A stretch of 39,378 nucleotides of DNA from Planctomycetota bacterium. GTDB taxonomy: Bacteria; Planctomycetota; UBA8742; JACQVU01; JANLHZ01. Below are positions 1 through 39,378 of this stretch, piece by piece. The notes under the pieces are model-generated. The model did not search any database and was not told the origin of the DNA. It saw only the letters and a list, made by a program, of their open reading frames with translations. The translations under genes and the position numbers were made by a program. Numbering within the stretch: position 1 is the stretch's first letter; each line of letters opens with the position of its first letter. The stretch lies in NCBI GenBank assembly GCA_024653775.1, contig JANLHZ010000111.1, positions 1-39,378 of the forward strand, given 5' to 3'.

Positions 1-1
1 T

Positions 2-106
2 GGCGTGCCGAACGAGCTATTCGAAAATTCGACCGGCAAAGACGCAAACCAGGACGATTTTATCGAGTTCCTCAAAAAGCTCGGTTGCCTCGACCGACGA
101 CAATGA
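2..106 (+). CDS. C-terminal tail of an unidentified protein (partial)
   Basis: The frame beginning at base 2 is open from the window edge to a TGA at 104-106 and gives 34 residues ending DFIEFLKKLGCLDRRQ. Its codon choice (GAA, CTC, GAC, AAA) suits the other genes here. The start lies outside the window, so no function can be given. An antisense frame with the same codon boundaries is also open across this stretch (17-319, minus). I prefer the plus strand because the minus frame's only ATG falls inside a palindrome that looks like a terminator. That strand choice is a judgement and is not certain. Confidence 0.4.
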   Translation, partial: GVPNELFENSTGKDANQDDFIEFLKKLGCLDRRQ

Positions 107-127
107 ATACGCCTTTGCCCGAACAAT

Positions 128-301
128 ATGGAGCAGATTGAACTCGAAATGCGGATCGAAGGGGTTTACAGACTCATCCGCGAAGGCAGGATCGAAGCCG
201 CGAAGGAAGAGTGCGCGCGCATCAGGAAAGTCGCGGGCGACGCCGAGGAGCTTTCGAAGGCTGAACTCGTGATCCGGCGAATCGAAGTCATCGGGACTTA
301 G
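128..301 (+). CDS. Small charged alpha-helical protein, unknown function
   Basis: A 57-residue ORF lies 21 bases after the preceding stop and in the same frame. It is rich in Glu, Arg, Ile and Ala (for example LIREGRIEAAKEECARIRK) and is predicted by eye to be helical, perhaps a short helical repeat or coiled coil. Codon use is typical of this genome. No good ribosome binding site is visible before the ATG, so it might be translated by coupling, or the two plus-strand pieces could be one gene broken by a stop. It ends at TAG 299-301, followed within ten bases by a palindrome. Function is not recognisable. Confidence 0.45.
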   Translation: MEQIELEMRIEGVYRLIREGRIEAAKEECARIRKVAGDAEELSKAELVIRRIEVIGT

Positions 302-310
302 GAGGCGTGG

Positions 311-329
311 CACGGGCATCTTGCCCGTG
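311..329. terminator. Palindrome between convergent genes, possible bidirectional terminator
   Basis: CACGGGCA (311-318) and TGCCCGTG (322-329) form a perfect 8-bp stem with a 3-base loop. It sits between the stop of the plus-strand small ORF (301) and the stop of the minus-strand exosortase gene (333). There is no T-run on either side, so it is not a classic intrinsic terminator and may instead be a dispersed palindromic repeat that settles at gene ends. Confidence 0.5.
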
Positions 330-332
330 AAT

Positions 333-1268
333 TCACAGCCGATACGCCCGCGCCACGTTTTTCACCGGAGGTTTACTATTAGGCTCCTGAGTTTCGATCC
401 GCCCGAGCGGCGAAGCGACGAGCGCGATGTAGAAAATTGCGGACGTCAGATAGAACAGTATGCCGCCGTAGGGGTGCCAGAGCGCGATGGCCTCGCCATA
501 GTCGATGTGTACCGCGTACATCGCGAGCGCGCAGATTCGAAGAACGTTCGCGCCGAGCGCGACGGGCACAACGAGCAGAAGCATCAGGATTTTCAGCCAC
601 CATTTCCGGCGGACGATCAGCGTAAGGAATCCCGCGAAGAACAGCAGCGCCAGGATGGAGTTCAGACCCGCGCACGCAGGGCCAACGAGAAGTTCGTGAC
701 TTTCGATCCGCAGTACCGCGCCCGTCAGCGAAACGTGAAAACCATTGAGGTCGAAGATTCCGTAAACCGTCACTGCCGAGAACTGCTGAAGCCGCCAGGT
801 GAGTTCCTCCTCCATCGGAAGCGGGAGCGCCGTCAGGATCAGCAGCAGCGGCGTGAATCGTCGCCAGAGGTTCGAACTCGCGTTCAGCACTATCGCGGTG
901 CAGGCGAAAAACACGAGCGACGCGATCCCGAGGGAATGAAACTTCAGGTCGGTCGCAAACTTCGCCGTTACGAACGCGACCGCGAACAAAGCCGCGGCGA
1001 AAAGGTAGCGCTGAAATCTGGAGACGTTTCCGACGGAAGCATCCTCCGGCTTTTCGCGGGATCGCAGGAAAACAAGCGCAGCAGCGCAGATCAGCGCGAG
1101 GAATCCGTGGGAATACGTCACGGAATATCGCCACTCGTAGAAGATGAACTCGAGCGCGTCGTAAAGCTCGGAGTAGTAGAAGAGAACATATCCGAGAAGC
1201 GCCAAACCAGCATAAGTCTTCGCCTCACCGATGAGGGAACGTCGCAATAAATCAACGCTTTCGCTCAC
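333..1268 (-). CDS. Exosortase (EpsH/Xrt family)
   Basis: An integral membrane protein of 311 residues with about eight hydrophobic segments. Exosortases are membrane transpeptidases that process proteins carrying a PEP-CTERM-type C-terminal signal and pass them to the cell surface. The three hallmark sites are visible: the catalytic Cys199 in VGPACAGLNS, Arg244 in GANVLRI, and His265 in WHPYGG. The N-terminal YSHGF motif (residues 52-56) and the LQ..SA stretch near 160 are also typical. It starts at GTG 1268, overlapping the TGA of the upstream gene by four bases (GTGA), so translation is probably coupled. That upstream gene encodes a likely substrate, which suggests a dedicated pair. The hydrophilic C-terminal tail of about 20 residues is unremarkable. 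Which Xrt subfamily it belongs to cannot be told by eye. Confidence 0.9.
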   Translation of the reverse strand: MSESVDLLRRSLIGEAKTYAGLALLGYVLFYYSELYDALEFIFYEWRYSVTYSHGFLALICAAALVFLRSREKPEDASVGNVSRFQRYLFAAALFAVAFVTAKFATDLKFHSLGIASLVFFACTAIVLNASSNLWRRFTPLLLILTALPLPMEEELTWRLQQFSAVTVYGIFDLNGFHVSLTGAVLRIESHELLVGPACAGLNSILALLFFAGFLTLIVRRKWWLKILMLLLVVPVALGANVLRICALAMYAVHIDYGEAIALWHPYGGILFYLTSAIFYIALVASPLGRIETQEPNSKPPVKNVARAYRL

Positions 1269-1615
1269 GCCGACTTCCTCTTCGCGACGAATGCGACCAG
1301 CCCGAGGATCATCAGCGACGCAAGCGCAAGCTCCAGAGTGTCCGGCTCGTCCACCTCCGGCGGGAAATCGTCGTCGTTCCCGCTGCCATTATCGGGATTC
1401 GCTTCGCTTGCATCGCGGTCGCGAAACTCCCTGTCGTTGTCTCCGACGCCGCGATCGTCTTCGCTCTCGAAATCGCGATCGAAATCCCGACCGCGTTCGT
1501 TTTCGTCTTCTCCGGGCTCGCGCGAAACTGCGTCGATTCGATCCTGCGCGGTCGAGAACGCGAAAGCCGGAAACGTCAGAATGAGAATCAAAATCCAGAA
1601 ACCGTACGTTTTCAT
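1265..1615 (-). CDS. Secreted acidic protein with PEP-CTERM-like sorting signal, probable exosortase substrate
   Basis: This 116-residue protein begins with a signal peptide (MKTYGFWILILILTFPAFAF). A highly charged Asp/Arg/Glu-rich middle (about residues 30-85, with RDFDRDFESEDDRG) follows. It ends with a tripartite tail: DEPDTLEL, a hydrophobic stretch of about 15 residues, and a basic end KRKSA. That tail matches the layout of PEP-CTERM signals, although the core is EPD rather than PEP. I start at ATG 1615 rather than the upstream in-frame ATG at 1663 because the signal peptide begins here and AGGG lies about nine bases upstream. The gene overlaps the exosortase start by four bases. The charged middle may be a surface-exposed or ion-binding segment; that is inference. 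Confidence 0.75.
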   Translation of the reverse strand: MKTYGFWILILILTFPAFAFSTAQDRIDAVSREPGEDENERGRDFDRDFESEDDRGVGDNDREFRDRDASEANPDNGSGNDDDFPPEVDEPDTLELALASLMILGLVAFVAKRKSA

Positions 1616-1838
1616 TTTGTTTTCCCTGATAACCGAGGCGATTGTTCGTCCGTGAGTGGACACACGCCAACGAATGTTACAATATTACTTCTGTATTCTG
1701 AACATGTTCGGAATTTGTGATTAAATGATCGCGATTCCGCGAGTTGACTCGAAGCTGCAAGTTCCGGATCAAAACTGTCGATATATTGTATCGTGGCAAA
1801 TTCGTTTTCCATCAGCCGAAAGGACCGCCGCTAAAGAT

Positions 1839-2549
1839 ATGACAAGGCCTCTAATTGGAATAGTCACCGATTTCGACACCTCAGGCCGCAAAAAGCCTTA
1901 CGCCGTACTCTACCACAGCTATATCGACGCGATCGTAAGAGCCGGTGGGACGCCTATGCTGATCCCGCCGGTGCCGGTCGACTGTTTCGACGACATTCTG
2001 GAACGCGTCGACGGAGTGCTTTTCACCGGTGGCGACGACCTCGATCCGAGACACTACGGCGAAGCTCCCCAGGCGGATAACCTCGTGATCCTCCATTCGA
2101 GGCGCGAGGAGTTCGAGCTGAAGTTCACGCCGTTCGTTATCGAAAAAGAGAAGCCGTTTATGTCCATCTGCTGCGGAATGCAGATCGCGAACGTCGTGCA
2201 GGGCGGGACTCTGTACCAGGACATCAGATCCGAAATCGATAGCGGACTCATTCACACCGACGGAGTAATCCACGCGGTCGAAGTAAAGCCTGGGACGGAC
2301 TTCGCGAAGTTCGTAGGCGCGTCCCGTCTCGACTCGCACTCCCAGCACCATCAGGCGGTGAAGAAAGTCGGCGCGCGTCTCCGCGTCACGGCGCAGGCCG
2401 ACGACGGTATTATCGAAGCGATCGAACTCGAAGACTATCCGCTTAGCATTCTCGTGCAGTGGCATCCGGAAAACCAGCCGACGGACAAGGTGAGCAACCG
2501 AATGTTCGAAAAATTCGTCGCGAGTTCGAGAAGATACCAGCGGGTTTAG
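1839..2549 (+). CDS. Class I glutamine amidotransferase-like, gamma-glutamyl-GABA hydrolase (PuuD) family
   Basis: A 236-residue protein of the peptidase C26/PuuD type. Relatives hydrolyse gamma-glutamyl amides such as gamma-glutamyl-GABA in putrescine breakdown. Family landmarks: PLIGIVTDFD at the N terminus, FTGGDDLDPRHYG (62-74), the nucleophile Cys111 in MSICCGMQIANVVQGG, and the His209/Glu211 pair in QWHPENQ. The usual motif is CRG; here the residue after the nucleophile is Cys112, a variation. ATG 1839 is chosen because the family begins with this MTRPLIGI-type strand and AAGGA lies about 14 bases upstream; the 38 residues encoded further upstream do not look like this family. The gene is alone, with no putrescine genes nearby, so the true substrate is unknown. 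Confidence 0.85.
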   Translation: MTRPLIGIVTDFDTSGRKKPYAVLYHSYIDAIVRAGGTPMLIPPVPVDCFDDILERVDGVLFTGGDDLDPRHYGEAPQADNLVILHSRREEFELKFTPFVIEKEKPFMSICCGMQIANVVQGGTLYQDIRSEIDSGLIHTDGVIHAVEVKPGTDFAKFVGASRLDSHSQHHQAVKKVGARLRVTAQADDGIIEAIELEDYPLSILVQWHPENQPTDKVSNRMFEKFVASSRRYQRV

Positions 2550-2656
2550 AAACTATCTCAAGCAAGCGAACAGGACATTTCGGAGCCGTCAAACGAGACA
2601 TTAGGAGGCTTGTGCGGACGAGGACGTCCGCGGTCCCGGGAGCTTGAGATAGTTTC
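2549..2656. repeat. 108-bp inverted-repeat element abutting the stop of the PuuD-like gene
   Basis: Perfect 15-bp arms GAAACTATCTCAAGC (2549-2563) and GCTTGAGATAGTTTC (2642-2656) enclose 78 bases. The element starts at the last base of the stop codon. TTA precedes the left arm and follows the right arm, compatible with a 3-bp target duplication but weak as evidence. Inside is a second hairpin, GCGGACG (2614-2620), loop AGGA, CGTCCGC (2625-2631), which recurs in opposite orientation at 37501-37518. It may be a small non-autonomous element or a bidirectional terminator for the facing genes. Confidence 0.6.
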
Positions 2657-2721
2657 TTAGAATTCAGCGCTTCGCGTAAGGTCGCATCCGAAACAAATTC
2701 CGTCTGCTGCTTCGCGATAGT

Positions 2722-3591
2722 TCAGAAGTCCTCGTCGTCTTCCTGCGCGGGAGGAGTCTCCGGCACCGGGTGAATCACTATCCGCGGGGGGTTCGGATTC
2801 TGCATCCTCCGGAGGTAGTCCGGAAACCCGAGCCAGTTTTTCGAATTGTGGCAGCGCTCCTGGCAGCCGACGCCATTGAATATCTGGTTGTCGGTGTCCG
2901 CGAGGTCGACGTCGATTTCGCCGTTGTCGTGCCACTCGGAGTTCGTCACGTAATACGGATCGACGCTTCGGCTGTGGCATACGAAACACTTTACAAGGTG
3001 CGATACGTGCTTTCTGTGTTCGCCCGTCAGCGGCGGAACCGCGTGGCAGTTCGCGTCGGAATCGAAGCACGTTTTCTGCACCATCGCGAGTTCGTTTACC
3101 GGAGCCGACCAGCTTCCCGCGTTTCCGCTCGAATCGATCGCGCGCACGCGGAACCACGATTCGAAGAACCTCGCACCGCCGTGGTGGATCGCGTCCTCGT
3201 CGTCCTCTATCTCCGCGTCGATATCCGGGAACTCGAGCGCGAACGCAATCTTTCCGTCTTCGCCCGGTTTCGCCTCGACGGAATCGAAGATCGTCCAGCG
3301 GCTCTCGCCTACAGACGCGGCTTCGTCCGGCCTTGTGTACCGATTGAACTGCGCACTGAAGTACGAGAACTCGAACGACTCCGCGCCTTCGTCCGGAGGA
3401 GTCCAGCGGAAGGTGTATCCGCCGCCGTCCGGCTCGTCGATGCTGAGGTCCGTCACGGCCACCGGGAATCCCGGAAATTTGAATTCGCCGTGGCCGTGAG
3501 CCTCCCGCGGCGCTGCGGCCGCGAAACAAAGCGAAATGCCTGCAAAAAGAACGCTACAAATGCCGATATGGCGAGTGAACCTGCATCGCAT
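2722..3591 (-). CDS. Secreted multihaem-type cytochrome c with an Ig/fibronectin-like N-terminal domain
   Basis: This 289-residue protein has a signal peptide (about 1-26). A beta-rich region of roughly residues 42-170 follows; phrases such as YTFRWTPPDE, WFRVRAIDSSGNAGSWS resemble a fibronectin type III domain. Haem-binding motifs then follow: the canonical CFVCH (202-206), plus a long-spaced CX6CH (175-183) and CX3CH (243-248). Atypical spacings occur in families of secreted multihaem cytochromes, so up to three haems are possible but only one is certain by motif. The C terminus is acidic (EDDEDF). It is divergent from a membrane protein with its own CTSCH motif, so the pair may serve extracytoplasmic electron transfer. 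The electron partner is unknown. Confidence 0.75.
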   Translation of the reverse strand: MRCRFTRHIGICSVLFAGISLCFAAAAPREAHGHGEFKFPGFPVAVTDLSIDEPDGGGYTFRWTPPDEGAESFEFSYFSAQFNRYTRPDEAASVGESRWTIFDSVEAKPGEDGKIAFALEFPDIDAEIEDDEDAIHHGGARFFESWFRVRAIDSSGNAGSWSAPVNELAMVQKTCFDSDANCHAVPPLTGEHRKHVSHLVKCFVCHSRSVDPYYVTNSEWHDNGEIDVDLADTDNQIFNGVGCQERCHNSKNWLGFPDYLRRMQNPNPPRIVIHPVPETPPAQEDDEDF

Positions 3592-3709
3592 GTCTCCTCC
3601 GTGTGTTGTGTACCCGGATCAAGATTAACACCGGGGAAGGAATTCGCGCAATCCCGAAATCTGAATTCCGAAATCGAATTCCATCGGTCGCGGGTTTATA
3701 TTGGATTCG

Positions 3710-5086
3710 ATGTCAAACACAACCACGCTACGTTCCTGGACCGTCTCGAAACGTCTCTCCGCGACGCTGCTGCTTATCGCCATTGGCGGCGGCTACCTCG
3801 CGGCGCAGGTTTACATGCGCGAGACGATCGCAAAGAAGTACGACGAGAAAGTCCTCGTCCTCGAAAAACACTTCGGCGGCGACCTCAAAGACGGTGAAGT
3901 CGTGCCTTTCGAGATCGTAGGAAGACCCGGCGATCTCGTCACCGCTACGCTCGACTCGGACTTCGAAGCGACCATCGAGCTTTTCGAGGGCGAAGTGAGC
4001 GACTACAGAAAACCTGAAGAGGCTAAAATCGTTCCGGACCTTCCGCTGCTGCAATTCGATGGAACGTTCTCCGAGGAAGTTCTCGCGCTGCCCGCGAGGC
4101 TTGCTCTAGCCCGCGAGACTCTGATCCGGATGCGCACCGGCGCGGTTCCGTTCGACGAAGGAAAACTGATCGTCGAGTCCGCCATCGACGAAACCCTGAC
4201 ACTCATCGACGACGAAGGCATCGAAAACGAAGCGCTCGAAAAGTTCGTCTACCAGCTCGAGGAAACCGTCCGCGTCATCGAAAGCGAACGCGAACTCGCG
4301 TCCGCGGAAAAGCGGACCTGGGTCTTCGAAAGAACTGCGAGGATCGAAGCCTCGGGAAAAGCGTACGGAGTGATGATTCCGAAGTTCCCGTTCGCGAACG
4401 GAGATTACGAAATCGGCTGGACAGTGTACGACGGCGCACCAAGTCTGAGCGTTACCGACGTCGTTTACGAGTTCCATGGCAACCGCGAATCGTCGCGCTT
4501 TCTTACCGCGATCGAGGGGATTATGAACGAGTACATCGCAGGCGAGCCGGAGGAGGAGAAGCTGTTCGAATTCGCGCGGAACTCGGTGAATCGCGAGGGA
4601 ACGACTTTCGAACAGCGAAAGAAAATCATCGAGGACGACGCGCGCGCGATCCTTGAAAAGCACTGTACGAGTTGCCACGCCCCAGGCGAGGAGATGGCGA
4701 GCATCGACTTCACGCAGGACCGCGTGGTGGACGAGCTTACCGCGCCGGATACTGGAATCACGATCGCGCAGCTTTCGCGGACGACGCACTTCCACGCCTT
4801 CGGTATCGGGATGATGCTGTTCCTCGCGTGCTGGCTGTTCAGAGAGACCCGCCTCGGCGAAGGAAAGAAAGCGCTCGTCGTCGCGGTAACGCTCCTCGGC
4901 TTCGTCTTCGACCTCGGCGGCTGGTGGATCACGAAATTCGTTGCGAATGGCGCATACCTCGTCATCACTGGCGGCGCGATGACAGCGCTTGGACTCATAG
5001 CGATGTTGCTCTACGTTTTCGCGGAGCTTTGGATACTGAGAACAAAATCGCCTCTCGGTGCGGAAAGAGAAACTTTCGAGGTATAG
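3710..5086 (+). CDS. Membrane protein with a periplasmic haem-binding motif (CTSCH) and C-terminal membrane domain
   Basis: A 458-residue protein with one N-terminal membrane helix (about 14-34) and a long, acidic, mostly helical extracytoplasmic region. One c-type haem motif, HCTSCH (haem Cys319, Cys322, His323), precedes a C-terminal block of about four membrane helices (360-450). The first of these carries a histidine-rich entry TTHFHAFG (358-365) that could bind a haem or metal. This layout suggests a membrane-anchored electron carrier or sensor. ATG 3710 is used; TTG 3701 is in frame but less likely. The DUF202 gene begins at the very next base after the stop, so the two are almost certainly co-transcribed. 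No named family was recognised. Confidence 0.7.
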   Translation: MSNTTTLRSWTVSKRLSATLLLIAIGGGYLAAQVYMRETIAKKYDEKVLVLEKHFGGDLKDGEVVPFEIVGRPGDLVTATLDSDFEATIELFEGEVSDYRKPEEAKIVPDLPLLQFDGTFSEEVLALPARLALARETLIRMRTGAVPFDEGKLIVESAIDETLTLIDDEGIENEALEKFVYQLEETVRVIESERELASAEKRTWVFERTARIEASGKAYGVMIPKFPFANGDYEIGWTVYDGAPSLSVTDVVYEFHGNRESSRFLTAIEGIMNEYIAGEPEEEKLFEFARNSVNREGTTFEQRKKIIEDDARAILEKHCTSCHAPGEEMASIDFTQDRVVDELTAPDTGITIAQLSRTTHFHAFGIGMMLFLACWLFRETRLGEGKKALVVAVTLLGFVFDLGGWWITKFVANGAYLVITGGAMTALGLIAMLLYVFAELWILRTKSPLGAERETFEV

Positions 5087-5470
5087 ATGATTCACAAGGG
5101 AGTAAACGTCGAACATCGAGGGGATTCGCGGGCGCCGGAGTTCACGCCGTACGAGAAGTTCACGCATCAGGACCTGAAACTTCGCGACGAGCTTTCCATC
5201 GAACGGACCCTGCTTGCGAACGAACGGACGCTCCTCGCGTATTTGAGTTTCGGAATTTCGCTCCTCCTCGCGGGCGCGACGATCCTTCATTTCGCGGACA
5301 GTTGGTGGTTTTTGTGCGCGGGAATCGCGTGCCTTCCGCTCGGCGTCCTAACGAATTTCCTCGGCGTGCACAGGTATCGAAAGATGAGCAAGATTATCCA
5401 CGCGGTTCGCAAAGCCCGCGCGAGCGCGTCGCAACCTTCTGGAGAAATTAAAACGCCGATCGGTAACTGA
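5087..5470 (+). CDS. DUF202 (YidH-type) small membrane protein
   Basis: A 127-residue protein with the diagnostic DUF202 signature RDELSIERTLLANERTLLAY (33-52) followed by membrane helices at about 52-72 and 75-95, then a basic amphipathic tail. Proteins of this family are inner-membrane proteins of unknown function. The ATG follows directly on the TAG of the haem-motif gene with no gap, implying translational coupling. In this setting it may be an accessory subunit of that membrane complex, but nothing in the sequence shows a catalytic role. The C-terminal 20 residues are low-complexity and probably disordered. Confidence 0.85.
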   Translation: MIHKGVNVEHRGDSRAPEFTPYEKFTHQDLKLRDELSIERTLLANERTLLAYLSFGISLLLAGATILHFADSWWFLCAGIACLPLGVLTNFLGVHRYRKMSKIIHAVRKARASASQPSGEIKTPIGN

Positions 5471-5532
5471 GCCGCCGTGTGTCAATGTTCTCGCCAAACC
5501 ACGATTTCGCTATATCAAGTTTAGGACGAGAA

Positions 5533-5823
5533 TCATTCGCGGTCCTTCCAATACCCCGGTCGCATGTTTTGATGCGCTATGGCATGAACATAGAGATCAT
5601 CTTCGAGCACGGAAAAAATTATCGCGTATGGAAACCGGCGAACGTTGCACTTCCTCGCAGCTTCTTCAACGAACGGATATGAATTCGGGAAGTCCTCAAT
5701 TCTGGAAAGAGCTTCCTCGATTTCGGAGAAGAACCTGAAACCCAGCCATTCTTCTATCTGCTCGTAGTAATCGATGGCGTCGTTCAATTCCGCCTTCGCT
5801 TTGGGATGGTACGAGATATTCAT
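5533..5823 (-). CDS. RelE/ParE-family toxin (module 1)
   Basis: This 96-residue protein has the RelE/ParE fold signature. It opens with ISYHPKAKAELNDAIDYYE, has a helix ending near residue 45, then the strands RRFPYAIIFSVLEDDLYVHAIAHQNMRPGYW. ParE/RelE toxins act on gyrase or on ribosome-bound mRNA; which target applies here cannot be told. The start overlaps the antitoxin stop by four bases, the usual antitoxin-first arrangement. It is paralogous to the toxin at 6228-6518: both end GYWKDR plus one residue and share the RRFPYA/KRFPYA strand. Length is normal and there is no sign of inactivation. Confidence 0.88.
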   Translation of the reverse strand: MNISYHPKAKAELNDAIDYYEQIEEWLGFRFFSEIEEALSRIEDFPNSYPFVEEAARKCNVRRFPYAIIFSVLEDDLYVHAIAHQNMRPGYWKDRE

Positions 5824-6047
5824 TTCTGAAATCTCTTGCGGATTTCTTCATGCACTTCTTTAGCGGGGATCGGTTTTACTTTGCCGGAAAGAATTTCCTC
5901 CCGACGTTCCCGCGCAACCCTGATCCACTCTTTTTCAATCTCGTTCTGCTTGGGTCTTACGGTCTCAAGCAAGGTATCGATCAGCCTAAGCCGTTCTTCG
6001 ACGGGGAGCGACACGGCTTCCTCGAATAGTTCTTCTACGCTGTGCAA
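5820..6047 (-). CDS. Addiction-module antitoxin (module 1)
   Basis: This 75-residue protein belongs to the 'putative addiction module component' type, with the conserved opening helix EEAVSLPVEERLRLIDTLLETV (about 9-30). A charged C-terminal region that would wrap the toxin follows. It is expected to neutralise the ParE-like protein encoded four bases of overlap downstream and possibly to repress its own promoter. It shares roughly two thirds of its residues with the antitoxin at 6515-6742, including an almost unbroken block around residues 11-33. GGAGAC lies just upstream of the ATG (complement of 6049-6057). Confidence 0.88.
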   Translation of the reverse strand: MHSVEELFEEAVSLPVEERLRLIDTLLETVRPKQNEIEKEWIRVARERREEILSGKVKPIPAKEVHEEIRKRFQK

Positions 6048-6150
6048 TGTGTCTCCTTGGTAAAGGTATCTTTTTCCAGGAACATTATACCCTAATCAGG
6101 CGCTCCAGAAAGAAACAAAGCCATCATCCGCCTCGATCCTCGATCCTAAC

Positions 6151-6231
6151 TCAGTAGCTAAGCTGCCTCGCGATCTTGTTCTCGTTGTACCATGCCTCCG
6201 CGCGATCGTAATCGCGAATGCGGAACATCAT
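6151..6231 (-). pseudogene. Duplicated tail of the HEAT-repeat gene, readable as a 26-residue ORF
   Basis: Bases 6151-6218 match 6817-6884, the 3' end of the HEAT-repeat gene, at about 60 of 68 positions by my alignment. The inner 33 bases are identical. The encoded tail is RIRDYDRAEAWYNENK followed by IARQLSY here and DTRQLSY in the parent. The copy lies immediately after the stop of toxin 2; an ATG overlapping that stop (ATGA, 6228-6231) could initiate a 26-residue peptide. I read it as the scar of a tandem duplication of the unit 'gene tail plus toxin-antitoxin module'. Whether the peptide is made is unknown. Confidence 0.7.
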
Positions 6232-6518
6232 TTCCGATCCTTCCAATAGCCGGGATCCCTGCTGGAATGGGCGACAGCGAGAATAAAAATACAGGTTGGC
6301 TCGATAGTGTAAATCAGAGCGTACGGGAACCTCTTCACCGGACATCGGCGGGTATCCTCCTCGACCTGCGGCCAAGCTTGCGGGAATTCAACCGTCAGAG
6401 CAATCGCATCTTGCACTTCGGTGTAAAAGTCGAACGCGAACCAATCTTTACGACCCCCATAATAGTCAATCGCTTCTTCGAACTCCTGATGTGCTTTCGG
6501 GTGAAAAGTGAAGCTCAT
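6228..6518 (-). CDS. RelE/ParE-family toxin (module 2)
   Basis: This 96-residue protein has the same layout as the module 1 toxin: FTFHPKAHQEFEEAIDYYG at the N terminus, then KRFPYALIYTIEPTCIFILAVAHSSRDPGYW at the C terminus. The two toxins have diverged substantially in the middle, so they may have separate antitoxin pairing. The start overlaps the antitoxin stop by four bases. The stop codon overlaps an ATG that opens the copied HEAT-gene tail. Target (gyrase or ribosome) is not inferable. Confidence 0.88.
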   Translation of the reverse strand: MSFTFHPKAHQEFEEAIDYYGGRKDWFAFDFYTEVQDAIALTVEFPQAWPQVEEDTRRCPVKRFPYALIYTIEPTCIFILAVAHSSRDPGYWKDRK

Positions 6519-6742
6519 TTTTCAAGCCGCTTCCTGATTTTCTCCATCGCTTCTTCACCTGGGATTCCTTTGACCTTTCCGGATCGAAGTTCATCGCGTC
6601 TTCGCAGCGCCACTTGAATCCACTTTTCATCTATCTTCGGATTCTTCGGGCGAACTGTTTCGAGCAGGGTATCGATCAGCCTAAGCCGTTCTTCGACAGG
6701 GAGAGAAACTGCATCATCGAAAATCTCATCTACAGTCGGCAT
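6515..6742 (-). CDS. Addiction-module antitoxin (module 2)
   Basis: A 75-residue paralogue of the module 1 antitoxin, sharing AVSLPVEERLRLIDTLLETV and the later SGKVK.IP motif. It is expected to bind the toxin encoded immediately downstream. The gene starts 67 bases after the stop of the HEAT-repeat gene on the same strand. The spacing suggests its own promoter in that gap, possibly autorepressed; no operator could be defined by eye. Bases near 5970 and 6665 are identical over about 30 positions between the two antitoxin genes, consistent with duplication. Confidence 0.88.
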   Translation of the reverse strand: MPTVDEIFDDAVSLPVEERLRLIDTLLETVRPKNPKIDEKWIQVALRRRDELRSGKVKGIPGEEAMEKIRKRLEK

Positions 6743-6809
6743 ATTGAATTCTCTCGGTTTTGTTTTTGACGTTTGAACTATACCACAGTATTTCGCGGCG
6801 TGAAGCGAC

Positions 6810-8072
6810 CTAATAGCTGAGCTGCCTTGTATCCTTGTTTTCGTTGTACCACGCCTCCGCGCGATCGTAATCGCGAATGCGCCTGCCGGCGATGGCGGTG
6901 AGCGCGTCGTACGCGGTGCGGAACGTCACCGCGATCGGATCGAGATCGCGGGCGGGTTCGTCTATGGGCTTTACGTCGCCCGAGCGGCCCGGCGCGCCGT
7001 TCGGCGGAAACGCCTCGCGGCCTTCGCCCTGTGCAGCGGAATTCGCCGAGCCGGAACTTCCCGCCTCGCGCTGACGATCCGCCGCTGCCGCGGCCTGCTG
7101 AAGCTCGCGGGTCCTGCGGTCCGCGTCGCTTTCCGCGCTGTCCGCCCGAGACGCTGCGTCCGCGTCCGCCGCGGCCCTCGACTGCGCCGACTGCGCCTCG
7201 GTCTGCTGACGCGCGGCTTCCGTGTCCTGACGTTCACGCCCGGCGCCGCTGTCGACCTGCGCGGAATGACTCTCGTCCGGACCGCCTCCCGAAACGATCT
7301 CTGGCGGCATCAGACCGTCCATGATCGCGCGGTAGCTGCGATCGTTCTTCCATTCGCCCATCCAAGCGATGCAGGCGTTTTTCACGTACGGATTCCTGTG
7401 ACTCGTAATGTACCCGGTCGCCTTCTGCGCGAGCGGCTCCCTGATCCGCGCGTCGAGCTTGTCGGACCATTTCGCGATGCTCTCGCAAAGCGCAATCATC
7501 ACGCTGGGCTTTTCGCGGAAGGCGTCGCGAATAAACGCCTCGACGATCCACACCCTCGCCTGCTCGGGCGCGCGATCGCGATCGTCCGCAGGCGCGAGAT
7601 TCCCGCGAGCCGCGATCTTCAGCACGACTTCGCGAGTCGCGTAGTTATCGCGCAGAGATCTCCCCGCGGCAAGTTCGATCAGATTTTCGAGGCTTCCCGT
7701 CTTGTCTAAAAGGTCGACGAGTTCGTCGATGGCCCGACCGCGCTGGACGATCCTCGGCAGCGCGCGCACCGCTTCGCGATAGACTTCCGCGCTCTCCGGC
7801 ACATCTCGGAGCGCGCGCGCAGCCGCGCGAGAGACCTCGTCGTCATCGTGGACGAGGAAATCCTTCACCGCGCGGATGATGTCCTTGTGCGGGAACTTCG
7901 CGATCTCCTCGAGCGCAGCGACGATCTTCATCGGATCGTTCTCCCGGCGCGTCGCCTGCTGGAACGCTGAAATCGCCTCGCTCACCGCGGCTTCGTCTAC
8001 AGCCTGCGCGTTCGCGATCGGCGCCGCCAGCAAAAGTGCAAACAAGACGACGGTTAAAGTAAGCTTCCTCAT
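6810..8072 (-). CDS. Secreted HEAT-repeat-like protein with Ala/Gln-rich linker
   Basis: This 420-residue protein has a clear signal peptide (LTLTVVLFALLLAAPIANAQA). Helical repeats of HEAT type follow at about 25-265, for example DIIRAVKDFLVHDDDEVSRAAARALRDV. A low-complexity Ala/Ser/Gln/Asp linker runs from about 270 to 375, and the compact C-terminal segment ends in RIRDYDRAEAWYNENK. HEAT repeats are protein-binding scaffolds, so a periplasmic or surface scaffold role is plausible but unproven. The last 23 residues are also found, diverged, beyond toxin-antitoxin module 2, indicating a duplication across its 3' end. No operon partner is evident. Confidence 0.75.
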   Translation of the reverse strand: MRKLTLTVVLFALLLAAPIANAQAVDEAAVSEAISAFQQATRRENDPMKIVAALEEIAKFPHKDIIRAVKDFLVHDDDEVSRAAARALRDVPESAEVYREAVRALPRIVQRGRAIDELVDLLDKTGSLENLIELAAGRSLRDNYATREVVLKIAARGNLAPADDRDRAPEQARVWIVEAFIRDAFREKPSVMIALCESIAKWSDKLDARIREPLAQKATGYITSHRNPYVKNACIAWMGEWKNDRSYRAIMDGLMPPEIVSGGGPDESHSAQVDSGAGRERQDTEAARQQTEAQSAQSRAAADADAASRADSAESDADRRTRELQQAAAAADRQREAGSSGSANSAAQGEGREAFPPNGAPGRSGDVKPIDEPARDLDPIAVTFRTAYDALTAIAGRRIRDYDRAEAWYNENKDTRQLSY

Positions 8073-8189
8073 CGTAGTCCCCTTCCATCGGTTTTAGCGT
8101 TCATACCGGGATTGTACAATTCGCTATGGACGAGGCAAGGGAATTCGCCGCGGCAAACCCGTAAATCGCCGCGGAAACCATAAAACACT

Positions 8190-9503
8190 TCAGTCGATCA
8201 GATCGTCTATCGGCTTATGCCCCTCCGGGACGAGCCGCTGCGGGCGAAGTCCCTGACGGTACTCCTGGTTCGTGTCGATCATAAGGAGTTCGCACATCGT
8301 TTCGAACAGTGCGGGGACCGTTACCGGATCGTCGCGGATTTCCATGCCGTCGCCCGAGGTCGAGCCGTAGACCTCGCCCGCGATGATGCCGCCTCCGCCG
8401 AGGACTACGCTCCAGCCGCGGGACCAATGGTCGCGTCCGGCGTTCGCGTTGACGCGTGGCGTGCGTCCGAATTCGCTCATCAGCACGACGAGCGTCGAAT
8501 CGAGCATTCCCTTGGCTTCGAGTTCGAGCACAAGCGTCGCGAACGCGGGATCGAGCTGTCCGGTCAGGGCCTTCACGCGGTTGAAGTTGTCGTTATGCGT
8601 GTCCCAGCCGCCGAGTGTAACCTCGACGCACTTGACGCCGGCTTCGAGCAGCCTCCGCGCCATCAGACACCCTTTGCCGAAGTTGTTGTCGCCGTACTTC
8701 GCGAGCACGTCCGCGGGTTCGCGGCCGATCTCGAACGCCTGGGTCAGATCGCTGCGCATCATCCGGACGGCGGTCTCGTAAAGCGCGTCGTGGGACGCGG
8801 TGGCGTTCTCGCCGAAATTCTCGCGGAATTGTCCTTCGAGAGTCTCCATCAGTCCAAGCCTTCGATTGTACCGCTGCTGGTTCACCGCCGGATTTCCCTG
8901 GGACGTGTAAACGACGAGGTTCGCCGGCGGCTTACCGGGGTCCTGCACGACGAACGGCGCGTGCGCCTTCCCGAGGAACCCGGCGGGAGTCGCGGGACCG
9001 CCTATGCTCACGAAATTCGGCAGCGGGAAATCCGCTTCGCCAAGCTCGTGGCTGACCATCGAGCCGAGGCCAGGATGCACCGCTGTCGGCTCCGGAGCGT
9101 ACGCGGTGTGAAGAAGCGTGCGACCGCGGGAGTGATTTCCCTCGCCGCTGTCGATGGAGCGGACAATCGTGAGGCGGTCCATAACTTTCGCAACGTTAGG
9201 CAGAGTCTCTGAAATCTGGACGCCATCCGCGGAAGTCGCGATCGGCTTGAACTCGCCCGCGTTCGGCCCTCCGGTTTTCGGGTCGAAGGTGTCGAGCTGG
9301 CTCATCGCGCCCGCCATCCACAGGATAATGCAGCGCTCCGCGCCGCCGCCGGACTTGCGAACGCGTTTCGAAAACTTCGAACCGCTCTTCATCGCGGCTT
9401 CGAGCATTCCCGGAACCGTGAGCATTCCCGCGAGTCCGAGCGCGCCCGCTCCGAGAAAGCTTCGACGTCCGATCCTGAGAGAGTTTTCTGTATTCTTGTT
9501 CAT
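8190..9503 (-). CDS. DUF1501 family protein with Tat-type signal
   Basis: This 437-residue protein begins with a twin-arginine signal (RIGRRSFLGAGALGLAGML) and matches the DUF1501 family. Landmarks are CIILWMAGAMSQLDTFDPK, RSIDSGEGNHSRG, the GGWDTHNDNF motif and the EFGRTPR...GRDHW motif. These resemble metal sites of the alkaline phosphatase/sulfatase superfamily, to which DUF1501 is distantly related. Such proteins are exported folded and are usually encoded beside DUF1549/DUF1553 proteins, as here. Biological substrate is unknown; a role in degrading sulfated or phosphorylated polymers is often guessed but is inference. The gene lies 130 bases downstream of its DUF1549 partner, with a 100-bp inverted repeat between them. 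Confidence 0.9.
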   Translation of the reverse strand: MNKNTENSLRIGRRSFLGAGALGLAGMLTVPGMLEAAMKSGSKFSKRVRKSGGGAERCIILWMAGAMSQLDTFDPKTGGPNAGEFKPIATSADGVQISETLPNVAKVMDRLTIVRSIDSGEGNHSRGRTLLHTAYAPEPTAVHPGLGSMVSHELGEADFPLPNFVSIGGPATPAGFLGKAHAPFVVQDPGKPPANLVVYTSQGNPAVNQQRYNRRLGLMETLEGQFRENFGENATASHDALYETAVRMMRSDLTQAFEIGREPADVLAKYGDNNFGKGCLMARRLLEAGVKCVEVTLGGWDTHNDNFNRVKALTGQLDPAFATLVLELEAKGMLDSTLVVLMSEFGRTPRVNANAGRDHWSRGWSVVLGGGGIIAGEVYGSTSGDGMEIRDDPVTVPALFETMCELLMIDTNQEYRQGLRPQRLVPEGHKPIDDLID

Positions 9504-9533
9504 CGATGGCTTCCATTTCTAATTCGATGATTT

Positions 9534-9633
9534 ATTGGTGCCGTCTACGAATTTTTCGTATTATTTTAATGGAAAAACCGGATACTGTGTTTGGCGATAA
9601 AAATAGTACGAAAAATTCGTAGACGGCACCAAT
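9534..9633. repeat. Inverted-repeat element, copy 1 of the GTGCCGTCTACG family
   Basis: Perfect 27-bp arms (9534-9560 and 9607-9633, core GGTGCCGTCTACGAATTTTT) enclose 46 AT-rich bases. Read in the direction of the DUF1549 gene, the stretch from that gene's last codons through the first arm matches the element at 16666-16764 in about 33 of 36 positions. The stop codon TAA of the gene (9636-9634) lies inside this shared sequence, so the element appears to supply the stop. It could act as a transcript-end hairpin or be a small mobile element. No transposase of matching ends is in the window. Confidence 0.85.
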
Positions 9634-12177
9634 TTAATGTATGGTCTGAAATTCACTTGAGTTGAGAAGCGCCCAGAACGCGTCTTCGAGCGCGTCTTCC
9701 TTGTCCCGCGTTTCAGCAATGTGTTCGAGGAACGCGCGTTTTTCCGTGCGATTCGGCATTCGAGTGAGGGTCGCGAGGAAAAGGTAATCGACCTGATCCG
9801 ACACGTTTTCGAAGCTCGTCATAATGAAATCGAGCGTGCTGCCGGGACGGTTGCGAATGCCCTCGTTCGTGAGGACGCCGTTCAGCATCAGAAGCGCCTG
9901 GGGAATCGAACCGCCCTCGTCGGCGGACTCTCCAAGTTCGTCGTCGTTGAAGGTGAAGATGAACTCGCGGTAGATGTTCGCAGCCTGCCTTTCGAGCGTG
10001 CGCCGGAGGTTTCTGTCCTCGAGACGCATTATGCCTGTCGCCTGAAGGGTCGTGTCGAAGAACTGTTCCGCCGACATCGGACGGAGAACCGACTTCGAGA
10101 AGAGCGAGGTCTCCTCGGAGGTTCCGCCTCCCGCGAGCTGATAGACCTTTGTCGAAACGATGATCCGGAAAAGTCTGCGGAGATCGAATCCGTGCGCCGT
10201 GAAATCCTCCGCGAGAAGGTTCATCGCGGCTTCCACGACGGGTTTTTCATTCCCGCCGAAACCATCGACCGGCATCACGAATCCAGCGCCGAAGAACTCC
10301 GCCCACATTCTGTTGACGATGCTTTTCGCGTAGTACGGATTTTCAGGAGCGGTCATCCAAATGGCGAGTTCTCTTCTGCGGCTCGCGTATTCGTCGGATT
10401 CGGCCCATTCTTCGGTCTGCCCGAGAATCCGTGGCGCGCCGAGGAGAATCGTCTCGTTTTCCGGAGTGCGGCGCGCCTGCTGCGTCAGCGAGTTCATCGA
10501 ACGGGTATCGACCAGCGCCGGGCGGGCTTCCATCACGAAATCCGCGACTCGATTGCCGCGGTTATTCGTAATCGGATCGCGCACCATCCGCGCGAAAAAC
10601 GCGGCGTACTGCTGGAAATCCGCCTGCTCCCAGCCATAGCTCGGCCCGCGACCTTCGTGGCACTGCGCGCACTGTATCTGGATTCCGAGGAAGTCTCGCG
10701 CGGTTTTCCCCGCAACGTCCGAAGGCGAAAAGTCCATCCGCGCAAGATAATTCAGCGCGCCCCATTCCGCGGTGCTGCCCTCGCCCGAAACCATCTCGAT
10801 GGTCATCTGATTCCACGCGCGGTTCTCCGCGAAACACTCACGCAGGTAGTCCTGGAAAAGCTGGCGGTTGAACCGCGCGGCTTCTACCCCGGTCTGGCCG
10901 CTGAGGTAATCCCGGAAAACCTTCGACCAATGCACCGAATAGCGCTCGTTCGCGAGATACTGATCTATAAGCTCCTCGCGTTTGGTCCGCGCCGATGAAG
11001 TCACGAAGCGATAAGCCTCGACCGCCTCCGGAATCTGGCCGTTCAGATCGAGGGAAAGCCTGCGGATGAATTCCGCGTCGCTGCATTCGTCAGCCTTGCG
11101 GATATCCGCCTCGCGCCACGCGGAGCTGAAAAGCCCGTCAATGCTCTCGACTACGTCCTTCACGGACTCCCGCGACCAGCTACTCTCCGGCTCGACGGGA
11201 AGTTTCATCGAATCGATCGCCTCGGTGTCTTCGCTATTTTGGTTATTCCTGCGGCGCATTCCTTCCTGAGACTGGGATTCCATCTCCATCGAACCTTCCA
11301 TCGAGTCGGACCCGGAGTTTTCTTCGCGAGGAATGACGCGCTCGGTGTACGACCTGAACTGCTCCTGAAGCTCGGCAAGCGCGGCGTCGATTTCCTCCTG
11401 AGTCGCTCCCTGGGCAGCAAGTTCCATCCTTCGGAGCTGCACCGCGCGCTGATAATAATTTCGAATCTGCTGCTCGACCTCCGCGTTCGCGGCTTCCATC
11501 GCGGCCTCGATTTCCTCCTCCGACGCGCCCGCTCGCTCCATCGACGTCCTTCGCTGCTCCTGCTGGTATCGGAGACGCTGAAGCTGCTGCTCCGGAGAAT
11601 AGCGACCGTCCGCGTTCGTCATCTGCCCGGATTCGGACATGCGCACCCGCATCCGGTCGACGATCTCCACTATTCTCTCCTCCGGCAAGCCTTCCTGCTC
11701 GAGCCGGGCGCGAAGATTCGATATGCGTTCGTCCGCCTCCGCCTGAGTGAAATTCGGTCTCGGCGTCGCTCGGGTCTCCGTGCGCGAGCCTGCGCCAGTC
11801 GTGGGCTGATTATTATTGTTACGGTTGCGCTGGGCCTGGGCGTACATCTGGGTTAGCCGCTCCATGATCTGATCGTTGTTCAGACCTTGCGCGCGAAGGG
11901 CGCGAACGATTGCTGTAACCTGCTGCCTCTGACGTTCGGTTAGATTCGCGGGAAGATTCAGTCCTTCGAGCGGATCCTGCGCGTTCTCCTGCTCGCGCTC
12001 CGCCCTGCGAGGTCTGCGCCGCTCTGTCTCCGGAGTCTGTTCCTCCATCGACTGGTCGGAGGCTCCCATTCCTTCTTCGCCGGAATTCTCGCCGCTCATA
12101 TCCTGAGCCACCGCTAAGCCTGGAAGCGTGACGAAGGTCAAGAGAAACGCAAATGCAAACGTTAACTTTTGTTTCAT
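9634..12177 (-). CDS. DUF1549/DUF1553 (PSCyt2/PSD1) protein with Gln/Glu-rich coiled N-terminal region
   Basis: This 847-residue protein has a signal peptide (about 1-25). A long, charged, helical Gln/Glu/Arg-rich region (about 50-285) contains repeated short helices of the form LRAxGLxxxxI. DUF1549 follows (about 345-545) with the typical ARDFLGIQIQCAQCHEG, and DUF1553 after it (about 605-840, NPYYAKSIVNRMWAEFFG and VDGFGG). CAQCH at 503-507 is a possible haem site. Partnered with the DUF1501 gene downstream, it probably forms an exported system of unknown chemistry. I start at ATG 12177 because the signal peptide begins there. The helical N-terminal extension is longer than usual. The last three residues (TIH) and the stop lie in the inverted-repeat element. 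Confidence 0.9.
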   Translation of the reverse strand: MKQKLTFAFAFLLTFVTLPGLAVAQDMSGENSGEEGMGASDQSMEEQTPETERRRPRRAEREQENAQDPLEGLNLPANLTERQRQQVTAIVRALRAQGLNNDQIMERLTQMYAQAQRNRNNNNQPTTGAGSRTETRATPRPNFTQAEADERISNLRARLEQEGLPEERIVEIVDRMRVRMSESGQMTNADGRYSPEQQLQRLRYQQEQRRTSMERAGASEEEIEAAMEAANAEVEQQIRNYYQRAVQLRRMELAAQGATQEEIDAALAELQEQFRSYTERVIPREENSGSDSMEGSMEMESQSQEGMRRRNNQNSEDTEAIDSMKLPVEPESSWSRESVKDVVESIDGLFSSAWREADIRKADECSDAEFIRRLSLDLNGQIPEAVEAYRFVTSSARTKREELIDQYLANERYSVHWSKVFRDYLSGQTGVEAARFNRQLFQDYLRECFAENRAWNQMTIEMVSGEGSTAEWGALNYLARMDFSPSDVAGKTARDFLGIQIQCAQCHEGRGPSYGWEQADFQQYAAFFARMVRDPITNNRGNRVADFVMEARPALVDTRSMNSLTQQARRTPENETILLGAPRILGQTEEWAESDEYASRRRELAIWMTAPENPYYAKSIVNRMWAEFFGAGFVMPVDGFGGNEKPVVEAAMNLLAEDFTAHGFDLRRLFRIIVSTKVYQLAGGGTSEETSLFSKSVLRPMSAEQFFDTTLQATGIMRLEDRNLRRTLERQAANIYREFIFTFNDDELGESADEGGSIPQALLMLNGVLTNEGIRNRPGSTLDFIMTSFENVSDQVDYLFLATLTRMPNRTEKRAFLEHIAETRDKEDALEDAFWALLNSSEFQTIH

Positions 12178-12567
12178 TATCGGTCTCCAGATATGTTGCC
12201 AGTATTCGACACGTGACATTACCAAATCCTTGCAACTCCGGCAAGATTCAAAAGGTCGAATTGTGGGGGTACTCATTTTTTTCGGACGCCAACTACATTA
12301 CAGTCGTACCAGATATTCAGGTCCATATTGCCATACTAGTACATTATATATATATATTAAAGATAAATTATCCTTTATCTGCGTTTCACACTGATACTCG
12401 CATACAGAGTCGGATTGTTCGGTCGCAGGTTGAGCATTCCGAATGTGCCGGGCACCTGAACTTTCCATTACTTTATCGACAGCCTCAATGTGGATAAAAA
12501 TGCAAAGTATTCGGGGCAAACAAGCAGCCTGCTCGAAATTCGAATCTCAGGTTGGTAAAGTATCGCA
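12178..12567. promoter_or_regulatory. Divergent AT-rich intergenic region between the DUF1549 gene and hisD
   Basis: About 390 bases with no convincing gene. It is far more AT-rich than its surroundings and includes an alternating TA run at about 12345-12358. A small hairpin AGATAAA (12361-12367) / TTTATCT (12374-12380) follows. Promoters for both divergent genes must lie here; no clear -35/-10 pair could be assigned. Short ORFs across it have unusual composition and I do not call them. Confidence 0.45.
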
Positions 12568-13914
12568 ATGCTCAGGGTTTACGAAAGCGGAAATCGCGAC
12601 TGCGCGGAATACATTGCCAAACTCGGCGGCAGGATGGACCACTTCCTAGACGCCGCGGAGGAGGCGGTCAGCGGCTCTGAAAAAATGTTCGGGACCCGGA
12701 TGAGCGCGAGCGAGATCATTTCAAGAATTCGCGCCGACGTTCGCAGCAAAGGGGACGATGCCATTGTCCGCTACAGCGAGCTTATCGACGGCGTGACGCC
12801 GAAGCTGCGCGTCACCGCGGACGAACTTCGCGCTGCTTTCGAGTCGCTTCCCGAGAAGATCGTGAACGCGCTCGAAACCTCCGCGCGCAACATCCGCGAG
12901 TACCAGACTCGAATCTGCAACAAGGATCGAAGCGAGGAACCTTCCGCGGAGCATTTCACGGGAATCAGATATCGCGCAATCGATCGCGCGGGGATCTACA
13001 TTCCCGGAGGGTCCGCGCCGCTCGTAAGCAGCGTGCTTATGAACGTAATTCCCGCGCAGGTCGCGGGAGTCCGGGAGATCGCGGTCACGAGTCCGCCGAA
13101 GCGCGATGGACTACCGAACCACTCGATACTCGGCGCGCTGCATTTTCTCGGGGTGAGCGAAGTCTATTCCGTCGGCGGCGCACAGGCGATTTTCGCGTTC
13201 GCCTACGGAACCGGGACTGTCGCGAAGGTCGACAAAATCTGCGGGCCGGGGAACATGTTCGTCACTCTCGCAAAAAAGGACGTGTACGGCGTCGTCGACG
13301 TAGATTTGGTCGCGGGACCGTCGGAGATCGTGGTAATCGCTGACGAAAGCGCAGTAGCCCGCGAAATTGCGACGGACCTCCTTTCCCAGGCGGAGCACGA
13401 TCACGGGGCATGCTCGATTCTTCTGACGAATTCGAAAACATTCGCCGTCGAAACGGCTGGAGAGGTCGCGATGCAGCTCGAGCGCCTTCCGCGAAAGGAA
13501 ATCGCACGGCGCGCGCTCGAAGGACTCTCCGGAGCGATCGTCACAAGGACAATCGAGGACGCGATCGCGATATCGAATCAGATCGCGCCGGAGCACCTCG
13601 AGATCGTTACCGCCGACGCCGACGCGCACTCGAAGCTCGTCACGAACGCGGGAGCGGTGTTCGTCGGACGGTACACTCCGGAAGCCATCGGGGACTACAT
13701 CGCGGGACCTTCGCATACTCCGCCGACCCAGGGCGCGGCAAGGTTCAGCTCCGGACTCACCGCGAACTCGTTTCTGAAGACGACCAGCGTGGTACAGTAT
13801 TCGCGAAGAAAGTTCGAGGAAGAGCGCAGCCACGCGACCAGACTTGCGAGACTCGAAGAACTCGAAGCACACGCGCGAAGCCTCGAATCGAGAAACGGAG
13901 ACGAAAAAAAGTGA
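12568..13914 (+). CDS. hisD: Histidinol dehydrogenase
   Basis: A 448-residue protein matching HisD, the NAD- and zinc-dependent enzyme that performs the last two oxidation steps of histidine synthesis (histidinol to histidine). Characteristic segments: [63 protein letters not shown]. The zinc/catalytic motifs [17 protein letters not shown] and [13 protein letters not shown] are present. Length is close to the usual 430. Start ATG 12568 gives the expected N-terminal segment, though the ribosome site is weak. No other his genes are nearby, so the pathway is scattered. The 3' end overlaps the following permease gene by four bases (GTGA). Confidence 0.97.
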
Positions 13915-14795
13915 TTTCACGAATCAGGCGCCTCTACGTCTTCGAACTTCGAAAACTACTTGCGAAGAAGAGTTTCGTCCTGCTTTTCCTCCTTGTAATC
14001 GTAGCGAGCATCTTAGGCGGGCTGTTCTACAGTTCGAGCGCGTCCGCGAAATTCGCATCGTCGGGCAGCACCGAAGACTTCCTCAAAATGAGCGGATGGA
14101 TGACTATGCTCGGCGCGTTCCTCCCCGGAATCGCGATGAGCGCGCTACTCGTCGTTTTCGTTTCCAGCGCGTCCCTTTCGAGCGAGTTTTCGAGGCATAC
14201 GCTGAAAACCGTCCTCATCAGACCTCTGAACCGCACCGACTGGTTCCTCGCGAAATGGCTGCTCCTCGTCACGATAGCCGCTGTGCTGATCCTTGTCGTC
14301 TCTCTGACTTCGCACCTCGTCGGCGGACTCGCATTCGGCTATCAGGACATCTTTCTCTACTACCGATACGAAGGCGAAATCTTCGCAATGCGCGAACCTG
14401 TGTATTCATACGATGAAATGCTTTCGCTGCAAGTTACGATGATGGTAGCGATCTTGCTTCCGATGATTTCGCTCGTTTCGATAGCGTACTGCTGCTCGTC
14501 GCTGTTCACATCGCCCGGTACGAGCGTAAGCGTGTCCATCACGACCGCGCTGCTGGTATTCCTGGCGTCGAGGATCTTCGATAGTCTTCCGGGCCTGCGC
14601 GATTACGAATCCTACGTATCGCTTTCCTACATTTACAGACTGATGGCCGCGATCGAAAAACACGCCGGGGCGATTTCGTCGGCGTACCGCGAAACCGTAG
14701 ATCTGGGCGAACTTTCCCTATCCTGCGGACTCTGGATCGTCATTCCGCTGCTCCTGGGCGGCGTAATTTTCCGTCGGCGCGATATCGTTATGTAA
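13911..14795 (+). CDS. ABC-2 type transporter permease subunit, orphan
   Basis: A 294-residue membrane protein with about six helices. It opens [28 protein letters not shown], the characteristic cytoplasmic start of ABC-2 permeases that move drugs, lipids or polysaccharides or form ABC export systems of unknown cargo. SSEFSRHTLKTVLIRPLNRTDWFLAKWL (about 94-121) is the conserved coupling region. GTG 13911 is chosen since it overlaps the hisD stop (GTGA), a coupling layout also seen at 1265-1268. No ATP-binding subunit is encoded beside it, so it must pair with one elsewhere. The segment of about 145-160 between helices is periplasmic by inference. Confidence 0.88.
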   Translation: MISRIRRLYVFELRKLLAKKSFVLLFLLVIVASILGGLFYSSSASAKFASSGSTEDFLKMSGWMTMLGAFLPGIAMSALLVVFVSSASLSSEFSRHTLKTVLIRPLNRTDWFLAKWLLLVTIAAVLILVVSLTSHLVGGLAFGYQDIFLYYRYEGEIFAMREPVYSYDEMLSLQVTMMVAILLPMISLVSIAYCCSSLFTSPGTSVSVSITTALLVFLASRIFDSLPGLRDYESYVSLSYIYRLMAAIEKHAGAISSAYRETVDLGELSLSCGLWIVIPLLLGGVIFRRRDIVM

Positions 14796-14894
14796 TTAGG
14801 GACGGACCCGAATTAATTGGTGTGGGACTTTTGTTTATTCTTGGCTTCGGCGCGGGTACAATCCGGATATTCATCATCAGTTTCGGAGCCGACA

Positions 14895-16667
14895 ATGAAA
14901 CACGCACTTGTTCTAGTTATGCTCGTAATTTGCTTCACGCAGGTCGCCAAAGCCCAGGAACGACTGCCGCAGGTAAAGATAAGTCTGTTCCATTTCAACG
15001 TGCAATACGTCTGCGGCGACACTGAGTGCGAGGACAACATAATCAAGGCGTCTCTCGGCACTCTACTCGATGACCTGCTCGCGCACCCGAAGTGGAAAAT
15101 GAGCATCGAAATTCAGGGTTACGGCATCGAAGTAATGCGCGATCGACATCCGGAAGTTCTCGAAAAGCTTCGTAAAGCAGTGGACGGAGGGCAGGCGGAA
15201 CTGATAGTCACCCACTACTCCGACCAATGGTTCATCGGGTATCCGGGCGCGGACATGAAACGAAGCGTCGAGCTTAGCCGGAAAGCGCTCGAGTCCGTCG
15301 GACTGAAACACTCGGGCGTTTTCAGCGGGCAGGAAATGCAGTGGGCGCCGGGGCTTCCGGAAGTACTCGGAAGCGAATACCACACGTACATGGCGTCAAG
15401 CGGAATAAGCAGCTACGGCGGATTCGATAACGATTACTATCTCGCCGACAACGGAACCGACGAGAAGGCGTTCATCCTGACCCACCGCGGCCTCGGGAAC
15501 CTCCCGGTGGCGAACGCGAGTTGGGGCTTCTACGACGACGGAGAAAACTGGAACACGCTGATCAGCATCAACCGTTTCCGGCTGTTTCCGCCCCGAAGAA
15601 CGATAAACGTTCGCGACTGGGAGACGCTTGAAGCCGGAGGGCACGAGTTCTGGTTCCTGAGCGATCTAGTGAAAAAGATTCGCGAGTACCATAGTAGCGA
15701 AGGCACCGCGATTCCGGCTATTCCGGACTCCCACGGCGTAACGTGGCAGATGGGCGACGCCGGGCCGCATCTGTGGATGGGACGAAGGCTCGTCGCGAAG
15801 GAGCGCGACGGCGAGGTCCGCGCAAGGCCGTACCGTAGCCGCGGGCTGCACCGGCTGGCGGAGACGCTCGCTCCGAGGGACGGAAGACTCGATGACGCGC
15901 TGAAACACATTCTGCTGGCGGAGGTAAGCGATTCTTCCGGCTGGCGCCCGGAGCCGGGAGAGGTGCAGTACACCTTCGACGAATCGGACAAGGCCGACGG
16001 AATCCTGCAGGAGGTTTTCAACTCATGGGCAACTCCGGAGCGGGCGGGTAAGGTTTTCGAGGTCAGGACTGCAAGCGGAGCCGTCCGCGCGATGAGCGGC
16101 CCGCCGCAGGTGAGCGGCCAGAGTTTGCAAGAGGTTCCCGCCGCGACGCTGCATCCGCGGATCGAGGCGGAAAACTGCAAGGTCCGGATCGGCTACGAAC
16201 TGATCGCGAACGGCACCGAAAAGGCTACCGTTACCGTCACGCCCGACTCGGACGCGGCGTTCAGGTACAAACTGACTTTCGAAACTCCGGGACGGAGCGT
16301 TTTCGCGAGCCGCGAACTGATAGATCTTGCGCCGCGTGAAATTCCAGCGCCGGCGCGCGAGGAACTTTCTCTCGCGATTCCAGACGGTATTTTCGGGATG
16401 AGCGATCGCGCGTGGCTCGTCAAGGACTGCCAGGAACGCCACCTCAGCGTCCAGTGGCGACCAGCGGAAGGCGCCGCGTCTATGGAAGAATTCGTCGGCC
16501 TCGAAACCCCCGCGTTTACCTTCTCGTTCTATCTCACGATCTCGGCGAATACAGCGAAATTCCTCGCGGAAGAGTTGAACGTCAATCCCAGGTACTACGT
16601 CGCGGTTCCTTCCGCTGGAGTTGCGAGCGTGCAACGGGCGACGGGTCGGTATCTGTTCGCGCAGTAG
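14895..16667 (+). CDS. Secreted glycosidase-like protein (GH38/GH57-type or deacetylase-superfamily barrel)
   Basis: This 590-residue protein has a signal peptide (LVLVMLVICFTQVAKA). Its first half reads like the catalytic barrel of GH38/GH57 enzymes: LFHFNVQYV near the start, WKMSIEIQGYGIEVM, GGQAELIVTHYSDQ, then FSGQEMQWAPGLPEVL, with Glu and Asp residues at likely active-site strands. The second half is beta-rich. Such enzymes cleave alpha-linked glycans or process glycan termini, probably outside the inner membrane here. The family assignment rests on motif resemblance only. ATG 14895 is preceded by GGAG and starts the signal peptide. The stop TAG (16665-16667) runs directly into an inverted-repeat element. 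Confidence 0.65.
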   Translation: MKHALVLVMLVICFTQVAKAQERLPQVKISLFHFNVQYVCGDTECEDNIIKASLGTLLDDLLAHPKWKMSIEIQGYGIEVMRDRHPEVLEKLRKAVDGGQAELIVTHYSDQWFIGYPGADMKRSVELSRKALESVGLKHSGVFSGQEMQWAPGLPEVLGSEYHTYMASSGISSYGGFDNDYYLADNGTDEKAFILTHRGLGNLPVANASWGFYDDGENWNTLISINRFRLFPPRRTINVRDWETLEAGGHEFWFLSDLVKKIREYHSSEGTAIPAIPDSHGVTWQMGDAGPHLWMGRRLVAKERDGEVRARPYRSRGLHRLAETLAPRDGRLDDALKHILLAEVSDSSGWRPEPGEVQYTFDESDKADGILQEVFNSWATPERAGKVFEVRTASGAVRAMSGPPQVSGQSLQEVPAATLHPRIEAENCKVRIGYELIANGTEKATVTVTPDSDAAFRYKLTFETPGRSVFASRELIDLAPREIPAPAREELSLAIPDGIFGMSDRAWLVKDCQERHLSVQWRPAEGAASMEEFVGLETPAFTFSFYLTISANTAKFLAEELNVNPRYYVAVPSAGVASVQRATGRYLFAQ

Positions 16668-16764
16668 TACATTATATTCGTGCCGTCTACGAATTTTACG
16701 TACGATTATCGTTGCCGATCATAATATTACGAATAATTCGTAGACGGCACGAATATAATGTACT
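16666..16764. repeat. Inverted-repeat element, copy 2 of the GTGCCGTCTACG family
   Basis: Perfect 30-bp arms (16666-16695 and 16735-16764, AGTACATTATATTCGTGCCG...) enclose 39 bases. The left arm starts in the stop codon of the glycosidase-like gene and the right arm ends three bases before the stop of the convergent lipoprotein gene. It matches copy 1 (9534-9633) through both the arms and the AT-rich flank ACATTA. It may serve as a terminator for both convergent genes, although there is no T-run after the stem. Confidence 0.85.
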
Positions 16765-16766
16765 GT

Positions 16767-17642
16767 TCAACGGCCGCGGCGCGAGAGTGGGAACCACCAC
16801 GAGCGTTCGCTTCTCGACATGAACTTGTCGATTATTTCGAGGCAGATCGAAACCTGATCTTCGATCCGAAACGCGAACTCGTGGAGATTCGACAGCGCTT
16901 CCCCGTCGAGTGTCGCCTTCCAGAGCGAATTCGCGTTCGCCTCGTCGTATTCCACCAGCCGAAGCTCGAAGAAGTCGATGTACGCGAAGTCGAGCGAGCC
17001 TGCGCGCTCGACGTATTCGACTCTGACGTTGACTTCAAGGCCGAGTTTCGAGTCGACGGGGGTCCCCGGCTTCACGACTTCCATCCCGAATCTTCGACTG
17101 AACCATCCGCTGATGGATTCCGGCACCCTAAGTCCGATTATGGATTCGAGCGACCGCAGCATCTTCGCTTCCGATCCTTCCCGGCGCTGACTTCCAGCGG
17201 GGACCGGGACCCAGTCCACCGTCTGAACCACCAGCGGCACCGTGGGGACGACTCCCGCCAGGGCTACAGGTTTCGTTGTTATCGAGTCGAGTCTTTCTGC
17301 GCCGAGGACGGTTATCGGTTTCTCTGCTCTTGCCTCGATTGCGTTCGCTCCGAGCTTGATTCCGTCGGCGCGGTCCTGAAGTCGAATCTGCGGACGCTCC
17401 GGACCCGCATATCCGAGCACGGATGTTATAGTGGCGCACGAGCTGCAGAACAGCAGAAAGAGCAGTAGAGTGGAAGCGCGTGCCGCGAACATTTTCAGTA
17501 ACTGTTCTCGGGGTAGTTTGCGGTGTATAGCGGAAATCTGTTCGTAGTGCGCTCGTGAGAGCGCCTTTTCGCAACGTGGTGAATCGAAGAAACGCCTTAC
17601 GGCGCCGCTACGAACGCGAATTACTCCGTGAACAGTTACCAT
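16767..17642 (-). CDS. Lipoprotein with an in-frame N-terminal extension encoded by a palindromic element
   Basis: The native protein is a 241-residue lipoprotein starting at ATG 17492. It has the signal MFAARASTLLLFLLFC, lipobox LFCSSC, then a beta-rich body of unknown family. A 142-bp element inserted exactly at its start codon and duplicated eight bases (TGAAAATG, gene strand). The original ribosome site (GGAG, complement of about 17650-17655) now precedes the outer ATG at 17642, giving 50 extra codons (VTVHGVIRVRSGAVRRFF...) in frame ahead of the signal peptide. If the inner ATG is used, only a weak site is available. I annotate the outer start because of the ribosome site. The added basic segment could affect export. 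Third gene of a lipoprotein run. Confidence 0.7.
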   Translation of the reverse strand: MVTVHGVIRVRSGAVRRFFDSPRCEKALSRAHYEQISAIHRKLPREQLLKMFAARASTLLLFLLFCSSCATITSVLGYAGPERPQIRLQDRADGIKLGANAIEARAEKPITVLGAERLDSITTKPVALAGVVPTVPLVVQTVDWVPVPAGSQRREGSEAKMLRSLESIIGLRVPESISGWFSRRFGMEVVKPGTPVDSKLGLEVNVRVEYVERAGSLDFAYIDFFELRLVEYDEANANSLWKATLDGEALSNLHEFAFRIEDQVSICLEIIDKFMSRSERSWWFPLSRRGR

Positions 17643-17647
17643 TTTCA
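17490..17647. mobile_element. Palindromic mobile element copy A with 8-bp target duplication
   Basis: The element occupies 17498-17639 (142 bp). Ends GTAACTGTTCTCGGGGTAG and the reverse complement of GTAACTGTTCACGGAGTAA form imperfect terminal inverted repeats. The flanking octamers CATTTTCA at 17490-17497 and 17640-17647 are identical, the mark of insertion. The octamer spans the stop of one lipoprotein gene and the start of the next, so both genes keep their ends. Interior: hairpin GCGCTC-GTGA-GAGCGC (17549-17564) and a GCC-GTAA-GGC hairpin on the other strand. No coding capacity for a transposase, so it must be moved in trans. Confidence 0.93.
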
Positions 17648-18334
17648 ATTCTCCGTCTGCATCAGCGTGAACGTCGGAGAGAACAGATGGTATCTCCGAT
17701 ACGTGACGGACGAGCGCTCGCCCGTGGGTTCGAAGGTAATTCCTCCCTGCGTCCGCGCGAGTCTGTCAACGAAATAGCTTTCTTCGAGGATGTACGTCAT
17801 AATCGAACCTCCGCGATAGCCGTGCTCGGTTTTTTCCGCAACCGTGACGTTTGCCTCGATTTCGAAAATGAAGTCCACGGGCTTTTCCGACGTGACTCTG
17901 AGCGACGCCCACGCCTGCTTTCGAAACTTCTCGTCCAGCCGCGTGTCGAGGAGTATCCCTGCGGCGAGGGAGTCGTTTCCGGAGAGTTCGAACGTGCCAG
18001 GAAACCTCACCGAGAGGGTCTGGTTCCTCACCCACGCGAATCCTTTCTCCGCGCACGATTCAAGCGTTTCGCGATCCTCCGGAGAGACGTTGTCCGCGAG
18101 CACGACCTCCGGACTCTCTACGAACTCGATGATCGACCATCCTTCGCCGGAGGCATTCGAGAGAACCTCCGTGAGATTCGTTCTCCACTGCTGCGCAAAC
18201 ACTTGTTCCCAGCCGCGTTGTTCATCGAGGAGCGCGTTTTCGACCTCCTCCTTCGTCTTGCAGCCTGAAGCCGCGAAGACTGTCACCGCGAGAAGAATCG
18301 CCAATTGCAGGGTATCGATGTTCGAAGGTTTCAA
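17645..18334 (-). CDS. Lipoprotein, unknown function
   Basis: A 229-residue protein with a lipoprotein signal (LAILLAVTVFAASGC, Cys25) followed by a charged helical segment (KTKEEVENALLDEQRGWEQVF) and a body of alternating strands. No family recognised. It is the second of three lipoprotein genes on the minus strand (18390-19142, this, 16767-17642). Its stop TGA (17647-17645) lies in the duplicated octamer of the inserted element. Before insertion the stop was followed after two bases by the ATG of the next gene, so the two were probably translated together. Confidence 0.7.
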   Translation of the reverse strand: MKPSNIDTLQLAILLAVTVFAASGCKTKEEVENALLDEQRGWEQVFAQQWRTNLTEVLSNASGEGWSIIEFVESPEVVLADNVSPEDRETLESCAEKGFAWVRNQTLSVRFPGTFELSGNDSLAAGILLDTRLDEKFRKQAWASLRVTSEKPVDFIFEIEANVTVAEKTEHGYRGGSIMTYILEESYFVDRLARTQGGITFEPTGERSSVTYRRYHLFSPTFTLMQTEN

Positions 18335-18389
18335 CTGTGGTTCCAGTGTACGGAAGTCGTTTCAAACGTCCAGATATTCGTTTTCAGCT

Positions 18390-19142
18390 TTAGTCCACTA
18401 TCCAGGATTCATCGACGGGGATGGTCTTGATTGCGATTACCCCGCTTGCGGGAAGCTCGAAGGTTCCCGCGTTCTTGTTTTCAGTGACGATCTCCGCCTT
18501 GATGTCGAGGAGTAGCGAGATCGCGTTCGCATCGATGGATTTGTTGTCTTCGGTTTCGAAGTTGAACTCGAGTCCGTCGACCTCGATGCTTTCGAGAATG
18601 ACACGCCAGCTTTTCATCCTGGCGACGTTCGGGTGATCCGTTCCGTGCGAGCGGGAATAGTCCTCGACCGCGCGCCTGATGCTTTCCTTCGTGAGCGAGT
18701 ACGTCCAGGTCTTGCCGAAGGACGCGGTATACGAACTGACGCCGCTTGCCTCGAAACCCGCGCCCGCGTCGAACGGCGTGCCCTGATACGTCATCGAAAC
18801 CGCGTTTGCGATGAATTCGATTCCGGACTTGTCGCTGCCGGAAACGTTCTTCAGTTGTACCGTCTGGAATTTGTCTGGAGTCGGGATTTCGACGCGGATG
18901 TCGTTTTGCAAATCCGCCCGCGATAACTCGGCTTCGAACCCCGCGATCTCGCTTCCGGAGACGAAATCTCCGGGGTAGAACTGCTTGCGGGGAAGATCGA
19001 GCACCTCGTAGCCCGCGGGCACGAACTCTTTCAGTCTGTCGCGGAACGTGGCGGACACCTGCCCGTCGGACGAGCACGCGGAAGTCGCATTCAGCGCAAA
19101 AGCAAGAACAAGTGAAACCCGAGCTAAATCCCTGAAATTCAT
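18390..19142 (-). CDS. Lipoprotein, unknown function; paralogue of the 21890-22780 lipoprotein
   Basis: A 250-residue protein starting at ATG 19142, with GGGGG just upstream. The lipoprotein signal MNFRDLARVSLVLAFALNATSAC ends at Cys23. The upstream ATG at 19214 in the same frame has no signal peptide and is rejected. The segment PAGYEVLDLPRKQFYPGDFV (about 42-61) resembles EYGYQAVIPARGDFRPGAIV in the lipoprotein at 21890-22780, so the two probably share an ancestor and function. Later parts are mixed strand and helix with no recognisable catalytic motif. It heads the three-gene lipoprotein run. Confidence 0.7.
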   Translation of the reverse strand: MNFRDLARVSLVLAFALNATSACSSDGQVSATFRDRLKEFVPAGYEVLDLPRKQFYPGDFVSGSEIAGFEAELSRADLQNDIRVEIPTPDKFQTVQLKNVSGSDKSGIEFIANAVSMTYQGTPFDAGAGFEASGVSSYTASFGKTWTYSLTKESIRRAVEDYSRSHGTDHPNVARMKSWRVILESIEVDGLEFNFETEDNKSIDANAISLLLDIKAEIVTENKNAGTFELPASGVIAIKTIPVDESWIVD

Positions 19143-19346
19143 CGAAGACCCCCCTGCGGAATGAAGTTGCTGCCCGATTTGATTCGAAGTTCTCGAAAAG
19201 TAGTTTCGCAGCATTTTAAGCCTTTTCGAGCTTCAGACAACTACCAAGAAAAATTGCTTTCGATCTCACGCGTAGCGGCATACAGGTTAACGCGGATTTT
19301 CACGGATTCGTAGAATGCGAGGCTCGCGGCGTCACTTCTAACCCGC

Positions 19347-19374
19347 GTTCGCAGTGCGCCCGTGAGGGCATAAG
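19347..19374. repeat. Possible relic of the palindromic element
   Basis: GTTCGCAGTGC followed by GCCC (19358-19361), loop GTGA, GGGC (19366-19369) and ATAAG resembles the interior module GTTCGTAGTGTGCTCGTGAGAGCATATT of the mobile element family, with a different but still pairing stem. No terminal repeats or target duplication remain. It lies in the 244-base gap between two minus-strand genes (19143-19386), in which I see nothing else. Confidence 0.45.
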
Positions 19375-19386
19375 TCGCCTCGAAAC

Positions 19387-20121
19387 TCACTCCTCCGGAG
19401 CGAACGGCATCGCGGCGCTGGTAGCGATCTGTCTCGCGAGTTTTCGCATCGCGTCTGCGAGCGCGGCTTCGCGGGAAGAAGCACTGACGTTGACGTCGCT
19501 TTCGGATACGAATTCGCGATCCCTGAAAATCGCTTCGCCGCGGGGACCGAAGTAGTTCGCGATCGCAACGACGCGCACGCGGACGTACGCTGGGACGTCG
19601 CGGCTTTCCTCGACGAGCGCGCTTTCCTCGACGTCGGTTATCGCGACCTTGAGCGTCGCGTCCGCCGCCGCCTCCCCCACCGACGCGGATAGCTGCGGCA
19701 TCCTGCGTAGTTCCGCGCCTATGGATTCGTAGAGGATTTCCTCGACGCCTCTTCGGACCGGGATTTCGAGATTTTCCACGGGGAAGACGTACACGGACTC
19801 GACATCCGCAAGGCCGCCGCCACCGAGGTTGTAGCCGCAGGAACCCGCAAAGAGCGACGTAATGATCGAGACAAGGACACCCGCGAAAATAGTCGCGCGG
19901 CCTTTCAGAGGATCGAGACCGCTCCCTCCGCCGACACCCAGGTTCCGGCGTTCTGAGGCTGTCGATTTATTTATCCTTCTCCCCACGGGAGAAGGTGGCC
20001 GAAGGTCGGATGAGGGAATTATTATTTCAAGCGACGTCCGATGTTCTCCCTCCCCCGGAGGGAGAGGGATGAACTCGTAATTCGTAATTCGCAATTCGTA
20101 ATTACTTGGCGTATTCGACAA
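19387..20121 (-). CDS. LptE-like outer-membrane lipoprotein with a repeat-derived leader
   Basis: The core, from about residue 78, has a lipoprotein-like signal (ATIFAGVLVSIITSLFAGSCGYNLGGGG, probable Cys95). It continues with ESVYVFPVENLEIPVRRGVEEILYESIGAELRR, matching the LptE-like family that helps LptD insert lipopolysaccharide into the outer membrane. The first ~70 residues are translated from dispersed repeats (heptamers ATTCGTA and two palindromes) and are not protein-like. No ATG exists between them and the signal peptide, so the native start was probably replaced or is a CTG/other codon; I give the longest open frame from ATG 20121, which overlaps the rny stop by 20 bases. Start is uncertain; the core call is reasonable. 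Confidence 0.65.
   Translation of the reverse strand: MSNTPSNYELRITNYEFIPLPPGEGEHRTSLEIIIPSSDLRPPSPVGRRINKSTASERRNLGVGGGSGLDPLKGRATIFAGVLVSIITSLFAGSCGYNLGGGGLADVESVYVFPVENLEIPVRRGVEEILYESIGAELRRMPQLSASVGEAAADATLKVAITDVEESALVEESRDVPAYVRVRVVAIANYFGPRGEAIFRDREFVSESDVNVSASSREAALADAMRKLARQIATSAAMPFAPEE
19975..19995. repeat. Dispersed palindrome (GGGAGAAGG type)
   Basis: CCTTCTCCC (19975-19983), loop CAC, GGGAGAAGG (19987-19995) is a perfect 9-bp stem, followed by the tail TGGCCGAAGGTCGGATGAGGG. A shortened relative stands at 25792-25810 (TCCTTCTCCCGACGGGAGA). Such palindromes are dispersed repeats; this one lies inside the translated leader of the LptE-like gene. Confidence 0.7.
20046..20064. repeat. 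Dispersed palindrome (CTCCCTCC/GGAGGGAG)
   Basis: CTCCCTCC (20046-20053), loop CCC, GGAGGGAG (20057-20064) is a perfect 8-bp stem lying between the other palindrome and the heptamer run in the leader of the LptE-like gene. Purine/pyrimidine strand bias is strong. No function can be assigned. Confidence 0.6.
20073..20100. repeat. Heptamer tandem repeat (ATTCGTA type), four units
   Basis: ACTCGTA ATTCGTA ATTCGCA ATTCGTA, period exactly seven, ends one base before the stop codon of rny. The same unit recurs three times at 22937-22957, just before the cysteine desulfurase gene. Both sites touch a gene boundary. Confidence 0.85.
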
Positions 20122-21709
20122 CTCGCTTCTCCCGCATCAGAGTGACGCGAACCTCGCCCGGATACTCGAGTTCGTTTTCGATCTGTTTCGCGATCTTGCG
20201 GGCGGTGAGAGTCGCCTCCTCGTCGTTCATCACGTCGGAATCGACGATGACGCGAAGTTCCCTCCCCGCCTGTATCGCGAATGCCTGGGTGACTCCCGCC
20301 TGGCTTGTCGCGACCGCTTCGAGCTTTTCGAGACGCTTGACGTAGTTCTCGATGCTTTCGCGGCGCGCGCCCGGACGCGACGCGCTGATTGCGTCGCCGA
20401 CGTGCGCTAGCACCGTGTACGGATAATGAATTTCGATGTCGAAGTGATGACCTGCCGCGGCTTCGATGACCTCCTCCTTCTCGTGGAACTTTCTGAGGTA
20501 TTCGCCGCCGATAGCGGGATGGCCTCCCTCGTGCTCGTGATCGACGGCCTTTCCGACGTCGTGCAGCAGCCCGGCGCGCTTTGCAAGCGCTTCGTCGAGA
20601 CCGAGTTCTCCTGCGATCGTCGCGCAGATGTTCGCCACCTCGATACTGTGCAGAAGCACGTTCTGTCCGTAGCTAGTCCTGTACTTCAGCCTTCCGAGCA
20701 GCCAGGAAATCTTCGGGTGCACGCCGTGGATTCCGAGGTCGAAAAGCGTCTGCTTGCCGGTCTCGGTGATGTCCTTGTCCATCTCCTTCTGCACGCCGAG
20801 GACGATTTCCTCGATACGCGCGGGATGAATGCGCCCGTCCTCGATGAGCCTTTCCATGGACTTGCGCGCGATCTCGCGTCGGACGCCGTCGAAGGCGCTC
20901 AGGACCACCACTCCGGGAGTGTCGTCCACTACGACGTCGCAGCCGGTCATCCGTTCGAAGGCGCGGATGTTCCTGCCTTCGCGTCCGATGATCCTGCCCT
21001 TCAGATCCTCCGACGGAAGATCGACCATCGACACCGTGCAGTCCGCGGTGTGATTCGTACATACGCGCTGGATCGCGGTAGTGATGAAATGCCGCGCCTG
21101 ATCTTCCGCGGTCTCCTCCGCTTCCCGGAGCTTCTTTTTCAGAAGCTGCGCCGACTCTTCCGCGACCTCGACCTCGAACGTGGACCACCACTCGCGCTTA
21201 GCCTCCTCCGGAGACATTTTCGCGACTTCGCTCAATTTCGACTTCTGAGCCGAGATTACATCGTCGAGTTCCGCGCGGCGTTTTCGCGCCTCGTCCTCGA
21301 TCGCGGTCGCTCGCTTCTGCGCCTCCTCGACCTTGTTCTCCCGGCGCTGGATTTCGTTCAGGCGCTTGTCGAGGTTCTCGAGCTTTTCGTCGAGACGCTT
21401 TTCCCGGCTCACGATTTCCTTGCGTTCGCTTTCGATCTCCTTCGAAAACTCCTCCCTGCGCTTCACTATCTCTTCCTTCGACTTCAGTTCCGCCTGGGTC
21501 CGGATCGACTCGGCATCCCTCTTCGCGGCTTCGAGCTTCTCCTGCGCTTCCTTCTCGGACTTGGACTTGTTTCCCTTGTTCACTAGAAATATCGCGAGCG
21601 CGCCGACCAGAAGTCCGATGACGAGACCGATCGCAAGCGTTCCGCCATCGAACGAACCTTCTTCGAGAAGCGTGATCCCGAGAAGAAATTTATCTATTTG
21701 CAGCAACAT
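20102..21709 (-). CDS. rny: Ribonuclease Y
   Basis: A 535-residue protein with the full RNase Y architecture. An N-terminal membrane anchor (about 23-45) is followed by a long charged coiled coil (about 48-200). A KH RNA-binding domain comes next, with GRIIGREGRNIRAFERMTG, and then an HD-type metal-dependent nuclease domain with the His383/Asp384 pair in LLHDVGKAVDHEHEGG. RNase Y initiates decay of many mRNAs at the membrane in bacteria lacking or supplementing RNase E. Length (usual about 520) is normal. It is followed with overlap by the LptE-like ORF. The N terminus has a somewhat longer pre-anchor segment than in Bacillus. Confidence 0.97.
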   Translation of the reverse strand: MLLQIDKFLLGITLLEEGSFDGGTLAIGLVIGLLVGALAIFLVNKGNKSKSEKEAQEKLEAAKRDAESIRTQAELKSKEEIVKRREEFSKEIESERKEIVSREKRLDEKLENLDKRLNEIQRRENKVEEAQKRATAIEDEARKRRAELDDVISAQKSKLSEVAKMSPEEAKREWWSTFEVEVAEESAQLLKKKLREAEETAEDQARHFITTAIQRVCTNHTADCTVSMVDLPSEDLKGRIIGREGRNIRAFERMTGCDVVVDDTPGVVVLSAFDGVRREIARKSMERLIEDGRIHPARIEEIVLGVQKEMDKDITETGKQTLFDLGIHGVHPKISWLLGRLKYRTSYGQNVLLHSIEVANICATIAGELGLDEALAKRAGLLHDVGKAVDHEHEGGHPAIGGEYLRKFHEKEEVIEAAAGHHFDIEIHYPYTVLAHVGDAISASRPGARRESIENYVKRLEKLEAVATSQAGVTQAFAIQAGRELRVIVDSDVMNDEEATLTARKIAKQIENELEYPGEVRVTLMREKRVVEYAK

Positions 21710-21835
21710 GATTTTTAACTCCGGTTAACGATTTCTTTGTTTAGAAACGAGGCGGACCGTGCTCGAACAGTTTCGAAGGCCGCGAAAAACCAACCAGTCA
21801 GGGTATCCCCGGAACCCGTCTATTGCATCAATCGT

Positions 21836-21865
21836 CCACCAGGGAATCGAATCCCTGACGGTGGC
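21836..21865. terminator. Hairpin downstream of the 21890-22780 lipoprotein gene
   Basis: CAGGGA (21840-21845), loop ATCGAA, TCCCTG (21852-21857), flanked by CCACC and GGTGG with two bulged bases, makes a stable hairpin. It lies about 25 bases past the lipoprotein stop (minus strand) and before the rny start. The loop resembles a tRNA T-arm but no tRNA can be folded around it. It may be a terminator without a clear T-run. Confidence 0.45.
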
Positions 21866-21889
21866 AATCGCTGGATTCCGGAAGACGAT

Positions 21890-22780
21890 TCAATTTCCGT
21901 TCCCGACGGCGTTGTCGAGCTCGCTCATTGCGCCTTCCATGTTCGATCCCATTCCGGATCGACCCTGATTCCCCTGGGCTTCGCCCGAGAGCGTGCGATC
22001 GAGATCGCTGAACGCCGCGGACCTGCGAGCGCCGATGAGGAGCCTTCTCGGGAGCGAAATCCCGCTGAGCGTCCCTCCGATATCGAATTTCTTGAACTTG
22101 ACGCCGAGGTACACGGGGCTGCTCGAGCTGAGCGCGTAGCTCTTCGACGTTCCCGTTTCCAGCGTGACGTTTATTCCGAGCGCGTCCTGCAGAAACTGCG
22201 GCGCGAGGGAAAGTTCGATACCTTTCTCGTCGTAGAACGTAGCCGAGAATCCTTCGACCTTCAGCGCTTCCACCACGACCGCGTAACCGTTGCATAGTGC
22301 CTGCAAGTCCATTTCCGGAAGGCTCTTGACGAAATCATCGAGCTGTCTTTCCTCGAATTTCTGAATGTACGCATCGCTGAACGTGACGGAAAATCTCGAC
22401 GCGTTTTTCGACGTCAGCGTCTGCGCGATTCCCGTCCTGATTCCTCCAAGAGCGAGGAGATCCGCGCTCGCGCTTATGCTGTAATGGTTCGACGTGTTGA
22501 ACCGCGTGACCATCGCGGCCTTCTCTTCCGGGGACATCGTGACTCTGAGGATTCGCTCTGCCACGTCGCCTTCCTTCCAGATCGCTCCGTTCGATGCGTT
22601 CACTATCGCTCCAGGGCGGAAGTCGCCGCGCGCGGGAATCACCGCCTGGTAGCCGTACTCCTCCATCACGTTCTCGATGAACTCGTACGTTGTCACATCG
22701 ACGTCTGCGCCCGTCGCGCCGCACGCAGCAAAACCGAGAGCAAAGACGATCGGCGACAACTTTAATATTCGCGTTGTCAT
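21890..22780 (-). CDS. Lipoprotein, unknown function; paralogue of the 18390-19142 lipoprotein
   Basis: A 296-residue protein with a lipoprotein signal (ILKLSPIVFALGFAAC, Cys20). It contains YGYQAVIPARGDFRPGAIVNA, similar to the GYEVLDLPRKQFYPGDFV segment of the other lipoprotein. The N-terminal half has two short repeats of strand-helix character. The C terminus (about 255-296) is Gly/Ser/Asn-rich and probably disordered. No enzyme motif is visible. It lies upstream of rny on the same strand with a 180-base gap containing a hairpin, so it is probably a separate transcript. Confidence 0.7.
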   Translation of the reverse strand: MTTRILKLSPIVFALGFAACGATGADVDVTTYEFIENVMEEYGYQAVIPARGDFRPGAIVNASNGAIWKEGDVAERILRVTMSPEEKAAMVTRFNTSNHYSISASADLLALGGIRTGIAQTLTSKNASRFSVTFSDAYIQKFEERQLDDFVKSLPEMDLQALCNGYAVVVEALKVEGFSATFYDEKGIELSLAPQFLQDALGINVTLETGTSKSYALSSSSPVYLGVKFKKFDIGGTLSGISLPRRLLIGARRSAAFSDLDRTLSGEAQGNQGRSGMGSNMEGAMSELDNAVGNGN

Positions 22781-22936
22781 TGTTTAATCCTTTCAAAAAA
22801 ACAATCATTCATAACGTCCCAGCCTAGGCTGAGGCGTGAAGTGAATACAAATTTACATGTTGTATTTTACCATTTCCCGGATTTTGGAAAAGATAATTCT
22901 TAGAACAGTGGTGAGTGGGAAGTGGTGAGTAATTTT

Positions 22937-22957
22937 ATTCGTAATTCGTAATTCGTA
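22937..22957. repeat. Heptamer tandem repeat (ATTCGTA), three units
   Basis: Three exact ATTCGTA units end eight bases before the ATG of the cysteine desulfurase-like gene, where a ribosome binding site would be expected. None is visible. The rest of the gap 22781-22936 holds a GTGGTGAGTGGGAAGTGGTGAGT stretch and nothing gene-like. Confidence 0.85.
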
Positions 22958-22964
22958 ATTGGCT

Positions 22965-24305
22965 ATGCGAACCATCTATCTCGATTACGCAGCGTCCGCG
23001 CCGCTTTTCCCCGGCGCGGCGGAAAGGTTCGCAGAACTTGCGGCGGAAGTTCGCGGGAATCCGGATTCGCGGCACTCGGACGGAAGACGCGCAAGAGAAA
23101 TCCTCGAAAACGCGCGTGCGAGACTCGCGGCGATTCTCGACGTCCCCGCAGCGGATTTCTATTTCACAAGCGGCGCGACGGAATCGAACAATCTCGCGAT
23201 CAAAGGCCTTCCCGGCGCCGGAAGGATCGTTACAACGAGAGCCGAGCATTCGTCCATTCTCGGCCCGGTTTTCAGCCTCGAAGAAGCTGGGTGGCAGGCA
23301 ACGTATCTGGACGTGGACGAAAGCGGGCGCGCCGTGCTTCAGGGAGCAGGTGGCAGGGAGAAGGGAGCAGGTGGCAGGGAGCAGGGAGAAGGGAGCAGGG
23401 AGCAGGGAGAAGGGAGCAGGGAGCAGGGAGAAGGGAGCAGGGAGAAGGGAGCAGGGAGAAGGGAGCAGGGAGAAGGGAGAAGGGAGCAGGGAGAAGGAGT
23501 TAAGTCACTCGATCCTCGCCCCTCGATCCTCGATCCTCGCCCCTCGATCCTCGATCCTCGCCCCTCGATCCTCGATCCTCGATCCTCGATCCTCGATCCT
23601 TCGATTGTTGCTTTATCTTTAGCGAACAGCGAAACCGGCGCGCTTTCGGACGTGGATGCGGTCGCGCGCGCGTTTCCGGACAGCGTGGTCTACATCGACG
23701 CGGCGCAGGCGTTCTGCAGGATCGAGGTTCAGCCGCGGAAGCTCGATGCGGATATGCTCGGCGTGTCGTCTCACAAGGTCGGCGGACCTGCGGGAATCGG
23801 CGGACTGTACGTTCGCTCCGGATTGCGGCTCCGCCCGCTCCTCCACGGCGGCGGGCAGCAGCGCGGAATTCGCCCCGGAACCGAAAACGCTATCCTCGCG
23901 GCGCTCTTTTCAGACGCTGCGGAGTATACGCTTTCATGGTTCGAAAGCCTTCCACGGTACAGAAGGCCGATGCTCGAGGCGCTTGCCGGGAGCGGGCTAG
24001 ACTTTCGCGTGAACACGCCGTTGAAAGCCGCGCCGCACATTCTGAGCGTGTCGTTTCAAGGGTTTTCCGGGCGTGCGATAGCGGACGGACTCGATAAACT
24101 CGGCGTATCGGTTTCGACGGGAAGCGCGTGCTCGGAACAAGGCGAATCGCCATCGCACGTTCTGCTTGCAATGGGACGGACGGAAGACGAAGCCCGGAGC
24201 ACGATTCGTCTTTCATTCGGTCCTGGAATTTCGAGAGCGGACGTGGACGATGCAATAAAAAAGGTGATCGAGGTTGTTAGAGAACTCGGAAGGATCGAGG
24301 ATTAA
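22965..24305 (+). CDS. Cysteine desulfurase-like aminotransferase (NifS/IscS class) with an 86-residue repeat insertion
   Basis: A PLP enzyme that would take sulfur from cysteine for Fe-S cluster or thio-cofactor assembly. Landmarks: YLDYAASAP (5-13), TSGATESNNLAIKG (68-81), RAEHSS (92-97), ANSETGA, IDAAQAF, the PLP lysine Lys271 in SSHKVGG, and the catalytic Cys389 in STGSACSEQG. Residues 127-212 are low-complexity repeats ((R)EQGEGS... then SILDPRP...) translated from two heptamer arrays, 258 nt, exactly 86 codons, so the frame is kept. Without them the protein is 360 residues, near family length. All catalytic motifs survive. I use ATG 22965; TTG 22959 is in frame. The Mrp-type ATPase downstream suits an Fe-S role. 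Confidence 0.85.
   Translation: MRTIYLDYAASAPLFPGAAERFAELAAEVRGNPDSRHSDGRRAREILENARARLAAILDVPAADFYFTSGATESNNLAIKGLPGAGRIVTTRAEHSSILGPVFSLEEAGWQATYLDVDESGRAVLQGAGGREKGAGGREQGEGSREQGEGSREQGEGSREKGAGRREQGEGRREQGEGVKSLDPRPSILDPRPSILDPRPSILDPRSSILDPSIVALSLANSETGALSDVDAVARAFPDSVVYIDAAQAFCRIEVQPRKLDADMLGVSSHKVGGPAGIGGLYVRSGLRLRPLLHGGGQQRGIRPGTENAILAALFSDAAEYTLSWFESLPRYRRPMLEALAGSGLDFRVNTPLKAAPHILSVSFQGFSGRAIADGLDKLGVSVSTGSACSEQGESPSHVLLAMGRTEDEARSTIRLSFGPGISRADVDDAIKKVIEVVRELGRIED
23342..23495 (+). repeat. Heptamer array GGGAGCA/GGGAGAA, 22 units
   Basis: Twenty-two consecutive 7-bp units by my count, made of GGGAGCA and GGGAGAA with two GGTGGCA variants near the 5' end. It lies inside the cysteine desulfurase-like gene, where it encodes Gly/Glu/Arg/Gln-rich sequence. 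Because the unit is seven bases, gain or loss of one or two units would shift the reading frame; three units would not. Confidence 0.97.
23509..23599 (+). repeat. Heptamer array TCGATCC/TCGCCCC, 13 units
   Basis: Thirteen consecutive 7-bp units by my count, TCGATCC with three TCGCCCC variants, separated from the first array by 13 bases. It encodes the periodic SILDPRPSILDP. A two-unit trace (TCGATCCTCGATCC) stands at 6134-6147, next to the copied HEAT-gene tail. The two arrays and their spacer total 258 bases. Confidence 0.97.
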
Positions 24306-24414
24306 GGTGGGAACCGAGTGCGACCGTGAGTGAAGCGAGCTGTCGCGGAAATGGATCGAGGAAGATCGGATCGGACTTCGCATTTCTATCGTTGAACAAG
24401 AAAATGGAGAACGA

Positions 24415-25590
24415 ATGCCCGTTACGGAAATTGACGTGCTCGACGCGATCGCCGGCGTGACTCTCGAAGGGCACGATCGCGACCTCGCTCAGAGCGGACT
24501 AGTTAAGAACATCGTCGTTACAGGCGGTGCGGTTCGTCTGGACGTCATCCTTCAGAGAAAAGAAGACCTCGAAAGCGGCGTGCTAAAGACGATCAAATCG
24601 AGGATCGAGGCGATTCCGGGAATTCACGGAGTCGAAATCGGCGTGATGGGCGCAGCCGCGCCGGGGCACCATCACGATCACGGGCACGATCACGGGCACG
24701 ATCACGGGCACGACCACGACCAGGGACAGCAACGCGCGCCGCAGAAGCAGCAGGAGCTGATGTCGGGCGTCAAGCACATAATCGCGGTCGGCGCGGGCAA
24801 GGGCGGAGTCGGGAAATCGACCGTCGCTGTAAACCTCAGCGTCGCGCTCGCAAAGCGGGGCTTCAGCGTCGGACTCGTCGACTTCGACATCTACGGTCCG
24901 TCGATCCCGACGATGCTCGGTCTTCGCGGCCAGCATCCGGACATTATCGAGCGAAAAGAATTCACCGGACAGCGTGAGGGACACCAGCCCATGAGTCCGG
25001 AGCTTACGATAATCCCGCTCGAAACCCGCGGCATAAAGGTGATGAGCATCGGATTCCTGACGGAGCAGGAGGACCAGCCGGTGATCTGGCGCGGTCCGAT
25101 GATCCACGGCGCGGTGAAACAGTTTCTCGGGCAGGTCGAATGGGGAAAGCTCGATTTCGCGATTCTGGACCTTCCTCCGGGGACGGGCGACGTTGGGCTT
25201 TCGATCGCGCAGTCCATCGGAATCACGGGTTCGATCGTGGTTACAACGCCGCAGAACGTTGCGCTCGCGGACGTCCGCAAGGCGGTCAACATGTTCAGGA
25301 CGCTTAAGATCCACACCATCGGCGCTATCGAGAATATGAGCTACTACGTCAGTCCCGTAGACGGAAGCGTCGATTATATTTTTGGCAAGGATGGCGCGAA
25401 GAAGATGTGCGAGGAGATGGGGATTCCCCTACTCGGACAGATTCCGATAGAGAAGGACGTCTGCATTCTCGCCGACGACGGCCGGACGCTGTTCGACGAC
25501 GACTCGCGGCAAAGGTCTTCGTTCGTGAAGGCGATGGACGAGGTCGTAACCGGACTCGTCCGAAGGCTTAACATGGCCGACCGGAATTGA
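24415..25590 (+). CDS. Mrp/ApbC/NBP35-type P-loop ATPase with His-rich linker, CXXC motif absent
   Basis: A 391-residue protein. N-terminal MIP18/DUF59 domain (about 1-80), a histidine-aspartate linker (HHHDHGHDHGHDHGHDHD, 85-102), then the ATPase domain with VGAGKGGVGKST (126-136), GLVDFDIYGPSIP and LDLPPGTGDV. Family members carry and insert Fe-S clusters, usually bridging a 4Fe-4S cluster between subunits with a CXXC motif after ENMSY. Here that site reads ENMSYYVSPVDGS: Ser313 and Asp316 replace the cysteines. The His-rich linker, uncommon in the family, could bind metal instead. The gene follows the cysteine desulfurase-like gene by 109 bases, with GGAG before the ATG. Confidence 0.93.
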   Translation: MPVTEIDVLDAIAGVTLEGHDRDLAQSGLVKNIVVTGGAVRLDVILQRKEDLESGVLKTIKSRIEAIPGIHGVEIGVMGAAAPGHHHDHGHDHGHDHGHDHDQGQQRAPQKQQELMSGVKHIIAVGAGKGGVGKSTVAVNLSVALAKRGFSVGLVDFDIYGPSIPTMLGLRGQHPDIIERKEFTGQREGHQPMSPELTIIPLETRGIKVMSIGFLTEQEDQPVIWRGPMIHGAVKQFLGQVEWGKLDFAILDLPPGTGDVGLSIAQSIGITGSIVVTTPQNVALADVRKAVNMFRTLKIHTIGAIENMSYYVSPVDGSVDYIFGKDGAKKMCEEMGIPLLGQIPIEKDVCILADDGRTLFDDDSRQRSSFVKAMDEVVTGLVRRLNMADRN

Positions 25591-25601
25591 GAACATAATT
25601 A

Positions 25602-25652
25602 GTAACTGACGGGGTAGTTCGCGTTCGTAGTGGCGCCGTAAGGCGTTTCTTT
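25602..25652. mobile_element. Truncated palindromic element, copy B
   Basis: GTAACTGACGGGGTAGTTCGCG followed by the TTCGTAGTGGCGCCGTAAGGCGTTTCTT module matches the left end of the full elements, with three bases (TTC) missing after GTAACTG. No right end or target duplication is found, so this is one half of a decayed copy. It lies 12 bases after the stop of the Mrp-type gene. Confidence 0.85.
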
Positions 25653-25878
25653 TATCGACCCAATAACAATATTAATAGGCTTATAAAAAAACTTAAAATA
25701 ATAATAAATTATCTTAAAACATTATGACTAAGGCTTAGTTGAAATCAACACTTAAAAACGGCGTTATTGTACAAGTGCGTGATGGTGAAATCCTTCTCCC
25801 GACGGGAGATGGGAATTAAAGCCCATCGATTTATGCAACAAAGCCATGGCTCCATTTATTTTGTTCCGCGGCCTAATT
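25653..25878. other. AT-rich intergenic stretch between convergent genes
   Basis: About 225 bases without a gene. Bases 25660-25760 are extremely AT-rich compared with both neighbours and contain the near-palindrome ACTAAGGCTTAGT (about 25726-25738), a variant of which (ACTTAGCCTTAGTG, 37696-37709) stands beside the insertion sequence. At 25792-25810 there is a shortened CTTCTCCC/GGGAGA palindrome. This may be residue of foreign DNA. Confidence 0.5.
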
Positions 25879-27936
25879 TCAGGTCGAGGCTACCGTGACG
25901 CCTTCGCCGCGGTGGAGCACGAGGTATTTCTGCGCGAGGTCGGTCGCGTACGGATCGACCCTCGCGAGACCGAACGCGTCTTCTTTCGCGATTTCGAGAA
26001 CGTCCATGTTCTGTACCGGGTCCGCGATTTTGAAGTTCGGGACTCCGTGCTGCTTCGTTCCGAGAAAGTCGCCGAAGCCTCGGATTACGAGGTCCCTCTC
26101 CGCGATCTTGAAGCCGTCGGTTTCATCGACTATCGCGCGGAGGCGTTCCTTTGCGTTTTCAGTCGATGGATCGGCGAACAAAAAAAGGTGGGACTCCTGC
26201 GTCCCGCGGCCTATTCGTCCGCGGAGCTGATGAAGCTGCGCGAGTCCGAACCGCTCGGCGTTCTCGATTACCATCACGCTCGCGCCGGGCACGTCGACGC
26301 CGACCTCGACGACAACGCTCGCGACGAGAATGTCGATTTCGCCGTCCGCGAATTTTTTCATCACGGAGACTTTTTCCTCCGTGGTGAGCTTCCCGTGGAC
26401 GAGTCCGACCCGCAGATCCGGGAAAACGATTTTCGAAAGCGTGACGTACTCCTCCTCGGCTTTCGCTATGTCCATGTCGCTCGTTTGCACCGCGGGGCAG
26501 ATGACGTACGCCTGCGCTCCCTTGAACTTGACGTAATCGTGAATGAAAGCCATCGCGGCGGAGCGTTTCGCCTCAGGAACGTAGCGCGTCGACACGGGCT
26601 TCCTTCCAGGCGGAAGCTCGTCGATGATCGAAACGTCGAGATCGCCGAAGACCGCGAGGCTGAGCGTCCGCGGTATCGGAGTCGCGCTCATCACGAGTAC
26701 GTGCGGCCTAATGCCTTTCTGGACGAGGGCTTCGCGCTGCACTACCCCGAACTTGTGCTGCTCGTCGATTACAATGAAACCAAGGTCGTCGAATTCGACG
26801 CGATCCTCGATCACGGCGTGCGTGCCGATAAGAACTCCGGACTCGCCGGATTTGATTTTTGCGAGGGTTTCGCGGCGTTCCTTCGTCCGCATGGACGAAA
26901 TCAGCAGCTCGATTCCGACTTCGATTTTCGCGGCGTAGTCGCGGATGTTCTTCTCGTGCTGGCGCGCGAGAATCTCGGTGGGCGCGAGGATGCAGCTCTG
27001 GTGCCCCGCGAGCGCGGACGCGAACATTCCGTAGCACGCGACGACGGTCTTGCCCGAGCCGACGTCGCCCTGAAGCAGACGGTTCATCGACCTCCCGGAC
27101 GCGATGTCTGCACGAATTTCGTCGATAGCCCTCATCTGCGCGCTCGTCAGTTCGAACGGAAAGCACTCAAGGATGCGCCGGTGGTCCGGATCGATTCGAT
27201 TTCCAGGGATCTTTTCGAGAGCCGCGCGCAGAACCGCCTTCGAAATCTCTAGCAGGAACAGTTCGTGGTAGCGAAGTCTGTCCATCGCCTTGCGGATTTC
27301 CTCGCGATCCTTCGGCAGGTGAATCCACCGCACGGCTTCCGCTAGAGTCGCAAATTCGCGCTTCTTCAGAATGTCAGCGGGAAGATATTCCTCGAATTTC
27401 CATGCGAACTCCTTCGCTGCGAGGCGGATCATCCTGCTCAGGACAGCATTGGAAATTCCTTCGGTCAGCGGATATTTCGGGAAGAAGTTTATGTCGAGCA
27501 GACCTTCCGCCTCCGCCTGCTGCTTGTCCCACATCGCTGGATTCGTTAGCGTGATCGACGAGAAGCCCTTGTTCTCGACCTTTCCGAGAACGAGGATCTT
27601 CTCGCCGGAGGAAATGAGGTTGTAGTGCCAGCGGTTCGCGTTGAAGATCAGTCCTTCCGCAAGCCCGGTGTCGTCCTTGAAACATATCTTCAGCGGCGCT
27701 TTCCGGCTTCTTGGCGATTTGACCTCGATCGCCTTCACGTACAGCGCAACCTCCTCGCCAGGAAGCGCGAGCGCGACGTCCTTCCTCTTCGAATACCCGC
27801 TCGGCACATGCAGGAGAAGATCGTAGACGGTCTCGATCCCGAGCTTTCGAAGCTTGTTCGATTGCCGCGGATTTACGTACTCGAGTTCCGAAACCGCGGT
27901 CCGGAGCGCGCTTAGATCGTGTTTTCCTACGCTCAT
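25879..27936 (-). CDS. recG: ATP-dependent DNA helicase RecG
   Basis: A 685-residue protein with the RecG layout. The wedge/OB domain comes first (about 20-230). Walker A LLQGDVGSGKTVVA, APTEILARQH, the DEQH box (DEQHKFGV, usually DEQHRFGV) and SATPIPRTL follow. The C-terminal helicase lobe has VVEVGVDVPGASVMVIENAERFGLAQLHQLRGRIGRG and the family's GFKIAERDLVIRGFGDFLGTKQHG. RecG remodels stalled replication forks and Holliday junctions. Length is typical. The start at ATG 27936 gives a normal N terminus; 103 bases separate it from the divergent lipoprotein gene, so promoters for both lie there. Nothing looks unusual in it. Confidence 0.97.
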   Translation of the reverse strand: MSVGKHDLSALRTAVSELEYVNPRQSNKLRKLGIETVYDLLLHVPSGYSKRKDVALALPGEEVALYVKAIEVKSPRSRKAPLKICFKDDTGLAEGLIFNANRWHYNLISSGEKILVLGKVENKGFSSITLTNPAMWDKQQAEAEGLLDINFFPKYPLTEGISNAVLSRMIRLAAKEFAWKFEEYLPADILKKREFATLAEAVRWIHLPKDREEIRKAMDRLRYHELFLLEISKAVLRAALEKIPGNRIDPDHRRILECFPFELTSAQMRAIDEIRADIASGRSMNRLLQGDVGSGKTVVACYGMFASALAGHQSCILAPTEILARQHEKNIRDYAAKIEVGIELLISSMRTKERRETLAKIKSGESGVLIGTHAVIEDRVEFDDLGFIVIDEQHKFGVVQREALVQKGIRPHVLVMSATPIPRTLSLAVFGDLDVSIIDELPPGRKPVSTRYVPEAKRSAAMAFIHDYVKFKGAQAYVICPAVQTSDMDIAKAEEEYVTLSKIVFPDLRVGLVHGKLTTEEKVSVMKKFADGEIDILVASVVVEVGVDVPGASVMVIENAERFGLAQLHQLRGRIGRGTQESHLFLFADPSTENAKERLRAIVDETDGFKIAERDLVIRGFGDFLGTKQHGVPNFKIADPVQNMDVLEIAKEDAFGLARVDPYATDLAQKYLVLHRGEGVTVAST

Positions 27937-28039
27937 CGTGTGGTCGCTTTTTCGGGTTCCTAAATTTTGTGCCCGCTTTCATTACCCGCGAAATAGTGGT
28001 ATAGAAGAACTCTGCTCTGGTCAACTGTATCCTTTCACA

Positions 28040-29296
28040 ATGTACCGACTGATCCTAATTTCATTTCTTTTCGCCTCGGCCTGCGCGTCGCGCGGACCGA
28101 CGATCGAAGAAGACCTCGCAATGAGGGTCGCGAACCCTGCGTCGAGCATTTCGAGCGCCTTGTCGGACGAACGGGCATACTTCGTCAGCGAAAACCGATT
28201 CATCGTCGTCGACAATCCTTTCGGCAACGTCCGGATCGAAGGAAAGCCGGAGAACCTCGTAAGGTTGATCCGCTCTGGCGACGGCGTTGCGAGAAGAATC
28301 CACGCCGCGGAGCTGTCGGAACTTTCGAGCGATCAGAAACTCGAGGAGGGCAACATTCTCGTCCGCGCGACCATCACCGGCTGGGGGGAGAACAAGGACG
28401 AAGCGACGGACGAAATCGCAAGCATTTTCATCCGCAGCGAACCCGACGTCGAAGGCAACTTCGAAATATTCGTAAGCTGCGATTCGCTCTCATTGCAGGA
28501 GCATCGCTCCTTTGAAATGTACCGGGGAAGGCCGATCATCGACAGATTCTTCTACCCGCGAGTGGACCTTGAAATCTGGCTTCCGCCGCGGGTGCATATC
28601 GACGTGCGCAGGTGCTTCAATCTAAGTGTGTCCAAAGTCGGAAGGAGCGGGAGCAGGCAGGACGCGGAAGGAAGGCTCCAGTATTCCGAATGCGGCCTTG
28701 CGGTCAAAGCCGCGGAGGACGTCACGATCGAGGATTCCGACCTCAGCTACCTTCAGATCGACGCGGGAGGGAACGCAAAGGTGAAGAGTTCGTCCGGAAG
28801 GCTCGTCGTTACTTCCGCCGCGATGCTCGAACTCGACGACTTCTTCGGTCCGAAGGTTGTTCGCGGAGTCAGCAGCCGCGCGTTCATCTTCGGCGGCGGC
28901 GGTTCGATCGATCTCGTGTGTTCGGGTTCGGTCGAGCTGAGCACCGCGCTTTTTCATGAAGGGTCGAGCGGACTCGCGATCGAACTTCCCGTCGCGACGC
29001 TCGCGAGATTCCCTGAGTCTCTTACGTCTCTGTTCCCGGTTAAGCGGCTCAGAATAGAATCGACCTCCGGAACTCTCGACGTTTCGATCCCGAAGTCGAG
29101 CGATCTGATGATCGAGGCGCTAAGTCAGACCGAGGCTGTGAACGTCGAAATGGACGTCGAGTCCGCAACGCTGCTAACGATTCCGCGAGAGAACGAAAGC
29201 GCGCGGCATCTCGCGATAAAAGTCACCGATGCGCAGAGGACGATTCCGCTGCTTCTGAAGGCTCGCGGGATGATCAACCTGCGCGCGATCGACTGA
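28040..29296 (+). CDS. Lipoprotein with a beta-helix-like body (DUF4097-type)
   Basis: A 418-residue protein with a lipoprotein signal (MYRLILISFLFASAC, Cys15). A long beta-rich body follows with the alternating pattern of DUF4097/DUF2807 adhesin-like domains (FIVVDNPFGNVRIEGKPENLVRL, LQIDAGGNAKVKSSSGRLVVTS, LRIESTSGTLDVSIP). ATG 28040 begins the signal peptide; the longer frame upstream is antisense to recG. Members of such families are surface or periplasmic proteins of unknown function, often near anti-sigma or stress genes; none is seen here. The family assignment is by pattern, not by a diagnostic motif. Confidence 0.7.
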   Translation: MYRLILISFLFASACASRGPTIEEDLAMRVANPASSISSALSDERAYFVSENRFIVVDNPFGNVRIEGKPENLVRLIRSGDGVARRIHAAELSELSSDQKLEEGNILVRATITGWGENKDEATDEIASIFIRSEPDVEGNFEIFVSCDSLSLQEHRSFEMYRGRPIIDRFFYPRVDLEIWLPPRVHIDVRRCFNLSVSKVGRSGSRQDAEGRLQYSECGLAVKAAEDVTIEDSDLSYLQIDAGGNAKVKSSSGRLVVTSAAMLELDDFFGPKVVRGVSSRAFIFGGGGSIDLVCSGSVELSTALFHEGSSGLAIELPVATLARFPESLTSLFPVKRLRIESTSGTLDVSIPKSSDLMIEALSQTEAVNVEMDVESATLLTIPRENESARHLAIKVTDAQRTIPLLLKARGMINLRAID

Positions 29297-29325
29297 CCGG
29301 ACTGGAATGCCCGGATCTGAACTCC

Positions 29326-29817
29326 TTAGTTCACTCCGGAATGATGCTCCGCCGCTTTGAGTTCGGTTCTGCGTTCCGCCACTGTGGACTCAGCGAAGGT
29401 CTTGAAGTCTTTCATGAACTTGTAGCTCTGCTTGCGAAACGAATCCGGGAAAAGGAATCCCATGGTTTTCATCATCAGGCCGTGGAATCTGAATTCGGTT
29501 TCGAAATGCCAGTGAGTCTTGCCGGGTTCTTTTTCGGAAAAGAAATTCTTGCATTCGTTCCACACGTTCTCGGCCTCGTAAGTGCCGGAGAACTCCGTCG
29601 GCAGGTTCCTCACCGTTACAGTCTCGATCATCTCGACTTCTTTATTTCCCATCTTGTATTTGAGTCGGCTCTTCGCACCAGGCTGACCGCGCTCGCCTGA
29701 AAGATGCTCGAAGTCGATGAAGCCCTCCTGCCAGTGCTTCATATTGTGGGGGTTGTCGAAAAGTTCGATGACCTTGTCGCGAGGAAGGTCTATGTCGATC
29801 TCAAGGGAATACCGCAT
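29326..29817 (-). CDS. SRPBCC-family (START-like) protein
   Basis: A 163-residue protein that fits the polyketide cyclase/START-like fold. It opens MRYSLEIDIDLPRDKVIELFDNPHNMKHWQEG, where a strand leads into the helix that closes the cavity. YKMGNKEVEMIETVTVRNLP and WHFETEFRFHGLMMKTMG follow as curved-sheet strands, with a long C-terminal helix (SFRKQSYKFMKDFKTFAEST). Such proteins bind hydrophobic ligands or lipids. The ligand is not inferable. It is convergent with the lipoprotein gene (30-base gap). A mobile palindromic element lies 112 bases upstream. Confidence 0.85.
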   Translation of the reverse strand: MRYSLEIDIDLPRDKVIELFDNPHNMKHWQEGFIDFEHLSGERGQPGAKSRLKYKMGNKEVEMIETVTVRNLPTEFSGTYEAENVWNECKNFFSEKEPGKTHWHFETEFRFHGLMMKTMGFLFPDSFRKQSYKFMKDFKTFAESTVAERRTELKAAEHHSGVN

Positions 29818-29929
29818 AATTAATCCTCTCTGTCAATGCGCTTCGATCCGTCCAGACTTTCTTCACGCCGCACCCTTCAGTTAGAACACTGGATTCCGCA
29901 AAAACATTCGAAGTATCGAATTCCAAGTA

Positions 29930-30135
29930 CAAAATTCGTAACTGTTCACTGGGTAGTTCGCGTTCGTAGTGGCGCCGTAAGGCGTTTCTTTGAAATGTGT
30001 TTGTAGTGGCGCCGTAAGGCGTTTTTATGCGAAGAATATATGCTCTTACGAGCACACTACGAACTGAAATATGCTCTCACGAGCATACTGCGAACTATAG
30101 ACTGCAAACTACCCCGTGAACAGTTACAAAAATTC
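29930..30135. mobile_element. Palindromic mobile element copy C, longest copy
   Basis: Element 29938-30127 (190 bp), ends GTAACTGTTCACTGGGTAG and the complement of GTAACTGTTCACGGGGTAG. Flanking octamers CAAAATTC (29930-29937) and AAAAATTC (30128-30135) match at 7 of 8. It has two GGCGCC-GTAA-GGCGTT modules on the left and two TGCTC-GTRA-GAGCA modules on the opposite strand on the right, so it is extended by module duplication. It fills most of the 327-base gap 29818-30144. Neither TIR-frame is open across it. Confidence 0.9.
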
Positions 30136-30144
30136 AGGCGCAAT

Positions 30145-33100
30145 CTATTTCGAAACCTTGGTGATCCTGCCGCTGAACCGCAGTTTCCGGAACTTCGCAA
30201 GAATCTCCTCCGCCTCGTCCTTCTGAACGTCTTTCAGCAGCGGAATGACGCTACGTTTCACAAGACTCTGCGCCTTGTCCTTCGCCATCGAAAGTTCGTT
30301 CACCATAAGATCGACCGCCTGACCCTGCTTGTCGGACGGAATCTTCGAAAGGAACAGATTGAATCCGCCGTCGCCGGAAGCTGCTGAAGACGAAGCGCCC
30401 GAAGGCTTGAAACTCTCCTGCGGTTCGTCCGCGTCGAGATCGAGGCTCATTTCGTCCGCTTCCTCGCCCGATAGAAGTTTGACGCTGCCGGAATCCTCCG
30501 GAGTCTTCGCCAAACCCACCGGAGGCGCCGCGGGCGGGGCCTTCGCCTTCGTTTTCGGCTCCGGCTCCTTCGGCTCGCCATCGTCGTCCGCGCCCAGATC
30601 GAATTCGTCCACGGAATCGATGCCGTCCGCGAAGGGATCTTTCTCCTCTTCGTCTTCTACCGGCTTCACGAGCGCTCCGAGATCCTTCGCGCTGAGAATG
30701 TCCTCGACGGAAAGGAACGCGGTGTCGCCCGGCGCGGGACCGTTTTCGTCCCCGGCTTCGAGGTCGCCGCCTCCGTCGGAGGGCATCCAGTCGTCTTCGT
30801 CATCCGCAACCTCGAACTGAAGCTCTTCCGGCTCGTCGGTCTTCTTCTTCTTTTCGCTCTTGTCCTTTTTCTTCTTCTTGACCGAAGTGTCCTTTTTCTT
30901 CGTTTTCAGTTCCAGGGCCGGCGGGACGCGCTTCGTCTTTTTCGACTTACCCTTGATCTCGATCTCGTCTTCCTCCGACTCGATCTCGATGTCGTCGTCC
31001 ATGGCCTCCAGAGGTTCCGGGGCGGGTTCCACCTTCTTCCCAGTGGACTTCTTCCCCACTTTCGCGATGCCGGGCTTCGCGGCGCCTGCTTTCGCGGGAG
31101 GAGTGAGTTCGACTTCGATTTCTTCCTCGATCTCCAGAGCTGCGTGGGGAGCGGTTTTCTTCTTCTTTTTCTTCTCTTCCTTCTGGGCCGGCGGTGCCAC
31201 GGGTATGGCCGCGTGCTTCTTCGCTGCGGGCTGCTGCGGCTGCGCGACCTGAGGGATCTGTTTCTTTGCCGCGGGCTGCTGCGGCTGCGCGGGCTGCTGG
31301 ACCTGCTTCTTCGCTACGGGCTGCGCGGCTTTTTTCCCCTCTGGAGATTGCGCCTGATACTGTACCTCCCGCTTGGGCGGCGGTTTTCCGTGCGCGTACG
31401 CCCGTGCGCTCCCGGTCCAGGGCTTCAGCGTGTCGTCCTCCCTCGGTTCCTCTGGTTTCGCCTGCTGATCCACCTGCTTCGCGACGAAATGCTCCCCCGA
31501 CTCGGATTTCTTGAAGTCGAGCTGGGCGCCGTCGCTGATTTCGAGCAGCGGGCTTCTGCCCCGTCTGACGTTTATCTGCGGATCGCTGTAATTTCGCGCG
31601 GACACCGTCCATGGTTCGAGGTCCGGCTCTCCTCCCGAATGTGTCTCCACCGGCGAATCCTCGAAAGTGCCGCTTTCCTCGAAGGCTTCCATTTCCGCGT
31701 CGAAATCGTCCTCCGACAGATCGAAGTCGCCCATCGCGAATCCCCGCGGAGGCTGCGCATCCTGCTTCTTCGGCGCGATCTCGGCTTCGCCCGTTTGTGA
31801 AGGTGAGGCGAACGCGTTAATGTCGATGTCGTAATCGCCCAGACCCGCGATTCCATCTGCTCCTTCGAGTTCCTCCGCGAACGCCTCGACCGCTTCCACG
31901 ACTTCTTCCGCCTCCACCTCGATTACCGACATAGCGTCGTCGTAATCGTCCATACCGGAAACTGCGTCGTCTTCGATCGCCGCCATCGCGACTTCCGCTT
32001 CGTCGTCGTCCTCGATAATCGCCGCGATTACCTCGTCCTCTTCTTCGTCTTCATCGAAGGCGACCGCCGCGGAGATTATCGACTCGTCGTCGTCCTCTTC
32101 GATTTCAGCGATAGCGAACGCGGCTTCGACTTCGACCGGATCCGCGACCGCCGCGGCCTTCGGGGCTTCATCCCGCTCCGAGGGAAGTTTGTAGTTGCTC
32201 GACATAATCGCTTCGAGCGCGTCCATTTCCTCGTCGTCTACAAGATCGACGAGCGAATCGACCTCGTCGAGTTCCGCAGGCATAACTTCTATCGCCTCCG
32301 GAACGATCGCCTCCGCGACCTGGGCGGCTGAATCCGGAGGCGGGACGGGCGCTCCGGTCATCGCGGGAGTCACCGGCAGGGCTGTTGCGATTGCCCCGCC
32401 TGATTCCGAATACTCCAGATCGCTTAGCTCGTCTTCGCTGAAAAGGTCCGGAGCGGCTTTACCGTCATCCGTATCGGGAGACGCAATCGCGGCGGGAGCC
32501 GACGCGACCGCGGCCTTCGCCGACGCCTCCGCGGGCGCTTCGATCGCGGAGGTCTGCTTCTTCTTTTTCTTCGGCTTTACGAGCGGCTCCGGCTCCGACG
32601 TCTTCTTCCCGGTCATTCCGAGGGTTACTGCCGCGCCGAGGGTCGCGGGCGCTGGCTCGGGCGCCTTCGGCTCTGGCTTTTTCGGCGCGAGCGCATCGAG
32701 GTCGGAAAAATCCACGCCGAGATCGAACGCGAGCGTGTCCTGCTTGTTTTCGCTGGGCGCGATCCCGAAGGCGCTCAGGTCGACGACGTTCACAGTCGTA
32801 TCCATCCCGGAGATTGCGTCCTTCAGTTTGAGTTCCTGATCGAAATGATCCCCCTTCGACGCGGCTTCGCCCACGAGCTTGATTTCGTCCGGGAAAAGCG
32901 ACTTGCGCTTCGGTTCCGGCTTTACTTCCTCTTCCTCGAAGTAATCCTCCTCGTCTTCGAGTTCTTCCATCTCTTCGAGGTCGTCCTCCTCCTCATCATC
33001 CTGGCTGTTATCGAGAAGGAACGTCTCCGCGACTTCCGGCTCGCTCGGTGCGATGAGGTCCTGCGGGAAGAACTCTTCCTCGTCGATGACCGGCGCGGAG

Positions 33101-34038
33101 TCGATAACCGCGTCGGACTGGGTTCTTGTGACAACGGGAACCTCCGCGTCGCTAGTGCTGCGGGATACGGTGTCGACTTCCTCGAAATCCTCGAAACTGT
33201 TGAATTCGCCTGAATCTATCTTCGAAGACCTTGCCGCGGGAGCAGGCTCATCCGACTCATCGAGCACCTTGCTGAAGACCGCGCTTCCGCCTGTGATGTT
33301 TTCGACCATCGCGTCCTCGTCTTCTTCGAGGTCTTCGATGTCGTCGATTTCCGCCTTGGTCATCGCAAGCGCGCGACCTGTGATTGGTTTCGCGGGGCCT
33401 TCGAAAAACGAACCGGATTTCGCAGGCGAAGGAGCTGTGTCGAGTTCCGCGGGGAACTCCACTCCGAAGCGATCTCCGCACATAGGGCATATCGTAGAGC
33501 GATCCTTCCCCATCAGCGTCGCGGGAAGCTGCGAAGGCGCGCCCGGTCTCGCTTCCGGTGGAGCGTTTACCCCAAGCGACAGCGGAACCTGCACCTGGAT
33601 CAGCTCCCCGCAGCCTGGGCACACCGCCTGACACCTCCGGCTGACCTTGCTCGTCGGTATTCCCGCCGGCGGCTGGACGCGCGTGGAACCGCTGTCCTTC
33701 TTTTCCGGAGCAGCGGGTTCCTGACCGTTGCCGGAAGTCTCTTCCTCTTCGCCTAGAAGCAGCGTATGGTTCAGTCCTTCCGGCCAGTTCACCGCGACTA
33801 GAGAATCGTCCGGCGCAGAGGTGAGATTGACCTCGATCCCCGCCTTAGACATCCGCAGCATCGATCCCTGAAGTAGTTCGAGTTCGTCCTCCGGAATGTT
33901 TGTGAAGAGTATCAGCGGAGCGCTTCCGAGGATTCGCTCTGCGGTGTCGGGGTCAACGGGGAGATTCCGGGAAAGCTCGTGCTTTGCGGATTCGAATTTA
34001 TCGCGGGAACTTACTTTGTTGATGACCAGACTAAACAT
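30145..34038 (-). CDS. Giant acidic protein with zinc ribbon and L7/L12-C-terminal-like domains at both ends
   Basis: A 1297-residue protein. Residues 1-75 (KFESAKHELSRNLP...AERILGSAPLILFTNIPEDELELLQGSMLRMSKAGIEVNL) have the strand-helix-helix-strand pattern of the ribosomal L7/L12 C-terminal/ClpS-like fold. The last ~75 residues (NLFLSKIPSDKQGQAVDLMVNELSMAKDKAQSLVK...) look alike. CPGCG (140-144) and CPMCG (184-188) form a probable four-Cys zinc ribbon. Between them lies about 1000 residues of low-complexity Asp/Glu-rich and Lys/Pro/Ala/Gln-rich sequence, with twin motifs PWTVSARNYS and PWTGSARAYA. It is cytoplasmic by composition (no signal peptide). Function unknown; a scaffold or nucleic-acid/ribosome-associated role is a guess. 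Confidence 0.75.
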   Translation of the reverse strand: MFSLVINKVSSRDKFESAKHELSRNLPVDPDTAERILGSAPLILFTNIPEDELELLQGSMLRMSKAGIEVNLTSAPDDSLVAVNWPEGLNHTLLLGEEEETSGNGQEPAAPEKKDSGSTRVQPPAGIPTSKVSRRCQAVCPGCGELIQVQVPLSLGVNAPPEARPGAPSQLPATLMGKDRSTICPMCGDRFGVEFPAELDTAPSPAKSGSFFEGPAKPITGRALAMTKAEIDDIEDLEEDEDAMVENITGGSAVFSKVLDESDEPAPAARSSKIDSGEFNSFEDFEEVDTVSRSTSDAEVPVVTRTQSDAVIDSAPVIDEEEFFPQDLIAPSEPEVAETFLLDNSQDDEEEDDLEEMEELEDEEDYFEEEEVKPEPKRKSLFPDEIKLVGEAASKGDHFDQELKLKDAISGMDTTVNVVDLSAFGIAPSENKQDTLAFDLGVDFSDLDALAPKKPEPKAPEPAPATLGAAVTLGMTGKKTSEPEPLVKPKKKKKQTSAIEAPAEASAKAAVASAPAAIASPDTDDGKAAPDLFSEDELSDLEYSESGGAIATALPVTPAMTGAPVPPPDSAAQVAEAIVPEAIEVMPAELDEVDSLVDLVDDEEMDALEAIMSSNYKLPSERDEAPKAAAVADPVEVEAAFAIAEIEEDDDESIISAAVAFDEDEEEDEVIAAIIEDDDEAEVAMAAIEDDAVSGMDDYDDAMSVIEVEAEEVVEAVEAFAEELEGADGIAGLGDYDIDINAFASPSQTGEAEIAPKKQDAQPPRGFAMGDFDLSEDDFDAEMEAFEESGTFEDSPVETHSGGEPDLEPWTVSARNYSDPQINVRRGRSPLLEISDGAQLDFKKSESGEHFVAKQVDQQAKPEEPREDDTLKPWTGSARAYAHGKPPPKREVQYQAQSPEGKKAAQPVAKKQVQQPAQPQQPAAKKQIPQVAQPQQPAAKKHAAIPVAPPAQKEEKKKKKKTAPHAALEIEEEIEVELTPPAKAGAAKPGIAKVGKKSTGKKVEPAPEPLEAMDDDIEIESEEDEIEIKGKSKKTKRVPPALELKTKKKDTSVKKKKKDKSEKKKKTDEPEELQFEVADDEDDWMPSDGGGDLEAGDENGPAPGDTAFLSVEDILSAKDLGALVKPVEDEEEKDPFADGIDSVDEFDLGADDDGEPKEPEPKTKAKAPPAAPPVGLAKTPEDSGSVKLLSGEEADEMSLDLDADEPQESFKPSGASSSAASGDGGFNLFLSKIPSDKQGQAVDLMVNELSMAKDKAQSLVKRSVIPLLKDVQKDEAEEILAKFRKLRFSGRITKVSK

Positions 34039-34281
34039 CAGCAGGTTCTGGGAAAGTCAGTTAATTGTAAGATGTGCAGCCAATTTAGTCCAGAGAGCCG
34101 ATAGAACGCAACCCTAAACCATCAAAGACTGCGGCACGTCTCGCGTGTTATCGCGTTGTCTCAGGCGACAAGGTTCTTCTATCACATACACGGTTTTAGT
34201 CAAGGAAAATGGTCCGCGGGAATCAGGAATTCGGAATGGAACGATTTCGACTTCCGTGACAATCGCATTCCTTCGATATAA
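34039..34281. other. Intergenic region upstream of the palindromic element and gpmI
   Basis: About 240 bases between the divergent giant protein gene and the mobile element. It must hold the promoter of the giant gene and probably that of gpmI. Short ORFs across it are not convincing. No repeat is seen until the element begins. Confidence 0.4.
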
Positions 34282-34282
34282 A
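34256..34282 (+). promoter_or_regulatory. Possible gpmI promoter
   Basis: GTGACA (34256-34261) and TATAAA (34277-34282) with 15 bases between them resemble a sigma70-type promoter, though the spacing is short. If used, transcription would begin at or just inside the inserted palindromic element, so the element would become the 5' leader of gpmI mRNA. Confidence 0.3.
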
Positions 34283-34430
34283 ATGAGCCGTAACTGTTCA
34301 CGGGGTAGATCGCAATCTATATGTTCGTAGTGTGCTCGTGAGAGCATATTTTCGCGGTGCACTGGATCAAAGAAACGCCTCACGGCGCAACTACGAACGC
34401 GAACGACCCCGTGAACAGTTACAATGAGCC
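34282..34430. mobile_element. Palindromic mobile element copy D with perfect 8-bp target duplication
   Basis: Element 34290-34422 (133 bp) with ends GTAACTGTTCACGGGGTAG and its near-complement, flanked on both sides by the octamer AATGAGCC (34282-34289 and 34423-34430). Interior modules: TGCTC-GTGA-GAGCA on one strand, GCGCC-GTGA-GGCGT on the other. The TIR frame is open in both orientations; on the minus strand it encodes VTVHGVVRVRSCAVRRFF, like the extension created by copy A. It lies 33 bases before the gpmI start. Confidence 0.95.
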
Positions 34431-34455
34431 TGAAAACCTGACTCAGGAGAATTCT

Positions 34456-36009
34456 GTGGATAGACAACCATTGATGCTTATGATCCTCGATGGATTCGGC
34501 GTGTGCGAGCGCACCGAGAATAACGCCGTCAAGCTTGCAAAGACTCCTTTTCTGGATTCGGCATACGAAAAGTATCCACACACGACGATTCACACCAACG
34601 GCGTTCACGTCGGACTCCCAGGCGACGTGATGGGAAACAGCGAAGTCGGCCACCTGAACCTCGGCGCGGGGCGGATCGTGTGGCAGGAGGTCATGCGCAT
34701 ATCGAATTCCATCCATGGCGAATCGTTTTTCAAAAACGAAGCTCTCGTCGAAGCCGTCGAGCACGTGCGCGTTTCAGGCGGAAAGTTCCACGTCGTCGGC
34801 CTGCTGTCGGACGCGTACGTCCACAGCGTGGAGGAGCACTACTTTGCGCTCGTCGACCTCTGCCGGCGGGTCGGGATGAAAAAAGGCGAAGCGTTCTTCC
34901 ACGCATTCATGGACGGCCGCGACACCCCGCCAAAGAGCGGAAGGCAGTGGATGCAGCGTTTGCAGGACAAACTCGCGCAGGATGATATAGTGCAGGTAGC
35001 GAGCCTGCAGGGACGATACTTCGGGATGGACCGCGACAAACGCTGGGACCGCGTCGAGAAGTGCTACCGCCTCTGGACCCGCGGCGAAGGACTCGTCGCA
35101 AGGGATCCGATAGAAGCTATCGAAGCCGCCTACGGGCGTGGCGAGACCGACGAATTCGTAAGCCCAACGTTCATCGCGGGGGAAGACGGAAAGCCTCTCG
35201 CGCTTTTCGAAGACGATGACGCCTTCGTTTTCTTCAACTTCCGCGGCGATCGCCCACGCGAGATCAGCCACGCGTTCCTCGATGACGAATTCCCCCACTT
35301 CCCGCGCGATCCACATCCGAAGGTTTTCCATGTGAGTATGACCGACTACGACGCGAGTCTCCGCGGGAAGACGCACATCGCGTTTCCGCAGCGCAAGATC
35401 GAAGGACTCTTCGGCGAAGCGCTCGCCAAGGCCGGGCTGACGCAGCTTCGCATCGCAGAGACCGAGAAATACGCGCACGTCACCTACTTCTTCAACGGCG
35501 GCGAGGAACAGCTTTTCCCAGGCGAGGAGCGCATTCTCGTCGCGTCGCCGAAGGTCGCGACTTACGACCTCCAGCCCGAGATGAGCGCGTATGAGGTCAC
35601 GGACAAGCTCCTCGCGGCGCTCGACTCCGGACGGTTCGACGTCATCGTGCTCAACTTCGCGAACTGCGACATGGTCGGGCACACCGGAAAGCTGGACGCC
35701 GCGATAAAGGCGCTCGAATCCCTCGACGGCTGCATCGAACGCATCGCGAAAAGCGTTCTTTCTAAAAACGGCGAAATCCTTCTCACTGCCGACCACGGGA
35801 ACGCAGAGGAAATGTGGAACTACGAGGAGGACTCGCCGCACACGCAGCACACGACGAACCCCGTGCCGCTGATCTTCATCACCGAGAAACACAGGTCCGC
35901 GCGCCTTCGAGATGACGGCAGCCTCTGCGACGTCACGCCTACTATGTGCGATCTACTCGGCATCGAGAAGACTCCTCAGATGGAAGGTTCCTCGCTGATA
36001 CTTCCCTAA
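34456..36009 (+). CDS. gpmI: 2,3-bisphosphoglycerate-independent phosphoglycerate mutase
   Basis: A 517-residue metalloenzyme that interconverts 3- and 2-phosphoglycerate in glycolysis. Asp12 in LMILDGFG and the catalytic Ser62 in GDVMGNSEVGHLNLGAG bind the Mn ions and phosphate. FMDGRDTPP, LQGRYFGMDRDKRW, FFNFRGDRPREI, NFANCDMVGHTG and TADHGNAEEM complete the signature. The motif usually GLLSDGGVHSH reads GLLSDAYVHSV here, a deviation near the substrate site. GTG 34456 is preceded by AGGAG at six bases; the same frame is open upstream into the mobile element from GTG 34357, which would add 33 residues but has no ribosome site. Confidence 0.97.
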   Translation: MDRQPLMLMILDGFGVCERTENNAVKLAKTPFLDSAYEKYPHTTIHTNGVHVGLPGDVMGNSEVGHLNLGAGRIVWQEVMRISNSIHGESFFKNEALVEAVEHVRVSGGKFHVVGLLSDAYVHSVEEHYFALVDLCRRVGMKKGEAFFHAFMDGRDTPPKSGRQWMQRLQDKLAQDDIVQVASLQGRYFGMDRDKRWDRVEKCYRLWTRGEGLVARDPIEAIEAAYGRGETDEFVSPTFIAGEDGKPLALFEDDDAFVFFNFRGDRPREISHAFLDDEFPHFPRDPHPKVFHVSMTDYDASLRGKTHIAFPQRKIEGLFGEALAKAGLTQLRIAETEKYAHVTYFFNGGEEQLFPGEERILVASPKVATYDLQPEMSAYEVTDKLLAALDSGRFDVIVLNFANCDMVGHTGKLDAAIKALESLDGCIERIAKSVLSKNGEILLTADHGNAEEMWNYEEDSPHTQHTTNPVPLIFITEKHRSARLRDDGSLCDVTPTMCDLLGIEKTPQMEGSSLILP

Positions 36010-36016
36010 TTACGAG

Positions 36017-37006
36017 CTATTCCGAGCCAAGGCCGACGGGAAGCGCGGAAGCGTACCAGCCCTTGTCCGCATTCGTCGCGGCGGTCTGAAGTTCGTAGAT
36101 CGCGGGGATAAGAAAAGTCCGCTGCTCGGAATCGCATTCGTCCTCGACCATCGCGCTCGTCATCTCGAAGACCACTTTCTCGCTTATGATGCGCAGAACG
36201 TCGTCCTCGAATCCCGCGAATACGCTCGTCTCGAGCCGCTGGTATTCCGGGCTTATCGACGAAAGCAGTCCGTCCCCCACCGCTTCTTCGATCGCAAGCA
36301 TTCGCATCGCGAGGTCCGTAAGCAATCTTTCGCGCGTCCTCGCGTCGACGAGCGCAACCGCCCTTCCTCCAGCGTCGAACAGAGGCATCCCCGCGAAATT
36401 TCCAGAGGTCGGGAGCGTCGTTAAGCCCCGTTCGCCAAGTCTGGTCGACGAGGCTAATGAACCCGCGAGATACGCTTCCTGCGGAATAGGAGCGCCAACA
36501 GAGAACTCCGGAGGGTTGTAAGGAGGCGGAGCGCTCGTCCGGATTTCGATCAGTTCCGTTCCTGAGTTCGATTCCATTATTTCATAACCATCTATGGGGA
36601 CGGAACCTTCGATTTCGAGGTTCGAAAACACTATTAGCGCGTCATTTGGCGCGGGAAGAAGGCTTTTCGGGTCGAAGCCGTCTAGCGCGCGGCGTACGTT
36701 CGCCTTCACCCGCTCCGAACACGATTCGAACACCGAATTGTCGACCCCGGTCGGCTTCGAAACCAGCATCCGGACCCTTGTTTCGCCTACTTCGGCGATT
36801 AGACCATAGGAGCACGCGAAGCTTCCGTTTTCGAGTTTTCGCAGCACGAACCCGATTTTCACTTCCGCGGTCGATCTCTGCGCGATCTGATGCGCGGGGA
36901 TTTCCTCGTCGTCGTCGATTATGTTCTGAAACTTCGGCGGAGGCGCGCGAAAACACGCCGCGAAGAAAACTACCGCGAATAGCGAAACGATTCTGAAAAC
37001 CGGCAT
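36017..37006 (-). CDS. Lipoprotein with a possible degenerate trypsin-like domain
   Basis: A 329-residue protein starting at ATG 37006, with signal MPVFRIVSLFAVVFFAAC (Cys18). The upstream in-frame ATG 37042 gives a less typical signal. The body is beta-rich (AEVKIGFVLRKLENGSFACSYGLIAEVGETRVRMLV) and contains SGNFAGMPLFDAGGRAVALVDA (about 204-225), which resembles the GNSGGPLFDADGRVVGV region of trypsin-like proteases but without the nucleophile serine. If that resemblance is real, the protein is a non-catalytic relative. It is convergent with gpmI (seven-base gap) and divergent from the small membrane protein gene. Confidence 0.65.
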   Translation of the reverse strand: MPVFRIVSLFAVVFFAACFRAPPPKFQNIIDDDEEIPAHQIAQRSTAEVKIGFVLRKLENGSFACSYGLIAEVGETRVRMLVSKPTGVDNSVFESCSERVKANVRRALDGFDPKSLLPAPNDALIVFSNLEIEGSVPIDGYEIMESNSGTELIEIRTSAPPPYNPPEFSVGAPIPQEAYLAGSLASSTRLGERGLTTLPTSGNFAGMPLFDAGGRAVALVDARTRERLLTDLAMRMLAIEEAVGDGLLSSISPEYQRLETSVFAGFEDDVLRIISEKVVFEMTSAMVEDECDSEQRTFLIPAIYELQTAATNADKGWYASALPVGLGSE

Positions 37007-37087
37007 TCCGCAAAAATAGCAGAGAAGCCGAACAATTGACAATCCCGGAGCGTATTATAAAGCAGGAATCGTTCGAAGGACGGATTT

Positions 37088-37489
37088 ATGGTTTACGTAC
37101 CGACATCAGGTGCTGGCGCAGCCGCAGCAGCGGCGCAGCAGGCGCAGCTTCAAAATGAAGAGGAGGAAATCTTGACGGGATACAATAGCCAGGATTTGCA
37201 GGGGGACTTTCAGTTCAAGATCGTCCGAGGCGACTACAGGACCGCGGAAAAGATTCGCGACATGCTCTCGAAGCAGGCTGCCTACGGCTGGCAATTTCTT
37301 GAAAAATTCGACAACACTCGCATCCGGCTGAAGCGGAAAGCTCCGTCCAATATGGACTACGAGGACGACGAAGCGTACGCGACCAAGCACGGCTCCACCG
37401 CGGACGAGAAAGTCGGGATCGCGGTGCTGATCGCGGTGCTGGCGGGATCGCTCGCGGTCGGTCTAATCGCGTTCTTCATTGCGAACTAG
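37088..37489 (+). CDS. Small membrane protein with a DUF4177-like segment
   Basis: A 133-residue protein: an Ala/Gln-rich start, a middle segment DFQFKIVRGDYRTAEKIRDMLSKQAAYGWQFLEKFDNTRIRLKR (about 40-83) that resembles the short DUF4177 domain (a strand, a helix, then GW and a final strand). A C-terminal membrane helix (VGIAVLIAVLAGSLAVGLIAFFIA) closes it. It would be anchored with the domain in the cytoplasm or periplasm; topology is not clear. AAGGA precedes the ATG by about seven bases. Function unknown. Confidence 0.75.
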   Translation: MVYVPTSGAGAAAAAAQQAQLQNEEEEILTGYNSQDLQGDFQFKIVRGDYRTAEKIRDMLSKQAAYGWQFLEKFDNTRIRLKRKAPSNMDYEDDEAYATKHGSTADEKVGIAVLIAVLAGSLAVGLIAFFIAN

Positions 37490-37500
37490 CGCCTGGGGGT

Positions 37501-37518
37501 GCGGACGTCCTCGTCCGC
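37501..37518. terminator. GCGGACG hairpin after the small membrane protein gene
   Basis: GCGGACG (37501-37507), loop TCCT, CGTCCGC (37512-37518), twelve bases past the stop codon. The same stem with the complementary loop occurs at 2614-2631, inside the inverted repeat after the PuuD-like gene. It is a dispersed palindrome that may also end transcription. The remaining gap to 37633 holds CCCGACCTTCGGGC-type palindromic sequence. Confidence 0.6.
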
Positions 37519-37633
37519 GCACCGGAGCGCGCCTTTGAACGAAGCGAGACGACGCGCTCGAAAAATAATTCCATCACCCGACCTTCGGGCGCTCTCTCCC
37601 GGCAAGCAATTCCAATTATTTGCCCACTATCTA

Positions 37634-37714
37634 TCATACGCTTATGAAAACACTTTCTTTGCTCCCAAGCTGCTCTGAAGTTGCTATAAAATTTAGACTT
37701 AGCCTTAGTGGGTA
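37634..37714 (-). pseudogene. 3' fragment of a gene split by the insertion sequence
   Basis: On the minus strand, YPLRLSLNFIATSEQLGSKESVFISV ends at a stop (37634-37636). It begins immediately beside the insertion-sequence end. Together with the fragment at 39063-39285 on the other side it could be one interrupted protein. The joined frame cannot be confirmed because no target duplication is visible. Confidence 0.4.
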
Positions 37715-37716
37715 GA

Positions 37717-39062
37717 TGTCAGAAACTATCGACCACCTTTATCGTAACGAGATGACAACTGTAGGTACAGATCCATCACAGTTTAAAGCTCCTATTGGGA
37801 AGAGAGTAAGCGACTTCGTTGAGGAGCGGCTGGTTGGTGTGATCGCTTCTTCTGAGTCTGTAAAAAAAGATCATTCCGATCTCGAGATCGACCTCCGATC
37901 TGACGAGTCTGTGAGTCCAGTGTTTGTCGACAGGGAAGGACCTACCGAGGAGGGAAGCTTCACCCGAGTCATTGGTTCTTCTGATGAAGATGATCTTCCC
38001 GCAGGGCATCATCGTGAGATCGATTTCAAGGTCGGCGGGGAACGGTCGTCTGTCCGGCGCGGCGTCGATCCTGGCGGCGTTTCGCTTTCTCACAGCGAGA
38101 ACGTATCTATCGGACTGCTCCTGGACAGCATCAAGGGAACCGAACATGAAACGATTCCAAATCTTGTCCTGCCACCTGTGATTGTAGCTCTCGATGGCGT
38201 TCTGTATGCCGTGCTCAGCTGGAGTCGCGAAGACGACCGTCACGCCAAGACCGAGACAGAACCTTGTGACCCTTCCGACGGTGTCTTTATGGTTGTGTGG
38301 TCCTTGAAAGACGGTGCCGTTGTCGAACTGGGCGTAGCTTGGCAGTCCCACGTCCTTCCTGTGGTCGGAAATGGCTTCAAGGGTGTCTATAGAGCGCATT
38401 CTCGTGAAGATGCGGGAAAACGGAAGTCCTCCGTGGATGGAGACTCCATTGAGAACATTGAAGACAGGTCCACCTTCCAAAGAGAGGTCTTCAACGTAAT
38501 CGAAGCTGTCGAGTTCGCATCTTCCGTCAGCCACTTCCGGAAGGTACCAACCCTTCGGCGGCGACGGTCTTCGAGTTCGTTTCTTGCCGCCCGTAACGCC
38601 GTATCGTTCCAGTATGCGACCGATGGTTCTGACCGATGGAATGTTTGCGACTCCTCGCGCAATAAGCTCTCTGCGAATGGCCTCCCCGCCGTACTCTCCG
38701 AGGTCACAGATGACTTTGAGTTCGCGACGGAGAGTGATGATAAGATCCTCGACCTCTATCGCTGTTCTGTTCGCTGGGGAACAGGGTCCACTCTGTTTGT
38801 CGGAGAGGTCAACTCTATCAAGACGTTTACCGGAAGTCCGCTTCACCCAGAAAGAAACAGTGGAAGGCGAGACCTTGTGCCTCCTTGCAACTTCGCGGAC
38901 ACCTTCACCGCTGCGCACAGCTTTAATCATCGCCTTCCGAACGCTTTCCAGACCTTTTTTTTGCCATTGAAATCCATCTCCTTGATAGTGTCGAAGGAGA
39001 TATTAAACCATAATCAGTGTTCGACAGTTGCTGACACTCAACTGTTCGACGAATGCTGACAC
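37717..39062 (-). mobile_element. Insertion sequence with DDE (rve-type) transposase
   Basis: Ends TGTCAGAAACTATCGACC (37717-37734) and, on the other strand, TGTCAGCATTCGTCGAAC (39062-39045) are imperfect inverted repeats. Inside the right end the motif TGTCAGCAACTGTCGAACA repeats once more (39033-39015 on the minus strand), typical of transposase binding sites. The element is about 1346 bp and encodes one transposase. No target duplication was found at these boundaries, so the ends may be a base or two off or one flank may be rearranged. Base composition is less GC-rich than the chromosome. Confidence 0.8.
37776..38977 (-). CDS. Integrase-core transposase, -1 frameshift near the start
   Basis: Helix-turn-helix (GVREVARRHKVSPSTVSFWVKR), then an integrase core with Asp in CELDSFDYVED, Asp in AQFDNGTVF and Glu in AIESYNHRWQDKIW, the DDE triad of IS481/IS3-like enzymes. 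The main frame's own first ATG is at 38930. Upstream, ATG 38977 (MDFNGKKK) is preceded by AAGGAG and is separated from the main frame by a run of eight A. A -1 shift on A AAA AAG joins them as MDFNGKKKGLESVRKAMIKAVRSG, a more natural start. This may be programmed slippage, a mutation or a sequencing error in the homopolymer. Confidence 0.85.
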
Positions 39063-39285
39063 TTGCCCCATAATAACCAAATGATCTGCCGCTAGCGCTT
39101 TGGTATGCACGTTGTTCTGCCGCTGTATAGTCGCTTTCATTGCCAATTCCCTCAAGCCACTCACCGTATTTTTTTTGTCCCGCTGTCGTGTTGAACTCTG
39201 GAGCAATCCGATTTTGCCAAATTTCATGCCCTTGCTGAAACATGTGGCCTAGCTTATCGGTACCGATTAAGACATCTCCATGAGG
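39063..39285 (-). pseudogene. 5' fragment of a gene split by the insertion sequence
   Basis: The minus-strand frame reads HGDVLIGTDKLGHMFQQGHEIWQNRI... through SASGRSFGYYGA to the insertion-sequence boundary, about 74 codons, with a stop just upstream at 39286-39288. GTDKLGHMFQQG looks like a conserved motif, but I cannot name the family. The fragment seems cut at the 3' side by the insertion sequence and at the 5' side by the transposase fragment that follows. Confidence 0.45.
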
Positions 39286-39378
39286 TTACGTTCACGGATA
39301 AGAAAGGAAAACTCTCGAAAGCGAAGCTCAATCTGAAATATCGTCAAATCACGGTTCTACCTCCTCGCTACAAAAGGA
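39195..39378 (+). CDS. Fragment of an IS4-type transposase (runs off the window)
   Basis: The plus-strand frame from 39195 is open to the window end. Its last 35 residues, HEVTFTDKKGKLSKAKLNLKYRQITVLPPRYKR, fit the IS4-type pattern in which a basic strand is followed by VxLPPR. The first part (39195-39260) overlaps the antisense gene fragment, so the real boundary probably lies near 39260-39290. The rest lies outside the window. Confidence 0.5.

What the first reader, a model, noticed from the sequence alone, without database searches (positions are those of the whole stretch)
16767..17660. Palindromic element inserted on a stop/start junction gives a lipoprotein a 50-residue element-encoded N terminus
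Before insertion the junction read TGAAAATG: the stop of the upstream lipoprotein and, two bases later, the start of the next. The element duplicated exactly these eight bases, so both genes keep an end. The old ribosome site now precedes the outer ATG, and translation runs 50 codons through the element, in frame, into the native signal peptide. Either the extension is tolerated, it silences export, or the inner ATG is used.
Basis: seen in the sequence. Interest (0 to 1): 0.8.

Follow-up and report, generated by a model that had tools for sequence, protein, structure and literature searches.

The report
Mobile repeat extends a lipoprotein's start
A short, no-longer-autonomous transposable repeat landed exactly on the stop/start junction between two bacterial genes and left a continuous reading frame, so the second gene probably now begins with 50 extra residues ahead of its export signal; this is a clean new example of a known phenomenon, and a second copy in the same genome did almost the same thing.

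Summary
A 142-bp element (17498-17639, minus-strand reading) with inverted ends GTAACTGTTC is flanked by exact copies of TGAAAATG, the stop/start junction of two minus-strand genes. Insertion added 150 bp = 50 codons, in frame. The element is a MITE: 55 copies were measured, 37 with an exact 8-bp duplication (random control 0.02%). Its ends and duplication size match the IS66 family (ISBst12 group, ISDge4), but no IS66 transposase is in the assembly. The open frame belongs to the family (24 of 27 copies of 142 bp are open) and shows no sign of coding selection. The native Shine-Dalgarno (GGAG, -6.6 kcal/mol) now serves the outer ATG. The inner ATG has a weak site (-3.0, no better than random) inside the element's stem. 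The likeliest product is a preprolipoprotein with a 50-residue basic n-region, removed with the signal peptide, so the mature lipoprotein is unchanged; this is inferred. A second copy (G000:C160:17200-17341) lies inside codons 7-8 of another lipoprotein signal sequence, same frame, strong ribosome site. No orthologue without the element was found, so start use is not proven. MITE-encoded N termini are known (RPE, RU-2): a new member of a known kind.

The parts
17498..17639 (-). 142-bp MITE copy, inverted ends GTAACTGTTC
   Evidence: TIRs at both ends, 55 aligned copies; 17 substitutions from the family consensus
17490..17497 (-). target-site duplication copy 2 (TGAAAATG on the minus strand); holds the inner ATG 17490-17492
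   Evidence: identical to the other copy
17640..17647 (-). target-site duplication copy 1 (TGAAAATG); holds stop TGA 17645-17647 of the upstream gene and outer ATG 17640-17642
17651..17654 (-). Shine-Dalgarno-like GGAG, 8 nt before the outer ATG
   Evidence: duplex energy -6.6 kcal/mol, reached by 7% of random 19-mers
16767..17642 (-). lipoprotein gene read from the outer ATG (291 aa incl. 50-residue extension)
   Evidence: open frame; coding model picks this start
16767..17492 (-). native lipoprotein gene read from the inner ATG (241 aa)
   Evidence: empty-site reconstruction keeps GGAGAATTGAAAATG start; no Pfam match
17436..17492 (-). native signal peptide MFAARASTLLLFLLFCSSC, non-canonical lipobox ending at Cys
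   Evidence: sequence and hydropathy maximum; assignment inferred
17645..18334 (-). upstream lipoprotein-like gene (MKPSNIDTLQLAILLAVTVFAASGC...) whose stop lies in the duplicated target
   Evidence: coding score; no Pfam match
29938..30127 (+). second copy of the family, 190 bp variant
34290..34422 (-). third copy of the family, 133 bp, exact TSD AATGAGCC

Best explanation
A non-autonomous MITE, most likely mobilised by an IS66-type (ISBst12-group) transposase, inserted into TGAAAATG and duplicated it (insertion and duplication shown; the transposase type inferred). Of the six ways to read the family consensus only one frame is open, and 142+8 = 150 bp adds exactly 50 codons; here the element landed in that orientation and phase (shown). 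The retained ribosome site, coupled to the upstream stop, loads ribosomes at the outer ATG, giving a precursor with a 50-residue, basic (11 K/R, 4 D/E), non-hydrophobic n-region ahead of the native hydrophobic core (inferred). Sec export and signal peptidase II then remove the whole extension, leaving the mature lipoprotein unchanged, which is why the insertion is tolerated (inferred).
For: Exact TSD and family TSD statistics. Open frame in 24 of 27 142-bp copies. Outer SD -6.6 against inner -3.0 kcal/mol; 7% and 46% of random windows do as well. SD region of the inner ATG fully paired in the element stem (unpaired 0.00), of the outer ATG partly free (0.34; empty site 0.38). Second case L003: ATG with SD -9.4, 7 codons, element, then IFDFRSLIVAIAMCFATASFGC; whole gene open, 685 aa. 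Otherwise 31 of 43 clean insertions are intergenic and the rest lie at gene ends, none in the middle of a well-supported gene.
Against: No proteomic, transcript or ribosome-profiling data. No orthologue without the element in 60 relatives. A stem starts at +4 of the outer ATG (unpaired -4..+15 only 0.32 against 0.53 in the empty site), which should lower initiation. The peptide shows no coding constraint: 24 of 27 open against 21.8 expected, 10 of 47 residues changed in the window copy. The lipobox (CSSC) is non-canonical.
Confidence: 0.58

Rival explanations
1. The inner ATG (17490-17492) is the working start; the element is only a structured 5' leader and no extension is made.
For: The TSD keeps the A-rich TGAAAATG context; the window copy has GAGAA 12 nt upstream where the consensus has GTGAA; unpaired -4..+15 is higher at the inner ATG (0.56 vs 0.32).
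Against: Inner SD no better than random (-3.0; 46% of random windows) and completely paired in the stem; coupling to the upstream stop is lost. This escape is poor in the second case L003, where later starts give a truncated or uncharged signal peptide.
Confidence: 0.2
2. The insertion silences or cripples the gene: the hairpin lowers initiation, or the 50-residue n-region blocks export, and the gene is drifting.
For: Strong fold of the region (-69.3 kcal/mol, z -2.5); no coding constraint visible on the extension.
Against: The downstream frame is intact with good coding score over 240 codons although the element is among the more diverged copies (17 substitutions). Long basic n-regions are used by autotransporters (PMC2805444).
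Confidence: 0.18
3. The 50 residues are an old, conserved part of the protein and not an insertion.
For: None found.
Against: The same 142 bp is repeated tens of times between unrelated genes, with TSDs.
Confidence: 0.01

Closest known systems
IS66 family, ISBst12 group (ISDge4 of Deinococcus geothermalis, PMC12898284)
   Same: Ends GTAACTG(C/T)TCA and an 8-bp duplication (here).
   Different: No transposase inside, and no PF03050 or zf-IS66 match anywhere in the assembly.
Rickettsia palindromic elements (RPE)
   Same: About 150 bp, palindromic, one open frame, in-frame residence in genes (review PMC10969869).
   Different: Here copies are mostly intergenic (31 of 43); coding cases are confined to gene ends; no sequence relation tested.
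Enterobacterial RU-2 (Delihas 2007, PMC2759123)
   Different: Here the native hydrophobic core stays native and only the n-region is element-encoded; exact TSD and empty site can be read.
Coxiella QMITEs (PMC5896051)
   Same: Intergenic MITEs that sometimes alter protein ends, including in-frame C-terminal additions.
   Different: Different element; here N-terminal in-frame cases.
Extended signal peptides of autotransporters (PMC2805444)
   Same: Long basic N-terminal extension before an ordinary signal peptide.
   Different: There often conserved and native; here a mobile-element by-product with no conservation.

Membership tests
MITE | Short element with terminal inverted repeats and no transposase ORF | tested here: met
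   118-190 bp copies, inverted GTAACTGTTCACGGGG ends
MITE | Target-site duplication of fixed size | tested here: met
   37 of 55 exact 8 bp, control 0.02%
MITE | Many copies in one genome | tested here: met
IS66/ISBst12-derived element | Termini like the family (GTAAC...) and 8-bp duplication | tested here: met
   Compared with published ISDge4 ends and DR; a phylum-level IS66 copy has GTAAGCG ends and an 8-bp TSD
IS66/ISBst12-derived element | Autonomous partner with IS66 transposase and the same ends | tested here: not met
   No PF03050 or PF13005 in the assembly; 331 contigs, many ending inside copies, so a multicopy IS could be missing; the ends were not found paired around 21 IS66 loci of the phylum. 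So it works like an IS66-type MITE; descent from IS66 is not established.
Rickettsia palindromic element (RPE) | Frequent in-frame location within protein-coding genes | tested here: not met
   31 of 43 intergenic, one internal N-terminal case, one start-junction case, C-terminal cases
Rickettsia palindromic element (RPE) | Sequence homology to an RPE family | not tested
   No RPE sequences fetched
Bacterial lipoprotein | Signal peptide with lipobox and +1 Cys | tested here: inconclusive
   MFAARASTLLLFLLFCSSC has charge, core and Cys but a non-canonical -3 residue

The most novel reading that the evidence does not exclude
This MITE family, with one open frame and a frame-neutral 150-bp footprint, uses signal-peptide n-regions as a permissive coding niche: the encoded peptide is thrown away with the signal peptide, so in-frame insertions accumulate there and nowhere else inside genes. 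Two lipoprotein cases in one genome (lipoprotein-like genes about 8% of those scanned) fit this, with a third, ambiguous, lipoprotein at a contig end (L145).
Probability: 0.15. Interest if true: 0.55.

Novelty: new member of a known kind. Interest (0 to 1): 0.36.

Why it matters
It gives two reconstructable insertions in which a transposon remnant becomes the n-region of a lipoprotein precursor. They allow a direct test of how long and how foreign an n-region can be before export fails, and they suggest where coding insertions of MITEs are tolerated. It also warns that signal-peptide scans limited to the first residues miss such proteins: my own 45-residue scan missed both.

Tried and rejected
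Orthologues of the target and of the L003 protein were sought in 60 and 20 genomes: only the own genome. The element was sought in 60 relatives and its end in 246 phylum genomes: own genome only; the one genome-contig scan gave two contig-end hits in a Desulfobacterales MAG, with no transposase among the ORFs listed on the one contig examined. L007, L029, L154 and L144 have open frames through the element, but later ATGs better explain their starts (L007 SD -11.6, L154 SD -6.6; L144 and L029 on weaker evidence). L145 reads from element into a lipoprotein, but its contig begins inside the element and a GTG start is possible. Coding selection on the open frame: rejected. Element-borne sigma-70 promoter: none found by a simple scan. 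Ribosome bypass between the duplicated ATGs: considered, no evidence. One Pfam call failed on a coordinate error and was not repeated; the Anabaena MITE paper was not held.

Full report
OBSERVATION. On the minus strand the window reads GACGGAGAATTGAAAATG, then 142 bp from GTAACTGTTCACGGAG to CCCCGAGAACAGTTAC, then TGAAAATGTTCGCG. The flanking octamers are identical and the ends are inverted repeats. TGA (17645-17647) ends the upstream ORF; the two ATGs (17640-17642 and 17490-17492) are 150 nt apart, in frame, without a stop. Joining the flanks gives GGAGAATTGAAAATGTTCGCG: one stop, two bases, one start, with GGAG 8 nt before it. Of the 50 residues before the inner Met, 47 lie wholly in the element.

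WHAT THE ELEMENT IS. Three copies lie in the window. Of 55 copies with both ends, 37 have an exact 8-bp duplication and 43 have at most one mismatch over 7-9 bp; random position pairs match at 0.02%. Lengths run from 118 to 190 bp, 142 being commonest. It is therefore a MITE with 8-bp duplications. The ends GTAACTGTTCA and the 8-bp duplication resemble ISDge4 (GTAACTGCTCAGCA, 8-bp DR), an IS66-family element of the ISBst12 group (PMC12898284); a phylum-level IS66 copy has GTAAGCG ends and an 8-bp TSD. No IS66 transposase is in the assembly; many contigs end inside copies, so a repeated IS may simply be unassembled. The family was not found in 60 relatives, nor its terminal pattern in 246 phylum genomes.

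THE OPEN FRAME. The consensus is open in one of six frames, and 142+8 = 150, so an insertion in that phase adds 50 codons. 24 of 27 copies of 142 bp are open, against 21.8 expected when the same substitutions are placed at random, and substitutions fall 64/84/95 on codon positions 1/2/3. There is no convincing sign of selection for coding; the target simply inherited an open frame and landed in the right phase.

WHERE COPIES SIT. With a dicodon gene model trained on these loci, 31 of 43 clean insertions are intergenic; the others overlap gene ends. L014 and L015 lie 31-35 bp before a stop. One apparent internal case (L005) rests on a very weak gene call. The window copy lies on a stop/start junction. 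L003 (G000:C160:17200-17341) is inside a gene, 21 bp after the first base of its ATG.

SECOND CASE. L003 reads MGGFSIF-[VTVHGVVRVRSGAVRRFFDPPRRENMLSRAHYEQIPAIDRDLPREQLR]-IFDFRSLIVAIAMCFATASFGCNNK..., from an ATG with a strong ribosome site (AGGGGG, -9.4 kcal/mol) about 20 bp after a gene that looks like glycyl-tRNA synthetase alpha (name from the sequence, not searched); the full ORF is 685 aa. Without the element it reads MGGFSIFDFRSLIVAIAMCFATASFGC, an ordinary lipoprotein signal. Later starts would give a truncated or uncharged signal peptide. This is independent support that the element is translated in place, though again without expression data.

WHICH START. In the target the outer ATG has SD -6.6 kcal/mol (7% of random windows as good), the inner -3.0 (46%). 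The inner SD region is fully paired in the element stem (unpaired 0.00). The outer start keeps 0.34 unpaired in its SD region (0.38 in the empty site) but loses downstream accessibility (0.32 against 0.53). The outer start also keeps its two-base distance from the upstream stop. I infer that the outer ATG is the main start, perhaps less efficient than before. The extension is basic and not hydrophobic; the only hydrophobic maximum is the native core. Signal peptidase II would remove extension and signal together, so the mature protein is unchanged. This last step rests on general knowledge of lipoprotein processing; long basic n-regions exist in autotransporters (PMC2805444).

NOVELTY. [quoted passage not shown] The case is a new member of that kind. 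New in detail are the readable empty site on a stop/start junction and two lipoprotein n-regions hit in one genome. Two cases against about 8% lipoprotein-like genes (11 of 143, one of them doubtful) is suggestive only.

LIMITS. The genome is a fragmented assembly of an unnamed lineage; only one other genome of its order was among the relatives searched, and it showed no match to the gene. All statements on start use and export are predictions.

Noticed in passing
window 16666-16764: A second, unrelated palindromic repeat of about 95-99 bp lies between two convergent stop codons, directly behind the lipoprotein gene; the search returned about 40 places in the genome (limit reached) with TACATTATATTCGTGCC-like ends, and many copies end in TA on both sides. 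A sub-threshold Rfam hit to a miRNA family (46 bits, cut-off 139) probably reflects the near-perfect hairpin.
   Followed up: partly
L003 1480-3145 (G000:C160:17179 onward): In-frame copy of the element inside the n-region of another lipoprotein gene.
   Followed up: yes
L145 1-1716 (G000:C281): Contig begins inside the element and reads in frame into a lipoprotein (LLRLLFLISAFAFSGC); native start unclear, GTG possible.
   Followed up: partly
L014 1501-1642 and L015 1501-1642: Copies 31-35 bp before the stop of a gene, both co-oriented and in the same phase by my hand reading of the coordinates, which would replace the C terminus by an NCSRGSSRS-like tail ending at an element stop.
   Followed up: partly
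G000 contig ends, e.g. C188, C281, C280, C267, C144, C325: Many contigs begin or end inside this element, so it breaks the assembly and the true copy number is higher.
   Followed up: no
window 17645-20121: A minus-strand row of lipoprotein-like genes, beginning with an LptE match (Pfam PF04390, 9.7e-07), followed by genes without Pfam matches.
   Followed up: no

Follow-up and report, generated by a model that had tools for sequence, protein, structure and literature searches.

How does a cysteine desulfurase gene come to be read without a break through two arrays of 7-bp units, given that genes are expected to be cleared of tandem repeats whose unit length is not divisible by three? The window, i.e., the whole 39,378-nucleotide stretch analysed here (contig JANLHZ010000111.1 of assembly GCA_024653775.1, a Planctomycetota bacterium), raises this question in a NifS/IscS-type gene, and the genome around it, a 5.42-Mb MAG in 331 contigs (96% complete), allows it to be placed in a wider context. 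Features of the window are collected in Table 1.

Table 1 Heptamer arrays and neighbouring genes in the window
Feature	Position	Strand	Remarks
TCGTAAT heptamer array	20075..20103	.	At a gene boundary; belongs with the other heptamer repeats
ATTCGTA heptamer array	22937..22960	.	Ends 4 bp before the desulfurase ATG
NifS/IscS-type cysteine desulfurase ORF	22965..24305	+	446 codons from ATG, open through both arrays; Aminotran_5 on either side
Heptamer array 1	23342..23495	+	22 units GGGAGCA/GGGAGAA/GGTGGCA
Spacer between arrays 1 and 2	23496..23508	+	13 bp; TAA in the +2 frame stops some slipped frames
Heptamer array 2	23509..23599	+	13 units CTCGATC/CTCGCCC, phase TCGATCC; 21-bp higher-order period
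Mrp/ApbC-like P-loop gene, His-rich linker	24415..25590	+	ORF and GKGGVGKS motif; directly downstream of the desulfurase

Two arrays within one desulfurase reading frame

The count given by a sequence-only reading of this locus, 22 and 13 heptamers that together with a 13-bp spacer make 86 codons, was confirmed: the segment (23342-23599, 258 bp) is open in the frame of the desulfurase gene. Array 1 (TRF score 225) consists of 11 GGGAGCA, 9 GGGAGAA and 2 GGTGGCA units, has 20 GGG tracts on the coding strand with four non-overlapping G-quadruplex motifs, and is translated into a Gly/Arg/Glu/Gln-rich peptide. Array 2 (TRF scores 145-172) holds 10 CTCGATC and 3 CTCGCCC units when read in the phase 23508-23598, which is equivalent to the tabulated one, and encodes SILDPR(P/S) repeats. 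Few adjacent units of array 1 are identical (lag-1 identity 0.14) because the unit variants are mixed, and the 3' end of array 2 has five identical units in a row. At lag 3 (21 bp, in frame), identity is 0.58 in array 1 and 0.90 in array 2 (shuffle p 0.021 and 0.013, uncorrected and from few arrays), and a higher-order period of this length is absent from most of the intergenic arrays examined; its occurrence in both arrays is suggestive, but weak, as a sign of growth filtered by frame.

Since seven equals one modulo three, all three frames read a heptamer array as the same seven-codon cycle, and if this cycle is free of stops every frame is open and the array can be translated. A change of frame is thus punished only by the unique flanks and the spacer. 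In simulated slippage, the gain or loss of three units in either array was neutral, a net gain of one unit in array 1 always ended at the spacer TAA, and other shifts met a stop just after array 2 or further downstream, with slipped products truncated at about 172-228 or 363-384 residues. The earlier proposal that the gene survives only changes by multiples of three units holds for each array alone and fails for the pair, where opposite changes (-1/+1 and +2/-2) compensate to full length.

Pfam Aminotran_5 was matched on the left of the arrays over profile positions 1-128 (60.9 bits) and on the right over 140-369 (96.3 bits) in a genome search, the superfamily match of the protein reaches 157 bits (cut-off 21.5), and among solved structures its best relatives belong to the IscS/NifS-type cysteine desulfurases. 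The equivalog match is split because the arrays interrupt it, and the equivalog cut-offs are missed (TIGR03402, 227 vs 531 bits; TIGR02006, 191 vs 643 bits). The part left unmatched at the arrays corresponds to profile positions of about 128-139 and to residues 126-137 of A. fulgidus IscS. The two matches are separated by ~12 residues in relatives and by ~88 in the window protein. Comparison with homologues lacking the arrays had been suggested beforehand, and an alignment with seven homologues from the phylum found the insert absent from all of them and the arrays in the place of about 8-12 residues after the strand ending in GRAVLQ. As these residues of a conserved segment are missing, the event was a replacement and not a clean insertion; the earlier view of an interrupted loop was right about the location inside the gene and missed the loss of native residues.

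Both the PLP lysine (SSHK, K269) and the catalytic cysteine (GSACS, C387; numbering from 22971) are invariant in the alignment and kept in the window copy, just as read before, and so are most other invariant residues. No stop or frameshift was found across the 446 codons (a TTG at 22959 is a possible alternative start), and under a codon model trained on the sample the two halves of the gene have coding scores of 0.23 each per codon (genome mean 0.24). The second Asn of the NNExG motif, the PLP-contacting Asn155 of E. coli IscS, is replaced by Ser.

A check for a second cysteine desulfurase was positive, with two more IscS/NifS-type genes in the genome (C105 and C293). C105, with 426 codons of open frame and, by inspection, an adjoining Rrf2-type regulator, looks like the housekeeping copy; it shares the NNExG Asn with the seven relatives, and C293 has Gly there. 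At columns that are near-invariant in the seven homologues, the window copy deviates in 31%, C105 in 19% and C293 in 40%, compared with 12-24% for the homologues themselves. The picture is that of a faster-evolving, less constrained paralogue that has stayed open and coding-like in both halves. Just upstream of the start codon of the NifS-like gene C293 (G000:C293, stretch L004, 2597-2740), compound arrays of GGGGTTA, GGGAGCA and AATTCTT fill the space.

The Mrp/ApbC-like gene downstream of the window desulfurase would be in keeping with an Fe-S context. This gene contains a 12-bp coding repeat of its own, translated as a His-rich (HDHGHDHG) stretch at 24667-24719, and an imperfect 45-bp tandem repeat at 31214-31330 runs antisense to a 1297-codon ORF, in its linker.

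A genome-wide heptamer family, mostly between genes

Tandem repeats were counted by a lag scan in 1.70 Mb of the genome, part of which had been picked for holding arrays. Period 7 gave 96 arrays and every other period from 4 to 15 at most 9; in a 300-kb subset that had been taken irrespective of arrays there were 17 period-7 arrays against 0-2 for other periods, and therefore the dominance of period 7 also holds in an unbiased sample. After merging, 87 heptamer loci were present in the 1.70-Mb sample, and the arrays of the desulfurase are members of this set of ~90. The period is constant and the unit sequences vary (GGGAGCA, CTCGATC, AATTCTT, AATTCGT, AGTAGTC, AAATCTG and others). The pattern GGGAGMA recurs on several other contigs of the genome. 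In a search of 59 relatives for three unit patterns, GGGAGMA was found in 0, CTCGMYC arrays in 2 and AATTMKT arrays in 2 genomes; for GGGAGMA across GTDB genomes, the matches listed come mostly from cyanobacteria (Moorena, Okeania, Nostoc, Anabaena, Brasilonema), with others scattered over further phyla. Two possible origins were rejected, i.e., array 1 as a local duplication of native codons alone, its unit having many other genomic loci, and common ancestry of the array and the gene family, the relatives being without the insert.

With the sample-trained codon model, a single coding frame was seen on both flanks of 13 of 78 arrays (17%), compared with 744 of 1500 random sites (50%; Fisher p 4e-9). 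The desulfurase arrays thus do not stand apart from a heptamer family that extends over the whole genome and lies mostly between genes. Two of the 13 same-frame arrays have stop-containing units and no ORF reading through; the other 11 are read through in seven ORFs, all in frame, namely the window desulfurase, a D-Ala-D-Ala-ligase/GNAT fusion, a cytochrome c554-type protein, a large acidic protein (four arrays), a radical-SAM/SPASM protein, PurH and an ABC ATPase/permease fusion (two arrays). An eighth read-through protein, PMT-like in its first part and TPR in its second, runs in frame across the end of contig C21 (L110) and the start of contig C5 (L111), which share a 45-bp exact overlap inside the array. 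Nine same-strand arrays with frame-shifted flanks lie, as judged by eye, between apparently separate genes, and no genes split by arrays were found in the 1.70-Mb sample. Read-through arrays in linkers carry an ascertainment effect, because at such a place a broken frame would give the appearance of two genes. Arrays within a conserved enzyme domain were found in two cases, the window desulfurase and the AICARFT domain of PurH; in the latter, the array occupies the place of native residues at nearly equal length.

The PurH gene (stretch L194, G000:C288, 14108-16456, minus strand) has further peculiarities: its AICARFT array has the unit GGGAACA, and the part between MGS and AICARFT holds, in frame, a transposase domain of the IS200-like/Y1 (TnpA-REP) type with REP-like palindromes (GGACCGCGGACGTCCTCGTCCGC) on either side. 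In the large acidic protein (stretch L177, G000:C175, 3390-7910), a 1507-codon ORF, at least four heptamer arrays are translated into NYELRITNYEL and KSEISNLKSEI repeats. Known enzymes encoded by other genomes from the GTDB scan likewise contain in-frame arrays, i.e., an NRPS of Brasilonema sp. CT11 (L235), an NRPS with three arrays (L303), a Faecalibacter glycosyltransferase (L217), and ThiO-ThiG and a LeuA-like protein (L318).

Switch, decay, artefact or tolerated segment

We consider it probable that a member of a dispersed, STRR/long-SSR-type heptamer family settled in a tolerant desulfurase paralogue, where selection has preserved the frame. Heptanucleotide arrays, with a fixed period and many unit sequences, would have spread in the lineage mostly between genes; some would have arisen or landed in the faster-evolving desulfurase copy, displaced about 8-12 residues and then grown, presumably by slippage, with frame-breaking lengths removed by selection. 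The outcome would be an 86-residue, low-complexity surface segment, probably disordered, in an enzyme that is probably still folded and may retain residual activity. The change of the NNExG Asn to Ser and the missing part of a conserved segment would count against this explanation. The harmless insertion that the sequence-only reading had entertained as its second choice comes nearer to this than a switch does, with the difference that native residues were replaced.

The same two losses, together with the faster divergence and the two further desulfurase genes, are what might be expected of a dispensable paralogue decaying into a pseudogene and still in frame by chance, which in any single case has a probability of 1 in 3. 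This course of events appears unlikely to us, as 446 codons have remained without stop or frameshift, both halves score as normal coding sequence, and Lys, Cys and most invariant residues are retained. Rather unlikely, and a shade more so, is a phase-variable switch, in which slippage by one or two units would shift the frame, truncate the protein and toggle sulfur transfer in part of the population. Simulated slippage does truncate the product, and intragenic heptamers are a proven switch in neuO of E. coli K1 (PMC13001214) and also switch the hmw genes of H. influenzae (PMC2651432). A purpose-built switch is argued against by the mixed units of array 1, by a genome-wide family that mostly avoids genes, and by the fact that every read-through array found is in frame, including the one in the housekeeping gene purH. 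A neuO-type switch would look similar in one genome, and nothing here supports it specifically.

It is very improbable that array 1 serves as a regulatory G-quadruplex, with the G-rich coding strand folding in DNA or mRNA to tune transcription or translation. Its GGG tracts and motifs would permit such folding, and G-quadruplexes are formed in vitro by oligonucleotides of comparable Xanthomonas and Nostoc heptamer repeats (PMC4692102), but neither array 2 nor the majority of the other unit types in the genome can form them, and therefore G-quadruplexes cannot explain the repeat family. The least probable explanation is an assembly artefact, with short reads unable to span the arrays and a true unit number, or even a junction, that differs. 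Eight sampled contig ends lie inside heptamer arrays, i.e., the assembler breaks on them, and 258 bp probably exceeds one short read, so that a wrong unit number is possible; however, each flank encodes one half of a desulfurase, with no shift of frame between them, and both clearly belong to one gene, array 1 can be partly resolved through its unit variants, and in-frame arrays recur at other loci.

A genome with in-frame arrays in conserved enzymes offers a measure of frame selection on repeat growth and of the tolerance of enzymes for low-complexity inserts. It also calls for caution in annotation, as Ser-Arg-Glu-Gln-Gly-Ala peptides found elsewhere can be translated heptamer DNA and not evolved domains. 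We propose, as a doubtful generalization, that heptamer arrays are a general source of new in-frame segments, which would find their way into conserved enzymes, take the place of surface elements and lengthen by 21-bp steps while selection acts on the frame. Were this true, the genome would serve as a natural experiment on how inserts are tolerated, and spare copies such as this desulfurase might also switch frame at the population level.

Relation to known repeat systems

Dispersed repeats that sit in frame in protein-coding genes at tolerated positions are also known from the palindromic elements of Rickettsia; the in-frame, dispersed state is common to both, and the window arrays differ in being tandem heptamers. 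The arrays of the desulfurase belong to the dispersed heptanucleotide SSR/STRR phenomenon of Calothrix, Nostoc and Xanthomonas, which includes the cyanobacterial long SSRs and the GGGAATC and GGGGA(C/T)T families of Xanthomonas and Nostoc (PMC4692102; see also PMC4679880). Shared features are the constant 7-bp unit, dispersed copies, G-rich members and a mostly intergenic, partly intragenic location; array length is variable in the known families (PMC4692102) and may be so here. In the Nostoc/Anabaena genome studied, 68% of the repeats of one heptamer family are intergenic and hence roughly a third intragenic (PMC4692102), so that intragenic heptamer repeats are already a known kind. Unlike in those systems, many unit sequences coexist here in one genome, and two dissimilar arrays adjoin inside a conserved enzyme domain, where they replace native residues.

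The constant-size, variable-sequence tandem repeats of Subirana and Messeguer, with units of 20-21 or 52 nt (PMC8161180), are similar in that length is conserved and sequence varies between arrays of one genome; they differ in unit size, as the search of these authors shows 7-nt units only as doubled 14-nt repeats (PMC8161180). A parallel in frame logic is neuO of the E. coli K1 prophage CUS-3, where multiples of three units give the ON state (PMC13001214). As in neuO, a heptamer array lies within an ORF and its unit number modulo three decides whether a full-length product is made. However, neuO, a phage-borne gene for capsule modification, has one single-unit array at its 5' end, and its switching has been demonstrated (PMC13001214), whereas the desulfurase has two mixed-unit arrays in the middle of a gene for a metabolic enzyme, known from one genome.
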